The notes beneath the pieces are model-generated. The model saw only the letters and a program-made list of their open reading frames with translations. It ran no database searches and was not told where the DNA came from. Shown here one piece after another: positions 1-64,000 of a stretch of DNA of 64,000 bases (position 1 is the first letter of the stretch; every line of letters starts with the position of its first letter). This DNA comes from Gautieria morchelliformis (Eukaryota; Basidiomycota; Agaricomycetes; Gomphales; Gomphaceae): assembly GCA_015179125.1 (NCBI GenBank), contig WHVA01000125.1, positions 1 through 64,000 on the forward strand, read 5' to 3'. Made by a program: the position numbers and the translations under genes.

Positions 1-392
1 CGTGCTCCTCCATGTTGCGCCGTCCTCGGCAAGCGTCCGGAAGAAATCTCTTCGGAGATTTACAATCCCCACTGCTCCCTTAGATTCGAATATTCTTGTA
101 AACTAGTCCATACAGCAAATGCAGACATCGTCTGATTGATGTAAACTAGTTGTTCATCGGCAACTCTGAGGCAAATCTCTTTTCTAGCTTTTTGTCCTTC
201 CTTCTCCAATCGTCGATTTCCTGCTGCTCGGTCGCAGTGACGTTGCGCATCTGCCGGTCTCAGTTCCATCTCCCTGCGATAGCCATGTCCCATAGATCAA
301 GTCGTCAGTATCCACTCGAGCCGCCGGCGCCACACCGTGTAATTATCCCTGTTCAAGGGATCGATCTTGTACGTGTTATTGCTACTCAACAT
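1..392 (-). pseudogene. Ty1/copia gag remnant (5' end of element)
   Basis: Reading the minus strand from 392, an ATG lies directly next to the LTR end and opens with a typical copia Gag start (NNTYKIDPLNRDNYTVWRRR), followed by a segment with EQQEIDDW and VADEQLVYINQTMSAF, the pattern of the UBN2/copia Gag family. The frame is broken by a TGA after about 31 codons and by frameshifts, so this is a dead copy. Gag would form the virus-like particle. The element continues beyond position 1, outside the window. No canonical tRNA primer-binding site is visible between the LTR and the ATG. Confidence 0.75.
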
Positions 393-700
393 TGTTATCG
401 GTATTGAGTTGGTGAGTATAGAGTGTAGTTAGGATAAGCTAGGTCTGTAGTAATTAGTTATGGCCGGGGCCCATAACCTGTGGAACGAAGGAGTAATAAT
501 AAACTGTTGTTCTACGATCTACTTGAGATTGTCTGCCTTTATATACAAAATACGATGTCTATTGTATTATTAATATCTTCGAGCTGCTGTGCCGATGTGA
601 TGCCGGTGCACCAGCAACCCGGAGTCGAGAGCGTTCTTGAACTCCCGGCTAAGTGTGTGCCGGCTCTGCCTCGGCCTTATCATCGTCCCGATTACTAACA
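393..700 (-). mobile_element. Copia 5' LTR (308 bp)
   Basis: On the minus strand the LTR starts TGTTAGTAATCGGG and ends CCGATAACA, so the ends are TGTTA/TAACA inverted repeats. Copia gag follows immediately. A TATATAAA-like stretch near 538-546 (minus) fits an LTR promoter. The target duplication cannot be checked because the other LTR is outside the window. Confidence 0.7.
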
Positions 701-989
701 GTAACAATAACAGAATGACAAATGATGGTGCAGACAGATGAGTGCACGATGCAGGGAAGACGCAAAGATGTCAAGTGGGAAAGGAACATTGGGAATACAT
801 GAATAGCAGTGGAGATGAATGTAGTGATGAGTGAAGGAACAATGTGTGATGCAGCTAGTGATGAGAGAAACAACAATGGAGCAGATCAAGAGTTGATCAC
901 CGTACGGCATCTTCGCCCTCGCCTCCGACCTCGTCTCCGAAGTTGCAAGCACCGCTTGTTTCCCTAATAATGCACCCGCTTTCATGCGC
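701..989. other. No gene recognised
   Basis: Purine-rich sequence between the copia LTR and the start of recognisable chromovirus pol. No conserved coding stretch was seen; it may be decayed gag or protease of the following gypsy element. Confidence 0.4.
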
Positions 990-2436
990 GCGTCTAGATT
1001 GGAAGGGTCGAAGTGTTTCAGCCAATCTGGCTTCGCCTGAGTCCTCGCCAGAGGGCAACATCGGGAAAAGTTCTTCCGAGCTTTCTGAGAACGTTAAGAA
1101 ACATGTTCCCGAAGTATATCACGAATTTGCAGATGTGTTCAGCAAAGCACGCGCTGACACTCTAGCTCACCACCGACCTCACGATATCAAAATCAACCTT
1201 GAAGAAGGGACCTCGCCACCTATCGGTCCCATCTACTCTCTCTCAGCTTCCGAACTCAAAGCACTTCGCGGTTTATCGACGAGCATTTGAACATTGGTTT
1301 CATCCGACCTTCACGCTCGCCTCATGGTGCACCAGTATTATTTGTTCGCAAAAAAGATGGCTCCCTTCGGTTGTGTGTTGACTTCCGAGGTATAAACAAG
1401 ATCTCGAAAAAAGATCGGTATCCATTGCCATTGATTGCTGACTTACTTGATGCTCCAAAGAATGCGTGCATTTATATGAAGATAGACCTTTGTCACGCTT
1501 ACCACCTCGTACGGGTGGCCGAGGGTGACGAATGGAAAACCGCCTTCAGGACTCGCTATGGTCTTTTGAATGGTTGGTTATGCCATTTGGTCTCACTAAC
1601 GGCCCTGCTGCTTTCCAGAGATTCATGAACAAGATTTTGCCGACCTTTTGGACGTTTGTGTGGTGGTATACTTGGATGACATTCTAATCTATTCCAGTGA
1701 CCCCTCCAAACATGTTGAACATGTCAAGGAAGTCTTACGACGACTACGACTCAACAACCTCTTCGCCAAAGAAGACAAATGCAAGTTTCACCGCGATTCA
1801 GTTGAATTCCTCGGCTACATACTCTCTCCCGAGGGCCTAACTATGGCGGACGACAAGGTAAAGGTCATTCAAGACTGGCCTGAACCTCGCAAAGTTCGCG
1901 ACATCCAATCCTTCCTCGGCTTCGCCAACTTCTACCGACGTTTCATTCACAACTACTCCGACATCACCATTCCTCTCACCCGACTCACCCACAAGGGTAC
2001 CCCTTGGAACTTTTCCGAGGATTGTCGGCAGGCCTTCAACTTGTTGAAGAAGGCGTTCACTACCGCTCCTATCCTTACCCACTGGATTCCTGACCTTCCA
2101 CTAATTGTAGAGACTGATGCTTCAGATTATGCCTTAGCGGCAATCTTATCGTTGCGAACCTCGGAAGGCGAACTTCATCCCGTCGCTTTCAACTCCCGCA
2201 CATTCACCTCTACCGAGCTCAACTACGATGTTCACGACAAGGAGCTCCTAGCCATTTTTGAAGCGTTTCAACGCTGGCGACACTACCTCGAGGGCTCTGG
2301 TGACCCTGTCGACATTATCACCGATCACAAGAACCTCGAATACTTTTCAACAACGAAGCTCTTGACCCGTCGACAAGCTCGGTGGTCAGAATACCTTTCC
2401 CAATTCAACCTCGCCATCCGTTTCCGACCTGGTCGC
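990..2436 (+). pseudogene. Chromovirus 1 pol, RT and first part of RNase H
   Basis: The stretch before the RT (about 1080-1270) shows VPEVYHEFADVFSK, typical of the protease-RT linker. A frameshift near 1280 leads into RT motifs: [21 protein letters not shown], then [13 protein letters not shown], then (after another frameshift near 1570) [17 protein letters not shown] and the catalytic [11 protein letters not shown] box at about 1660-1695. RNase H follows, with VETDASDYA near 2107, HDKELLAI near 2235 and TDHKNLEYF near 2320. It stops at FRPGR, where a solo LTR is inserted. At least two frameshifts make it non-functional. Confidence 0.92.
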
Positions 2437-3710
2437 TGTCAAGATTGGTTTTCAAGCGTTAATATCGTGTATTAGTGAACACAGCGAATGCCCGAATAAC
2501 TTGTGCGAATAAGTATGCCGTTCGGCGAATAAGTGAACCGATGAATGTTCACCAAACAAGAGGGTTGCCTGAACGGGGCTCGCCCTATCTACAGTCGTAG
2601 CGAAATAGCTCGCAGCACTTGACGATGTAACGTACAAGATATCGCGGAAGGGCTGTCTAAGTTTCGACGGTCCCTTCACTGGCGAAGGTGCTCCTTCAGA
2701 GCCCTTCGCCAACAGCATAGAAAGTAGTTCGAAGGCTTAAGGTAACGAAGATGAAGTATGAGAACTCACCAGTGATGCCTAAGTCCTTGGCTGGTTGAAG
2801 ATAGAAATTTTCAAGGAGAGGCTCAAGACGATGATCACAGCGAGGTCAAGTTTGCACAAGATGGACGACGTATGATCATTGAACTGGGGAATATACATGC
2901 GAATGTAAACTACTTATATCGAATGCTCGTAAGGTATCAGCGAATAGGAAAGAGGCCGTCACAAGTCAGGGTTGGATAGGGGCATGCAGTCATGATACAG
3001 CATAGATGAAATAAACATACAATAGAATGTGAGGAGAGGGGGAACATGAAACGACGGAGAGTAAAGGTGGTGAAGGTACTTATGGACAAAACCATGTCTT
3101 GGGACCCGCATACATGCTACCCTGCACGGACTCTTGGTCTACTGGGTCGATTCCGCACGACCTATGGAAGAGATGCCCTGCGAACACATTTTGACCATAC
3201 GAACGCCCAGTGGGGTTGGATTAAGAAGACGATGGGGTTAATGATGAACCATCATGCCGGGTGGATGGTATCGATCGTATTTGATGGTGTGCCTGCCGGC
3301 GAATGATGCGAGCAGCGAATAGCTGTTCGGCGAAATGCAAGGAAGGGCGAACAGAGGTGACATAGGGGAGGAGAGGTCGAGGTGGAGGGCAAAGCCGAGC
3401 GAACACTGAGGAGGAGTAGCGAAAGGGAAAATGGGGATACCAAGGTGCAGGAAATACATAGGTCATGACAATCCAACTATTCGAACACCATCGGAAGAGG
3501 GTTGAGCAGAGGAGGTGGTAGGCCCAGTGATGACTGCCGAGTTAGTCCCAGGACGTTGATCGTGCATTTGGCGGCATGGCTATGGTAGTTGGCGCGAACA
3601 GCGAGAGTTGGTTGCCGAACATAACAATGGTGATCGGAACGAACACGAAGGTGGGGTGAGAAAATAGGAAAACTGAGCTTCTGAGTATGAGAGATAAACG
3701 CGTCATGACA
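2437..3710 (+). mobile_element. Solo LTR, family A, copy 1 (1,274 bp)
   Basis: Begins TGTCAAGATTGG and ends CGTCATGACA, with TGTCA/TGACA terminal inverted repeats. It is flanked by the perfect 5-bp target duplication GTCGC (2432-2436 and 3711-3715). Removing the LTR and one duplication makes the RNase H frame of the surrounding chromovirus continuous. No coding capacity is credible inside it. It is enriched in GCGAA/TTCGC. Close relatives occur at 41027, 52095, 57870 and, reversed, at 57557-60092. Confidence 0.95.
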
Positions 3711-5040
3711 GTCGCCTCGGAACAAAGCCCGACTCTCTCACTAGACGATGGGACATCTACCTTAAAGAGGGGAATAGCGACTATGCCACCATAAACCCAC
3801 AGAACCTACGGCCAGTGTTTACCCAACACCAGCTGGCATCGTCCCTTAGAGCTACTAACCTCGCTCCCGTCGTACTCCGAGCCGCTTCACTGCTTGATAC
3901 CGAGCAGATCCGAGCTGACATACTAGCAAACCTCCCCTCGGACCCCATAGCCAAGTCGCACCTCGGCTTGGTTAATGACCCGAGGTGGACCACTGACCCC
4001 GAGGGTTTTCTTAAGCTTGACAACTGAACCTATGTTCCAGCGGCCCAAGACCTTCGACTTCGCATCCTGCAATACAAGCACGATCACATTCTCTCGGGAC
4101 ATTTCGGGGTCAACAAGACCTTGGAGTTGATCCGACGAGATTACACTTGGCCAGGGATTAGATCCTTTGTCAAAGAGTATTGCAAGACATGCACCACTTG
4201 TATGCGAAGCAAGCCGCAACGTCACAAGCCCTATGGCCTCCTCAAACAACTCCCCGTTCCCGAGAAGCCTTGGAATTCCATCTCTATGGATTTCATTGAG
4301 CAGCTTCCCCCTTCATCCGAGTTCACCTCCATCCTAGTGATTGTTGACCGCTTCACTAAGCAGGTTATCTTCATTCCAACCACAGACAAGATAACCTTGC
4401 AAGAGCTCGCTCATCTCTTCGTCCTTCATGTCTTTTCCAAGCATGGAGTCCCCTCGCACGTCACCTCGGACAGGGGTTCCGAGTTCGTCTCGCACTTCTG
4501 GCATTCCCTAGGGAAAGCCTTGGACATGCGGTTGCATTTCACCTAGGGATATCATCCCGAGGGTGACGGTCAAACCGAGCGCGCTAACCAGACCTTGGAA
4601 CAGTACCTCAGGATATACTGCAACTATCAGCAGTCCAATTGGGCTTCGCTCCTTCCCCTAGCTGAGTTCGCCTACAACAATGCGCCTAGTGCAACCACCG
4701 GCATCTCCCCATTCTTTGTTAATAAGGGTTACCATCCGAACCTCGCAGTTCACCCCGAGCGCGACCTCGCCTCGGCACAAGCTCGAGACTTCGTGGTTGA
4801 CCTGGACGAGCTTCACCAAGAACTTCGCCGCGCCATCCTCGAGGCTCAGAAGACCTACCAAGCCTCGGCCGATGTTCGCCGCAAGCCCGCTCCTGATTTC
4901 CAAGTAGGATCCCTCGCCTTTGTAAAGGCGCAGTATTTCAGAACGACTCGGCCTACTAAGAAGCTTGCCGAGAAGTTCTTGGGTCCTTTGAGATCATTTC
5001 CCGAGCGGGTACTCACTCTTTCACCCTTCGACTTCCAGAA
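3711..5040 (+). pseudogene. Chromovirus 1 pol, RNase H tail and integrase
   Basis: The reading frame resumes after the LTR with the linker that follows RNase H (KPDSLTRRWD) and reaches integrase: zinc-finger cysteines in TCTTCMRSKP near 4190, core motif MDFIEQLPPS near 4290, VIVDRFTKQV near 4340, VTSDRGSEFVSHFW near 4460 and, after an in-frame TAG near 4544, GYHPEGDGQTERANQ with the catalytic-core glutamate region near 4550-4595. It continues through FAYNNAPSATTGISPFF to the C-terminal QVGSLAFVKA segment. A frameshift near 5000 separates it from the chromodomain. Confidence 0.9.
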
Positions 5041-5043
5041 CAC

Positions 5044-5367
5044 ATGCATTCAGTCCATCCAGTATTCCACGTATCTATGCTCGAACCAGCCTCGCCCAGC
5101 ACCATTCCGAACCGAGTTCAGCCGCCTCCGCCCCCAGTCGTTATCGACGGCGAACCCAAGTTCGAGGTTTCCGAAATCCTCGACTCGAAGATCGATAATC
5201 GACGCAAAAGCTGCAAGTTACTCTATCTTGTTAAGTGGACTGGTTACGAAGGTACCGACGAAGAAACCTCGTGGATCCTCGCTTCCGAGCTTGATCATGC
5301 CTCGGAACTGGTCACTGACTTCCACGAATCTTACCCGGCTAAGCCAGGACCTTTGACTGCTCTATGA
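5044..5367 (+). pseudogene. Chromovirus 1 chromodomain
   Basis: Contains HSVHPVFHVSMLEP, the usual end of chromovirus integrase, then a chromodomain: FEVSEILDSKID, LLYLVKWTGYEG and ETSWILASEL, ending at TGA 5367. The aromatic positions (F of FEVSE, W of VKW and W of SWIL) that form the methyl-lysine cage in HP1-type chromodomains are largely present. It is out of frame with the integrase upstream. Confidence 0.88.
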
Positions 5368-5482
5368 CCATTCCCTGTTTAACCCCCCATGACCCCCAGT
5401 AGTTAGATAACAAAAATTCCTCGCAATCGAATCACAAAATCAATAAAACACCAGAAAAGATTCCATTATTTCCATTAGTAGA

Positions 5483-6655
5483 TTACTCCACCGTCCTCAC
5501 ATCCCCTTCCTCGCTCTCCTCGCTATCTTCGCCCGACTCCTCCCCATTACTACTACTACCTCGCTCCACTAGACCCCCATATCCCCCATACTCCGCCAAA
5601 TCTCTCGCATCCTGCAGACGTCTCAAATAGTTCCTCCGCCTCCTTATCCTCATGAACTCTATATCCGCTCTGTTCATCCTGTCGTTCGCCGCTCTAAACT
5701 CCCCCAACAACTCACACACCCTCTCCCCAACCTCGCCCACCTTCTGTCCCACATCCCTCACCGCCGCTATCAACTCCCTCATCTCCACACTTCGCTCCAA
5801 CCTCTTCGTCTTCTTATCCTTCTTCGCCCTCCGACATTCCACCTCGGCTTCCTCTACCTCAGTTTCCTTCCCCTCACCCTGCCCCACTTCCCCAACCTCT
5901 CTCCCCTCACTCTGCCTCGCTCCCCCAGTCTTCTTCTTCCCCTTCTCCTCGCTCAACCTCGCTTCCATCCTCTCCACCCTCGTCTCCAAATTCCGCTCGA
6001 CCCAGTCGCTTGAGTCGTCGTCCTCCTCAACCTCGCCCCGAGCCTTGGCCTCCTTCCTCGGCCTCGGCCCGTCCTCGCTATCCTCGCTCCTCGCCCGCTT
6101 CTTGCCCGCTGCGCTCGCCTGACTTTTCCCAGAGGTCGCCTTGCTGCGATGGCCTAAGGCTATACTACAGCCTAAAGACCGCGTCCTGCACCATACGCAG
6201 GCCCCCTGGTCGGTGATGCCGAAGTCGAGGCTCACCTGGCAAAGGCACATGTAATCGCGCTCTTCGCAGCGTGCGCACCTCGCCTCGGGCTTCACCCCGA
6301 GCTACCACGCTCGAGGACCCCCATCAGCGAGCTTGTACCCGTATAGGGTCAAGTCTGTCGGGTGGTAAGCGAAGAGCATTCGCTTGTACTACTCAAGTCA
6401 GCGAACAGCAAAAGACAATACTACTCAACGACTCACCTTTTTGCCATTCGGCCCTTCCTGCCACAGCTGCCGCATGTCGATGGCCCCCGTCTCATCAATT
6501 GGCAATGTGCCAACTTCGGGTCGATCCTCAGGCATAACCTTGCCCGAGGCTCCGTTCTCCTCAGACAGCAATGTCTGGTCGAACGCGTTGTTCACGCTGT
6601 TCTCGTCGACGGCTGAGTTGAAGAGGGGTTGCGGGCGCACCATATTCATTGGCAC
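5483..6655 (-). pseudogene. Antisense spliced gene inside chromovirus 1: Cys-rich, charged, coiled-coil protein
   Basis: Minus strand, opposite to pol, lying between the pol stop and the 3' LTR. Exon 1 is 6655-6437 and starts MPMNMVRPQPLFNSAVDENS. A GTGAGT...AG intron follows (6436-6389, 48 nt), then exon 2 from 6388 (YKRMLFAYHPTDLTLYGY). In the same frame, a TAG near 6305 sits where a CAG would be expected, then CARCEERDYMCLC and ACVWCRTRSLGC, a cluster of paired cysteines resembling a zinc-binding module. The last 200 residues are acidic/basic low complexity with a predicted coiled coil (RMNRADIEFMRIRRRRNYLR). Antisense ORFs at this position are, from general knowledge, a feature of some basidiomycete gypsy elements; the function is unknown. 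One stop codon makes this copy a pseudogene unless translation restarts at M near 6295. Confidence 0.65.
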
Positions 6656-6802
6656 TTGGGTTCACTGCCTCCTACCCACCCTTTTATCTAACCTCGGCTA
6701 CGATTTAAGCTTCGCCTTTCCGGCTACTTAACATCGGGCCGGGATCTAGATTCGAGGATAGGAGAACCTTGTTCATATTACGGCCTCGAGGGTCTCAGCC
6801 AT
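6656..6802. other. Spacer between antisense gene and polypurine tract
   Basis: Would hold the promoter of the antisense gene (read on the minus strand). No clear TATA element was seen. Confidence 0.35.
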
Positions 6803-6815
6803 AAGGAGGGGATAC
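6802..6815 (+). promoter_or_regulatory. Polypurine tract of chromovirus 1
   Basis: AAGGAGGGGATAC directly precedes the TG of the 3' LTR. This is the expected site and composition for plus-strand DNA priming during reverse transcription. Confidence 0.75.
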
Positions 6816-7510
6816 TGTAAGAACCCGGCCTTTGGCTGGTTACTTACCGGTAAAACCTTCTTCCGAACCCGAGCCTTGTGATATTAGTGCCCGAGTACAT
6901 ATGATCCTTATCCGCGCCCGAGCCTGAGCCCGAGCTTGAGCTCATATCCGACCTTGATCCTATGCCCTATCCCCTTAGTTACTGATTCCGCTCCATCACG
7001 CATCATTCGTATATTACCTCACCCTGACCTCGGCATCCTGACCTCGCCCTGCCCTCCACTAATATGTTCGCCCCTGACTCGTACCCTCGCTCGTATATAA
7101 CCCCCCTTGTATGCATTCCTACTCCTCAGTCTGAAAATCATCTATCGTATCCCTTCTATCCTTAGCTAGTTTCTAAGCCTCGCCTCTTAAGCCAAACCTC
7201 GCCTCTTATTCGTTTGCCTCCAAAGTTGGGACTCGTGCGTAGGGTCAGCGCAGCACATAAGCTGAAGCCAAGTCCCTCTCCGACTTCCCCATCCAAGCCT
7301 CACCCCGTAACCTCGGACCTTACCTCGGGCTTCGCTCCCAACCTCAGTCAACCTTACGACGGATCGTATCGTAACAATAAGGGAGTATGGGTTATCCGAG
7401 GTATCTGTTAGGAGGGAGTCTACTGTAGAAGCTTGCACTTCGGGTTACTTAATGCACTTCGGGTACTTAACTAGAGGCCAGCGGGGCCCTTGGTCGAGGA
7501 CGAGTCTACA
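6816..7510 (+). mobile_element. Chromovirus 1 3' LTR (about 695 bp)
   Basis: Starts TGTAAGAACCCGG right after the polypurine tract and ends GAGTCTACA, giving TGTA/TACA ends. Contains TATATAA near 7094 that could be the U3 promoter. It is rich in CCTCG and in GCCCGAG repeats. A hAT element lies one base downstream (its target duplication starts at 7512). The 3' end is inferred from the inverted ends only, since the 5' LTR is not in the window. Confidence 0.7.
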
Positions 7511-7519
7511 GGTTGTACT

Positions 7520-8047
7520 TAGTGTTACCGCCAGCTTGGCTCGGCTCCGGCTAAGCTGCTGATTAGCTGAGCCAAGCTGATTCCCAAAAGCCGGCTTAAA
7601 TTCACGCCGGTTACCATTAAGCCGGCTATAAGACAGCTAGCCGGGATAAGCCGTGGGATAGATTATGTCATCCACGGCGATTCCTCGCCGCTTTCCTCAA
7701 GTTCTTATTGTCCCTTTGCGTGTAAGTCTCATACTTACTGCTGTAGCAGACGGTTGAGAATACTGAAATTTGGCCAGCTCCATGGAGTATGTATACTTAG
7801 GTAAGTCATTGGAGTACTAGCGTTCCGTTTCCGCAGTCAATATTTGGGCGGCGGCGGTGCTATTCACATGTGAAAGGGTAACAACGCTAACCTCTCAACA
7901 GAGGTTTGAGCAGGCTCAATCCAATTCCTCCGTCAAGTTTTTACCCTAAAGTCTCAGCCGAATGCTATAAACATTCACGATATACGCGTAAGTTTTCTTC
8001 TCCGCAAGCGCTTCAAAGTCATTATTTCTTCTCCTCAGGTGCCAACG
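7520..8047 (+). promoter_or_regulatory. hAT left subterminal and promoter region
   Basis: About 530 bp upstream of the transposase ATG. The first 130 bp hold several copies of GCCGGCTT and GAGCCAAGCTG-like motifs in both orientations, the usual form of hAT transposase-binding sites. No other gene was seen. Confidence 0.5.
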
Positions 8048-11000
8048 ATGGGTCCAAAGCTTCGTGAAGCTAGGGCTCGCCCACTGTACGAGGATGCAAT
8101 CTTTCAGCTCATCCAAGAAGATAATGATGTTAATTCTCATATTAATGATGACGGTAATTCTCATATTAATGATTTTGTAGAAGGTCCAGTCACACGTGGG
8201 ACTCGAGGAAGAGGCAGGGGCAGGGGCCGAGGCGGAGGCAGGGGCAAGGTGCGAGTAGCAAACGGGCAAGTGGAACATGTTGACCCTGGGCCCGAACCAC
8301 CTACCAACGCTTCAGAGGAACGATCTCAGCACAGACGTGAGAAGCAACGTGAGGACCGACATGCACGCAACCAGGCAGAGCGTGAGTCTCACAATATCGA
8401 CATTTTTTTTGGCGGTTCAACACCCCCGCCTCCACCTGCAACCCCACCACCCGATCCACCACCACAACCTAGAACGCCGACCCTAGATAGGCAAGCTGAC
8501 CCTCCCACCTCTGTACGGCGTGTTGTGGTCACTCGCATCATACGTACACCGGCGTCCCCTTTCGCACGACCTAGGGGTGCATTTACTAATGTGACATTGT
8601 CCTCCATTAGTAACCCGCTTTCTCGAACTCGTAGGCCAGCAGTCGGTGCACCTGATGTTTGGGAATTTTTCACTAAGGGTAATGTCGCAAAAGGTGTCAA
8701 GACTATTTGCAAACTATGCTAGTAAGTACTTTGTTGTGTTATTCTAATAATTTCTTACAATTTGATTTTGCAGCCCACCCGTGGAATATTCCCCTTCGAC
8801 GAGCACTGGTTCTCTGCACGTTCACATTGAAGCACATCATGCCTATGAATATCTCGCAGCTTGCCGGGAGAAAGGTTGGCCGGTCAAGATAAAATCACTC
8901 ACTCTTTCCAAAAGTGATCAAAAAGTGATGACTCAGCCTGAGCCACGCCCACCTTTCTCAACCGGTCGGTTTAAAGCGGCCCTAGTCAATTGGATCGTTG
9001 CAGATGATCAGGTACGTGGGATACAATGTGCTTTTATAACTAATCCATATTCTCAAACATTTAGTCCATTAATGTTGTCGAATGCCCTGAATTCCGTGAC
9101 CTTTTGCTTTTGCTAAGAGAATCCCTACTGAGCTGTGATATCCCGCACCGAACCACAATCCGCAGCTTAATTGGAAAGGCATGGGATCACAACTTCAGAG
9201 AACTCAAAAAGGAGCTAGCAGTAAGTTTATCTCGTGAATTGTATAGGAATACTAAATCTCACACTTCATATACTAGCAATCGGTTGGGAAGATATCACTT
9301 AGAATGGACATATGGGATGATAAGAGTATGCGTGCGTATGGAGCTGTAACTGCTCACTACTTACTTCGTGGGTCAACATCGATGTCACTGGCTGGTAAGG
9401 GAGAGCTGGTGCTATGTGCTGCTCTGATCGGTTTCCTTCCAATGCCTGGCCGCCACTTTGGTCAGGATCTTGCGAAGGGTTTGCTTTTTATCACAGATCA
9501 TGTCAACATAACGGACAAGGCAAGCTATTTATTTTCTCACACAGTTATCACGACTAAATCCCTGTAGATTATGTTTGTCACTACAGATGGTGCATCTAAT
9601 ATGACCGCAATGATGCATGACTTTGAACATCTCCTAATGGCGCGATTCATAGATTTCGATAGTGCTAATCAACAAATCATGTAAGTTTCGCTATTATTGA
9701 ATAGCCTCAGTCTTCTTACTGTATTTAGCTGCTTCCCACATCGTCTTCATGTCACCGTTGCCACCATGCTACGAGAATGCACAAGCATCGAGGCATTAGA
9801 AAATTCTACTGGTGATTTTGGCCTGACTGAGGAACCGGTAAATCCTTCTAGTCAGACACCTGCACAGGCCTTACAGCGCGATCTGGTTGCGATTGCGCGC
9901 AACATTGTGAACACAATTCGGACCTCCCAACTTCGCCGTGAGGAATTTAAAGAGATCATTTCAACTGGCAACCGTCGAGCACGCTGGCTCAATGATCAGA
10001 AGATGCCTTACCAAATGGCACATGTCACCCTTATTCGGGATAGTCCAATCCGATGGGGATCATCGTATATGATGATTGAACGGACATTGTATCTTCGTCA
10101 GGTAAGTTGTTCTGGTGCTATTGATGAATATGAAATGCTAATGTTTTTTTAGGCAATTGAAGTTTATACTTCACCACCAGTCATGAGTACTGTCTTCAAG
10201 CAACGACTCACAAACAACGAATGGGCGGTTCTGAAGGATATAAAAGATGTATTAGAGGCAAGTCTTGTTTATCTCTTTAACCTAAGTGCAATACTTATTC
10301 CATCAAGCCGGCTCATGCTCTACAAGCTGTTATGTGCACCGATTGCTTGCGTACTCCCAGCTTTCGATGCCCTCCTATCGTCTTGGACACGGATGCGCAA
10401 GGAGCCTTCAAAGGCACACCTAAGAAAGATGATTGATGCAGCGATTGAAAAAATGACCTCACAGTACAACGAGCGTCGGTTTTCAAAGGCTCATATTATT
10501 TCCATTGGTATGTGGCAAATAGATACAATATGAGTTTGCTAATCAAGCCTTGGCCAGTTCTTCATCCATCGCTCAGATTTCGGTGGATTGAAAGGAATTG
10601 GCCGACCAATCAGGTTGCATTTGCTAAACGGACTATTCTATCGGAGGTAAGTTATCACACTCTGCTATACAATGAAAAGTGACCATGATCACCTAGCTTG
10701 CAAAATACGACGGGTGTCAACCAGCTATTCAATCTACCAGAGAGACCATAAACCTACCAGGCTTGTCACGCAATGTCTACACACTCCTTTTCGGCCAGGG
10801 AATCGATGAGACTCAAACAGGGCGTACCTCAGGCTTACCATCGATCGAAGAAGAATGGGACTCTTATTGTCATGCTGCGAACTGGCCCGACATATATAGT
10901 GTCGACCTAGTAAAATGGTGGGATGTGAGTAATAATATCTTTGTTTGATTCAACATTCTAATCATAACCAGCACAACGACGGAAACTATCCGCGACTTTC

Positions 11001-11412
11001 TCATTGGGCACTCGACTACCTCCCAGCACAAGCGTCGTCGGTCCCTGCGGAGCGGGTCTTCTCTTCTAGCGCAGAGACAGATACACGTCGCAGAAACCGC
11101 ATATCACCCTATCTGATGGAGCAACTCCAGATGCTCAAATTTATGATCAAGAAGGCATGGCTGGATTTCACGGATAGCTGGAAGTGGGAGGAGAAAGATA
11201 TAGAACGGGAGAACACATGGCAAGACCAGGGGTTCTCAGCATGTATGCAGAACCCTCACAACGACTTTGACTGGCAGATGGATATATTGAGTGACAAGGA
11301 TGCACAGGAGATCGATAGGGAGGCCAATAGGGGATCTGGGAGGGACTCAACAGATCTAGAGCCCGAAGAGTTTACTTTTGAGAGCTGTGACGAATGGGAG
11401 GAACTTAAGTAG
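8048..11412 (+). CDS. hAT transposase with BED zinc finger, 10 exons, reading frame intact
   Basis: Exons by hand: 8048-8721, 8774-9011, 9065-9220, 9277-9519, 9568-9680, 9729-10101, 10153-10507, 10558-10646, 10697-10924, 10972-11412. They sum to 2,910 nt (969 residues) in phase with no stop. The N-terminal 220 residues are RG-rich and proline-rich. A BED finger spans intron 1 (CKLC at residues 221-224, then paired histidines in HVHIEAHH). The RNase H-like core shows KISLRMDIWDD, FVTTDGASNM and, near the C-terminus, the hAT dimerisation block: KWWD, YPRLSHWALDYL and ASSVPAERVFSSS with the conserved glutamate. Intron 4 (9520-9567) is GC-AG. All landmarks of the family are present, so the protein could be active. 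It excises and inserts hAT ends in the nucleus. Confidence 0.88.
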
Positions 11413-11570
11413 GTCTTGTAATAATGAGTTTCTAATACCAACAACGTATATTTCCTAAGTATTGCAAAAAATCTCGAACAGACTGGCCCAGGCGCCAGAG
11501 GTTCGGAGCATGAACACTGTTGCTCTTGACCACGAGCCTCTTCACTCCAGCATCTATCGCTCTTACACAC

Positions 11571-12806
11571 ATGCCTCCCAAACGCAAGACCGCTAGAGGC
11601 GGAGGACGAGCAAAGCGCCCCAGGGAGTCGTCCGTCGTCGCTCAAGGCTCTGACGAGCAGGCTCACAAACGTCAGCGCGTTGATGACACCAGTACTGCAG
11701 CTGCGCCAGATGGGACAGCAGCTGGCTCTTCAAAAATACAGGACCACCCACTTCTCGCAGAAGGAGACGAAGATGCCGAAGGGGAAGCTGAAGACGATAG
11801 GATGGATCCCATGCAGGGAGAGGACGCAGAAGGTCAGAGGGAAGACATTGCAAATCCTGATCATGTGCAGGGGCAGGACGCTGTAACTGACGAGGGGAAT
11901 GATACTCACCAAGGCGTCGAAATGGACACTGCTGACCCCACACCGTCCACATCCACCCACGGACGTGGGCACGGAAGAGGTAGAGGCCGACGCGGCAGAG
12001 GTACCCCCCCTCCACGGAGAAGTCCGCGCAAGGGCCCAGCGGACCCTACGTCTACGCCCCCCAATCCCCGTGGACGAAAACTCACTCGAGGCAGAGGCAG
12101 AAGCAGAGGCACGGCGGCTTCCGGCCCTTCAAGCACCAATGTACATGCAATCGAGGATGGAACCGCGCAAGCCACAGGGGAAGATGAATCTCATAATGAG
12201 GAGACCGCAGGCAACGCCACGGCCACCGGCCACCACCCACCTCCCGAACCTGAGTCCCCAGAACCTCAATTCCAACAGCATCAGCAGCCGGCCGACGATG
12301 CGCAACAGCAGCTCCCTCCCCAAATACCTGCTGCAGACCCTGCTCTCCAGACTCCAAGCCACTTTGCGCCGCATCCCTACGTCTATTATCCAACCTATTC
12401 GTCACACGCACCACCCTTTTCATACCAATATGTCCCGCCTCCGCCACACCCAGCCGTGCCGGATGGCCAATCGTACCTCGCGCTCCGTCCAGATGGAGGG
12501 CCGCCAGTGTACGGTGCAAGCTTTGCGACAACTGTCGGGACTGGGAATGGGATAAATTCAGCCTCCCCATCTTTCAATGCATCATATCCGACACCCGTAG
12601 CACCTGAGCACTCTCTTGACGCGAATGCGCCGCAAGGAAACCCTTTTCCTCCGGCCATACCCATGGTTATACCCGCGTATGGTTCGACCGTGTACAGTGT
12701 TGGCGCTCTGTCCGATGATGATGATGATGACGTGAAGCCGGAGCAGGATCAGGTTGTCGCTAGCAGCCGCATGCCACCAACGAGAAGCACCAGGAATGTC
12801 ACGTGA
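11571..12806 (+). CDS. Low-complexity RG/P/Q-rich protein inside hAT, unknown function
   Basis: Open frame of about 410 codons from MPPKRKTARGGGRAKRPRES, just downstream of the transposase and on the same strand. Seen: a basic N-terminus resembling a nuclear localisation signal, an acidic block, two RGG-like clusters (GRGHGRGRGRRGRG and RGRGRSRG), then a P/Q/Y-rich tail. It ends at TGA 12806. No domain is recognised. The composition suggests a disordered nucleic-acid-associated protein. It could be a second transposon gene or a captured host gene. The next ORF (12803-13192) may be its continuation through an unseen intron. Confidence 0.5.
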   Translation: MPPKRKTARGGGRAKRPRESSVVAQGSDEQAHKRQRVDDTSTAAAPDGTAAGSSKIQDHPLLAEGDEDAEGEAEDDRMDPMQGEDAEGQREDIANPDHVQGQDAVTDEGNDTHQGVEMDTADPTPSTSTHGRGHGRGRGRRGRGTPPPRRSPRKGPADPTSTPPNPRGRKLTRGRGRSRGTAASGPSSTNVHAIEDGTAQATGEDESHNEETAGNATATGHHPPPEPESPEPQFQQHQQPADDAQQQLPPQIPAADPALQTPSHFAPHPYVYYPTYSSHAPPFSYQYVPPPPHPAVPDGQSYLALRPDGGPPVYGASFATTVGTGNGINSASPSFNASYPTPVAPEHSLDANAPQGNPFPPAIPMVIPAYGSTVYSVGALSDDDDDDVKPEQDQVVASSRMPPTRSTRNVT

Positions 12807-13192
12807 AGCTTCTCCAAGCAAGCGTAGATCAAAAAGAGTCTGAGGCAGCAGAGCGAAAGGAGACATTTGCTCGCCTGCAGCGTATATTTCCAGGCACGCC
12901 TTCGCTTCATGACCCGTTCTCAAACCACGCTGATATCCAGCCTACGTTGGTTGGGTGCAACAGCGGCATGCTTGGGCCCACAGCCCATCCAGGAGGTAGA
13001 GAGGGCAAAGCGGGGAAGAAGAGCGAAAAGAAGAAGAAAGGTGCCGTGCAACCTGCTCTTCCTTCTAATGCTCCCCCCGTTGCCATAACACCAGTTCCAT
13101 ATCCGATTCCCTCCGCCCCGCTTCCTGCTCCGTCCTCACCAGTCTCGCCATCCACAGTACTTGCCCCCACAGGTTTTCTGGACTCGCGCTGA
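12803..13192 (+). CDS. Possible C-terminal part of the low-complexity hAT gene
   Basis: Reading KLLQASVDQKESEAAERKET then a lysine cluster (KAGKKSEKKKKG) and a proline-rich tail ending FLDSR-stop. It overlaps the preceding stop by 4 nt in another frame. Similar style of composition supports it as a downstream exon, but no clear splice pair was found; a frameshift between the two ORFs is equally possible. Confidence 0.35.
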   Translation: MKLLQASVDQKESEAAERKETFARLQRIFPGTPSLHDPFSNHADIQPTLVGCNSGMLGPTAHPGGREGKAGKKSEKKKKGAVQPALPSNAPPVAITPVPYPIPSAPLPAPSSPVSPSTVLAPTGFLDSR

Positions 13193-13315
13193 GTTGCGTC
13201 GCGTGACAACCAGTGGCCTGAGGGGTGCGGTGTATCTTTGTTTTTGGAGCCTCTAACATTGAGGTCTAGTGAAATTTTCCCTGTTTCATTGCTTGGATGT
13301 CTAAGTTTCTTTCAG

Positions 13316-13665
13316 GTTTTATCATGGATGGGTCGAATGTCCTTGACCCGGGCTTCCTCGAGCGCATGAATACACTCCTCGCCAATGCAGAGGTGCCGGT
13401 TTTTTTTTTTGAAGGGGACGAACACTCCACTCTCATGACTGCTTGCAAAGAGGGTTCTCAGTGAGATGGTTTAATGCTGGATCTCACGAAGAACTGTATC
13501 GCTGGTTCACGCAACAGGTTGCCAAGAATCTACATGTCGTATTTACCATGAACCCACCAGAGAATGGACTGGCATCTCGAGCTGCCACTTCTCCAGCTTT
13601 GTTCAATCGAGCGTTCCAGACTGGTTTGGCGATTGGAACGATCAAGCTTTCTATCAGCTGGAACG
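13316..13665 (+). pseudogene. Captured exon of cytoplasmic dynein heavy chain inside the hAT element
   Basis: Preceded by TTTCTTTCAG, a splice acceptor, and followed by GTAAGT, a donor, so a whole exon with flanking intron was captured. Translation gives [19 protein letters not shown], then [48 protein letters not shown] and [10 protein letters not shown], diagnostic of the AAA4 region of dynein heavy chain (the Walker-B-like stretch and sensor region). It is broken by a 12-T run replacing coding sequence near 13400, an in-frame TGA near 13462 (CGA to TGA type) and a frameshift after ALFNR, beyond which [13 protein letters not shown] is readable in another frame. It cannot make a motor; it is a transduplicated host fragment. 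Confidence 0.87.
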
Positions 13666-13873
13666 GTAAGTTATATATTTGATTTAAGTAAGCGACATCA
13701 TTACATAACGTTTCCGCTCCAAACCTGTAGCAGCGACGATCACAACAACTTAGCGGCAACGGAGACAATGAAGATTTTGATTGATAGAGTTATGTTACTA
13801 ATCTAAAATAATGTATTAATAAACCCGTATCTCCCCCCTTAAGTATGTTCGGCTTCCGGCTAAAAGCCGGCTT

Positions 13874-14256
13874 TTACAGCGCTTTGCAGTACCTAAGGCA
13901 GGTGCTGATTTTGCATGTGTTTTAGCTGCAAGGCTTAAAACAACGATAACTCAGGGAATACTGCTCTGATTGGTTCGAAATTTTGTATATAACTTTATGT
14001 AGATAATAGGTAGGGCACAGAGTAATAACCTCACTAAAAATCAAGCAATTTGAAAATCCCAATTTTTGTGTGAATTTCAAAGTGGATGACTTTGCTGGAT
14101 ATTATTGTTCTGTGCCCTGCATATGATCTACATAAAGCTATATACAAAATTTTGAAGCAATCAGAGCAGTATTGCCTGAAATATCGCTGTTTTAAGTCTT
14201 GCAGCTAAAGCACGCACAAAATCAGTGCCTGCCTTACATACTGCAAAGCGCTGTAA
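13874..14256. mobile_element. Foldback / MITE-like inverted repeat nested in hAT
   Basis: Two arms of about 160-180 bp are imperfect reverse complements: the left begins TTACAGCGCTTTGCAGTA and the right ends TACTGCAAAGCGCTGTAA. They are separated by a short AT-rich loop near 14050-14080. No coding capacity. The clean ends inside the hAT right subterminal region suggest a separate non-autonomous element that inserted there; no convincing target duplication was found. Confidence 0.65.
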
Positions 14257-14363
14257 CCAAGCCAAGCTGAGGAACCGCAGCTTGGCTTATAGCCATAATT
14301 ATAATAGCCGGCTCTCGTAAGCGTGGCTCGGCGCTAAGCCAAAGCCGCGCCGCGGCAACACTA
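14257..14363 (+). repeat. hAT right subterminal region and inverted repeat
   Basis: Contains AGCCAAGC, AGCTTGGC and AGCCGGCT motifs matching the left subterminal set, ending in GCGGCAACACTA, the right terminal inverted repeat. Confidence 0.6.
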
Positions 14364-14518
14364 GTTGTCTTAGTACGTAGAATAGTGTGTTTAAAGGCTT
14401 GCCATGAAGTACACAAAGTAAGTCTTGTCAGTTCCCCGTGTATATTTCGCCACATAACCAGTACTACTTCCTCCACCGGTTACTTATGAAGGACATTGAT
14501 TCACACAACAATATTTCT

Positions 14519-14519
<1 letters not shown>

Positions 14520-14551
<32 letters not shown>
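14520..14551 (+). repeat. Poly(A) run of 32
   Basis: Uninterrupted A tract followed by GAAAACACGCGCGCGCGG. Could be a microsatellite or the tail of a retroposed copy; no target duplication is visible. Confidence 0.8.
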
Positions 14552-14553
<2 letters not shown>

Positions 14554-14603
14554 AAACACGCGCGCGCGGCCGGATGTTATTGCTAGGTTCTTAATGGTGT
14601 TCG

Positions 14604-14867
14604 ATGGACTTTTCTCACATCGGGAATACTCCCCGTGCCGATTCGCTATCACCTGAACGACCTGGAGCTCTTGACCACAATTCAGACTCCGCCCTCATCG
14701 TTCCCGTTAAAGGCTTGCAGGGAGATTCTGCAGTGGCGGCGCCTGAGACGTTGTCAGAACAATTAACTGCCCTTTTGGGTAGATGTTTGGCAGCTCGCGA
14801 AGAGCAACTGTGTCGCATGTTTCCAGACCAATCTCAGGATCTCGGGAGAGGGCAGCGAGGGATCTAA
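14604..14867 (+). CDS. Hypothetical short ORF downstream of hAT
   Basis: 87 codons, MDFSHIGNTPRADSLSPERP, with a possible helical segment ETLSEQLTALLGRCLAAREE. Not recognised. It lies in the 600-bp gap between the hAT element and the 3' end of the ERG26-like gene and may be part of a gene cut by the transposon, or chance. Otherwise 14372-14982 holds nothing identifiable. Confidence 0.25.
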   Translation: MDFSHIGNTPRADSLSPERPGALDHNSDSALIVPVKGLQGDSAVAAPETLSEQLTALLGRCLAAREEQLCRMFPDQSQDLGRGQRGI

Positions 14868-14982
14868 CTACGCGCATATATTATCTCGACTAGTCATGGA
14901 CGCACCATTTACTTAGATATACCGTACGTATTGGTTTACCCGTTTCCTGATGGCGCTTTCCTATAGGAATTTATAAAGTAAT

Positions 14983-16453
14983 TTACAAGGCTAATCCTGT
15001 GTCATCGCTTTGACTCCTTGGAATTGTGAGTAGATCTCCACCACTGTACAGCACGAGGTCAGCTGCTGACAGGATACGACATTTCATTGCACGACGCACC
15101 TCGACCGACCGCTGGATGCCCTCCGCAAGGCCCACATCCGGCTCGTACCCCAACACCCGACGCGCCTTCTCGATGTTATAGTAGCGCGACGCACACATAT
15201 ACGTCACCCGCTCCTGCGTGAACGTAGGGTCCACGCCCCGCGCCCAATACACCCACTCGGCGGCCCACGCGAAGAGATACCCCACGGGCTGCGGCAGCAC
15301 CCACTTCCCGTGCTCCAGATTACGCTTGGGCGCACCCAGCCCGAGCATCAGCGACCGGAGCGGGTCCCAGAAATACACCGGCTCGCCGTTCGTGATGTTG
15401 AACACCTGCCCGGCCACTTGGAGGGGGTCTTCCGTCTCCCTCGCCAGCGCGGGCGCGCCCAGCGGGTCGTATTTGGACCGCACGAATGCCCGTCGCTCGG
15501 TTCTGCGCGGTAAGGCGAACGCGGCCTCGAGTTCGGCGGCATTGGGGGGACGTATGACCGCAGGTCCGACGGGGCGCGCGAGCGAGGTGGGAATCCGACG
15601 TTCGGCCGTGGTACACGAGATGGGTGCTACAGGACCTTCGAGGAGCTTTTCCCTAGGCGCGACTTTCGAGGATAAAAGCTTGTCCGCCGCGAGCAGATGT
15701 GCCTTGACGACGTTCCCGACGTACGTCCAATCCACCAGGTTATTATTAGAGCCGACCTGGAACTTGGTCTGGCCGCGTTCGACGGTATTAGCGATGACCC
15801 GCACTGTCTGTCGGTCTCCCGGGCTGCCGGGCGATGAGATCGTCGTTAGAAGAAGTTAACTTTGAAGGAAAGAAAAATTTACCCGAATATACCGGATGGT
15901 CTTAGAGCGACGGTCCTCATGCCCTCCTTTCCATTTGCTTCGATTACCATACGCTCGGCAACGCCCTTTGTATGGTTGTATGCATCCATAGGCTTTTCGG
16001 GGGGCGGCAAACGTTCATCCGCATCAATGAGGTGCTGTCCGTCGAATACAAGGCCCGCACTACTGGTGTAAATGAAGTACGTGACACCGAGGGCTACAGA
16101 GGCAGCGAGAACGGTCTTGGTTCCCTCGACGTTGACCCTCTGGTACAGCTCCTGGGGTAAGCCAGTAACGGGCGACGCGGTGTGGAAGATGGTGGTTGCT
16201 TGTGTCTACGTTCAGAAATTTAAGAAAAATCAGATTTGGATTTAGAGAAGAGACGTGCCTTCTGGATTGCATTTTTGACAGCGACCTCGTCGGTAATGTC
16301 ACCTGTGAAAAATTGGATGTTCGTGTCGAAGTGCCGCTGTACTAAATCGAATACGGCCACTTGGAGCTCTCCCCGGGCGAGCAGAGCTTCAACGAGATGT
16401 CGTCCCAGAAATCCGCAGCCTCCAATGACCAGGTATGATTGCTGGGAGCTCAT
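14983..16453 (-). CDS. ERG26: Sterol-4-alpha-carboxylate 3-dehydrogenase (decarboxylating), ERG26-like
   Basis: Three exons on the minus strand: 16453-16259, 16205-15883, 15823-14983 (1,359 nt, 452 residues, in phase). Family knowledge: an NAD(P)-dependent short-chain dehydrogenase of the 3-beta-HSD type, acting on the endoplasmic reticulum to oxidise and decarboxylate C-4 carboxy sterols in ergosterol synthesis. Seen: the Rossmann glycine motif GGCGFLG at about residues 11-17, TSSA near 112-115 with the catalytic serine, and the YNHTK (YxxxK) motif at 141-145. NNLVDWTYVGNVVKAHLLA is the family's typical mid-protein stretch. Intron 1 (16258-16206) starts with GC instead of GT. The ATG chosen gives the Rossmann fold directly at the N-terminus. 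It lies head-to-tail behind the GNL1-like gene, 124 bp apart. Confidence 0.92.
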
Positions 16454-16501
16454 TGCAAGTTAAAGTCAAGAATGGTACGAGTGCATACTCCGAGTCCGGC
16501 T

Positions 16502-16507
16502 CACGTG
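16502..16507. promoter_or_regulatory. CACGTG E-box upstream of ERG26-like gene
   Basis: Within GTCACGTGAG (minus), about 50 bp before the ATG and inside the 124-bp gap to the next gene. E-boxes bind bHLH factors such as Cbf1 or SREBP-type regulators of sterol genes; which one applies here is inference. Confidence 0.35.
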
Positions 16508-16577
16508 ACGCAATCAGTGAGTGAGTAAATTTAGTTTTTCTTGCGCATAATAATATAATGTACTATGAGCGTTTTAA

Positions 16578-18671
16578 TCAGTCTGGGTCCTCCTCATTCT
16601 CCTCAATACTCAGGGCGCCGAATCGACCTATTCCCGTCCCAGTCAAATCTGTTGTCTCTCTCTCTACTTCCGCTTCAAGTTCCTCGCTTGTTGCGCTACT
16701 ATCCTCTGCCGTGTCCTCATCAGCAGAAGAAGAAGCATCACTAGGATAGTCGTCGTCGTCGTCATCCTCGTGCTCAACCAGATCACCCAGCCATATACCT
16801 AGCCCTTCTCGAGGAAGTGAGACATCTGGCGGCCAGAACGCCCACCGAATCTTGGCTTCGGCGAGGGCCCTCAACACTATACATGATGGCGCTCAGAGTT
16901 CCGCATCGAACCACACCAACAAGTACAGAGTACTCACAGGCGTTTCCCGCGCGATTCGTGTCTGGCCGACCGGCTTTCGCGGTGACCCACCCTTTGACCA
17001 TGGCGTATGCCGTCAACACGTCCATCGCCGTCCACGTGGTTTTCCCCGCGGGTTCAGGTTTTTGTGATGGCCGTTCTCCTCGCCAGGTTCGCTTGTCCAG
17101 AGGGGCAGCAGTGTGATTGAGCGGATGCGCTAGCTGCAGAATCTGTTCGAGCGGGAGCAGCCGCAAGGCATAATGGATGCATGCTGGAATCGATGGGATC
17201 TGCGAGATAGGGAGGATGCCGCAGAGAACCTGTACGACCGGTTATTACCAAAGGGTGGGACGAGGACACTATCGTGGGACATACTTGAAGCTCCATATGG
17301 ACAAAGTTAGGCATGACGAGGCCAGGGCAATCAACAAATCGAATGTGCGGTGTCCAGAATAAGGTCTGAAAATGTTTCGTCTTTCGACCAGGTCAGTCTG
17401 GCCATAAACCGGAGTATGTCAGAGGCGTACCTTCCCCGGTGTGCGGGATGCTTTCACCTTGTGCGTACCGAAAAGAGCGTTGAGAAGTGATGACTTGCCA
17501 ACGTTAGGTTGACCTATTGAGGGCATCAGATACAACAGTAACAAGACGCATAGAGGCAACACGTGCCTATTAGACCAACGGTCATAAACTCCTGGCTCTC
17601 GTCGTCCACATTATGGTCAACTTGAGCATGACCGCCACGCAACGCAGCATCCCAATCAATAACCTGCGGCACACACGGTTTCCAATTTTTCAATTTCTCC
17701 TCGTTATTTTTTATTTTCTCGGGGGGTGCGAGCAGCTCCGCATGGGCAGCTTGCAGGGCCGCAACGAGTTCACGCAAGTCCTCAGGTTTCATCTCGGGCT
17801 CGAACTTCTTGCGCTGACCCTGGCCCTTTCGTTCCTGATGCACGTCTTGCGCGCGATAGCTCTCAACCTTCACCACGCGCACTGAAGGGTGTCGATCGCG
17901 GAGCCAGGCCGTCCATGCAGCCGTGTACGATGGTGGGACCAGGTCCGATTTGGTTAGAATCAGGACGACAGGGCGTGGGGGTTTCAGAGACGCGAGATAC
18001 GTGTCCAAGGAGGGTGGAAAGTGAATGGCAGGACAGCGAGAGTCGAGGAGGAGAAGTATTATCTGTGATATTTCAGAAACGCGCCAGAGCTGGCGCCACA
18101 CTTCCAAGTTGCGTTCGTAATAGGTCGGCGATGCAGGCACGCTGGGACTGGCATCTATGTTTGCGACGCTGCTTGTCGATGTTTCGACGGCGTCTTTGGG
18201 GCCCGTGATTTCTGGCTCTGTCCTGCGCCAAGCTTCAATGTGCGCATCAACTTCACTCATCCACTTCTGGTACACGCCCTCTTCATTTCGTTCCACCTCT
18301 TTCTTCGCCATATCGAATCTCCACTTTGGTCGTTTCGGACATGTTAACTGGCCACCTTTATCATACGCGACCTCAGCTGCATCTAACACGGCAGATTCTC
18401 TCGGCAAAGGCCTGGGCAACCTTTCCGTAGCGGCAACGTATTTAGATTTTTCGAGAAACTCGGGCTCGACTTTGAGGAAGGCGGACTGGAGACGTTTCGA
18501 CGACGGGTCTGCTGTACTGACGGTAGGGACACCGCGTGGAGGGCGGGCTCTGTGTCCACGAGGGGGCTTTGGCTGCGGGGGAGGGGCGGGGATGTCTCCC
18601 CGCTTGATGGCGCGTTTGAGCTGGAGCTCAGCTTTGCGCTGTTTTGACGACGCAGGCTTCCGACGAGCCAT
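16578..18671 (-). CDS. GNL1-like circularly permuted GTPase (MMR1/HSR1 family)
   Basis: Five exons, minus strand: 18671-17567, 17513-17431, 17365-17285, 17229-16938, 16876-16578 (1,860 nt, 619 residues, in phase). The start at MARRKPASSKQRKAELQLK matches the basic N-terminus of GNL1 proteins better than the in-frame ATG 27 nt upstream. Circular permutation is visible: the G4 motif TKSD (residues 240-243) comes before the G1 P-loop GQPNVGKSS (about 368-376) and G3 DCPGL. The C-terminus is an acidic tail (HEDDDDDDYPSD...). This family acts in the nucleolus or nucleus in ribosome assembly; the exact role of this protein is inferred. Intron 1 (17566-17514) is a GC-AG intron that splits the P-loop region. 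Confidence 0.92.
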
Positions 18672-19047
18672 GCTCACACGTGTTATATAATGCATCACGT
18701 GATTCGCTCATAGCTCTTCAGCAGCCCAATTCGAGCCCGCCCAGTGTCAGCGTCAGAACCTCAGGTCCTAGGGATTGCGGCCCCTGCCCAGCTCCCTCAA
18801 CGCGATGGTTCCCTCAGCTCGTCTGCATTCAGGATGTGTCTGCCCATACTATGCCAAACCGAGTAGTGGGAGGTGCGAAAAAGGCCGAATTATTTCGGCC
18901 GCCCGACTTCTGTGACACGTCTGAGAGCGGGCTGGTCGTTAGTACTTAGTCGCAGAACCCTCTCATTCGATCCTCGGAGGTTCTCCAGCCTTTAAAATAG
19001 AGCGGGGCTTTGACGATGAGCGTCGACGTGGTGCTCTCCTGTTCGCC
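18672..19047. promoter_or_regulatory. Divergent promoter between GNL1-like (-) and RGS gene (+)
   Basis: Near the GNL1-like start are two CACGTG boxes (18677-18682 and 18696-18701) flanking TTATATAA (18683-18690). On the RGS side TTTAAAAT lies at 18991-18998, about 50 bp before that gene's ATG. The rest has no coding signal. Confidence 0.5.
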
Positions 19048-20364
19048 ATGTCGACCTCGTATCCTACCGTGCGTATCGATCCGGAGGGCGCTGCTGCAGC
19101 GCCGCCCGCCGACGCCAGCCCGCTCAAGGTCGTGGGCCACTCGTTGGCAGCCGTAGCTTCGCTTCCTCGTCGACTCCGCCATCCCCCGCCTAGACAGGCG
19201 GGGCTTAAGTATGCTGCCCCGTGTGACGCAGGATCGTGGACACTGACGGCGCTGTACCAGGCTTCGCGACGTCCTCGATGGGCGACACTGCTCGCCCCTC
19301 AGTCTTGTCGACTTCGAATATTACCTTGCCTATGTGCGTCACAGCTACCCTTGACTATACTTGCGACCGACTGCCAGCATCAGACAGAACACAGCGTCGA
19401 GAATCTGTATTTCACCATGTGGCTGCGAGCATACACGGACGAGCATGCGGAGCTGGACCACTCGGACCCGACCATGGCCGCACAACTCTCCCACTCGGTC
19501 ATCTCCGCCACACGCACCTACGTCCAGCCAGATGCGCCCTATGAGCTTAACCTCACCGACCAAAACCGCACCCATCTTCTTGCGCTGCCCGTCTCGCCGC
19601 CGCCCCCGCCGAGTGTTTATGATGCCGCGCAGAAGGAGGTGAAATGGCTGCTGGAGGACAGCCTTCGCCGCTGGGAACAAAACGCCAAGTCGAATGCCGG
19701 CTGGAGACGGCTCGCATTCTCCACGTATGTAGGGCTGGCCAACGCATGCATAACGGTGACGGCCATGGTTTTAGCGCGGGTCTATATGCACGGGTTGTCC
19801 GGGAGGATCCTCGCTGCATGCTTGACGCCCTGGCTATGGTTCGCGATTGTTGGCGTGGTCTGTGGCCTAAAAGGGGTGCGTTTCCCCTCGCTTTGCGATC
19901 GCAGGTTTCTCAGACTTGGACAGATGTGCGTGCTCTGTTACAGTGTGGGAGGTAGTGTCCGTCAAGTATCTTCCTTCGAACTTTCCCTGCCACGAATGTC
20001 CCTCAGCGCCCATTTGACCGCGACAAGCATGCCTACTAGATCCGTCACGACTCTCGAGCCCCCAGAGTCGCCCACATCGCCTCGCAGTGACAAGACCGGC
20101 ATCAGCATGTCTGATAAACTCGAGCCGCACGATCCATTCTCACCACATAGCGCACGAGGCTCAGAATTCATCATACCGCCTACCGCGAACTTGCACAACC
20201 GTCCTGCCGCCAAACCCAAGGTGAAGATAGTCGAGTTCTGGGCGCCAATGGTGGAGGTGGAGGATCCGGTGATCATTCGTGCGTATTGGGAGACGGTTGT
20301 GAAGGGCTTCCTATGGTCGCTCCTGTCCGCCATTCCTATAGGTGTGATTGCTGCTGCTGTGTGA
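19048..20364 (+). CDS. RGS-domain integral membrane protein (Rax1-like arrangement)
   Basis: Four exons: 19048-19208, 19261-19333, 19384-19875, 19924-20364 (1,167 nt, 388 residues, in phase). Splicing restores LRDVLDGRHC, SPLSLVDFEYYLAY and EHSVENLYFTMWL, a classic start of an RGS domain (residues about 54-180). These helices normally stimulate GTP hydrolysis on G-alpha subunits. Membrane segments follow at about 188-210 and 219-238, possibly a third near 245, and a last one at 370-388, the C-terminus. The loop between them is Ser/Pro-rich. The last intron (19876-19923, 48 nt, no stop) could be retained. An RGS domain followed by membrane spans resembles Rax1; whether it acts on G proteins or in polarity is not shown. 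Confidence 0.82.
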   Translation: MSTSYPTVRIDPEGAAAAPPADASPLKVVGHSLAAVASLPRRLRHPPPRQAGLKYAAPCDAGSWTLTALYQASRRPRWATLLAPQSCRLRILPCLCASQLPLTILATDCQHQTEHSVENLYFTMWLRAYTDEHAELDHSDPTMAAQLSHSVISATRTYVQPDAPYELNLTDQNRTHLLALPVSPPPPPSVYDAAQKEVKWLLEDSLRRWEQNAKSNAGWRRLAFSTYVGLANACITVTAMVLARVYMHGLSGRILAACLTPWLWFAIVGVVCGLKGVRFPSLCDRRFLRLGQMCVLCYSVGGSVRQVSSFELSLPRMSLSAHLTATSMPTRSVTTLEPPESPTSPRSDKTGISMSDKLEPHDPFSPHSARGSEFIIPPTANLHNRPAAKPKVKIVEFWAPMVEVEDPVIIRAYWETVVKGFLWSLLSAIPIGVIAAAV

Positions 20365-20804
20365 GGCTGAGCTTGTCGTAGCAGTGAATAAAATACAATA
20401 AGTTTACCAGTCACACGCCAAGCCACTTGAAGTTCCGTGGCAGGAGTGAAATGTCAGTACCCTACGCGCGTACGTATATAAGTATACGTGCCTGTGTGTT
20501 CTATTGCTAGAGTTCCTTGATAGAATATCTTTCGATATGATATTCTGTTCAGAAAAGGGGTACACAGTACAAGTGATTGTTTAATTTCCTAAACCATATC
20601 ATATCTGTGTCGAGTGGATTCCCCAACCTGGGGCTATATACATATATAATCAGTACGTTAAGCAATAAGTACAACAATACCATAACCCGGTATAAATTAT
20701 GTTACATCGGTGTCCATCGTGTCCGCTCCTACAGATCTCGTCGTTCAGTCGTAAACCACGTCCTTCGCCCCTGGCCTTCGAATTCGTCGGCACGAACATG
20801 CACA
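20365..20804. other. Convergent 3' intergenic region
   Basis: Lies between the RGS gene (+) and the methyltransferase gene (-). AATAAAATACAATAA at about 20387-20401 could serve plus-strand polyadenylation. No gene seen. Confidence 0.5.
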
Positions 20805-23083
20805 TCACCGCTTTTCCTGCTTGTACCCCACGAACGCCCTGAAGCTCCGCAAACACTGCGGCGCCTCCTCCTCCTCCGCCGCGCGTGCGGCATCCGCGAT
20901 GGCGCGCTCCACCTCCGCCTCCTGCGCGCGCTCGTGCTTGCTCATCGGCGACGGCGCCGGCCGGCTCCACCGCAGCGTCGTCTCCAGCGCATCGGGGAGC
21001 GCCGAGCGATACCGCATGTCCCGCTCGAACCGCGCGGTCAGCTCGTCGAAAAGCACACGCGCACGCTCCAGCTCCTTCGCCTCGCACCACCCTGCGCCAT
21101 CGCGGCGCCCGCGCCCCTGTGCGTGCCCCCGCCCGGCCTCGCCCGAGTTCCCGTTCGCGTCCGTCTCGTCGTCCCACCCAAGGCCGTGGAGCGAGTCCCG
21201 TCCGCCCGCGCGGCGGAGCAGCAGCCGCCGCCGCAGCTCCTCCCACATGGCCTCCTTGCACGCGAGGATGCGCCGCGACACCGCGGTCAGCTGCAGCGAG
21301 AGGCTGCGGTCGCTCACGTTCACCGACACGCCCGGCTTGACGGGCACGCTGGTGGAGTCCGCGGCCTTGTCGAACCCGATCGGGCCCTGCGCGGGCACGA
21401 ATTGGCGCCGTGCGGCGGCGGGCAGGGGCGGCGGGACGGGCACGGACAAGCGCGAGAGGTCGGAGTTTGTCGTGAGCGGTGTCGTGTGCAGCGGTTCGTC
21501 GTCCATGAGGATAGAGTCGAACGTCGACACGGAGGACATTGATTCGCTGGGACCTTGTCGGGTGGGTCGGGCGGTGCAATCAGAAGAGACGTGGCGCAGC
21601 TGCTGGCGCGCTACTGGAGGCGGCGGGAACGGGTATTCAAGAATGGGTGTTGAGAACGTTTTCCGGAAGTGGATATTCAGGTGGTGGGGGACGATAGCTG
21701 CAGAGATCATTCTATAAGACGATTATCATAAATAGATACCAGCTATCTTTTACCTGTAGGTCGGAGATTAATCATGCGAGACTCAAACACACCGAAAAAG
21801 AGTGACTCGAGCAGGGAGTGGGGGTGTGTGTATGGAGCGTCGTCCACCGGAGAGGCCGGAGCAGACAGCGTAAGGGAGGCATGCGGGTAGGGCGCAGAAG
21901 GGCGTGGTTGCTTCGTTTTGATGGCGTAGGAGCGAGGCAAAATCGGAAAGAGTACGTCTGGCAAGAAGGTTGAACCACGGCGTTGTTTCCACGCGTATCC
22001 CACTTACCTTCTTCCATCATTTCGAGGGCGCCTCCTGGACGGAGTACCCGCGCTACCTCCTTTACGATGATTAGAGATTAGATGTCGTGAAATTGATTCC
22101 ATACTTACTTCGAAGAGAAAATCCCACTACATTGTTGTATAGTCAGTCTGGGAATGTCAGAGGGAGGGATTGTTACTCACCTGCATCTCGCTAACGCCCC
22201 ACCCGATACGAGAAATATGTACATGATCAAAATGATTGTCCTCAAATGGAAGCTTTTCCGTCAGACTATAGAGGAACAATTCGCCCGTTAAGTGCAGATC
22301 GGTGATTATTGATCAGCTACGTACAAGTTGCCCTTTATCCACCGTATGCGGTTCGCCACGTCCGGGGGCAACAAGTGTAGTTTCGGCTGGATACGCACGA
22401 GGTCAAGCCCTACCTACAGCGGTGTCAAGCCTGTGCGGACGCTCAATATAAGACAACACACAACGTAACAGTCCTGCAGCAACTGTTAGGAGGAAGCGAT
22501 GGCAGAATGAACCACAGAGACGAACCTTCCATGTCCTTGCGGCCTCCATCACCCAACCTAACATTAGAAGGTCAGATCTGAACCCACTCATACAATAACA
22601 TACGGCCTTGCCTCCACTCTGCAGAATCAGCCGCACCAGGTCAGCAACAACACATGTTCCACTATACGGAACGTACACCACAACCAAGATCCAACGACCG
22701 TGCTGGTGGCCCGTCCCTGAATTCGAAGCACGTCACTCCTCTCGTCTGCATCATGTTGATGTGGTCCAGCACATCGCTATCCGCAAACTGATGTCGATAT
22801 CATTATCATCATCAGTCTAGGTATCTGGGGCGTACAATTCGATAATGTCGGGGTCATAGCTCAGCGGATATGGCGCAACGCTTGGATCGAAGGGGTGGTG
22901 CTTCCGCCCGCCCTTCACGACGAGGCCATCATCCAGTGGTTGCCCTTTGCGGACCCGGGTGCTCCCCCGCCCTCCGCTGCACACTGGTCGAGCTGGCGCT
23001 TGTCCCTGGTCGGCTGTGTTACGCGCGCGTCCACCAAAGCTGAAGCTGCGCCGTGCCATGTACCCTGAGCCTGGGGAGAACAT
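20805..23083 (-). CDS. SAM-dependent methyltransferase with four very short exons
   Basis: Minus strand, 11 exons: 23083-22836, 22776-22677, 22618-22612, 22557-22526, 22473-22462, 22413-22325, 22265-22181, 22126-22109, 22059-22008, 21957-21754, 21697-20805 (1,740 nt, 579 residues, in phase). Splicing builds class I motifs: SLDLGCGSGGWVMEAARTWK (motif I, residues 110 on), then VVGLDLVRIQPK, LTEKLPFEDNHFDHVHISR, WDFLFEEVARVLRPGGALE. The 7-nt exon supplies the Ser-Gly-Gly part of the glycine loop and is followed by a GC-AG intron. Exon 1 is basic/Ser-rich; the C-terminal 250 residues are charged and low complexity. The start is the first in-frame Met; an upstream exon is possible. The substrate is unknown. 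Confidence 0.85.
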
Positions 23084-23186
23084 GGAGACGTATGTGTGTG
23101 GAAAGGATGTCGAGCCAGACGCGTTGCCGAACCAGGCGGCAAACTGAGGAGATACCGCATTACCATCGTGGCAGCTGCCTCGGCTG

Positions 23187-23193
23187 TTTTATA
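23187..23193 (-). promoter_or_regulatory. TATA box of methyltransferase gene
   Basis: TATAAAA on the minus strand, about 105 bp upstream of the chosen ATG, supporting a first exon that begins close to it. Confidence 0.4.
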
Positions 23194-23437
23194 GGCCAAC
23201 ACTGAGGCGTCTGTTTGTTGAGCTCTGGTGCAATCAGTCACAGGACCGTTGTTGCCAAATAGGGCAGCCACGGTTCAGCGTCCAATGGTCAAATATGAAA
23301 TGTCTTCGCCAGCAGCTCCGGAGGTACGGGGTTTAGTCGGTGGGGCATCCGACCGGATTATGGATCCATCCACATTTTCACCAGGTATTTGGAAGGAAGA
23401 ATAGTCATACTCGCCTGTGCGATAGGTGGTGGTGGCT

Positions 23438-25460
23438 TATTTCCTAGCAGAGCGTGATTACGTCACGCTTCGGCCACTCACCACATACTGCAACGATATT
23501 GCTGCGGGAGGCAGCACATTGTTTCTGTGGCTTACAATCGTAGCCCGCGACGTGACGTACCGTGCTTATTACAATGGATCGCTGAAAACTATTGGGTACA
23601 AGGGATATTCCTCATCAAGACGTCCCTGGTCCTCATCGTCACCTCACCGCTTTCCCTCTGTGAGCCCACGAAACCCGTAAACACTGAGGCGCCTGCACCC
23701 CGTCCTCCGCTTGGGTGCGTGCGGCATCTGCAATGGATCGCTCCGGCGCTGGCTCCTCCGTGAGTGAATCAGCGAGCTTTGTACTGTACAGTATTTCCTG
23801 CTCAAGACAGGCAGTCGGTGGCTTAGCGCTGCTAGTTGCAAAGCGAGATTGGGATCATTCATGTACACCCATAGAGACACGCTCGGGGGATCTACTGCTT
23901 TGAACGAACCGAGCAGAGTTTGTAAACGCACTAATTGGCAGGGTGCGGGTGCGGGTACAGGCGGGACTCGGCACAACCAACAAAGGTGTTGGGGCTGAAC
24001 CCAGAATCGCATGCAGTCCGTTCTGAAGGAGTAAGGCGCAGTACAACTCGGTGCTGTACATACACGCACAGGGAAACAAGAAGGATAAACCACTCATGTC
24101 CACGGCACTCCGGCTTCGTCTCCATCTGGCGCATTCAGCGATGATCCAGCTACAACAATTACCTGTCCAAATCCTGGGATATGCGCGCGGAGAACTACGT
24201 CGGGATGAAAAATTGAGGTGCACTTATGAGGTATAACTGGCTAAACGTGTGATAGTAAGGTCAGACTCTCGAGGCCTATTCCCAGCGGTCGATGCTCATC
24301 GGCCACCACGGGGAGCACTGGCATGCGATCTGGAATGAAAATCCTCATATATGCGTAACGACATCGCGCGTAAGGTGGGAATGGGGAAGCGGAGGTGTTA
24401 GACAAGAATGGGTACTGTGGGGGTTCGTCGAGTAAACATGAAATGACTATGAGGGTGAGTGAAACACCATGTGAACCGACCCCGGCGCCGATGCCCCATC
24501 GCTCTGCATCATCGAGTTCTCCTTCGAATGTTTCGGCGTCAGTCGCCCCCCCGTCAGCTCCAGCTGCAAGTGAGGATTTGGAGCAACGCATCCTCTTCGA
24601 TGCGCCGCAGGGGTGCGTGCGATATACAGCATGCCCAAGTCGAGCCCTTACCCTACCCTGTCCCATCATAAGGCACCAAGGAACATGATGCCCGCAGCCT
24701 TGAGGGCCAAGATCGCGAGAAGGGCAGGCAAAGACAAGAGAAAGAGTGACGGCTCGTGCAGTCTCACGACACAAACACCGACTTGCCCCTCACTCTGCCA
24801 CTTCTCCGCCTTGCCCGCCGTCGTCGTCTCCACACCTCCACACCCCCATGGCATTGCATAATATGTAGTCCCCAAAAGAAACTAATCGTCGACGGGCCTC
24901 GCCTCGCCCCTACTTCAGAGACATATTTTATCCCAGCCTGCTAGCTACCGCGATGAAGGGTGGTAGTGTTGACCTCCGGGTTGCGGGGTCCTAGAGCTTC
25001 AGTTACACCGTTCTGGTCCTATGCCAAGTGTGCACGGCTTCGAGTGAGAACTTGCCTGCAATTCCCCATGTGCGAGCATGTGCGTATCCGTTCCTCCTCC
25101 TCCTCCTCGGACAGTTTAACTTTCATAACGAGTATAATGCGGCCCTGTTAATATAATCTTAATTCTCATTATAATTTATTAACGTCAATAAAAAGAACAT
25201 TTCTTTTATTAAAATGAGATTACCAACAAAAATAAATGTTATCCCCTACAGCCAGATGCCGGTGGGCCGCTCATTTTCCTACCATTATGGTTCGCTCTGC
25301 TCCCCAAACTACTCCAATCACCGGCACAATATCAAGAAATACGAAGATAATCCGGGCACATGACCTAATGAACCCACACACCTGAGGGCGCCACTGTCTC
25401 CAGTCCTATTTCCGGGGTGGAATATTTCACTCAGTCGTCGTGTGCGCGCGTGTGCAATAT
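23438..25460 (-). pseudogene. Segmental duplication, copy 1 (decayed gene remnants)
   Basis: About 2 kb that matches 34411-37490 in the same orientation, with many substitutions and indels. On the minus strand the stretch near 23770-23640 reads IADAARTQAEDG...APQCLR, resembling the C-terminus of the neighbouring methyltransferase (IADAARAAEEEEAPQCLR), so part is probably a methyltransferase pseudogene. Another segment near 24770-24690 encodes a hydrophobic helix (PSLFLLSLPALLAILALKAA), and one near 24350-24250 reads RMPVLPVVADEHRPLG; neither is assigned. No frame is long enough to be a working gene. Confidence 0.55.
25154..25223. repeat. Small AT-rich inverted-repeat insertion
   Basis: Present in duplication copy 1 and absent from the matching place in copy 2 (near 37265). 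Ends TAATCT... and ...AGATTA with imperfect inverted arms; MITE-like. Confidence 0.35.
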
Positions 25461-25659
25461 TTTCAAGAACCAAGGAAAAATACTGCAACGAAAGTTGGGA
25501 TTATCAAGTCTGAAATTCTAGACGAGTCAAAAGTGTGGTTGTACAAACGTTCTCGCTCTCACTAAGTGGCGCCATGGATACAACATCAAGGATGGGATTG
25601 CTTCAGCCTACGTAACTACAGGACAGAATTACTTTTGGTGATAGTACAGTCGTGAGTTC

Positions 25660-26130
25660 ATTGGTGAACATCTCAACATGGGCTTCATCTGCCCATCGCT
25701 GTCTCCGCATTAAGTTCCGGTCCTTTTTGTCAAGAAGAAGGATGGCTCTCTCTGCCTCTGCGTCGATTTCCGCAGACTTAACGCCCTCACTAAGAAGGAT
25801 AAATATCCGCTTCCGCACATTTCCGACCTCCTCGACACTCCCCGCAGAGCAAAGATCTACACCAAAATCAACCTCCGGCACGCTTATCACCTTGTCCGCA
25901 TCCGCGAAGGTGACAAGTGGAAAACCACCTTCCGCACTTGCTACTGTGCTTTTGAGTGGGTTGTCATGCCTTTTGGTCTAACCAATGCTCCCACCGCTTT
26001 TCAGTGCTTTATGAATGACGTATTTTCCAATCTCCTCGATATATGCATCCTAGTCTACATTGACGACATCCTCATCTATTCCGACACACTCCAAATGGAT
26101 GCAAGTGGCACTAGTCCCATCCATGCACAG
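25660..26130 (+). pseudogene. Gypsy reverse transcriptase fragment
   Basis: Plus strand: [48 protein letters not shown], then [20 protein letters not shown] and the catalytic box [11 protein letters not shown] near 26060. An in-frame TAA lies near 25713. Only RT is left. It is related to, but clearly diverged from, chromovirus 1. Shorter unassigned sequence lies on either side (25461-25660). Confidence 0.85.
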
Positions 26131-26231
26131 ACATTACCCTTCAATCACAAAGTCAAATTCGTCAAGGCTCAGGAACGACGGCATTACAGTAATAGTATAT
26201 GGTCCATCTGATGGCGGTGTACTTTCCTAGT

Positions 26232-27430
26232 GTTTTGGAACCCTTCAAGACTTTGGTGTTATTGCTAACACTTCAATCTATCAGAACGTGTCATTTACGA
26301 GACTCAAAGAATATTAAACAATGCTGCAGCACAACTCCGGAAATAATTTAATATTTGTACCTTGGTTGCAATCCACGTAAGAACTAGTCCAAGTTAATAC
26401 AGATGGAAGGCAATGCGTTTCTTGGCAGCACTGAACAATAAACTAAAAGACTGTAGGTTCAAGGACACTATTGGGGTCCAAGCGTATTCCAAAATATAAA
26501 GGAATGTACTTAGCAGGCGAGTTTATAAATGGACTGCCCTGATAATCTACCAGCGCACAGCAATAAAACGAGGGATGAGTTTTGTGAACAAAGCGACTTG
26601 TGAAAGTCTCTAATCAGGAAAATCAACTGACTAGATCGTCTCGGGTATTGGAGTGCAAATGGCAAGACTTTCAATTGACAGACTCACTCTGTGGAATTAC
26701 ACCCGGAGGATTAGCCCAAGTGGCTAAGCAGTAAAGTAACTACTTAACAAGGAATTAGACACTAAAGTAAGTGACTAACCCTAGCTGGGATTAGCAGCTT
26801 AGTAAGATGCAAGTCACATGAGGTCACGTGTAGGATAGAAGATGGGTAGATTGGCTGATGAAAGGCAGGCGGGCCTCCTTTTATATCGTATTGTACAGGC
26901 GCTTAACTAAGCGGTAGGACCTTCTATCTATTAATGGAATGGGGGAATGAGTCACGAAGAAGCTTTTGGAATGTGTAGGAAGGTTCTGTCTGACTCATAA
27001 TGACTCACAGTGACTAGAAATGACTCCTACTGGTGACTCCACTAGGTTTTCCACCAATCAGGGCTTGATTTGTCAGGAATGAGTCATTGATTGGGCCCAT
27101 GTGATTCATGACAGCTTGGGTGAGTCATGAGTATGTGACTCACCAAGGTGTGCATGAGTCAGTTGAGTCATTGAGGCTGTACAAGCAAATGACTAGGCTT
27201 TTCAAACTCAGAGGCTGAGTCTGAAGGAGCCACCTGACCGGATTTGTGGGTGACCACGGGTGCACATGCCGCGAGTGATGCGAGCGTCTGGTCGGAGTTT
27301 GAAATCGGAAGTCCGAAACAGAGTTCTGGGGACATGTGTAACCACAACTCTGCTGCACAGAAATAAGTGAGTTTGAGTGGAGACAGCCTCGGAAAAATAG
27401 GTAAAATTCATAGATAATTAGAGGGATGTT
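26232..27430. repeat. Unclassified 1.2-kb repeat, copy 1
   Basis: Begins TGTTTTGGAACCCTTCAAG and runs to about GAGGGATGTTTGAA; a second copy starts identically at 53130. The shared left end starting TG suggests an LTR, but the right end does not end CA and no target duplication was found. It contains eight TGAGTCA/TGACTCA sites between about 26945 and 27170. Its right part supplies the last codons of the NLR reading frame. Confidence 0.7.
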
Positions 27431-30400
27431 TGAATAGGCCTTATGAGGACAGTAGACATTTTTTATGGGCGATAATTGGTTGTTTTTAAAGGCCTTTGAT
27501 GCAGCTCCCTTCTCCAGGAGCAGCTGAACAATAGCATGATCACCCTCAAATGATGCCGCCTGAAGTGCATTGCCATAGGTGCCACCTTGTGCATTGACAT
27601 CTGCTCCCTTCTCTAGGAGCAGCTGAACAATAGCATGATCACCCTCTAACAATGCCGCCTGGAGCGCATTGCCATACTGGCCGCCTTGCGCATTGACATC
27701 TGCTCCCTTATCTAGGAGCAGCTGAACAATAGCATGATCACCCCCTGACGATACCGCCTGGAGCGCATTGCCATAATGGCCTCCTTGCGCATTGACATCT
27801 GCTCCCTTCTGCAGGAGCAGCTGAACAATAGCAGGATGACCCTCTAACGATGCTGCCTGGAGTGCATTCCCATACTCGCCACCTTGCGCATTGATGTCTG
27901 CTCCCTTCTCCAGGAGCAGCTGAACAATGGAATGATTACCCCTTGACAATGCCGCCTGAAGTGCATTGCCATAGGTGCCCCCTTGCACATTGACATCTGC
28001 TCCCTTCTCTAGGAGCAGCTGAACAATAGCATGATGACCCCCTAACGATGCTGCCTGGAGTGCATTCCCATACTCGCCACCTTGCGCATTGACATCTGCT
28101 CCCTTGGCCAGGAGCAGCTGAACAATGGTATGACGACCCTCTGACGATGCCCCCTGGAGCACATTGCCATACAGGCCTCCCTGTGCATTGACTTCTGCTC
28201 CATTATCCAGGAGCAGCTGGACAATGGGAAGATGACCCTTTGACGATGCCCTCTGGAGCGCATTGCCAAACACGCCACCTTGTACATTGACATCTGCTCC
28301 CTTGGCCAGGAGCAGCTGAACAATGGTATGATGACCCTCTGTCGATGCCCCCTGGAGCACATTGCCATACAGGCCTCCTTGTGCATTGACGTCTGCTCCC
28401 TTATCCAGGAGCAGCTGGACAATGGTATGATGACCCTGTGATGATGCCCCCTGGAGCGTATTGCCATACTCGCCACCTGGTGCATTGACATCTGCTCCCT
28501 TGGCCAGGAGCAGCTGGACAATGGCATGATGACCCCCTGACGATGCTGCCTGGAGTGCATTGCCATACCATCCGCCTTGCGCATTAACGTCTGCTCTCTT
28601 GTCCAAGAACAGCTGAACAATGGGATGATCCCCCTTGAACGATGCTGCCTGGAGCACATTGCCATACAGGCCTCCTTGTGCATTGATGTCTGCTCCCTTA
28701 TCCAGGAGCAGCTGGACAGTGGTATGATGACCCTCTGATGATGCCCCCTGGAGTGCATTGCCATAGTAGCCACCTGGTGTATTGACATCTGCTCCCTTGG
28801 CCAGGAGCAGCTGGACAATGGTATGATGACCCTTTGATGATGCCCCCTGGAGTGCATTCCCATAGTAGCCGCCTTGCACATTGACATCTGCTCCCTTATC
28901 CAGGAGCAGCTGGACAACAGGATGATGACCCCCTGACGATGCCACCTGGAGTGCATTGCCATTCCTGCCATCTTGCACATTGATATCTGCACCCTTCTCC
29001 AGGAGCAGCTGAACAATAGCATGATGACCCCCTGACGATGCTGCCTGGAGTGCATTGCCATACTGGCCACCTTGCACATTGACATCTGCTCCCTTGGCCA
29101 GAAGCAGCTGAACAATGTGATCCTCACCCTTTGATGATGCCGCCTGGAGTGCATTGCCATACCAGCCACCTTGCACATTGACATCTGCTCCCTTCTCTAG
29201 GAGCAGCTGAACAATAGCATGATGACCCCCTAACGATGCTGCCTGGAGTGCATTCCCATACTCACCACATTGCGCATTGCCGTCCGCTCCATTTTCTAGA
29301 AGATCCCTGGATACTATTGCTAACCCAGCCTCTGACATGTAATAGATAGGAGCACAATTCCTCGACCAACGTCGGTAACCAAGTTCTAGCCATATCGAGT
29401 ACACTGTACTCCCGGGTTGTAGGAGACCCATGATCAGCCGGCGTAAAGTCGGGTCATCATCGTTGTCTGGTTGGGTATGGCTAATCCAGCAATAAACCGC
29501 ATATTCACATAATGGATATAATATCTGTATGTCTCGGATTCTGCCACGCTGGTTGAATTGCAGTAAGTAAGTCAGGCATGTCTTGGCAATGCACGTATTA
29601 GCCAGTTTCGTGTCGCAGTGATAGAACGACAACTTCCTGTGGGTACGGAGTGATTCCGAGACCAAATATTCACGGACGGAGAAATGCGCTAATGTGAGTT
29701 CTGTGAACCTCTCCTGGGCGTCCGCCAGAGATTGTGGGTAATAGGATGTTCCGTGTACGTCTGTAACCGTGACTAGGCTGGAACACAGAGTCAGGATGTC
29801 CCGTGGATCGTCAAAGCGCCGATCTGGGTCAAATAGCGGTTCATTTACGCCATCAGGTTCTGTGGCAAGCACCTCCACAGACTCGCGAAGTGAAACCTTG
29901 CGGACTGAGAAAGCGAGCCATTGCAACAGTTTCAGAGCATCGTCTCTATTGTCCTCATCGATGTCCAGGAGAATTCTATCGTAGGTATCGTATAGGGTCT
30001 TTGGTAGATTCGTCAGTGCCTTCTTGAGCTCGTGTGGAGATCGGCACTTTCGTAGGGCATCCAGCTGACAAACGACCCATCGAAACCTGCGTCCTGTTGG
30101 CAACGATCTTCGGAAAGTGAACAGACTACATACATTCCACGCGCTCCGTCACTCAACGTAGTTTCAATTTCCTCCTTCTTCTCAGCCGAGTATTTACTGA
30201 GCTTGTTATCATCTTTAAGTTGCCTTGACACATAGACTCGGATGTCGCTGTCTACGAGACCTTCGTCCATAGATACCTCATGTGAAACAAAGTCCCGCAG
30301 TGTCTTCTCGATGTCTTGCTCGTATCGACTCGTTGCTAGAAGGCGCAATGTGTCAAAGTTCCATCCGTGGATTTCTTTGATCAGGTTCAGAAATCGATGT

Positions 30401-31892
30401 CGGTCCGGACATTCATCGAGAGCATCGAAGATAATGTACACGTTCTTTTCGAAAGTGCCAATGATGGACTTGAGCGTTGACTTGAGCTCCTCTAGAGATG
30501 GCGATTCTTGACCTTTCTTTTTGTCAGAAAATAGTTGGGCCATGGTAGTTAAAGGTCGTGGCAGTGGTATTGGTGCTTTTCAAGGACAGCTGTTTGATCA
30601 GAGCACGAAGGAGGCTGAGTGGTTCTATATCTTTGCTGCGAAAATCGAAGTAAAAGAATGCGACTGCGAGTGAGGGGTCTGATGTGCAGTGATGAGAGAT
30701 CTCTCTTATGATGGTAGAGCTTCATGAATGCATTAGTTAGCATGGTACCTAGATATCCGAATAAATTTGATTTGTTTACCATAGGATAGTCTTCCCCGCG
30801 CCAGCTGTGTGTGCTTATCAGGAGTGGCGGCGAACATCGAATAAATAACATACCTTTGCCATGAAGCCATAAAAACGACTTAGGCTGGCTTCGCCATTCA
30901 TGGAGGCTTTCTCCCTGCAGAAACCACGAGCCGGTGTGCTCCTCCCACTCACTAGCTGCATTCAAATGTTTCGACTCGTAATCAGGAGCCGCCAGCCACT
31001 TGTAGATATCCTGACGACGCTGGTTGTCATGTGCCTCGAGCGCTAAACGTCTGCAAGCATGATAAGCGATCATTGGCAGTCGAGTATAGCCAGTTGAACG
31101 TACGTTCGATCGATGGACAAGGCCTCACCAAGCTCCTGTCGGAACTTTTGCAGGTTGTCGAGAGTCTTATTAATCTCGCCTTGCTTGAATGCATAGACCA
31201 GCGCTTCCTTGCGAGATGCGCGTCCATGCTTCGTTTCTAACTTCTTTGAAAGGTTCTGCAGCTCCTCGTGACAGTCCCTGAGAACACGAGGGAAGCGCTT
31301 GTGATCATTTTTGGTTTCAGACGCATTCCCTGTCGTGTTCCCAGCTTCGGCTGGTAAGGAATCACGAGTTGTCGCAGTGGGGATGGGTATGCCATCTCTG
31401 CGTTCAGAATGAGGGTCTGCCGTATTCTTCGGTCCTTTGCGCTTGAGCTTCTTGAAGAGGTCTTTTAGGAGAATCCTATGCTCAGTTGGCACAGATTCAG
31501 CGAGTCTCTGGGCGGGTCGTGCCTCGTCCACGCTCTTTGTCACCTCGGGGGGGCCACCTGGAGTTTGACCGTCATCACCGTCATTGGACATATTGAGCGC
31601 CTTCATCAAAGTCGGCAAACGAGTGAAGACTTGGGCTTGCTCGGCCACGACGAGCTCGTGGAGGTCAACAAGGACAAAATGTAGTCCGGAGACCTGGTCG
31701 CTGAGTCTCCGCATGTCTTTGGACGCATTCTTGTATGCAGCTCCATACGCGGTGCATTTGTTGATAACGTCTTCGGTGATCTGGACGACGGCGATGACAC
31801 TCGCTGAGTGGCTTGATGAGCATCACGGTTAGAAGGAAGATAAATACAGCCGACTTGCCTGCTACTGCCAGACCTGCCAGTGCTTCAGCCAT
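27140..31892 (-). CDS. Fungal NLR/STAND protein: helical N-domain, NACHT, 18 ankyrin repeats (one frameshift)
   Basis: Minus strand, six exons: 31892-31859, 31803-31104, 31050-30854, 30804-30780, 30719-30134, 30086-27140. Residues 1-245 form a helical domain typical of the N-termini of these fungal receptors. NACHT: P-loop AGAGKTIL carried on a 25-nt exon (residues 311-318), Walker B VYIIFDALDE, and LLATSRYE. Then about 780-1375 is 18 tandem ankyrin units of 33 residues. Exons total 4,489 nt, one more than whole codons, matching one extra T in the TTT near 30558 that shifts the frame before MAQLF; so it is a recent pseudogene or holds a sequence error. Intron 1 is GC-AG. The last 96 residues lie in a dispersed repeat. 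The family senses non-self or cell damage; the ligand is unknown. Confidence 0.88.
27505..29290 (-). repeat. 18 tandem 99-bp ankyrin-coding repeats
   Basis: Each unit encodes GGxYGNALQAASxxGHHAIVQLLLxKGADVNAQ with little variation. The residue before YGN changes unit by unit (E, W, Q, N, Y, Y, L, W, E, L, F, L, E, T, E, H, Q, T roughly), as do positions around the SxGxHH turn. DNA identity between units is high, indicating recent duplication or gene conversion. Confidence 0.93.
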
Positions 31893-32333
31893 TGGGTCGA
31901 GTCGATGGTGACGGTGGAAATTTGACAGTGCAGCGCTGCTACCTCGTGTCGTGGCAATGCCGCTGTGCCGTTTTGGGCTGGCCTAAAAAGAAGGTGTGAC
32001 AGTCAAGGCGATGTGCTTCGCGAGCCTCACACAGGCGACATTGGAGGCATCCAGACTTGGACCTCGGCTAACCAAGTGGAAACCGACCATCGTCAGTCAT
32101 CACACAGAACAAGAAGAGACATACGGTAGCCGCACGACCAATGGCTCAGCGATATTTTACGTGACGCGGAAACACCAGACAATTGGCTCGAGGGTCCACG
32201 TGATGCGTGACACACCCAATATGGCTCAGACCTTGCTATGTACTAGTGGCACGAGATTACAAGTGAGGTGGCACGTTCCTGAGATGTACGGAATATGTTG
32301 ATACGGAATATGTTGAGAGTTCGTGGACATTTG
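31893..32333. other. NLR upstream region
   Basis: No gene seen. It would contain the NLR promoter (minus); no TATA box is obvious. Confidence 0.4.
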
Positions 32334-32430
32334 TAAACAAGGCCAGGTGATCCATCTACTGCTCTCAACGAACCGAGCAGGGTTTGTACACGCACGAATT
32401 GGCAGGGTGCAGGTGCTGGCCGGGGCGTAG
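32334..32430. repeat. Third, short fragment of the 23.4/34.4 kb duplication
   Basis: The stretch around GAACCGAGCAGGGTTTGTA and CGAATTGGCAGGGTGC matches 23900-23955 and 34870-34930. It lies between the NLR and the PAC1 remnant. Confidence 0.6.
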
Positions 32431-32529
32431 TGTCTTCCCGGGTCGGGGCTGAGCCCGCTGAGGCTTTTGGCTGCGAAGCTCGATCGTTGCCGCCACCAAC
32501 GATCTGCCGTCCAAACCTAGCGTCCAAAC

Positions 32530-33245
32530 CTAGTCTTTGATGCAGTGTCTGCGAGAGGAGGCCATGCGGGAACGCAAGTTTCTAAATAATGCGTACGTCG
32601 ATGCTATACTCCATATCCTGACTGTCTGGTCCCTGCTTGCGCTCACGACACGATCGTCGCCCGGCAGAAATCGGGCAGAGGACACGGAATGTTCATGACC
32701 ACGCAATGTCGCGAAGTTCTGATAATCGTTGTCGACGTCCCATAGTGTCACAAAAGGGTCGTAAGAGCAAGATACTAGAGAGAACCATTCAGCCATCACG
32801 CGATGCGAAGACAGGTAAGCTAGATAAATGAGAGCAGGATTGGCGATTATGACGCACCAAGATTTTTCCCCTTGGAATCTAATTCACAATCCGTCACGGT
32901 TCTTGTATTGAGTGTCCTCTCAAACACTCCCGTCTCCCAATCCCAAATCTTGATTGTCGCGTCCTCGCTCCCCGTGGCCAGGTTGTTAAAAATAGGATGA
33001 AAAGAAAGGGCAGTGACGGGAGCTCTATGTCCCGTCAGGGTATGTTTTGCTGGAGCGCGAGGTAACCACTCCGGATTCGTGCGTTTGGATGTACCAGGGG
33101 GCAGATGTGCCAGATGAGATACTTCTTCTAATGCTTGCGCAAGGCGTGACTCCAGATCTATAATCTAGAAATACCGCATTAGCAACAACGTCAACAGATC
33201 ATTCTCTAATATGCACCTTGCGCTGTAGTCGTATGACCCCAGTCC
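32530..33245 (-). pseudogene. Truncated PAC1/LIS1 (dynein regulator) pseudogene
   Basis: Minus strand, three exon pieces joined by normal introns: KKWTGVIRLQRK (33245-33209), then IIDLESRLAQALEEV with PEWLPRAPAKHTLTGHRAP and ATGSEDATIKIWDWETG (about 33163-32855), then SCSYDPFVTLWDVDN, LRGHEHSVSSARFLPGDDR and SASRDQTVRIWSIAST (about 32780-32610). These are the coiled-coil end and the first WD40 repeats of PAC1/LIS1, the protein that regulates cytoplasmic dynein. The N-terminal LisH domain and the last WD repeats are missing, and the frame runs into unrelated codons after IASTYA, ending at TAG near 32530. Splice sites look intact, so it is a cut-off genomic copy, not a retrocopy. Confidence 0.87.
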
Positions 33246-34410
33246 ACTTTTTGACCAACAAACTGGTTGTTTTCGCGCTCCGCCTGTAACGACCCCAAGC
33301 GCAATGAGGTTCAAGTGTCCGTTCTTATTGAGGACGCGACACACCAGCTTCGCTCGTATGTTTGGGTGTAACCAGCCGCTGAACAGCGAAACGAAAAGTT
33401 GCCTCCCACCCACAGGTCCGGGTGTTAGCCCGACCGAGCCCGAGCCCTATACATGTTATCGCTACCCTCCCCCTTCCCCTACCCGGCCCGAGCCCTGGTC
33501 CAGGGCTGGGTTCAATTTGGAGGAGCCCGAGCCCTGACCCGGGCTTTCGAGCCCGGGAAAACACTATTGGTGTATGCACCCACCCTGTCCCTGCACGACA
33601 GCTTATACGCAACTCGATAGACATCACAGACGCTGTGCAGAAATAATGCTAGTGTTCGATCAATGCGTGGAGTGCCATGGGCGCCGAGAGGTGCGGCCAT
33701 ATGCGATGTCGAAGCCTGGAAAGCAGGTATGCCTCTTCGTCGATCCAGAGGTATATATTGTCAGTGCCACTCACCCACACCATGCACACCTGCCATCGTC
33801 TGCGCTCCGCGCTTGGCTCAACAGGCTCCAAGAAATGAGATTACATGCATCCCACATCCCGAGTTTACCAGTGCCGATGAGCACAAACCCGCCAGCCAGG
33901 TGCATTTGACATTCTGGGGCTGGAGCTTTAGATATCAGACAGCTTCGATACGGTCTCCTCACAAGTCCTCACAAGGGCCTCATCTTCTCTGTGAGATTAA
34001 ACGCTGGCCTAGCTATTCGTTCCTCGACAGTCTTGGAAAACCCAGGTGCAAGATACACCTTATGAGGATCATCACCACCCGGTCACTATTCCAGGATTGA
34101 CGTCCTCTCACCCATGAATAACTCCCTAGCACAATCATGATTTACGCCTGATTCACCACCTTGGCGATCTCTGCCATCCCTCCGGCACTGTTATCACATT
34201 GCCAATCCTCATTTCTCCAGTCCGGTTCTAACCCACTGAGCAGTGCATCAATGGATATCTTCTAAATATCTGTGGAAGTACCCTTCAGAGCAGAGCAAGC
34301 GGCGTGTTGTATGCAAAAGACGTGGACCAACTGTCCGGGACGCCGAATGCATCTCGATCAGGCACGCCCTGTTGACTTGTACCTCACAAGTCTCACCGTC
34401 CCTGGAGAGC
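33246..34410. other. No gene recognised
   Basis: Includes a GC-rich stretch of GCCCGAGCCC-type repeats at 33425-33560, similar in style to part of the chromovirus 1 LTR (6890-6950). No conserved coding sequence was identified on either strand. Confidence 0.4.
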
Positions 34411-37400
34411 CTATTTCCTAGTACGTCACGCTTCGGCTACTCACCGCATACTGCAACGATATTCCTGCTGGAGACAGCACATTGTTTCTGTGGCTTAAAA
34501 TCGCAGCCCGCGACATGACGTGCAGTGCTTATTATAATGGATCCCTAACAAATATTGGGTACGATGGATATTCCTCCTCAGGACGTCCATGGTCCTCATC
34601 GTCACCATGGTACACCTCATCGCTTTCCCTCTGTGAGCCCACGAAACCCGTAAACCCTCAGCCGCCTGCTCCCCGTCCTCCGCTTGGGTGCGTGCGGCAT
34701 CTGGAATGGCTCACTCCGGCTCTGGCTTCTCCGTGAGTGAATCGGCGTGCTTTGTACTGTACCGTATTTCCCGCTCAAGACAGGCAGTTGGTGACTTAGC
34801 GCTGCTAGCTGCAAAGCGAGGTTGGGATCATTCATGTCCGCACAGAGAGGCACGCTCGTCGGATCTACTGCCTTGAACGAACCGAGCAGGGTGTGTAAAC
34901 GCACTAATTGGCAGGGTGCGGGTGCTGGCGGGGGCGTCGCACTCGGCATGACTGACAAAGGGGTTGAGGTTGAACCCAGCATCGCATGCAGTCCGTTCTG
35001 AAGGAGTACGGCGCGGTACAACTATGTGCTGTGCATACACGCACAGGGTAACGAGAAGGATAAACCACACACCAGCCTGTATGTTCATATTGTATTTCCC
35101 ACCCATGTCCACAGCACTCCTGCGTCGTCTCCCTTTGGAAAATTCAGCAATGATCCAGCTACAACAATTGCTTCTCCAAATCCTGGCTGAGAACTACGGC
35201 GGGATGAAAAATTAACGTGCATTTACGAGGGGTAGCTGGCTAAACGTGTGATGGTAAGGTCCGACTCCAGGCTTATTCCCAGCGGTCGATGCTCATCGGC
35301 CACCACGGGGAGCATCTTGGCATGCGATCTGGAACGAAAACCCTTATTTATGCATATCGACGTCGCGCGTAAGGTGGAGATGGCGAAGCGGAGGAGGGGC
35401 TAGACCGGAAATGTCGAATAACCATGAAATGAGGGGGAGTGAAACACCATGTAAACGAACCCTGGCACTGATGCATCGCTCTACATCATCGAGTTCTCCT
35501 CCGAATTGAAGCCTCGGCGCCGATCGCCTCCCCCGTCAGACTCCAGCTGCCAGTGAGGATTTTGAGCAATGTATCCTCTTCGATAAGCCCCAGTCGTGCG
35601 TGGGATATACAGCTATACAGCATGCCCAAGTCGAGCCCTTACCCTACCCTGTCCTGTCATGAGTGTTGTGATAAACACAATTATGATATTTAAACATCTC
35701 TATATATACACAAAAGCTAATAAAATAAAGGAGAATTTATTCAAGATTAAAAATGACACTCACGACACTACAGACACCAGCGTGTGCAAGTGGCAGACAA
35801 CATCATAGATGAAGCTATCTTATCTACCAGATAGATAAGATACAGGCACCAGTCCCTGGGGACTGAATACTGGCATCGGTCATATTTGACTGATCAGAGA
35901 AAGCGTCCCTGTTGGCAATGACATCAGTCATGACATCGACAGGTGCCAGGTCATAGACACCAAGGAGGTGCGGACACCAAACACCACAGAGAGCTACAGA
36001 CTCCGCAGGGGCATCAGATGCTATGGAATGATGATAAGATGTCATTTTGAATGCATATGTCCAATAGCTGCCCCACAGAAGAGGCACAGAGATGGCGATT
36101 TCATTGCCAAGTGCAGCATGTATGCTGCACATGAGAAACATAGCATTTCTTTTTGATTGTACTCCACGACACATCCCACTGATTATTATCCTAACACCAT
36201 GTAGACAGGGGCTTTGTATGATAGATACAAGTCTCTATTCCAAAGTCTATCACCCCTGTGAATATCCCCAACTCTTTTTTATGGTTTTATGACTGCATAC
36301 AGTCACCCCCTTGTTTACACACAGACTCTTGACCCATCTGCTCAGTATCTTGAATCCTAATAGTCATAGGTATTATAGTATAAGTAGCTACCACTAAATG
36401 TATGATAAATTTATTGAGAAATACTGTTTCACCCCTGAAGTATCTGTAGACTTGTTTGATAGCTACAGAACTTAGTTCTTGATATTTTTCCCTAAATCTT
36501 TGTTGAGAGTTCATTATCATTGACTACTCTAAACTGTTTCAAAAGCGAACCCTTTTGAACCACTCGTTCTCTTGATCAAACCTATTCTCTCACTGATACA
36601 GTCATGTGACCAGCATTCACCACCGACGGACATGCCTCACTGAGCTTAGTCAGCACAGCATATATCCAGTGACGGGACAGATGTAGCAGTCCCAGCTGTT
36701 GAGCAACAAAGAATTATATTAATTCTTTGAATCTAATGCCCGTATTCTAAAAATAAGGTGCCAAGGAACATGACACCTGCAGCCTTGAAGCCCAAGATTG
36801 TGAGAAGAGCAGGCAATGACAAGAGAAAGAGTGATGGCTTGTGCAGGCTCATGACACAAAAAAGACCGACTTTCACAAAGACCATATCGTGCAGCCTGAC
36901 TAACTGTACTCCATTTCTCACTGTGCCCCACTTCTCACTCTGTGATTTCCCTGCCTTCCCTACCATCGCCGTCTCCACGCCTCTCCACCCCAGGGGCATT
37001 GGCTAGCATGCCTAAAAGAAACTAATTGTCGACGGGCCTCGCCTCACCCCTACTTTGGATAGGTATTTTATCCCAGCCTGCTAGCGACCGCGATCCACTG
37101 TGGTAGTTGGGTTGTGGGGTCCTAGGGCCTCAGTTACATTGTTCTTGTCCTATTCCGAGTGTGCACGGCTTCGAGTGGGACCAGGCCATCAATTACCCAT
37201 GTGAGATCATGTGCGTATCCATCCCTCCTCTTCCAAGGACAGTTTAACTTTCATAACTAGTGTAATCCCACCCTATAGTCATATTCTCAGTCACCCGCTC
37301 GTTTTCCTACTCATATCCTTTGCTATGCTCCCCAAACTGCTCCAATCACCCACATGATATTACGAAATAGGAAGGAGGCTGAATTTGGGTATATGACCTA

Positions 37401-37490
37401 AGGAACCCCCACACCTCAAGGGGCCACTGCCTCCAATGCTATTTCCAGGGCGGAATCTTTCACTCAGTTGTCATGTGTGTGCGTGCAGTA
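34411..37490 (-). pseudogene. Segmental duplication, copy 2 (with a 1.1-kb insertion)
   Basis: Matches 23438-25460 in order and orientation. The methyltransferase-like tail is again recognisable (near 34750-34620, minus, APQPPEG-like and VYGFRGLTEGKR in a shifted frame), as is the hydrophobic helix PSLFLLSLPALLTILGFKAA (36930-36750). Frames are broken. The match is interrupted from about 35661 to 36750. Confidence 0.55.
35661..36750. mobile_element. Unclassified AT-rich insertion in duplication copy 2
   Basis: Absent at the equivalent point of copy 1 (after the CCTACCCTGTC stretch near 24660). AT-rich, with TATATATACAC near 35700 and a short palindrome CTATCTTATCTACCAGATAG near 35815. No coding similarity was recognised. 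Ends were not resolved well enough to call the element type. Confidence 0.45.
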
Positions 37491-38470
37491 TATCATACAT
37501 GTAATTATCAGGTATCAGGTGAGGTCAATGATAATAATCAAATAAACCTCCTGACAAAACAACAAGATAAGAATAGTACAAAGGATAGTTCAGTAAATAA
37601 GTCTCCTCAAAGGAGTAAAACTAGATCAAAACCAGATAGGAAACCAAAGATAGATAACCAATCAAAACTAGTTGAGATCTCAATATTCAATTCTCTTGAC
37701 AAGAAAGGAAATATTGATACTCGATCAATATTTGAGATTGATAATAAGAAAAACAAGCAGAATAGATTATATTCCAAAAATGAGAGATCAATGCTAGATA
37801 TTCTTCTTGATAGGTGCCCACCAATTATCTCAGATCAAACCCCAGAAGCTGAGGTATTGTGACCTCTACATTTGTGAGTCATGGAACCTTGTCCACCTGT
37901 TGATCTAAAATTTGGAACAGAGAGACATAGCATATAAGCTGAAGTTCCAAATGACCCATAATGATAGAGTATAAAGACATAAGATGGATGATTAACTGGT
38001 ATTATTATCATGGAATCTGATAAGTATAATCCACTCTCCTCTTTTGCTTTTTAACCAGGAAGTTGAATTTATACTTATAATCCTATTAGGTTGATGAATT
38101 ATGTATCATACATATTCTGGAATGTTTGTTTCTAAATACTAATTCAAGTACTGGAATTATCATCATATTCCATGGCAACTATTACTGTACTATTTGGTAG
38201 GATATGTGAGTGTATTTCTACCAAAATCAGATCTTATGATGTTAGAGATAGAATAAAGTATAATAACTAGTCATTGTTATCTACTCACGGAAGTGAATGT
38301 ATTGGTTATATAAGTCATTATATATGAAGGATATGTAGTAAGAGCAAAAATCATAATACTTAGCAATGTTTCTATTAAGATTCTTGATGATAAATATCAA
38401 GACTGTAGAAACCAAGCTTTTAAATAAAGATTATACTTGGTCAGACTATCTTATGACTCATAGATTATCT
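37490..38470 (+). other. AT-rich island with an unassigned ORF
   Basis: Base composition drops sharply to roughly one-third GC. An ORF at 37473-37862 is rich in K, N, S and I (SKNERSMLDILLDRCPPIIS near its end), and a second open stretch at 38366-38470 reads NKDYTWSDYLMTHRLSHQVV before running into gypsy sequence. Not recognised. It could be a captured foreign fragment, an organelle-derived piece, or the gag of a different element. Confidence 0.4.
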
Positions 38471-38479
38471 CACCAAGTT

Positions 38480-39762
38480 GTAAAATGTAATAGACCAAAG
38501 AGCTTAGTTGGTAAAGCACCTAATGAGGGGGAGGGTGACCCTCAGGAAACCAAGGATCAAGAAGGGAACGGCGAGCCAGCAGGAGCCTGGGAGCCAGAAC
38601 CATCCCAATACTACGATTGGGATGAAGACATGGCAGACAACCAGACTGCCTACAGATCCAGCGCGATTAGAACCGCGCAGGTAGATGAGACAGCCAAAGT
38701 AATGGCTGCTCGAACGACGGCCCCAGACAAGGCGGCTGAACCGATGTATCATCATCAGAGCAAACACCGCACGCGCCTGGTACGGCCGTTCAGTGAAAGC
38801 TGTACCCTGTCGGGGTACTGGGAAATCGGTGGCACAAAGGCCCACTGTCTGCTAGACAGTGGGAGTGAAGGGGTACTGCTATCCCCCAAATTCACACGTG
38901 CCACTGGCATAAAGACATTTGCCTTGGAACAGCAAATTGACCTGCAATTGGCGTGCATCAGTAGTCGATCAATGATAAACTACGGGACAAACACGTGTTG
39001 GGTGCATTTATGCTCCTGCACCAAAATCAAGCATAATATATTCAATTTATTGTGTGGTGTTTCAATATTTTCTCATATTGTTCTTGTACCATGCATCCAT
39101 TTCTCTGCTTATTTTAGAAATTTTCCAGTCACTCTCTATCTCTCCATTTCATTCTGTTATTTCTACTTTCACAGGCGGCTGCACCCAGCGGAGTTTGAAA
39201 TGACTTCGACGCGCGAGCCCTTGGGCGCTAAAGGGCCGGGTGCAAGTATATGCCTTCTGAGACAGGATTACACTCCTCTCTCAGTGACAATAAATTCACT
39301 GAGAGAGGCGAGTAGTATTCTTCATATTTACATAGCATGTTGACTGAAAATCATGTAGTATATTTGATTCTAGGTATTGTATTAATACATCAGTGACAAT
39401 AAATTCACTGAGAGAGTATATTTGATTCTAGCTTTCTAAGAACTCTACCGAACCTTCCCTGCCATAGCCCCTAGTTTCTCACAACACGACCATTAGATTT
39501 GGTCGCGAAACAGTTGAAGAATACTTCGACGTGGCAAACGTCGAGTACTACGATGCTATCTTGGGGACTTTGTTCCTAAGGAAACTAGGGGTGACCCTGG
39601 ACTTTGCCAGTCCAAGGACGATCCATGTGGGGAATGAAACCATCCCCACAGGAAAAGTAAGCTTCAATGACGAAAAGTCATCGAAGAACGGTGCGGACCC
39701 AAAGGTGAGTAGAACCACCTCAGGGCCCACGCCCCCCCTGGCCAATTGAAGCCAGGAGGACA
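38480..39762 (+). pseudogene. Gypsy 3 gag-protease remnant
   Basis: Acidic linker (NEGEGDPQETKDQEGNGEP), then a retropepsin: GTKAHCLLDSGSEGVLLSP with the catalytic DSG at about 38860. It breaks at INYGTN, where a solo LTR sits, and resumes at 39489 with RFGRETVEEYFDVANVEYYD and ILGTLFLRKLGVTLDF, the second half of the same protease. Frame after removal of the LTR looks continuous. Confidence 0.8.
38996..39483 (+). mobile_element. Solo LTR, copia type (488 bp) with internal duplications
   Basis: Starts TGTTGGGTGCATTTATGC, ends AGTTTCTCACA, flanked by ACACG on both sides (38991-38995 and 39484-39488). Its start matches the LTR of the minus-strand copia at 62409. A hairpin CTCAGTGACAATAAATTCACTGAG occurs twice (about 39277 and 39391), each near a GTATATTTGATTCTAG copy. 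Confidence 0.85.
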
Positions 39763-39899
39763 AGTCTCGCGACTCATCCTCACCCTCTCCCTACACCCAT
39801 AGGGAGAGATGCTGTCATCTCATGATGAAGGCGCTAGAAAAAAAGAAAAAAGCCGCTGAGCACCAGGGGTCCAAACAGACGTACATGGTGCTTGATGGC

Positions 39900-41026
39900 T
39901 GCTGAAACGACAACCATTGTCCTCACGGACGATGACATCCCTCACTTGCGTGAGGAATGGATGGACAAGATCGCTGACCTCGTCGGTGGTATTCCGTTGG
40001 AACTCCCTCACGGAAGGTGAATCATGAGATCAATCTTATTGATCCCAAAAAACGCATGCGGTATAGACTACCCAAGTGTCCTGAACACTTCCGTGAGGAA
40101 TTGTCTGTAAAGCTAGAATGATACACCACTGCGAAGTGGTGGATACCAGCAGTGGCCCATCAAGCAGTGCCAATTGCTGTGTGTACCAAAGAAAAACGGT
40201 ACGTTACGTACCGTCTTTGACCTGCAACAGCAGAACGAGAACACAGTGAAGGACGTGATGCCCTTCCCAGATCAGGCTGTTATCAGGAGCGATGTCGCTC
40301 GCTGTAAATACAGGATGAAACTCAATATGTCAGAGGCATACGAGCAAATCCATATTCGTCCTGAAGATGTCCCAAAGACAGCCTTTGCGATGATCCTTGG
40401 CACGTTTAGGAGCCAAGTGATCCAGATGGGGGATTGCAATGCCCCATAGACGTTTCAATGTCTCATGACATCGATATTCCGTGACTGCATAGGTCGCTTC
40501 ATCCATGTCTACATGGACGACATTTTCATCTTCTCGCACTCGATAAAAGAGCACAAGGAACATTTCTGCATAGTCTTCCGCAGACTACGGAGCAGCCATC
40601 TCTTCTTAAGTAAAAAGAAGGTTGATCTCTATTCAGAAAGAATGGAGTGCCTTGGCCACATCATAGATGGCCAAGGGGTTCACGTGGATGGAGACAAAAT
40701 GCAACGCATCTGCGAGTGGAGGAGGCCTCGCACATTTAACGACATGCAGAGATTCCTTGGCCTCGTTCAATACCTGGCACACTACATGCCAGATGTCAGC
40801 GCATACACCAGGCTCTTATCGGGATGTGTGCACAACAACCATCCATTTGAATGGACGCCATTGCTGGACAAATGCTTCCACAGCATAAGGGCGCTGGCCT
40901 GCAAGGCCCCGATCCTGCGTCCCATCGACGCACAGAATGCAGACCCAATATGGGTCATCACTGACGGTTCAAAGTCTGGTGTCGGTGCCATCTACAGCCA
41001 GGGACCAGACTGGAGAACCTGTCGGC
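39900..41026 (+). pseudogene. Gypsy 3 reverse transcriptase and start of RNase H
   Basis: LREEWMDKIADLVGG near 39940 begins the pre-RT linker; frameshifts and a TGA follow (near 40018 and 40121). From 40174: LCVPKKNGTLRTVFDLQQQN, KLNMSEAYEQIHIRPED, AFAMILGTFRSQVIQMGDCN, a TAG at 40447, then the catalytic HVYMDDIFIFSH near 40505 and LGLVQYLAHYMPDVSAYT. RNase H opens with ITDGSKSGVGAIYSQGP near 40960 and is cut at TCR by a solo LTR. Confidence 0.88.
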
Positions 41027-42301
41027 TGTCAAGATTGGTTTTCAGGCGATAATATCGTGTATTAGTGAACACAGCGAATGCCCGAATAACTTGTGCGAAT
41101 AAGTATGCCATTCGGCGAATAGGTGAACCAATGAATGTTCACAAGGTAAGAGGGTTTGGCTAAACGGGGCTTACCCTATCTACAGTCATAGCGAAATAGC
41201 CCGTGGTTCTTGACGATGTAACGTGCAAGATCTCACGGAAGGGCTGTCTAAGTCTCGACAATCCCTTCGCTGGCGAAGGTGCTCCTTTGGAGCCCTTCAC
41301 CAACAGCACAGAAAATGGTTCGAAGGCTAAGGTAATGAAGATGAAGTATGAGAACTCACCAGTGATGCCTAAGTCCTCTGCTGGTCGAAGATAGAAATCT
41401 ACAAGAGAAGGCTTAAGATGCTGATCACAGCGAGGTCAAGTTTGCACAAGATGGACGACGTATGATAATTGAACTGGGGAATATACATGCGAATGTAAAC
41501 TACTTATATCGAATGCTCATAAGGTGTCAGCGAATAGGAAAGAGGCCGTCATGAGTCAGGGTTGGATAGGGGTACGCAGTCATGATACAACATAGATGAA
41601 ATAAACATACGATAGAATGAGAGAAGAGGGAGAACATGAAATGACAGAGGGTGAAGGTGGCGAAGACACCTGCGTACGAAACCATGTCTTGGGGCCCACA
41701 TATACACTGCCCTGCACGGGTTCTTCATCTACTGGGTTGATCCCACACTACCCACGGGTAGGACGTCCTGCGAACGCACCCTGCTCATATGAACACCAAA
41801 AGGGGGTTGGATCGAGAAGCTGATGGAGTTACTGACGAGCCATTATGCTGGATAGGGATGTCGATCGTGATTTGATGGTGTGACTGCTGGTGAATGATGC
41901 GAGCAGCGAATGGTTGTTCAGCGAAATATGAGGAAGGGTGAACAGAGGTGACATAGAGGAGGAGAGGTCGAGGTGGGGGGCGAAGCCGAGTGAACACTAG
42001 GGAGGAGTAGCGAAAGGGGAAATGGGGGTAACAAGGTGCAGGAAATACACAGGTCATGACAATCCAATTACCAGAACACCATCAGAAGAGGGTTGCGCAG
42101 AGGAGGTGGCAGACCCAGCGATGACTGCCGAGTCAGTCCCAAGACGTCGATCGTGCATTCGATGGCGTGGCTATGGTAATTGGTGCGAACAGCGATAATT
42201 GCTTGCTGAACATGACAATGGCGATCGGAATGAACACGAAGGTGGAGTGAGAAAATAGGGAAACTGAGCTTCTGAGTATGGGAAATAAACGCGCCATGAC
42301 A
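41027..42301 (+). mobile_element. Solo LTR, family A, copy 2 (1,275 bp)
   Basis: Same ends as copy 1 (TGTCAAGATTGG ... CATGACA), with the perfect target duplication TCGGC (41022-41026 and 42302-42306). Removing it restores the RNase H frame of gypsy 3. Diverged from copy 1 by scattered, mostly transition, differences. Confidence 0.95.
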
Positions 42302-42653
42302 TCGGCCAGCTGGCTTCTTGTCAAAGAAGTTCAGTGTTGCACAGCAACACTACAGAACACACGAGCACGAAACCATCGCCCTGCTCGAAGCCCTAATGAA
42401 GTGGGAGGACAAACTCCTAGGGCGAAAGTTCACCCTAGTCACGGACCACAAGGGTCTCGAGTACTTCGAGACCCAAAAGAACCTGTCTGATAGACAGGTC
42501 CTGTGGTGGGAGTTCCTATCCCGCTTCAATTACAACACCATCCACGTTGACGGCGTTGAAAACAAAGTAGCAGACTGCCTATCCCGCTACTATGAGAGCG
42601 ATACGGGTGACGAGAAGCACCCGGATCACGTCTTCATCAACGCAGATGCGTGA
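42302..42653 (+). pseudogene. Gypsy 3 RNase H, second half
   Basis: KKFSVAQQHYRTHEHETIAL, WEDKLLGRKFTLVTDHKGLE and NKVADCLSRYYES, the end of RNase H with the DHK and adjacent acidic positions. Continuous with the part before 41027 once the LTR is left out. A TGA follows at 42651. Confidence 0.88.
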
Positions 42654-43378
42654 CTAGACCCGGATGGTGAGCTAATGCCCACCGACCAATACATGGAGCT
42701 GCATACAGCAGCTACGAGGTGATCAACTCGCCTCACAGAGAAAACAGAGCCACAAATATTAGAAGCAGCGGCTATGAACGAGGGCCCCATCAAGGAACCC
42801 CACCACAACGCGTCATTGCCAGACAACGACAACGACAATGACAACAACATCCACGTCATTACCACAGGCAATGATGGAGCTCCCCTACATGTAAGTGTAG
42901 AAGAGAATTTGGACCTGCCAAAGGTCCTATGCGACTCCTACCATAAGGAGCCCATGTTCTCAAAGATCATGGGGAACCCGGATGCCCATCCAAGATTTGG
43001 CATCCGGGATGAGCTGATTTGGACAAAGAATCAGCTCAAGAGGGATGTCATAGCCATCCCTCGGAACGTGTTTCAAGGGGGAAGGAGGCTGATTGAGATC
43101 ATAATTGATCACGCCCACCAGACAATTGGCCACTACAGTCAACTGAAAACTTCGAACTACATTCGAAGGAAATACTGGTGGCCCAGTATGGCCTGGACAT
43201 CGAGGCATTCTTCACTTTGTGTGCGAAGTGTCAGACTACCAAGACAGGCACGCAGCAGCCTGCAGGGCTACTACATAGCCTGCCCATACCTGATAGACCA
43301 TGGCAATCTATCAGGATTGACTTCATGGGCCCATTTCCCAAGTCGAATGACTGATTACCTTATGGTAATATCCCCAAG
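42654..43378 (+). pseudogene. Gypsy 3 linker and truncated integrase
   Basis: An Asn/Asp-rich linker, then IRDELIWTKNQLKRDVIAIP, the integrase zinc finger (HAHQTIGHYSQLKTSNYIRR, then in a shifted frame LCAKCQTTKTG) and KYWWPSM. IRIDFMGPFPKS, the start of the catalytic core, is the last recognisable piece before an abrupt end near 43372. Confidence 0.82.
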
Positions 43379-43699
43379 TTGCTAACACCATCAACATCCA
43401 CGCCACGACTAGCGGCCCCAAAGAAGGGGGCCACTGCAATATTTTCCAAAAAGCTAGCTCCCGAAACCTGGGAGATAGTGTCATGGAACGACGGCCTCGC
43501 CATTATCCACTGGGATAAATGCGAATGTTGCAAGTCATATGCAACCCACCTAGCAGAGTCATCAAACTCCGGTAAGATACGGATGCTAGACGATGACATA
43601 GCCTACGCCGTTGAGGACACCTGGCCCTGGATCACCAAAGGGGCCAGGAGGATGGCAGTCGAGGACGCTCAGGCAGAGATTGAGCGCCTCAAGCGGGAC
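43379..43699 (+). pseudogene. Unassigned gag-like ORF fragment
   Basis: Open frame with WDKCECCKSYATHLAESSNS and AVEDAQAEIERLKRDC. The Cys cluster and terminal coiled coil resemble structural proteins of fungal retroelements, but no family is certain. It is cut at 43700 by the LTR of chromovirus 2. Confidence 0.4.
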
Positions 43700-44189
43700 T
43701 GTAAGGGCAACCCTGGCTGGTTGTGGAGATCACACTACCACACAACTGACAAGGGGAAATCCAAAGTATTTATAAATGAACAGAGTATACAAGAGAGGGG
43801 ATTCTCACCTGACAAGGGGAAATCCAAAGAGAAAAGTCTAAGGACCCCCAATGTCAGCGAGCCCGTATTATACTACGCTGCGCAGCCAGGGACAACACTT
43901 GGCACCGGCCATCAACCCTGCATCTCCCTGACCACCCTGACCCTTGATCGACCCTTGATGCCACCTATTATGTGAGTTGCTTGATTTCCGACACTGTTCC
44001 GAGAGTGGAAGTTGGAAATTGGAGTGGAACTGGCAAGGCGAACAGAACTGGTGGAAGTTCTCCCAGAAGCGGAATCATTTCCGCAAGCGGAGGCGGAGAT
44101 GGAATCGGAACCGGAACCGGAGTCGGAAATGGAGTCGGAACTGGGTGTGGTGTCGGAACTGGAAATGGAACACAGGGTGTCCCCTGACA
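43700..44189 (-). mobile_element. Chromovirus 2 3' LTR (490 bp)
   Basis: On the minus strand starts TGTCAGGGGACACCC just after a polypurine tract (GAGGGGGGGTGA at about 44190-44202) and ends GGTTGCCCTTACA. Contains two copies of CTGACAAGGGGAAATCC and a GGAACC/GGAGTC-type hexamer array near 44090-44170. Confidence 0.9.
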
Positions 44190-44410
44190 TCACCCCCCCT
44201 CTAGCGTGCTGGGTCCTCGAAGCATGGGACACGAGGGATTGAAATGCCAGCGAGTGGATTCGGCGAGGGGCACCGGGGTGTGTCCTATAGAACTCACGGA
44301 GTTTGTCTGGAGCGGAAACATCTTGCTCCGGGATCCACAAATTCTCCTCATACCCATACCCTTCCCATTTCACGAGGAATTGGAGTCATCCTCGCACAAA
44401 CTGGCTGTCC
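44190..44410 (-). pseudogene. Chromovirus 2 chromodomain
   Basis: YVVERILDSQFVRG, then an in-frame TGA where the family has Arg (CGA to TGA), then LQFLVKWEGYGYEENLWIPE and the closing helix of a chromodomain. It follows integrase in the same order as in chromovirus 1. Confidence 0.88.
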
Positions 44411-47312
44411 AGGATCCGTTCCACCACATAGTGCTCTTCCCCATCTACAATTTCCGGAGGAGGTGGCGGACGAGCCTTCCGACCTGGAATTGGGTCCTCA
44501 AGCATAGGGAGTAACTTCACCACGTTGAAGACGGGGTGGAGGCGGGACATGGACATTGGAAGTCGGAGGCGGTATGCATTCCGTCCAACCCTCCACGTCA
44601 CTGTGAAGGGCCCAAGGTAGCGGTGGGCAAGCTTCTGCGAAGGGCGTGTGGTGCGGATGTCACTTGCATCTAGATACACCTTGTCTCCAACTTGGTACTC
44701 TGGGGCAGGAACCCGGCGTTGGTTGTAGTACCTTGCCATGTCATCCTTGGCCTTCGCAAGGGCCGACTTGGCTTCCGAAAGGGTGGAGTCCATGCGGTCT
44801 CGGAACTCATTGACCGTCTCGAGTCGGGAGTCAGCCTGGCCTGGTTCGAAGCCCATCCGCGGGTGTCATCCGGAGTCAAGCATGAAGGGAGTCTGTTGTG
44901 TGGCGGAATGGACATGGTTGTTGTATTGGAATTCCGCCAGTGGAAGTAACTCATCCCAGTCATCCTGCCTCTCATTGACAAAGAGTGGAGATATTGCTCC
45001 AACTCCTGATTGACCCGTTCCGTCTGTCCGTCACCCTGCGGATGGTATGCTGTGGTGGTAGCCAGCTTTATGCCGAGCAGGCAGTAGAGCTCCCGAGTTA
45101 GTTCCGCGACAAACTGCGGACCTCGGTCGGAAACAACTTGCTTCGGGAGCCCATGCAACTTCCAGACATGTGCAAGGAACAGGCAGGCCGCTCTGAGGGC
45201 TGTGATCGTCGTGTGCGTCGGAATGAAGTGGGACACCTTGCTTACTGAATCCACGATGTTAATGATCGCGTCGTAGCCATGAGACTCTGGGAGTTCAACA
45301 ATGAAGTCGACACTGATGGTGTCCCAGCGGGATTTGGGAATCGGGAGCGGAACAAGTTCTCCGACGGGCGGATGTCGTTGTGCTTTGGTTCGGAGACAAA
45401 GGTCACATGTCTTCATGTACTGTCCAATGTAGTGGGACATCTGAGGCCACCAGTAATTCCGAGCCACTAACTCCAGCGTCTTCCACCTGCCAGCATGCCC
45501 AGCGACCCGTGTGTCATGGTGCTGGGACACGATGCGGCGGCGGAGGTCTGCCCCACCTGGAACATAGACCTTGCCTCTGAAGTGGAGCAGTCCATCACGT
45601 TCCGACCATTCCGCTGCCCGTACAGACCGTGAGTGCCCTTTCCGAAGTTCCTCCACCACCTTCACCACCAACTCCTCCTTCTCTCCATTCCGGTACTGCC
45701 TCCGGATGTCCCGGAGCATTTCCGCTTCCGCCCCAACTGCAGTCACTCCCTCTAGGGCATGGATTGCAAAGAGACTAGGGCGGAGCAGTGTCATATCCGC
45801 GTTGTCTCCACTTCCGCTTCCATGATCCGCATGGCAGGATAGGGCATCGGGCTTGCCCATGGTGCGGCCGGGGCGGTGGCGGAGCATGAAGTCGAACCGG
45901 GACAGGTGTAGGGACCACCGTGCTTGTCGTCGGTTCAACTTCTTAGATGTGCGGAAATACTCGAGGTTCTTGTGGTCTGTCCAGATCTCAAACGGGCATA
46001 GAGCACCCTTGAGGAAGTGTCGCCACTCCTCCAGCACTCGGATGATTGCCAGCATCTCCTTGTCATGGATCTCATATTTCCGCTCGACCGGACTAAGCCT
46101 TTTAGAGAAGAAGGCAATCAGACGCCATGCCCCATCATCTTCCGATGACTGTTGTGACAAGACTACTCTGGTAGCTGTGTCGGAAGAGTCCGCCTTGACT
46201 CGATAAGGGCGAGAGTCATCGGGAAAGATCAGGACCGGGGCGGAAGTGATCAGCTCTTTGAGTTTGTCAAAGGAGGCCTGTTCTGGCTCTCCCCACTGCC
46301 ATCCAACCTCCTTCTTGGTGAGGTTGAAGAGGGCATGAGCGTGGCAGGAGAAGTCCTTGATGAACCGCCAGTAGAAATTGACAAACCCAATGAAGGAGTG
46401 GACCTCTTTCCTGTGCCACGGCACAGGCCAATCCGATACACCGGAAACTTTGACTGGGTCCATTTCCACCTTTCCTTCCGACACAATCACCCCAAGATAC
46501 TCTATCCGCGTGCGCTCAAATTCACACTTTTCCGGCTTGAGACACAGGTTGTATTCCCGGAGCCGTTCCAGCACTCTCCGCACGACTTCCCGATATTCTG
46601 ACATTGTTTTTGTGAAGATGAGGATGTCATCGAGGTAGACGCAGACAACCCCTTCTGCTATCATGTCACGGAAAATGTCATTCATCGTCGTCTGGAATGT
46701 GGCGGGACTGTTGGTGAGGCCAAAGAACATGACCTGTGGCTCAAAGAGTCCTCGGTTGGTGCGGAATGCGGCCTTCCACTCATCTCCCTCCCGGATCCAG
46801 ACATTATTGAAGCCCCAGCGGACATCCAGCTTAGTGAAGTACCTTGCCCCGCGGAGTTGTGTGATTAGTTTGGAAATGAGTGGAATGGGGTACCGGTTCT
46901 TGATCGTGATGCATTCAAGGCCCGGTATCCTGCACAAGTCTGAGCGAGCCATCCTTCTTCTTGATGAAGAACACCGGAGATGCCATGGGTGACTTGGAGG
47001 GGCGGATCCTCCCTGTACGGAGGTTTTCCGCAAGGAATGCATCGAGATCTACCTGCTCCTTGGGTGACAGCGGGTAGACTTTGCAGTTGGTGGGCTTTGA
47101 CCCAGGCTCCAACTCGATGGCATGGTCCCACAGCTTCCGTGGAGGCAGGGCATCAAACGACTCCTTGGAAAAGACGTCCTCGAACTCCTGCAGGTACTCC
47201 GGAATTTCCGCCTCACTCTATCATGCCTTTTGGAGGCTTCAGCAAGGCGTTGCGAAATATTTCCGGTGGCGCGGATGTGTTCCGCTTCCGGCGGAAGGTT
47301 TACGTACAGCAA
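44386..47312 (-). pseudogene. Chromovirus 2 pol (RT, RNase H, integrase)
   Basis: Long frame 47042-44670 plus flanking pieces in other frames. [17 protein letters not shown] (before a frameshift near 46920), YFTKLDVRWGFNNVWI, MFFGLTNSPATFQTTMND and the catalytic [11 protein letters not shown]. RNase H: VKADSSDTATRVVL, YEIHDKEMLAI and TDHKNLEYFRTS. Integrase: HDTRVAGHAGRWKT with CDLCLRTKA (HHCC zinc finger), VDFIVELPES, VSDRGPQFVAELT and HPQGDGQTERVNQE, giving the D, D, E core. A frameshift near 44860 moves to EYQVGDKVYLDASDIRTTRP, the integrase C-terminal domain. Three frameshifts in all. Confidence 0.93.
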
Positions 47313-47546
47313 GCGCTCCCCTTCCGCCAGATGTCTTCCGGGCCGAGTCGGATGACGTCGGATCGGAATCGGAATGGGGAATTGGAAGTGGGATCCGGTT
47401 CAAATTCCGCTTCCGAGCTTCTTCTGCAAGCAGTGGATGGGGGCCAGAACGACATGTCTGTATGAGCCGTTCGGTCTTCCGCTGCTCCTGGCGCTCCTTC
47501 CGCACTTCCGACCTGCACATGTGACACTTGGCTGGACATCGACTCA

Positions 47547-48104
47547 TCAGTACCTTCCGAGTCTGCCAATTGATCTCCGGGTTGTGCTCCTGAAGCCAGG
47601 TAAACCCGAGGATGATGTCTGCTTCCCCAGGCTGGTGACTGCAAAGGAAGTGCGTTCTGAGTGTCCATCGTAGCGGAGAATTGTGTCTACTATCTCCGTG
47701 ATGGACCCTGCCTCATTGGGGCTTCCATCCACATTGAACACCGGGATTGCACGTTGCAACTTCCGCGTGGTCAGTCGGTTCCGTTCCACATAGTCCCGAT
47801 CCATAAACTGACCAGTGGCCCCGCAATCGACAAGGGCGGGTCCGGATTTGACTTCCGCCGTATCTGTCGTCTGGATCTCCACCTTAATGACTAGTGACTT
47901 GGGGCCAGGGGTGGCAGCAACAACATAGCGCTTCGGAAGGCGTCTCTCCCAAGGGCGGATGCGGGATGGATGGGGTGTCGGATTTGGTTTTTGTGTGACT
48001 TTATCCGGTGGGTCTGTACGAAGTGAGGGGAGTGGGGGCTTTTCATTCTCTACTTCAAGACAGGCAAACCGGTTATGTACAGGCAGCAGGGGCACACATC
48101 TCAC
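47547..48104 (-). pseudogene. Chromovirus 2 protease
   Basis: Frame with SLVIKVEIQTTDTAEVKSGP, then ALVDCGATGQFMDRDYVERN. The position of the active-site triplet reads DCG instead of the common DSG. Out of frame with both gag and RT at present. Confidence 0.8.
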
Positions 48105-48195
48105 CCGCTGCGTGTCACAAAATCCGACGCATCTTCCGCTTCCGGTGGACCATGTTCCGCATTTTCGGAAATTCCTTCCGCAGTGGGCACTCCGC

Positions 48196-49471
48196 TTATG
48201 TCCGCAAGCCGAGGAACTCTGGAAGGAGCTCGAGTTTCTCCTCTGTGGTCATAAGCCGGATATCAAAGGCTTGGGGGCACTCGCGAGCATAGTGGCCTGG
48301 TTGTCGACAGCGGAAGCAGGTGATAGTTCCGTGGCCTTTTCCGCGCATGCGGTCAACATCCATCGGGGCAGGGCCACTCTTCGAGGGAGGAGGGCTATGG
48401 TTCCTAATAGGAGCAGGCGGAGCAAGCATCGGAAATATTTTCCGTGTGGGAATGAATGCGCTTCGGGTTTTGGCACAGGTGGAGTAGGACGAGTGGAACT
48501 GCGTGTCATGTTCCGGCTCGTCTCCACGAAGGCCTCATTTGCTTCCCTGTTCCGGGACACCCTCTGTGCAGCTTGGTACCACCCTTCCGGGTCATCAAAA
48601 TCCGGAGCTCCATCCCCAAGCAGCGCAACTGGTTCTGGAGTGTCGGATCAAGTCCTCGTCGGAATTTGATGACGATCGTCTTGTCGTCGTCATATTCCGC
48701 AAGGTCGATGAGCTCCTGGAAGCGATCGATGTAGTCGTCGACCGGATCCTTGGCCTGGTACCAGCTTGTCCCCTCGAGCTTCGTAAGGGCTGTGAGCTGC
48801 TCGTTTTTCGGGCAGAACTGGTCGGAAAATGTCTTCTCGAAGGCGTCCCAGTCCCGGAAGTAGTTCCCCTTGCCCTTTGCTTCATGTCGGATCACCTTGT
48901 TTGCAAAACGGGCTGCGCGGTCCGATTTGAAAAAGGACAATGTCCAGTGAATCTGAGCCTGGTCGTTCGGAAAGAGGTCTCCGACAATGGCGAAGTAGAT
49001 GCTGCATGTGTTGAAGAATGCGCGTCCCTTCTCCCGATCTCCGTCAAAGTCTGCCGGAGTTGCGGGTTTGACCTTTGCTAACTTCGCGGACTTTCTCTCT
49101 TCCGCTAGTTCCACTTTTCCGAAATCCGGATCATCCAGCATTTCATTTCCACCACTTTGTGGAATATCTAACTTAGCCAAAATCGCTTGTAAGGCTGTTT
49201 CAATCGCGTCGGTCTTCATCCGGTTCCGCGTCAATTCCTCCTCCATATTCCGAAGACGATCATCCGGATCCATGTTGGAAGGAGAAATATGGGACGGGAT
49301 TTCCGAGGTTGGGAGCTCGACGTAAGAAGAGGGGCTGTCGTATGCTGTGTGTGTGGAAGAGGTTGCGATCTCCGAGTCGCTGTCTCCGATTCCGAACGCA
49401 CCTATGGCGAATGCAACGCGCAGTACGACCGCCGGTCCTCTAGGGGAGAGACTTTTCTGCTGTAAGGGCAA
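48196..49471 (-). pseudogene. Chromovirus 2 gag and zinc knuckle
   Basis: Frame from about 49282 (MDPDDRLRNMEEELTRNRMK, a coiled-coil start) through ADFDGDREKGRAFFNTCSIY, HWTLSFFKSDRAARFANKV, and YIDRFQELIDLAEYDD with KFRRGLDPTLQNQL, the retrotransposon Gag fold. A frameshift near 48640 precedes CFRCRQPGHYAREC at about 48330, the CCHC zinc knuckle that packages RNA. Confidence 0.9.
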
Positions 49472-49942
49472 CCCTGGCTAGTTGTGGAGATCACACTACC
49501 ACACAACTGACAAGGGGAAATCCAAAGTATGTATAAATGAACGGAGTATACAAGAGAGGGGATTCTCACCTGACAAGGGGAAATCCAAAGAGAAAAGTCT
49601 AAGGACCCCCCAATGTCAGCGAGCCCGTATTATACTACGCTGCGCAGCCAGGGACAACACTTGGCACCCGCCATCAACCCTGCATCCCCCTGACCCTTGA
49701 TCGACCCTTGATGCCACCTATTATGCGAGTCGCTTGATTTCCGACACTGTTCCGGGAGTGGAAGTCGGAAATTGGGGTGGAACTGGCAAGGCAAACAGAA
49801 CTGGTGGAAGTTCTCCCAGAAGCGGGATCATTTCCGAAAGCGGAGGCGGAGATGGAATCGGAACCGGAAGCGGAGTCGGAAATGGAGTCGGAACTGGGTG
49901 TGGTGTCGGAACTGGAAATGGAAAACAGGGTGTCCCCTGACA
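49461..49942 (-). mobile_element. Chromovirus 2 5' LTR (482 bp)
   Basis: Same ends as the 3' LTR (TGTCAGGGGACACCC ... TTGCCCTTACA). The two LTRs differ by scattered substitutions and small indels (for example a missing ACCACCCTG-like unit), so insertion is not very recent. Confidence 0.9.
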
Positions 49943-50036
49943 TTAAGGGCACAGGAGACGGTGTAATGTATATGATAACCAAACTAGCGAAATACATGGA
50001 GCAAGCTCTGGTATTTATCTACTTTGGAAAAGGGGG

Positions 50037-50345
50037 ATGAGTCAGAAGAGAATAGGAGGGATGAGTCACCGTGAGTCAGAATGAGTCAGAATGAGTCAGA
50101 GTGAGTCAGAGTGAGTCAGGTGAGTATGAGAAGGAGTCAGAACAACCAGAGGGATGAGTCACAATGAGTCAGAATGAGTCAGAATGAGTCAGAGTGAGTC
50201 AGGTGAGTCATGAAGAGGAGTCAGCACAATAAAGCTGATATGGTACACAATAGGGGAACTGAGTCATGATGAGTCAATGAAAACAAGAAGAGTGAGTCAT
50301 GAGGGATACTGGTAAATCAAGAGTGACTCATGGAGACAATAATGA
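50037..50345. repeat. Cluster of 16 TGAGTCA sites plus one TGACTCA
   Basis: Counted directly. TGAGTCA is the palindromic-type site of bZIP factors such as Gcn4/AP-1. Spacing between neighbours is often 10 bp, close to one helical turn, so the array is partly a degenerate 10-bp tandem repeat. Confidence 0.85.
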
Positions 50346-50351
50346 GTCGTC

Positions 50352-50780
50352 CTAACCCCTGAGCCAACCAACAATCCAGAACCACACATCTCTGCTCCAG
50401 CCACACAGCCTCTGAGGCAATGCTTGACTTTCCAAGTCAATCGAAGGGGGTGGTGTAGGGTTAGGTGGTTGAGAGGGTTGGAAATGATCAAAACAATATG
50501 GGTCATAGCTGGTGCTAACCCCGCTTTCCAATATCTGAATCTTTACACTTCTATTGCCCTCATGCACAAAGGGAATATAGTGCATAGGCATGTCAACTCG
50601 TCCTGAGGAAGGGTCGAAGAAGAGTTCATGGGGATCAAGGCTTCCCCAATCCATGCTGTCGGCACTCATCCTGCCAGATCGTCGCCTGGTGTGGACCGGT
50701 GATGGTGCCCGAATGCTTGGTGACATCTGCATAGGGAATGATGGCGTAGGCGCACGTGTGGGAGTGGCAGTGAAGCACAT
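50352..50780 (-). CDS. Unassigned 142-codon ORF
   Basis: Ser/Pro/Arg-rich N-terminus (APSPVHTRRRSGRMSADSMD) then YIPFVHEGNRSVKIQILESG and a proline-rich stretch, ending WFWIVGWLRG. Not recognised. It lies next to the TGAGTCA array, which would be downstream of it. May be part of a mobile element; low support as a host gene. 50781-51189 holds nothing recognised. Confidence 0.25.
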   Translation of the reverse strand: MCFTATPTRAPTPSFPMQMSPSIRAPSPVHTRRRSGRMSADSMDWGSLDPHELFFDPSSGRVDMPMHYIPFVHEGNRSVKIQILESGVSTSYDPYCFDHFQPSQPPNPTPPPSIDLESQALPQRLCGWSRDVWFWIVGWLRG

Positions 50781-51189
50781 GGCACTGGAGGTGATGGCTC
50801 AACTTGGGGTATGAAGATGTGATGGCAGTGGTCTGATGAGACGATTGGGGGAAAAGATTCCATGTAAGCGCTCAGTGCAGTTGGTGAAATAAACCGGTTC
50901 ATGACAGATGCTATGAATATCTGTTGACCTGGCAGCACCCATGCATGACCAGAATCTTATATAGACACCTTCCATAGTCTGCTACTCCAACCCCACATTT
51001 CCACACAAAACTTAGTCTCTTATCTGCATCCCAGTTTTCTTTCTTGTGCCATGGCTCAGGTGGACCCCTCAGCTGATAAATCCAAGTGCTCTCAGGAAAG
51101 TATGTACTTACTACATTGAGTGCGATGCAGAAGAATTTACCTGAACTGGCTTTGCGACTATGATGTGGAGAATGCACTTTTAATATTTT

Positions 51190-51475
51190 AAGCATTTACA
51201 GCACATGTACAGAGTGATCAGTGCATTTACAGAGTGACCAGTGTGTTTACAGGCAAGCCAGCATGTTTACAGACAAGCCAGCGCGTTTACAGACCAACAG
51301 CACAATTTCAGAGTGACCAGTGCATTTCTGTTAAAATTTTAAGTGTTTACAGACAAACCAGCACATTTTCAGAGTGACTGGTGCATTTCCTTTAATTTTT
51401 GAAGTGTTTGCAGACAAACTGTGTGTTTATGGAGTGATCAGCACACTTACAGAGTGACAAGCACATTTACACCAT
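51190..51475. repeat. Degenerate tandem repeat, about 20-bp unit
   Basis: Unit close to TTTACAGAGTGACCAGTGCA, repeated about a dozen times with substitutions and two AT-rich interruptions. Confidence 0.8.
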
Positions 51476-51499
51476 GGAACTTGAGTCGGAGTCAGTCAT

Positions 51500-52094
51500 T
51501 GCTGTAAATGGATGATTGGATAGGACACAACCACACGGCTCCTCACATGCACCCTTGCACACACCCATGACGCCGCTTGATGCTGCCGCCTCCCATGCTA
51601 CCACCTCCACACGCCACCACATGCCCCCTCGCACAATGCCGCTCCACACTGTCACCACACATGCACCACCTCACACGCACCCTTGACCCACTCGATGCTG
51701 CCACCACACACGTACCACCTCACAGACACCCATGATGCCATTCGACGCTGCCATCACACACATGCCACCTCACTCCACCTGCCACCTGCACTTTATTCCC
51801 CATTGCCTTCTGGTTCTCCTGTGGACTTGTGCAGTGATGTGCCTGCTGTGGTGCTGGAGGTGGAGGCAAAATCAGGGGAGGGAATGGGGTCTGTGCCCTG
51901 CTCGTCCATGTCGGCACTGGTGTAGAGCTCCGCCCTGTTGCCGGGCGTGTATGCATCTGGTTGGTGGTGCAGTCCAGGTCTGCATTGGCGCAGGGATCAG
52001 GATCAGGCATTGGCGCAGGCTCAATGCACCACCACACCACATGCTCCCGCACACTGGGGCATGTTCAACAAAATGCAGTGGCAATGTGGCAATG
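51500..52094. repeat. CA-rich degenerate tandem sequence
   Basis: Repeats of ACACGCACC and CACACATGCCACC type to about 51790, then G/T-rich sequence. No convincing gene on either strand. Confidence 0.55.
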
Positions 52095-53120
52095 TGTGAG
52101 GATTGGATTTTAGGCGTTAATATCGTGTGTTAGTGAACACAGCGAATGCCCAAATAGTTTGTGCGAAGAAGTGTGCTGTTTGGCGAATAAGGTGAACCAA
52201 TAAATGTTCAGAAGGTAAGAGGGCTGCCCGAACAGGGCGCGCCCTATCTACAGTTGTAGTGAAGTAGCCCCTGGCACTTGACAATGTAACGTGCAAGGTG
52301 TCATGGAAAGGTTGTTAAGCAGCAACAATCCTTTCACCGGCGAAGGTGCTCCTTTGGAGCCCTTCACCGACAGCACTGATAAGAGTACAAAGGCTAAGGT
52401 AATAAAGGTGAAGTATGAAAACTCACCAGTGGTGCTTAAGTCCTCCTCTGGTCGAAGATAGGAATCTACCGGAGAGGGCTCAAGACAATGGTCACAGTGA
52501 GGTCAAGTTTTGCACAAGATAGACGTATGATAATTGAACTGGGGAATATACATGCAAATGGAAACTACTTATACCAAATGCTCATATGATGCTAGCGAAT
52601 AGGAAAGAGGCCGTCTTTAGTCAGGGTTGGATAGGGGTGTGCAGTTGGGATACAAATAGATGAAACACATATACAATAGAATGAAAGAGTAGTGCAAACA
52701 TGAAACAATGGGGAGGAAAGAGGGCGAAGGTAGCTATGTATGAAAACACGCCTTGAGACCTGCATACATGTTACCCTGCACAGACTCTTGGTCTGCTGGG
52801 TTGATCCCACACGATCTATGGGTAGGATGCCCCAATGCATTCTGGCCATAGGAATGCCCAAAGGGGGTTGAGTCGAGAAGATTATGGGACCAGTGATGAA
52901 CCATCAAGCTGGGTAAAGGATGTTGATTATGTTTGATGGCATGCCTACTGGTGGATGATGTGAGTAGTGAACAGTCATTCGGCGAATGTGGCGAAGAGCG
53001 AATGGAGCGAACATAGAGGAGGCATGGTGGAAGGGAAGGGCGAATCCAAGCAAACATGGAGGAGGAGTGGTGAAAAGGAAAATAGAGATAGCTGGGTACA
53101 AGAAATAACGAGTCATGACA
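52095..53120 (+). mobile_element. Solo LTR, family A, copy 3 (short form, 1,026 bp)
   Basis: Starts TGTGAGGATTGGATTTTAGG and ends AGTCATGACA. Flanks CAATG (52090-52094) and CCATG (53121-53125) are a one-mismatch target duplication. About 250 bp shorter than copies 1, 2 and 4 because the region just before the 3' end is missing or different; the reversed copy at 57.5-60.1 kb has the same form. Confidence 0.85.
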
Positions 53121-53127
53121 CCATGCC

Positions 53128-54410
53128 TGTTTTGGAACCCTTCAAGACTTGGTGTTAGAGCTAAGGCCTTGGTCTATCAGAACGAGTCGTATACGAAACT
53201 GCAAGAATATTAGACACTACTGGTGTAATGAATAACAAACTATTAGTTTGTAGGTTCGAGGACGACTATCAGGGTCCAAGTATTCCAAAAAGAGAGGAAT
53301 GGCTTTCGCAGGAGAGTTTGTAAGTGGGCTGACCCGATTAACGTCAACGCACTGCAATAAACGAGTGACTGGTTTTTGGGTAGTGACTTGTGAAAGTCTC
53401 TGAACAGGAAAATCGACTGATCAGATCGTCTCGGGTATTGGAGTGCTAATTGGCAAGAAAATCGATTGACAACCTCACTCTGCAGAATTTCACCTAGAGG
53501 GTTAGTCTGGGTGGCTAAGTAGAAAAGCAACTACTTAACTGAGAATTAATACACTAAGCAAGTGTAATAACCCTAGCTGGGGTTAGCAGCCTGGTAAGCT
53601 GTGCAAGCTTGGCAAGTCACGCAAGGTGCGTAGGATAGAAGATGGTAGATTGGCTGATGAAAAGGCAGGCAAAAGGGCCTCCTTTTATATTGTAATGTAC
53701 ATGAGCTTAGTAAGCAGGTAGAACCTTCTATCTATTAATGGAATGGGGGGAGCAGCTTGTGGAAGCTGGAAGAAAGTATAGGAAGGTTCTGGGTGTTTCC
53801 AGATGACTCACAGTGTTTCCTACCAATCACAGCTTGATTTGTCAGGAATGACTCACTGATCAGAGTCATGTGACTTGGCACAGCTTGGTTGAGTTATGTA
53901 CTCCTGACTCTCCAAGTTGTGCCTGGTTTGGTTGAGTCACTGAGGCTGTACCTTTAGTTATGACTTTGGCACTCAGAGGCTTAGTAAGCAAACCTGAGCC
54001 AATTAGTGCTCTGTAGCCACAATAACCAGGGGCACTGCTTAGCACTGCCTTGCACAGCCTGATACAGCCTTGTTGTCATGACTGACCAAGATCCCCACTG
54101 TTTGGTTCAGCCAAACAGGCTGCATAGTTGCTATGGCTGCATATAGCAACAGATTGAGGCTCAGCTGGAATTACTGGGAGAGCCATCCTGCCGGACTTGT
54201 GGGCGCTTGAGTGACCGGTAAGTCCGAAATTAAGGTACCGCCGAGGTGGCCGGCGGAGTTTGAAATGGAAAGTCCGTGACAGAGTTGTGGGTGCAAATGG
54301 ACACACAACTCTGCAATAGCAGAAATAAGGCAGTTTGGGCCAAATAAATTGCGGAAAAATAAGGAAAAATAGGGGAACGATGGAGGGATGTTTGAAATAC
54401 TCCCAAAATT
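53128..54410. repeat. Unclassified 1.2-kb repeat, copy 2
   Basis: Begins TGTTTTGGAACCCTTCAAG like the copy at 26232 and matches it with many differences to about GAGGGATGTTTGAA. Carries several TGACTCA/TGAGTCA sites (53810-53940) and an extra 150-bp segment near 54000-54170. Confidence 0.7.
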
Positions 54411-54895
54411 TCTTATAGCTTCGTGTATATGCTATAACTCGTGAAAAAGCGGAAATACACCAGTATGAGCCTTTTGTAGCTGGTTGAACAGCTGATTCTA
54501 TCCCATCCTGTTCCCAGGCAACCCGGCCGCTGATGTGCGCGTGTGGGGTTGTGAGGAGTCATGGGTGAGCAAGGGGAGTTGAACCATGTGGAGTGGGGTG
54601 ACTCGACCCTTGGGCACGGGCGCGGGTGTGGGTGTGAGTGTGAGAGTAGGAGTAAGGCAAGTGTCGAATAGCACTGTGGAGTTACATAATTCTCTCTCTC
54701 ATGACACCCTACCACCACCATCCATGAGGACACAACAGTTTTATTTTGAGGGGATTATGGTGGACACATGGCTTGCCAGGGCTCAGAGTGCCTATGCTTC
54801 CCTATGCACTATATGCACCTTATGAAGTGTCTCATTAATTTTAGAGATACCATCTTGCATCCCAATATTGGGCCTCAAAGAGTTCAGATACTAAG
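54411..54895. other. No gene recognised
   Basis: Contains a G/T-rich stretch (GGGCACGGGCGCGGGTGTGG near 54610). Probably decayed retroelement sequence following the gag below. Confidence 0.35.
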
Positions 54896-54899
54896 GTCA

Positions 54900-56340
54900 A
54901 TGTCCAATTAGTATTTGACTGAGGAGGTGCAGGAGTGGAATTCCGGTTGCTGGAATTGGAGCCAGAATTGTTGTTGTTGTTATTTCTGGAGTTGTTGTTT
55001 CTGGAATTGGTCTTCTTCTTGTCCTTGTCAGACTTCTTGTCGGAAGGCTTGTCGTGCTTGCTCTGGGCGGAAGTTTAGTGAGCGACCTCAGAATGTCATT
55101 CCCAGTAGTGTGCATTGATGGATTGAGGGAGGTTGTGGAGGTCGGTCAGAGTGGTGGGTTTTCTGATGTGGGCGATTTCATCTTTGATGTGGGATGGAAG
55201 GCCCATATAAAAATGTTGGTGGAGTGCGGCTTCTCCCCATTGGACTCGAGCTGCTGGAAAGTGACAATGTAAGCTATCTTATGAGTGTCTTTCATACGAA
55301 GCTTATCGAGTTCGTTTTCCACATTGGCTTCCATATCAAAAGGTCCAAAGTTATTGTGGAGTTTGGACATGAAATTGGGAAAATCATCTGCCCAGTTGAT
55401 GATGGCGTAGGGATCCATAAGGGCCGGTGCGAAATAGTTGAGAGCCATGCCATGGAGGTAGGAAAGTGTCAGGGGACAGCCTGGTGGTTCCTCTTATTTC
55501 CTTTATCTTCTGTTATCTTCTGCCTTCCTCACCTGCTTGTCATTGCCTGTTCCTCCCTTTCCTTAAATTTGAGTTCCATGCTCCCCCACCCATATTCATG
55601 TCCAGTAGTCTGGCCTGCTCAGTAGCTGTATAGTTAGTTGCTTAGGTAATGGGATCCTCACCCGATTCTCTTTGGATCCCCTTACCAGGTGTGTAGGTGG
55701 CCTATGTAGTTACTGAGTAGTGTCTTAAATATCTTTGTATCCCCCTTACCAGTGCTCTGTGTGACTTACCACGAGCAGGTAGGGTTTCCCTTACAGAAAG
55801 GGCATAGTTGACCTTTTTCTCATTTTTGGAAAAGGTGTCAGGATGGTTGTGGAAGTTGAGCTGAAGCTGAACCAGAAAAGGCTGAAGCTTCTTTGGGTTG
55901 GATCTGTCAAATTGGTCAGATTCACGAACTTTGGTCTTGGCACCGTTCTTGAGCTGGGTGTTGGAGGTTGCTGGCCAGCATGGCAATAGCCTGCAAGGTC
56001 CGGTACTTGGGTGGGCAGAACTGGGTTGGCGGGATTTGGAGGTGGAGGACCACCTGGGGGACTGCCAGGAGGACCTGGTGGTGCTGGGTGTTGAGATGAT
56101 GCAGCCATATGTTTGTTGCTGCTACTTGAGGAGATCATAGCCAGGATTGCCGGCGTTGATATTGGTAACATCTTTGATGTGGCTTGGTGGAAGATTGTTG
56201 GTAAATGGATCATTGGGATGAGAGCTGGAAGGATCTGTGCATCTTGGTGATGCTGCGGACCTAAGTGTTCCAAAATAGAGAGGGCTTCAACAGCTCCTGC
56301 ACAGGTTGAGGTAGCTGTGGTATGATGAGGCATAGTGATA
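54900..56340 (-). pseudogene. Ty3/gypsy gag remnant
   Basis: Minus strand. Begins near 56340 (MPHHTTATSTCAGAVEALS), a Pro-rich stretch follows, then KVRESDQFDRSNPKKLQPFL and FHNHPDTFSKNEKKVNYALS, which continue beyond an inserted LTR as YFAPALMDPYAIINWADDF, NELDKLRMKDTHKIAY and IKDEIAHIRKPTTLTDLHN-like sequence. This is the Gag capsid pattern of a gypsy family different from chromoviruses 1 and 2. Asn/Ser-rich C-terminus; the zinc knuckle and all of pol are missing. Frameshifts present. Confidence 0.82.
55467..55795. mobile_element. Solo LTR (329 bp) inside gypsy gag
   Basis: TGTCAGGGGACAGCC ... GGTTTCCCTTACA, flanked by GAAAG on both sides (55462-55466 and 55796-55800). The ends resemble those of the chromovirus 2 LTR (TGTCAGGGGACA / CCCTTACA), so it is probably a related family. 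It splits the gag frame. Confidence 0.9.
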
Positions 56341-56381
56341 GTTATTGGGTGGAAATCAGATAATACTGTTACATATTGCAA

Positions 56382-57502
56382 ATCCCAGAAGTTGGAACTA
56401 GAAAGGACAGCAGCTTCAACTTATGTGTTGCACCCCCAATGAACTATCATCCTAAGTTTTTCAGATCAGAAGTTGGAAGTCAGAAAGCACGTATCAAAGC
56501 AAGTCAAAGATCGGAAACTAAGTTGGATGGTGGAATGCGGAGGGACAGAGGTTTTGCAATACTCATTGTGCTAAGAACAGGAGATAGAGAAAAGGGAATC
56601 ATGTATTGAAGGTGATTATCTGATTGCAGAATTGAGAGCATACATGAGGGGGTTTTTATACAAAGAGCTGTTGTACTACTAAGCATGTTCCAAGGGAAAT
56701 GGAAGTCGGGTATGATATACGGGGCAAGTAACTGATCAGGAACAAAGAACTACAAGGGGTGTAGTTATATGTTAGGAATGATATCATGTACGATTGATTT
56801 AATCTCTTGGTTGTGAGATAAATCGAGTGAGATTTTGAAGTAGACAGGTATATCAGCGCGCACAATAAGTATGCGTGTCTTATGATTTTAGTGCCGACTA
56901 GAAATTCTACTACTACGAGTGGGGTGAAATGAGGTGCTATTTCACTATTTTGTTATTGTACATGGGGTCATGTATTTATTTATTATTGGTGGCACTTGGC
57001 GGTCGAGGAATTGGTGGTGTAATACTGAAGGGATGATGGAATGGGTGAACGGTGCGCATGTGATGATAGGAGAGACGACGTGTGCTGAATAGATTGGGCT
57101 TGGAGATGGAGTGTAAAATAGGATGCGGGAACGGGAGTTTAGTGAAGGATAGGGGGCATAGTCTGGGTATAGGCAGGGTCGGCTCGACGCGTCACGTCCC
57201 TTGATTGGGTCACGTGACTGATGGAAAGTGCGTGATTCGGGATGGGCTCGGTGTTCTTGGATAGCGTCTTGGGCGTTGTGAGTCATGGTAACACGTGAGA
57301 TGTGTCCCTGTGATATCGGAGAAGTTGGGGGGTGTGATCGGGTCAGTTTGGGTGGGTATGTGATGATCCGGCGGTCTCGGGTACTAGTGCCGTAGTACAT
57401 ATATCCCGAGAGAGGGGTTGTCGGAGTATTGGTCGTGATATGGGGTTGTGTTTGTAGTTTAATGTGTTAATATTGTTTTCTTTAATACTTTCAACAAGGG
57501 GG
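56382..57502. other. No gene recognised; likely retroelement flank
   Basis: Would contain the 5' LTR and leader of the gag above if the element were intact, but no repeat partner exists in the window. Contains a purine run CAAGGGGG just before 57503. Confidence 0.35.
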
Positions 57503-57556
57503 TGTAGGAGAGAGTTAAGAACAATGGGCGAAAGAACAAGGGGATGGAAAGCATAT

Positions 57557-60092
57557 TGTCACGACCCGTCTATGTCTTATACCCAGTAACCTCATCACTC
57601 CACTTCTATATTCGCTCTGTTCGCTCTTCGCTGAAGTCGCTGAACATTTATTCGCTACCCGCATCATTCGCATGTAGCCACACCATCAAAATGCGATCAA
57701 CGTCCTTTGCCCGGCTCGATGGTTCATCATGGATCCTATCACCCTCTCGGCTCAAACCTCGTTGGGTGTTCCTATGATCGGATGATGCGACTCATTTATT
57801 TTTTGTACCCAGCAACCCCTATTGTCCCTTCCCCCAAGCCTGCTCTATGTTCACGCGGCTTCACCCTTCTGTCAAGATTGGTTTTCAGGCGTTAATATCG
57901 TGTATTAGTGAACACAGTGAATGCCCGAATAACTTGTGCGAATAATTATGCTGTTCGGCGAATAGGTGAACCGATGAATGTTCACGGAACAAGAGGGTTG
58001 CCCGAACGGGGCTCTCCCTATCTACAGTCGTAGCGAAATAGCTCGGAGCACTTGACGACGTAACGTGCAAGATATTGCGGAAGGGCTGTCTAAGTTTTGA
58101 TGGTCCCTTTGCTGGCGAAGGTGCTCCTTCAGAGCCCTTCGCCAACAGCACAGAAAGTAGTTTGGAGGCTAAGGTAACGAAGATGAAGTATGAGAACTCA
58201 CCAGTGATGCCTAAGTCCTTGGCTGGTCGAAGATAGAAATCTTCAAGCAGAGGCTCAAGACAATGATCACAGCGAGGTCAAGTTTGCACAAGATGGACGA
58301 CGTATGATAATTGAACTGGGGAATATACATGCGAATGTAAACTACTTATATCGAATGCTTGTAAGGTATCAGCGAATAGGAAAGAGGCTGTCATGAGTTA
58401 GGGCGGATAGGGGTGTGCAGTCATGATACAGCATAGATGAAATAAACATACAATAGAATGTGAGGAGAGGGGGAACATGAAATGACGGAGAGTAAAGGTG
58501 GCGAAGGCACTTATGGACAAAACCATGTCTTGGGACCCGCATACATGCTACCCTGCACGGACTCTTGGTCTACTGGGTCGATTCCGCACGACCTATGGAA
58601 GAGATGCCCTGCGAACACATCTTGACCATACAAACGCCCAATGGGGTTGGATTAAGAAGACGATGGGGTTAATGATGAACCATCATGCCGGGTGAATGGC
58701 ATCGATCGTATTTGATGGTGTGCCTGCTGGCGAATGATGTGAGCAGCGACTAGCCGTTCGGCAAAATGCAAGGAAGGGCGAACAGAGGTGACCTAGTGGA
58801 GGAGAGGTCGAGGTAGAGGGCGAAGCCGAGCAAATACCAAGGAGGAGTAGCGAAAGGGAAAATGGGGATACCAAGGTGTAGGAAATACACTGGTCATGAC
58901 AATCCAACTATCAGAACACCATCAGAAGAGGGTCGAACAGCGGAGGTAGTAGACCCAGTGATGACTTGTCAAGTCAGTCCAAAGCCGTTGGTTGTGCGTT
59001 TAACGGCGTGGCAGTGGTAACGGGCGCGAATCAGCGAACACCGGTTGCCGAACATGACAATGGCGATCGGAACGAACACGGAAATGGGGTGAGAAATGTC
59101 AGGACAGAGCACCTGAGTTATGAGGAATAAACGCGTCATGACACCTTCCCTTCAGCCACGCCTCTTCTATGATCATTCCATTCGCCCTTCGCCGCATTCG
59201 CTGAATGACCATTCACTGCTCGCATCATTCGCCAGCAGGTACGCCATCAAACATGATTGACATCCTTTACCTGGCTTGATGGTTCATCACTGGTCCCGTC
59301 ACCTTCCTGAACCAACCCCTTTAGGTGTTCATATGGCCGGAATGCATTCGCAGGATGTACTGCCCATAGATTGTGTGGGATCAACCCAGCAGACAAAGAG
59401 TCCATGCAGGGCAGCATATATGCGGGTCCCAAGGCGTGTTTTCATACATAAGTACCTTTGTCCCCTTTCCTCCCTGTCGTTTCATGTTTGCACTCCTCTT
59501 TCATTCTATTGTATCTGTGTTTCATCTATTTTGTATCATGACTGCGCACCCCTATCCAACCCTGACTCCAGACGGCCTCTTTCCTATTCGCTGATATCAT
59601 ACGAGCATTCGATATAAGTAGTTTACATTCGCATGTATATTCTCCAGTTCAATTATCATACATCCATCTTGTGCAAAACTTGACCTCACTGTGACCACCG
59701 TCTTGAGCCCTCTCCTGTAGATTCCTATCTTCGACCAGAGGAGGACTTAAGCACCACTGGTGAGTTTTCATACTTCACCTTCGTTACCTCAGCCTTCGAA
59801 CTATTATCTGCGCTGTCCGTGAAGGGCTCCGAAGGAGCGCCTTCGCCAGCAAAAGGATTGTTGCTACTTAAACAACCTTTCTGTGACACCTTGCACGTTA
59901 CATCGTCAAGTGCCACGGGCTATTTTGCTATGACTGTAGATAGGGCGAGCCTCGTTCGGGCAGCCCTCTTATCTTCTGAACATTTATTGGTTCACCTTAT
60001 TCGCCGAATGGCACACTTATTCACACAAGTTATTCGGGCTTTCTCTGTGTTCACTAATACATGATATTAATGCCTAAAAACCAATCTTGACA
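57557..60092 (-). mobile_element. Family A LTR, reversed, rearranged, with another LTR nested in it
   Basis: Outer ends TGTCACGACC (57557) and CCAATCTTGACA (60092) are those of a reversed family A LTR, and both flanks are CATAT (57552-57556 and 60093-60097). Inside, the end region occurs twice: 57557-57780 repeats what starts again at about 57781 (GATGCGACTCATTTATTT). So a full LTR (57781-57869 plus 59149-60092, 1,033 bp net) is followed by a partial second one. Copy 4 is inserted at 57870. Confidence 0.85.
57870..59143 (+). mobile_element. Solo LTR, family A, copy 4 (1,274 bp)
   Basis: TGTCAAGATTGG ... CGTCATGACA with the perfect target duplication CCTTC (57865-57869 and 59144-59148). Very close to copy 1 in length and sequence. 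It sits inside an older, reversed member of its own family. Confidence 0.95.
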
Positions 60093-60387
60093 CATATTTG
60101 ACATGACAGAACAACGGGACTCCAGAGGGGACGGACTTATGGTCTTGGTGTACTGCGAGTCAAGTCTGGTGTGCCCAAGTAATAGGGTTGAATGGGGAAA
60201 GGATATAACAAGGTGGAATGTCAGAAAGGAGGTGGAACAGAGTGTCAGAAGTCGGAATATCATGGTTGTAATAGTTTCCTCCTCACTCTCAGTTTCCAAA
60301 CTTCAAGATACAAATTCCAGTTACAATTCTATTCCTATCATCTACCACCTACCACCACTCGACCTCGCCATTGTAATATCAGATTAA

Positions 60388-61056
60388 ATGTCTCAAAGAC
60401 TTATCATGGCCCAACCGTCTATGACCGCCCTCCAGCACCCAAAGCATGATATCCATAAATTTTGTGATATAAAACTGAAGTTGAGTAGAGACGATTGGAT
60501 CTCATGGAAGAGGGAATTGCTTGCGACTGCTTGTAACAGGGGACTTTACAAAATCATTACAGGAACAGATGATTATCCCAACAACACCAATTGTCTTGTT
60601 GTTGTGGTTAATGGCATCGAAACTGTGGGGAATATTCCATTGATCCAGCTCCAGGATGAATGGAATGACAGGAACAATGTGGCATACAGCCAGATCCTCC
60701 TATGTATTACCCCTGAGCTCCAAACCTCTATCAACTCTACTGAATCCTCAGCAAAGGCATGGGAGATCTTGATGAGGAAATTCAAGTCTACAGACCCAAG
60801 TAAAATCAGCATCATTCACACAAGATATGAAAATTACCACATGACTTAGGGACAGTCATTATCCTCATATCTCACTGCAATGAAGGAGTTTAGGGACCAG
60901 TTGGAAAAAATGGGTGAGATCATTGCTGATTCCACTCATGCTGCCACTATCCTACCTGAATATTGGTGGTCTATAGCTCAACCAATCAGGATGATAACTG
61001 GGGACATAGACATCATTGAGGAAAAGCTAGAGGCTCACGAGGCGGACTTGAGTGTG
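60388..61056 (+). pseudogene. Copia gag (5' two-thirds)
   Basis: ATG six bases after the candidate LTR. Gag pattern: DIKLKLSRDDWISWKRELLA, GLYKIITGTDDYP, AWEILMRKFKSTDPSKISII, HTRYENYHM, a TAG at 60847, then SYLTAMKEFRDQLEKMGEII, ADSTHAATILPEYW and DIIEEKLEAHEADLS, typical of the UBN2 family. It ends where a chromovirus integrase fragment begins, with the join near AAGCAAGGTGTCCC. Confidence 0.85.
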
Positions 61057-61896
61057 GTGGAAGCAAGGTGTCCCACTTCATTCCAACACACACGACAATT
61101 ACGGCCCTTGGAGCGGCCCACCTGTTCCTTGCGCATGTCTGGTAGTTGCATGGGCTCCCAAAGCAGGTCGTTTCCAACTGAGGTCCACAGTTTGTTGTGG
61201 AACTGACATGAGAGCTCTACCGCCTGCTCGGAATAAAGCTACCACCACAGCATACCATCCACAGGGTGACAGACAGACGGAATGGGTCAATCAGGAGCTG
61301 GAGCAATATCTCCACCTCTTTGTCAACGAGAGGGAGGATGACTGGGACAAGCTACTTCCACTGGCGGAATTCCAATACAACAACCATGTACATTCCGCCA
61401 CGCAGCAGACTCCCTTCATGCTTGACTCCAGACAACATCCACAGATGGGCTTTGAGCCACACCAGGCAGAGTCCCGACTCGAGACAGTCAATGAGTTCTG
61501 AGACCGCATGGACTCCACCCTTTCAGAAGCCAAGTCTGCCCTTGCGAAGGCCAAGGATGACATGGCAAGGTAGTACAACCAGCACTAGGTTCCTGCCCCG
61601 GAGTACCAAGTCGGAGACAAGGTGTATTTAGACGCAAGTGACATCTGCACCACATGCCCTTTGCAGAAGCTTGCCCACCGCTACCTTGGGCCCTTTACAG
61701 TGATGCAGAGGGCTGGACAGAAGGCGTACCGCCTCCGACTTCCAAACTCCATGTCCCGCCTCCACCCCGTCTTCAATGTAGTGAAGTTGCTCCCTGCGCT
61801 TGAGGACCCAATTCCAGGTCGGAAGGCTCATCCACCACCTCCACCGGAAATTGTAGATGGGGAAGAGCACTATGTGGTGGAATGGCTCCTGGACAG
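61057..61896 (+). pseudogene. Chromovirus 2-type integrase fragment, heavily C-to-T/G-to-A mutated
   Basis: Matches the 3' part of chromovirus 2 pol (45240-44400, minus) base for base with many transitions. Readable: TTTAYHPQGDRQTEWVNQEL, LLPLAEFQYNNHVHSATQQT, EYQVGDKVYLDASDICTTCP and IVDGEEHYVVEWLLDS. Stops come from C-to-T or G-to-A changes (for example TGA 61499, TAG 61571 and 61586). Cut at 61897 by a copia LTR. Confidence 0.9.
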
Positions 61897-62409
61897 TGTA
61901 GTAACTCGGTTTGGGCAAGTAGGAAGTTATATGCCAGATATGAACGATGGGACTTGCAGGAGATTAGTAAACTATTTAATGTTCTCCTCAGTGATAGTCA
62001 ACACTAAGTAATATAAAGGAAAGCTACCTATTTAATGTTCTACATGGTTTTTCAGTTAAATACTACGAAAGTACACTATTAAACTCACCTCCTCAGTGAT
62101 AGTCAACACTGAGGAGGGGAGGCTGTGCATGGGCTTGTTTCACTCGCATTACAAAGTTCCAGCACTTAAGCGCCCATAAAACGTAGCGCATTGGTGAACA
62201 GCCGCAGCTCAAAAGGGAAACTTGTCCACAAGCACCCACAAAGGGTCGGTTGGACAGAACATGAAAAGGAGTAGGAATACAGCCTCGAAAAAAATCAAAG
62301 AAAATTGTGAAAGGCATAGAATGAAAGTCAGCATAGTTTCAGGTCAAAATTGAGAGAAAGAACAACAGAAATGTTAGGTTTGAAGTCTGGTGCACATATG
62401 CACCCAACA
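61897..62409 (-). mobile_element. Copia 3' LTR (513 bp)
   Basis: On the minus strand starts TGTTGGGTGCATATGTGC right after a polypurine tract (TTTGAGGGGGTG) and ends AACCGAGTTACTACA. CTCCTCAGTGATAGTCAACACT occurs twice (61984 and 62090), the second as part of a short palindrome with CACTGAGGAGG. The outer target duplication cannot be checked because the 5' LTR is outside the window. Confidence 0.75.
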
Positions 62410-64000
62410 CACCCCCTCAAACCTAATATATACTGAGTTTTTCGTTGAGCATTTTGACCCGTGGGTTTGGTAATCCTCTTGTGAGGATATCTGCCAGCAT
62501 TTGATCTGTTGGCAAATATTTGATTGTAACTTCTTTGTTTTCGATTGTATCTCAAATGAAATACAAATGAATGTCGAAATGCTTCGTCCTAGCATGTTGT
62601 TGATTGCCATAGGCAATCATAATGGCAGATTGATTGTCTGAAAAGATTTTGACTGGTGAATTCAGTGGTTGGAATATTTCAGAGATGAGATGGCGCATCC
62701 ATAGAGCCTCTTTGCTTGCATGAGTTAAGGCAATGAATTCGGCTTCAGTTGATGAGAGGGCTACGATGGATTGCTTCTGGCAACTCCATGATACAGTCCC
62801 TCCATCAATCTGAAAGACATAAGCCGAATAAGAATGCCTATGCTCTTGCGAAGCCCAATCAGCATCTGCATAACCAACCAGTCCTTCTCGATTCTTTCCA
62901 AGTGTTAACTTGCAGTCTTTTGTAGTCTTCAAATATTTAAAGACTCGTTTGACTGCAGTCCAATGTGTGCCACCTGGATTTTCGAGGAATTGAGATAGTA
63001 GTGACACCGCAAATGTAATGTCTGGTCGAGTGGCTACTGCTGCCCACATGAGTGATCCGATTGCTTGCCTATATGGCATCTTTGCCATGGCATTCTTTCC
63101 TTTCTCAGTTTGAGGGCATTGGTCTTTTGATAGCTTTAGATTTGGGTCCAGAGGTGTACGACATGGTTTGGTGTCTTCTAGATTGAAGCGCTCGAGGATT
63201 TTCTCAATGTATACAGGTTGAGAAATCGATATCATCTTGTTTTCCCAGTCTCTCTCAATTTTGAGATTGAGTAACCAGTGTATCTCGCCCAGATCTTTCA
63301 TACTAAAGATCTGTTTCAGATTATCCTTTACTCCATCGAGAGTTGATTGGTTTTCAGCAGTGATGGTCAGGTCATCAACTGCTGTCGCAATGATTGCATG
63401 GCCTCTGGCATCTCATCTATAAAACACCGCTGCATCAGAAGCTGATTTCGTGAATCCTAGCTTCATAAATTCGCTGCTTAGACATTTAAACCATTCCCTT
63501 CCAGATTGCTTTAGCCCGTATAGGGCTTTCTTGAGCAGGAGCACCTCGTCTGTATTCTCACTCTTATATCCAATGGCTGCTTCATATAGATTGGTTCGGG
63601 CAGTGTCGCATTGAGATAAGCATAATATACGTCCATTTGATGTATAGGCCAATCGTTTCTGGCTGCAATTGCATATATGACCCGTAAGGAGCTAAGTCGT
63701 GCGACAGGAGAGTAGGTTTCGTCATAATCGACTCCAAAGCTTTGTGTGAAGCCTTGGGCAGCCATCCGTGATTTAGGTGTGATGGGATTTCCTTGAGGAT
63801 CACGTTTCCAGAGGAAAACCATCGGTTACCTACAATATTGGCATCTGATAGTGGTTTGACTACTTCCCATACATTCTTGTCGATTAGAGCATTATACTCT
63901 TTATCCATCGACTCCTTCCATATTGGGTCATTTAATGGTTCATCTGCATTCGCTGGTTCAACCAGATTTCGATTATATACCGCTGCAATATAGTCCTCAT
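62410..64000 (-). pseudogene. Copia pol 3' half: reverse transcriptase (RVT_2) and RNase H
   Basis: Minus strand, continuing past 64000. RT pieces in three frames: YNALIDKNVWEVVKPLSDAN, GFTQSFGVDYDETYSPVARL, HQMDVYYAYLNATLPEPIYM, LLLKKALYGLKQSGREWFK, then AVDDLTITAENQ, where the catalytic box reads AVDD, and MKDLGEIHWLLNLKIERD. RNase H: PYRQAIGSLMWAAVATRPDI, GYADADWASQEHRHSYSAYV, IVALSSTEAEFIALTHASKE and SDNQSAIMIA. A TGA interrupts near 62552 (CGA to TGA type), after which YLPTDQMLADILTRGLP closes the frame. Frameshifts and stops make it dead. Confidence 0.9.

Follow-up and report, generated by a model that had tools for sequence, protein, structure and literature searches.

A hAT transposon of Gautieria morchelliformis in which a dynein gene fragment appears as one layer in a longer history of host gene capture

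The stretch of Gautieria morchelliformis DNA analysed here (the window; 64,000 nucleotides of contig WHVA01000125.1) contains a hAT element in which a piece of the host cytoplasmic dynein heavy chain gene is, to judge from sequence comparisons within this one genome, one layer in a longer history of gene capture. It is very likely that pieces of host genes were taken up serially and at the DNA level. We think it probable that the element represents a hAT family whose stretch behind the transposase gene has repeatedly gained, and partly lost, host gene pieces by stepwise capture and overwriting, with repair of breaks or gaps as the probable route.

The whole element, including a nested foldback, spans 6844 bp (7520–14363) and its ends are common to copies on other contigs; all features given below are on the plus strand, except the target duplications and the foldback, to which no strand is assigned. 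The terminal inverted repeats start with TAGTGTTACCGC at 7520 and finish with GCGGCAACACTA at 14363; the left repeat region was read at the end as 7520–7550 (TAGTGTTACCGCC...), the right end was delimited as 14254–14363 by comparison of copies, and the TAGTGTTrCCGC found at both corresponds to the short terminal inverted repeats of the hAT superfamily. The target duplication read at the element ends has the 8 bp of the hAT superfamily. Its left and right repeats, GTTGTACT (7512–7519) and GTTGTCTT (14364–14371), are identical at 6/8 bases, and among the six element copies with both ends read the duplication is perfect in C793 and C650 and matches at 7/8 positions in C626, C230 and C659. The matching terminal repeats and imperfect duplication of the preliminary description are thus borne out, and the inverted ends and 8 bp duplications rule out a Helitron. 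A Pfam search places the C-terminal dimerisation domain of hAT transposases (Dimer_Tnp_hAT, PF05699) in the last transposase exon (E-value 4.1e-9 in the window, 1.9e-12 in the C650 translation). The inner right end of the hAT, delimited by comparison of copies, lies at 13667–13876 and is 88 % conserved in a related family from about 13806 rightward; a search for the origin of 13667 to about 13732 found no match. Next to it is the foldback element (13877–14253), which the preliminary description does not include; it is flanked by TA duplications and private to the window copy, its site being empty in all five sister copies read.

The transposase gene (8048–11412) has 11 exons, with boundaries predicted from the sequence and by comparison of copies, at 8048–8721, 8774–9011, 9065–9220, 9277–9519, 9568–9680, 9729–10101, 10153–10257, 10308–10507, 10558–10646, 10697–10924 and 10972–11412. 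It had been described as a ten-exon gene with no stop, but the window copy is frameshifted in exon 8 by a private deletion of 14 bp at 10342/10343, all present in the six other copies that span the site, and its spliced translation contains 15 stops after the deletion, so that an intact transposase in this copy is excluded. Of the five full-length copies translated, one (C650) is open, with an 11-exon frame of 965 aa, and it carries the same captured load as the frameshifted window copy.

The dynein piece (13228–13666) derives from the AAA4 region of the host gene, which is on a different contig (C441, 35411–35945) and whose identity was established against solved structures (E-value about 1e-114). 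It starts inside a host intron, of which it retains 42 bp, and ends in the middle of the next exon, which begins at 13270 and in the host continues beyond 13666. Identity to the host gene is 84 % over 13228–13299 and 94 % over 13316–13666; between these, 112 bp of host exon are replaced by a 16 bp stretch (13300–13315), and at two other places the piece lacks a single base that the host gene has. The dynein sequence is therefore real, but it is a frameshifted fragment rather than the exon complete with acceptor and donor that had been proposed: the apparent acceptor TTTCTTTCAG (13306–13315) is part of the 16 bp replacement, and the apparent donor GG/TAAGTT at 13666 was created where dynein joins non-dynein sequence, neither being the host's signal. 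Alignment to the host gene excludes a complete spliceable exon. The piece is followed by the element right end in 6/6 copies reaching that point (the window, C793, C626, C650, C230 and C449), so it does not lie outside the element, a possibility that the preliminary description had raised.

Four further captured segments, at 11546–13228, were missed in that description. Together with dynein they form a series of five abutting pieces (11546–13666): a Zn2Cys6 transcription factor (11546–12778; donor C185:144512–145727, 95.5 % identity), SMC1 (12778–12944; donor C384:67245–67414, 90 %), NST1 (12944–13131; donor C550:29186–29379, 85 %), a dispersed-repeat fragment (13131–13228; best match C132:19231–19328, 90 %) and dynein. 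The transcription-factor piece includes the start codon (11571) and part of the first long open stretch of its donor, without the zinc cluster. The repeat fragment was considered as a gene piece and rejected, part of it occurring at at least 19 further places among the matches listed. The donors lie at five loci that are not linked to one another, and four of these are host genes; the gene donors are low-copy, have host-gene flanks and are on other contigs, and were identified as SMC1 (1e-19), NST1 (PF13945, 6e-36) and the zinc-cluster factor (Zn_clus, PF00172, 1.4e-7). Adjacent pieces overlap by one base at each of the junctions 12778, 12944, 13131 and 13228.

Comparison with sister copies shows that this load varies. 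Where six copies hold the transcription factor, C449 has an amine-oxidase (Amino_oxidase, PF01593, 1.7e-5) and an alcohol-oxidase piece (6e-22; 95–97 % identity), both inside an SMC1 piece that is longer than in the window and retains two SMC1 introns at about 90 % identity; capture of the transcription factor was thus accompanied by loss of inner sequence. A related hAT family, about 75 % alike, carries NAA15 (PF12569, 1.5e-27), a different stretch of NST1 and a piece in C571 for which the calpain label is weak (E-value 0.14, no Pfam match). All eight gene donors found are represented in sense orientation. On C113, a T run of the host NAA15 has one base fewer than in the captured copies, possibly through an assembly error or decay of the host copy, and a candidate second NAA15 locus on C211 turned out to be another element relative. 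The inserts of C604 and C937 were rejected as gene captures, being repeats with at least 39 and at least 50 further matches respectively (in a first look 40 candidates were scored for each, out of 1209 and 122 respectively), and C449 contains a nested high-copy repeat of about 430 bp. An empty precursor of exactly the window family was not found among the copies compared.

A check of 40 bases at each junction showed the same junction sequences in copies on several contigs, and the sister copies that share them occupy other sites, each with its own target duplication; the dynein piece has thus moved with the element. In this check the records of C449, C215 and C931 stop short of most junctions, where scores near 20 are uninformative, and the SMC1/NST1, repeat/dynein and dynein/end junctions of C449 were instead taken from the segment alignment. 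C604 ends at 13125 and was scored only up to there, and values of 33/40 and 29/40 at two junctions of C650 fit its own 4 bp and 1 bp deletions at these places. Copy counts are lower bounds, 40 of 368 candidates having been scored.

The layers differ in divergence from their donors. For the dynein piece dS to the donor is 0.12–0.13 (three copies) and for the transcription-factor piece 0.031–0.053 (six copies). The dynein dN/dS of 0.28–0.54 (three copies) is below neutral, which we attribute to constraint acting in the host, although host and element sides are not separated in the figure. The sequences suggest an order in which NST1 and NAA15 came first, SMC1, the repeat and dynein later, and the transcription factor or the two oxidases last. 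The proposal of a live capture system is supported to the extent that the low transcription-factor dS and the high alcohol-oxidase identity point to repeated and fairly recent capture, but no further.

As to mechanism, we incline towards gap repair. A double-strand break or excision gap would arise within the element, and during its repair strands would invade unrelated loci and switch template, with end joining to finish; foreign pieces would thereby replace inner sequence while both element ends remained intact, and the loaded copy could later transpose with them. One-base overlaps are also expected from plain end joining, and template switching is therefore not distinguished from the joining of loose fragments. 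A different DNA-level route, proposed for plant Pack-TYPE elements (PMC8903248), is that two nearby copies move together and take the intervening DNA along, the load being trimmed afterwards by deletions. This would also yield captured introns and keep both ends, but we consider it improbable here, because the pieces from the five unlinked donors adjoin one another without any remnant of element ends at the joins, C449 has two gene pieces within an earlier captured one, and many rounds with exact loss of the inner ends would be required.

Whether gap repair or another route supplied them, we take the captured pieces to be passengers without function. It is very improbable that the second half of the element is a chimeric gene under selection, carried for the element's own benefit, even though every piece is in sense, the start codon of the transcription factor is present and one open frame (12803–13192 in the window) reads through the SMC1, NST1 and repeat pieces. 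The transcription-factor frame stops at 12804–12806, barely within the SMC1 piece, in 4/6 copies (C793, C626, C650 and C604) the frame is disrupted by indels of a length not divisible by three, and the transcription-factor dN/dS to the donor is 0.50–1.09 in six copies, three of which have stops; on frames, indels and dN/dS we reject a constrained gene. Uptake of spliced transcripts or retrocopies, in the way reported for Pseudocercospora fijiensis histone H3 (PMC6710886), would accord with the uniform sense orientation, but is extremely doubtful: it is contradicted by the retained introns, namely the two in the C449 SMC1 piece, the intron 3′ end in the dynein piece and, by inspection, intronic stretches of the amine-oxidase and calpain-like captures. 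These indicate that DNA was copied, although unspliced pre-mRNA may be considered as a variant source. That the inner pieces are unrelated nested repeats or assembly joins deserves almost no credence despite the repeats noted above in the window, C449, C604 and C937, since the donors of the gene pieces are low-copy and flanked by host-gene sequence, and the same junctions recur on several contigs.

Serial DNA-level capture of this kind has partial precedents. The element shows the feature by which transduplication is recognized, host gene sequence between inverted ends and multiplied with the element, and a hAT of Pyrenophora tritici-repentis, called the first fungal transduplication (PMC3538342), likewise has a host-derived histone H3-like gene amplified between inverted ends, there with a full-length transposase; one recognized host gene and an ORF of unknown function are described in that account, whereas here there are several genes, layered and variable between copies. 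The hAT of P. fijiensis and relatives (PMC6710886) also has 8 bp target duplications and captured, multiplied host gene sequence, and its copies are reported to be hit by RIP, but its H3 is intronless and ascribed to a transcript or retrocopy, unlike the intron-bearing pieces from several donors here. Capture in a fungal hAT beside a full transposase had been considered unusual; dynein does lie beside a transposase gene, but these published cases show that fungal hAT gene capture is not new. The fungal hAT captures we found in the literature are all of histone H3, and what is new is the layered mosaic of several genes. The grapevine hAT family Hatvine-6 is similar in that its transposase and ends are conserved and a variable region matches host exons and introns (PMC2528002), although it is a plant element and its account describes no layered order of capture as seen here. 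Maize Helitrons have gained gene fragments stepwise, as deduced from related copies (PMC3288121), but are not hATs and lack the inverted ends and 8 bp duplications present here. Animal Pack-TIR (PMC8277862) and plant Pack-TYPE (PMC8903248) elements also hold host sequence between TIR transposon ends, for which gap filling, fork switching and neighbouring insertions have been proposed; Pack-TYPE elements are described as non-autonomous, whereas the load here lies beside a transposase gene, which is open in one of the five full-length copies translated. We found no report of 'Pack-TIR' capture in fungi.

Related copies within one genome thus preserve successive layers of capture, so that its order, the overwriting, the scars at junctions and the donors used can be followed directly, and they form a natural test series for the way in which TIR transposons take up host DNA. 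The site behind the transposase might admit or retain pieces only in the sense of transcription, a rather unlikely idea, either if capture were linked to the transcription of both donor and element, or if a piece of an essential gene (dynein, SMC1, NAA15) captured in antisense were eliminated because it silences the host gene. If so, every lineage would have, behind a working transposase, a shifting chain of host exons in sense from which chimeric transcripts could continually arise, and the all-sense orientation offers a concrete hypothesis that can be checked in other genomes.

The hAT element at 7520–14363, bounded by the inverted ends TAGTGTTrCCGC, contains a mosaic of captured sequence. 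When its right half was searched against the genome, five abutting segments from five contigs were found, with junctions at 11546, 12778, 12944, 13131 and 13228 and an end at 13666, accounting for 2121 of the 6844 bp of the element. These are pieces of a Zn2Cys6 transcription factor gene (11546–12778; donor on contig C185, 95.5 %), of SMC1 (12778–12944; C384, 90 %) and of NST1 (12944–13131; C550, 85 %), a fragment of a dispersed repeat (13131–13228; match on C132, 90 %) and a piece of a dynein heavy chain gene (13228–13666; C441, 94 % over 13316–13666 and 84 % over 13228–13299). All four inner joins show a 1 base overlap. The donors match dynein structures (E about 1e-114), SMC1 structures (1e-19), PF13945 (NST1, 6e-36) and Zn_clus PF00172 (transcription factor, 1.4e-7).

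A search of the whole assembly (122 Mb in 1113 contigs, the window being C144:1–64000) yielded at least four further copies (on C793, C626, C650 and C230) spanning 7520–14363 at about 96–98 % identity, with indels. Among six copies with both ends read, the 8 bp target duplication is perfect in two, matches at 7/8 positions in three and at 6/8 in the window. Since sister copies span both ends and have target duplications, the ends are parts of one single element, and not of two transposons, the case against itself that the preliminary description had envisaged. Nested at 13877–14253 in the window copy is a 377 bp foldback with a TA duplication and arms of 188 nt, 82 % complementary; all five sister copies read have the empty site. 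Other foldback copies are on C320, C308, C892 and C705, the last near a related hAT right end (record L051, C705:10950–14144). Next to the element, a minus-strand ORF at 14983–15804 matches 3-beta-hydroxysteroid dehydrogenase (PF01073, E 2.2e-12) and is presumably ERG26-like.

Alignment with the host gene bears out the capture of a real dynein piece, but not of the complete exon described earlier: it starts in an intron, 42 bp upstream of the host exon, stops mid-exon, and shares with the C449 copy two 1 base deletions close to its end. The supposed splice acceptor is the end of 16 bases, terminating in TTTCTTTCAG, that in the window stand in place of 112 host bases, and the donor-like GG|TAAGTT is created where dynein joins non-dynein sequence. 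Matches to the dynein AAA_8 family number three, one in the host gene and one each in the copies on C793 and C449.

Among protein hits, the transposase is best matched by a Sphaerobolus stellatus sequence (47 % identical over 74 % of the query region); the 11 of 14 hits with a named source come from Mycena, Piloderma, Laccaria, Candolleomyces, Ramaria, Leucocoprinus, Tetrapyrgos and Sphaerobolus, all agaricomycetes, which makes an agaricomycete host most likely. Comparison among copies gives a gene of 11 exons, not the stop-free ten first proposed; the window lacks 14 bp of exon 8 that are present in all six other spanning copies, and its spliced translation past this gap meets 15 stops. Introns at 9520 and 10258 start with GC, not GT, in all five copies read. 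Of five full-length copies translated using identical exon boundaries, that on C650 is open (965 aa; sole Pfam match, the hAT dimerisation domain), that on C793 is interrupted by four stops, and those in the window and on C626 and C230 are out of frame. Because C650 is open and the window frameshifted, the family may include a transposase-competent member, but the window copy is predicted not to be one.

The C449 copy lacks its left portion but shares three junctions with the window: SMC1–NST1, repeat–dynein and dynein–end. It is without the transcription factor piece; its SMC1 piece is longer than in the window, includes two introns and holds 63 bp of a flavin amine oxidase gene (donor C402, 94 %) and 710 bp of an alcohol oxidase gene (C318, 95–97 %), the insert joins showing a 2 base overlap, a 1 base filler and a 2 base filler. 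A high-copy repeat of ~430 bp (C449:195408–195835), with CTTTC on either side, splits the alcohol oxidase piece. All six copies with the transcription factor piece (window, C793, C626, C650, C230 and C604) are without the first SMC1 part, so the transcription factor piece took the place of an earlier load. A hAT family ~75 % alike holds pieces of NAA15 (C113, 81–85 %) and a calpain-like gene (C571, 90–91 %) and a different NST1 stretch (C550, 83–85 %). On C200 a NAA15 piece directly follows the transposase, and in L051 two joined NST1 stretches precede the related right end. In a T run, the host NAA15 exon (record L060, C113:456301–457700) has one base fewer than the captured copies. The captured-region slot of this family also has a minisatellite (record L015, about 5740–6040), strongly expanded in C205 and present on C582 and C256. 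In our reading the NST1 and NAA15 pieces were taken up early, those of SMC1, the repeat and dynein later, and that of the transcription factor, or those of the two oxidases, last; this order agrees with synonymous divergence from the donor, higher for dynein (0.12–0.13, three copies) than for the transcription factor (0.031–0.053, six copies).

Break or gap repair involving template switches, a route considered for Pack-TIR elements of animals (PMC8277862), would copy host pieces into the element interior. It appears to fit better than the neighbouring-insertion model, as outlined in PMC8903248, because the element has exchanged inner sequence but preserved both ends, its donors are unlinked, introns persist in the pieces, joins overlap by very few bases and some captures lie within others. 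Earlier publications describe fungal hATs with histone H3 (PMC3538342, PMC6710886), a grapevine hAT whose variable region derives from genes (PMC2528002), stepwise capture by maize Helitrons (PMC3288121) and captured genes in Pleurotus Helitrons (PMC4289320); a multi-gene hAT mosaic in a fungus was not found in the literature searched, which consisted largely of open-access papers.

All eight gene donors (transcription factor, SMC1, NST1, dynein, amine oxidase, alcohol oxidase, NAA15 and calpain-like) were found in transposase sense (binomial test, two-sided, P = 0.0078; 0.016 if seven donors are counted); as the set is small and from one genome, sense-only orientation is a lead only. Compared with its donor, the transcription factor piece has dN/dS of 0.50–1.09 in six copies, with stops in three and frame-disrupting indels in four. 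The dynein piece has dN/dS of 0.28–0.54 in three copies, low values that we tentatively attribute to constraint acting on the host copy, and we take the captured pieces to be passengers.
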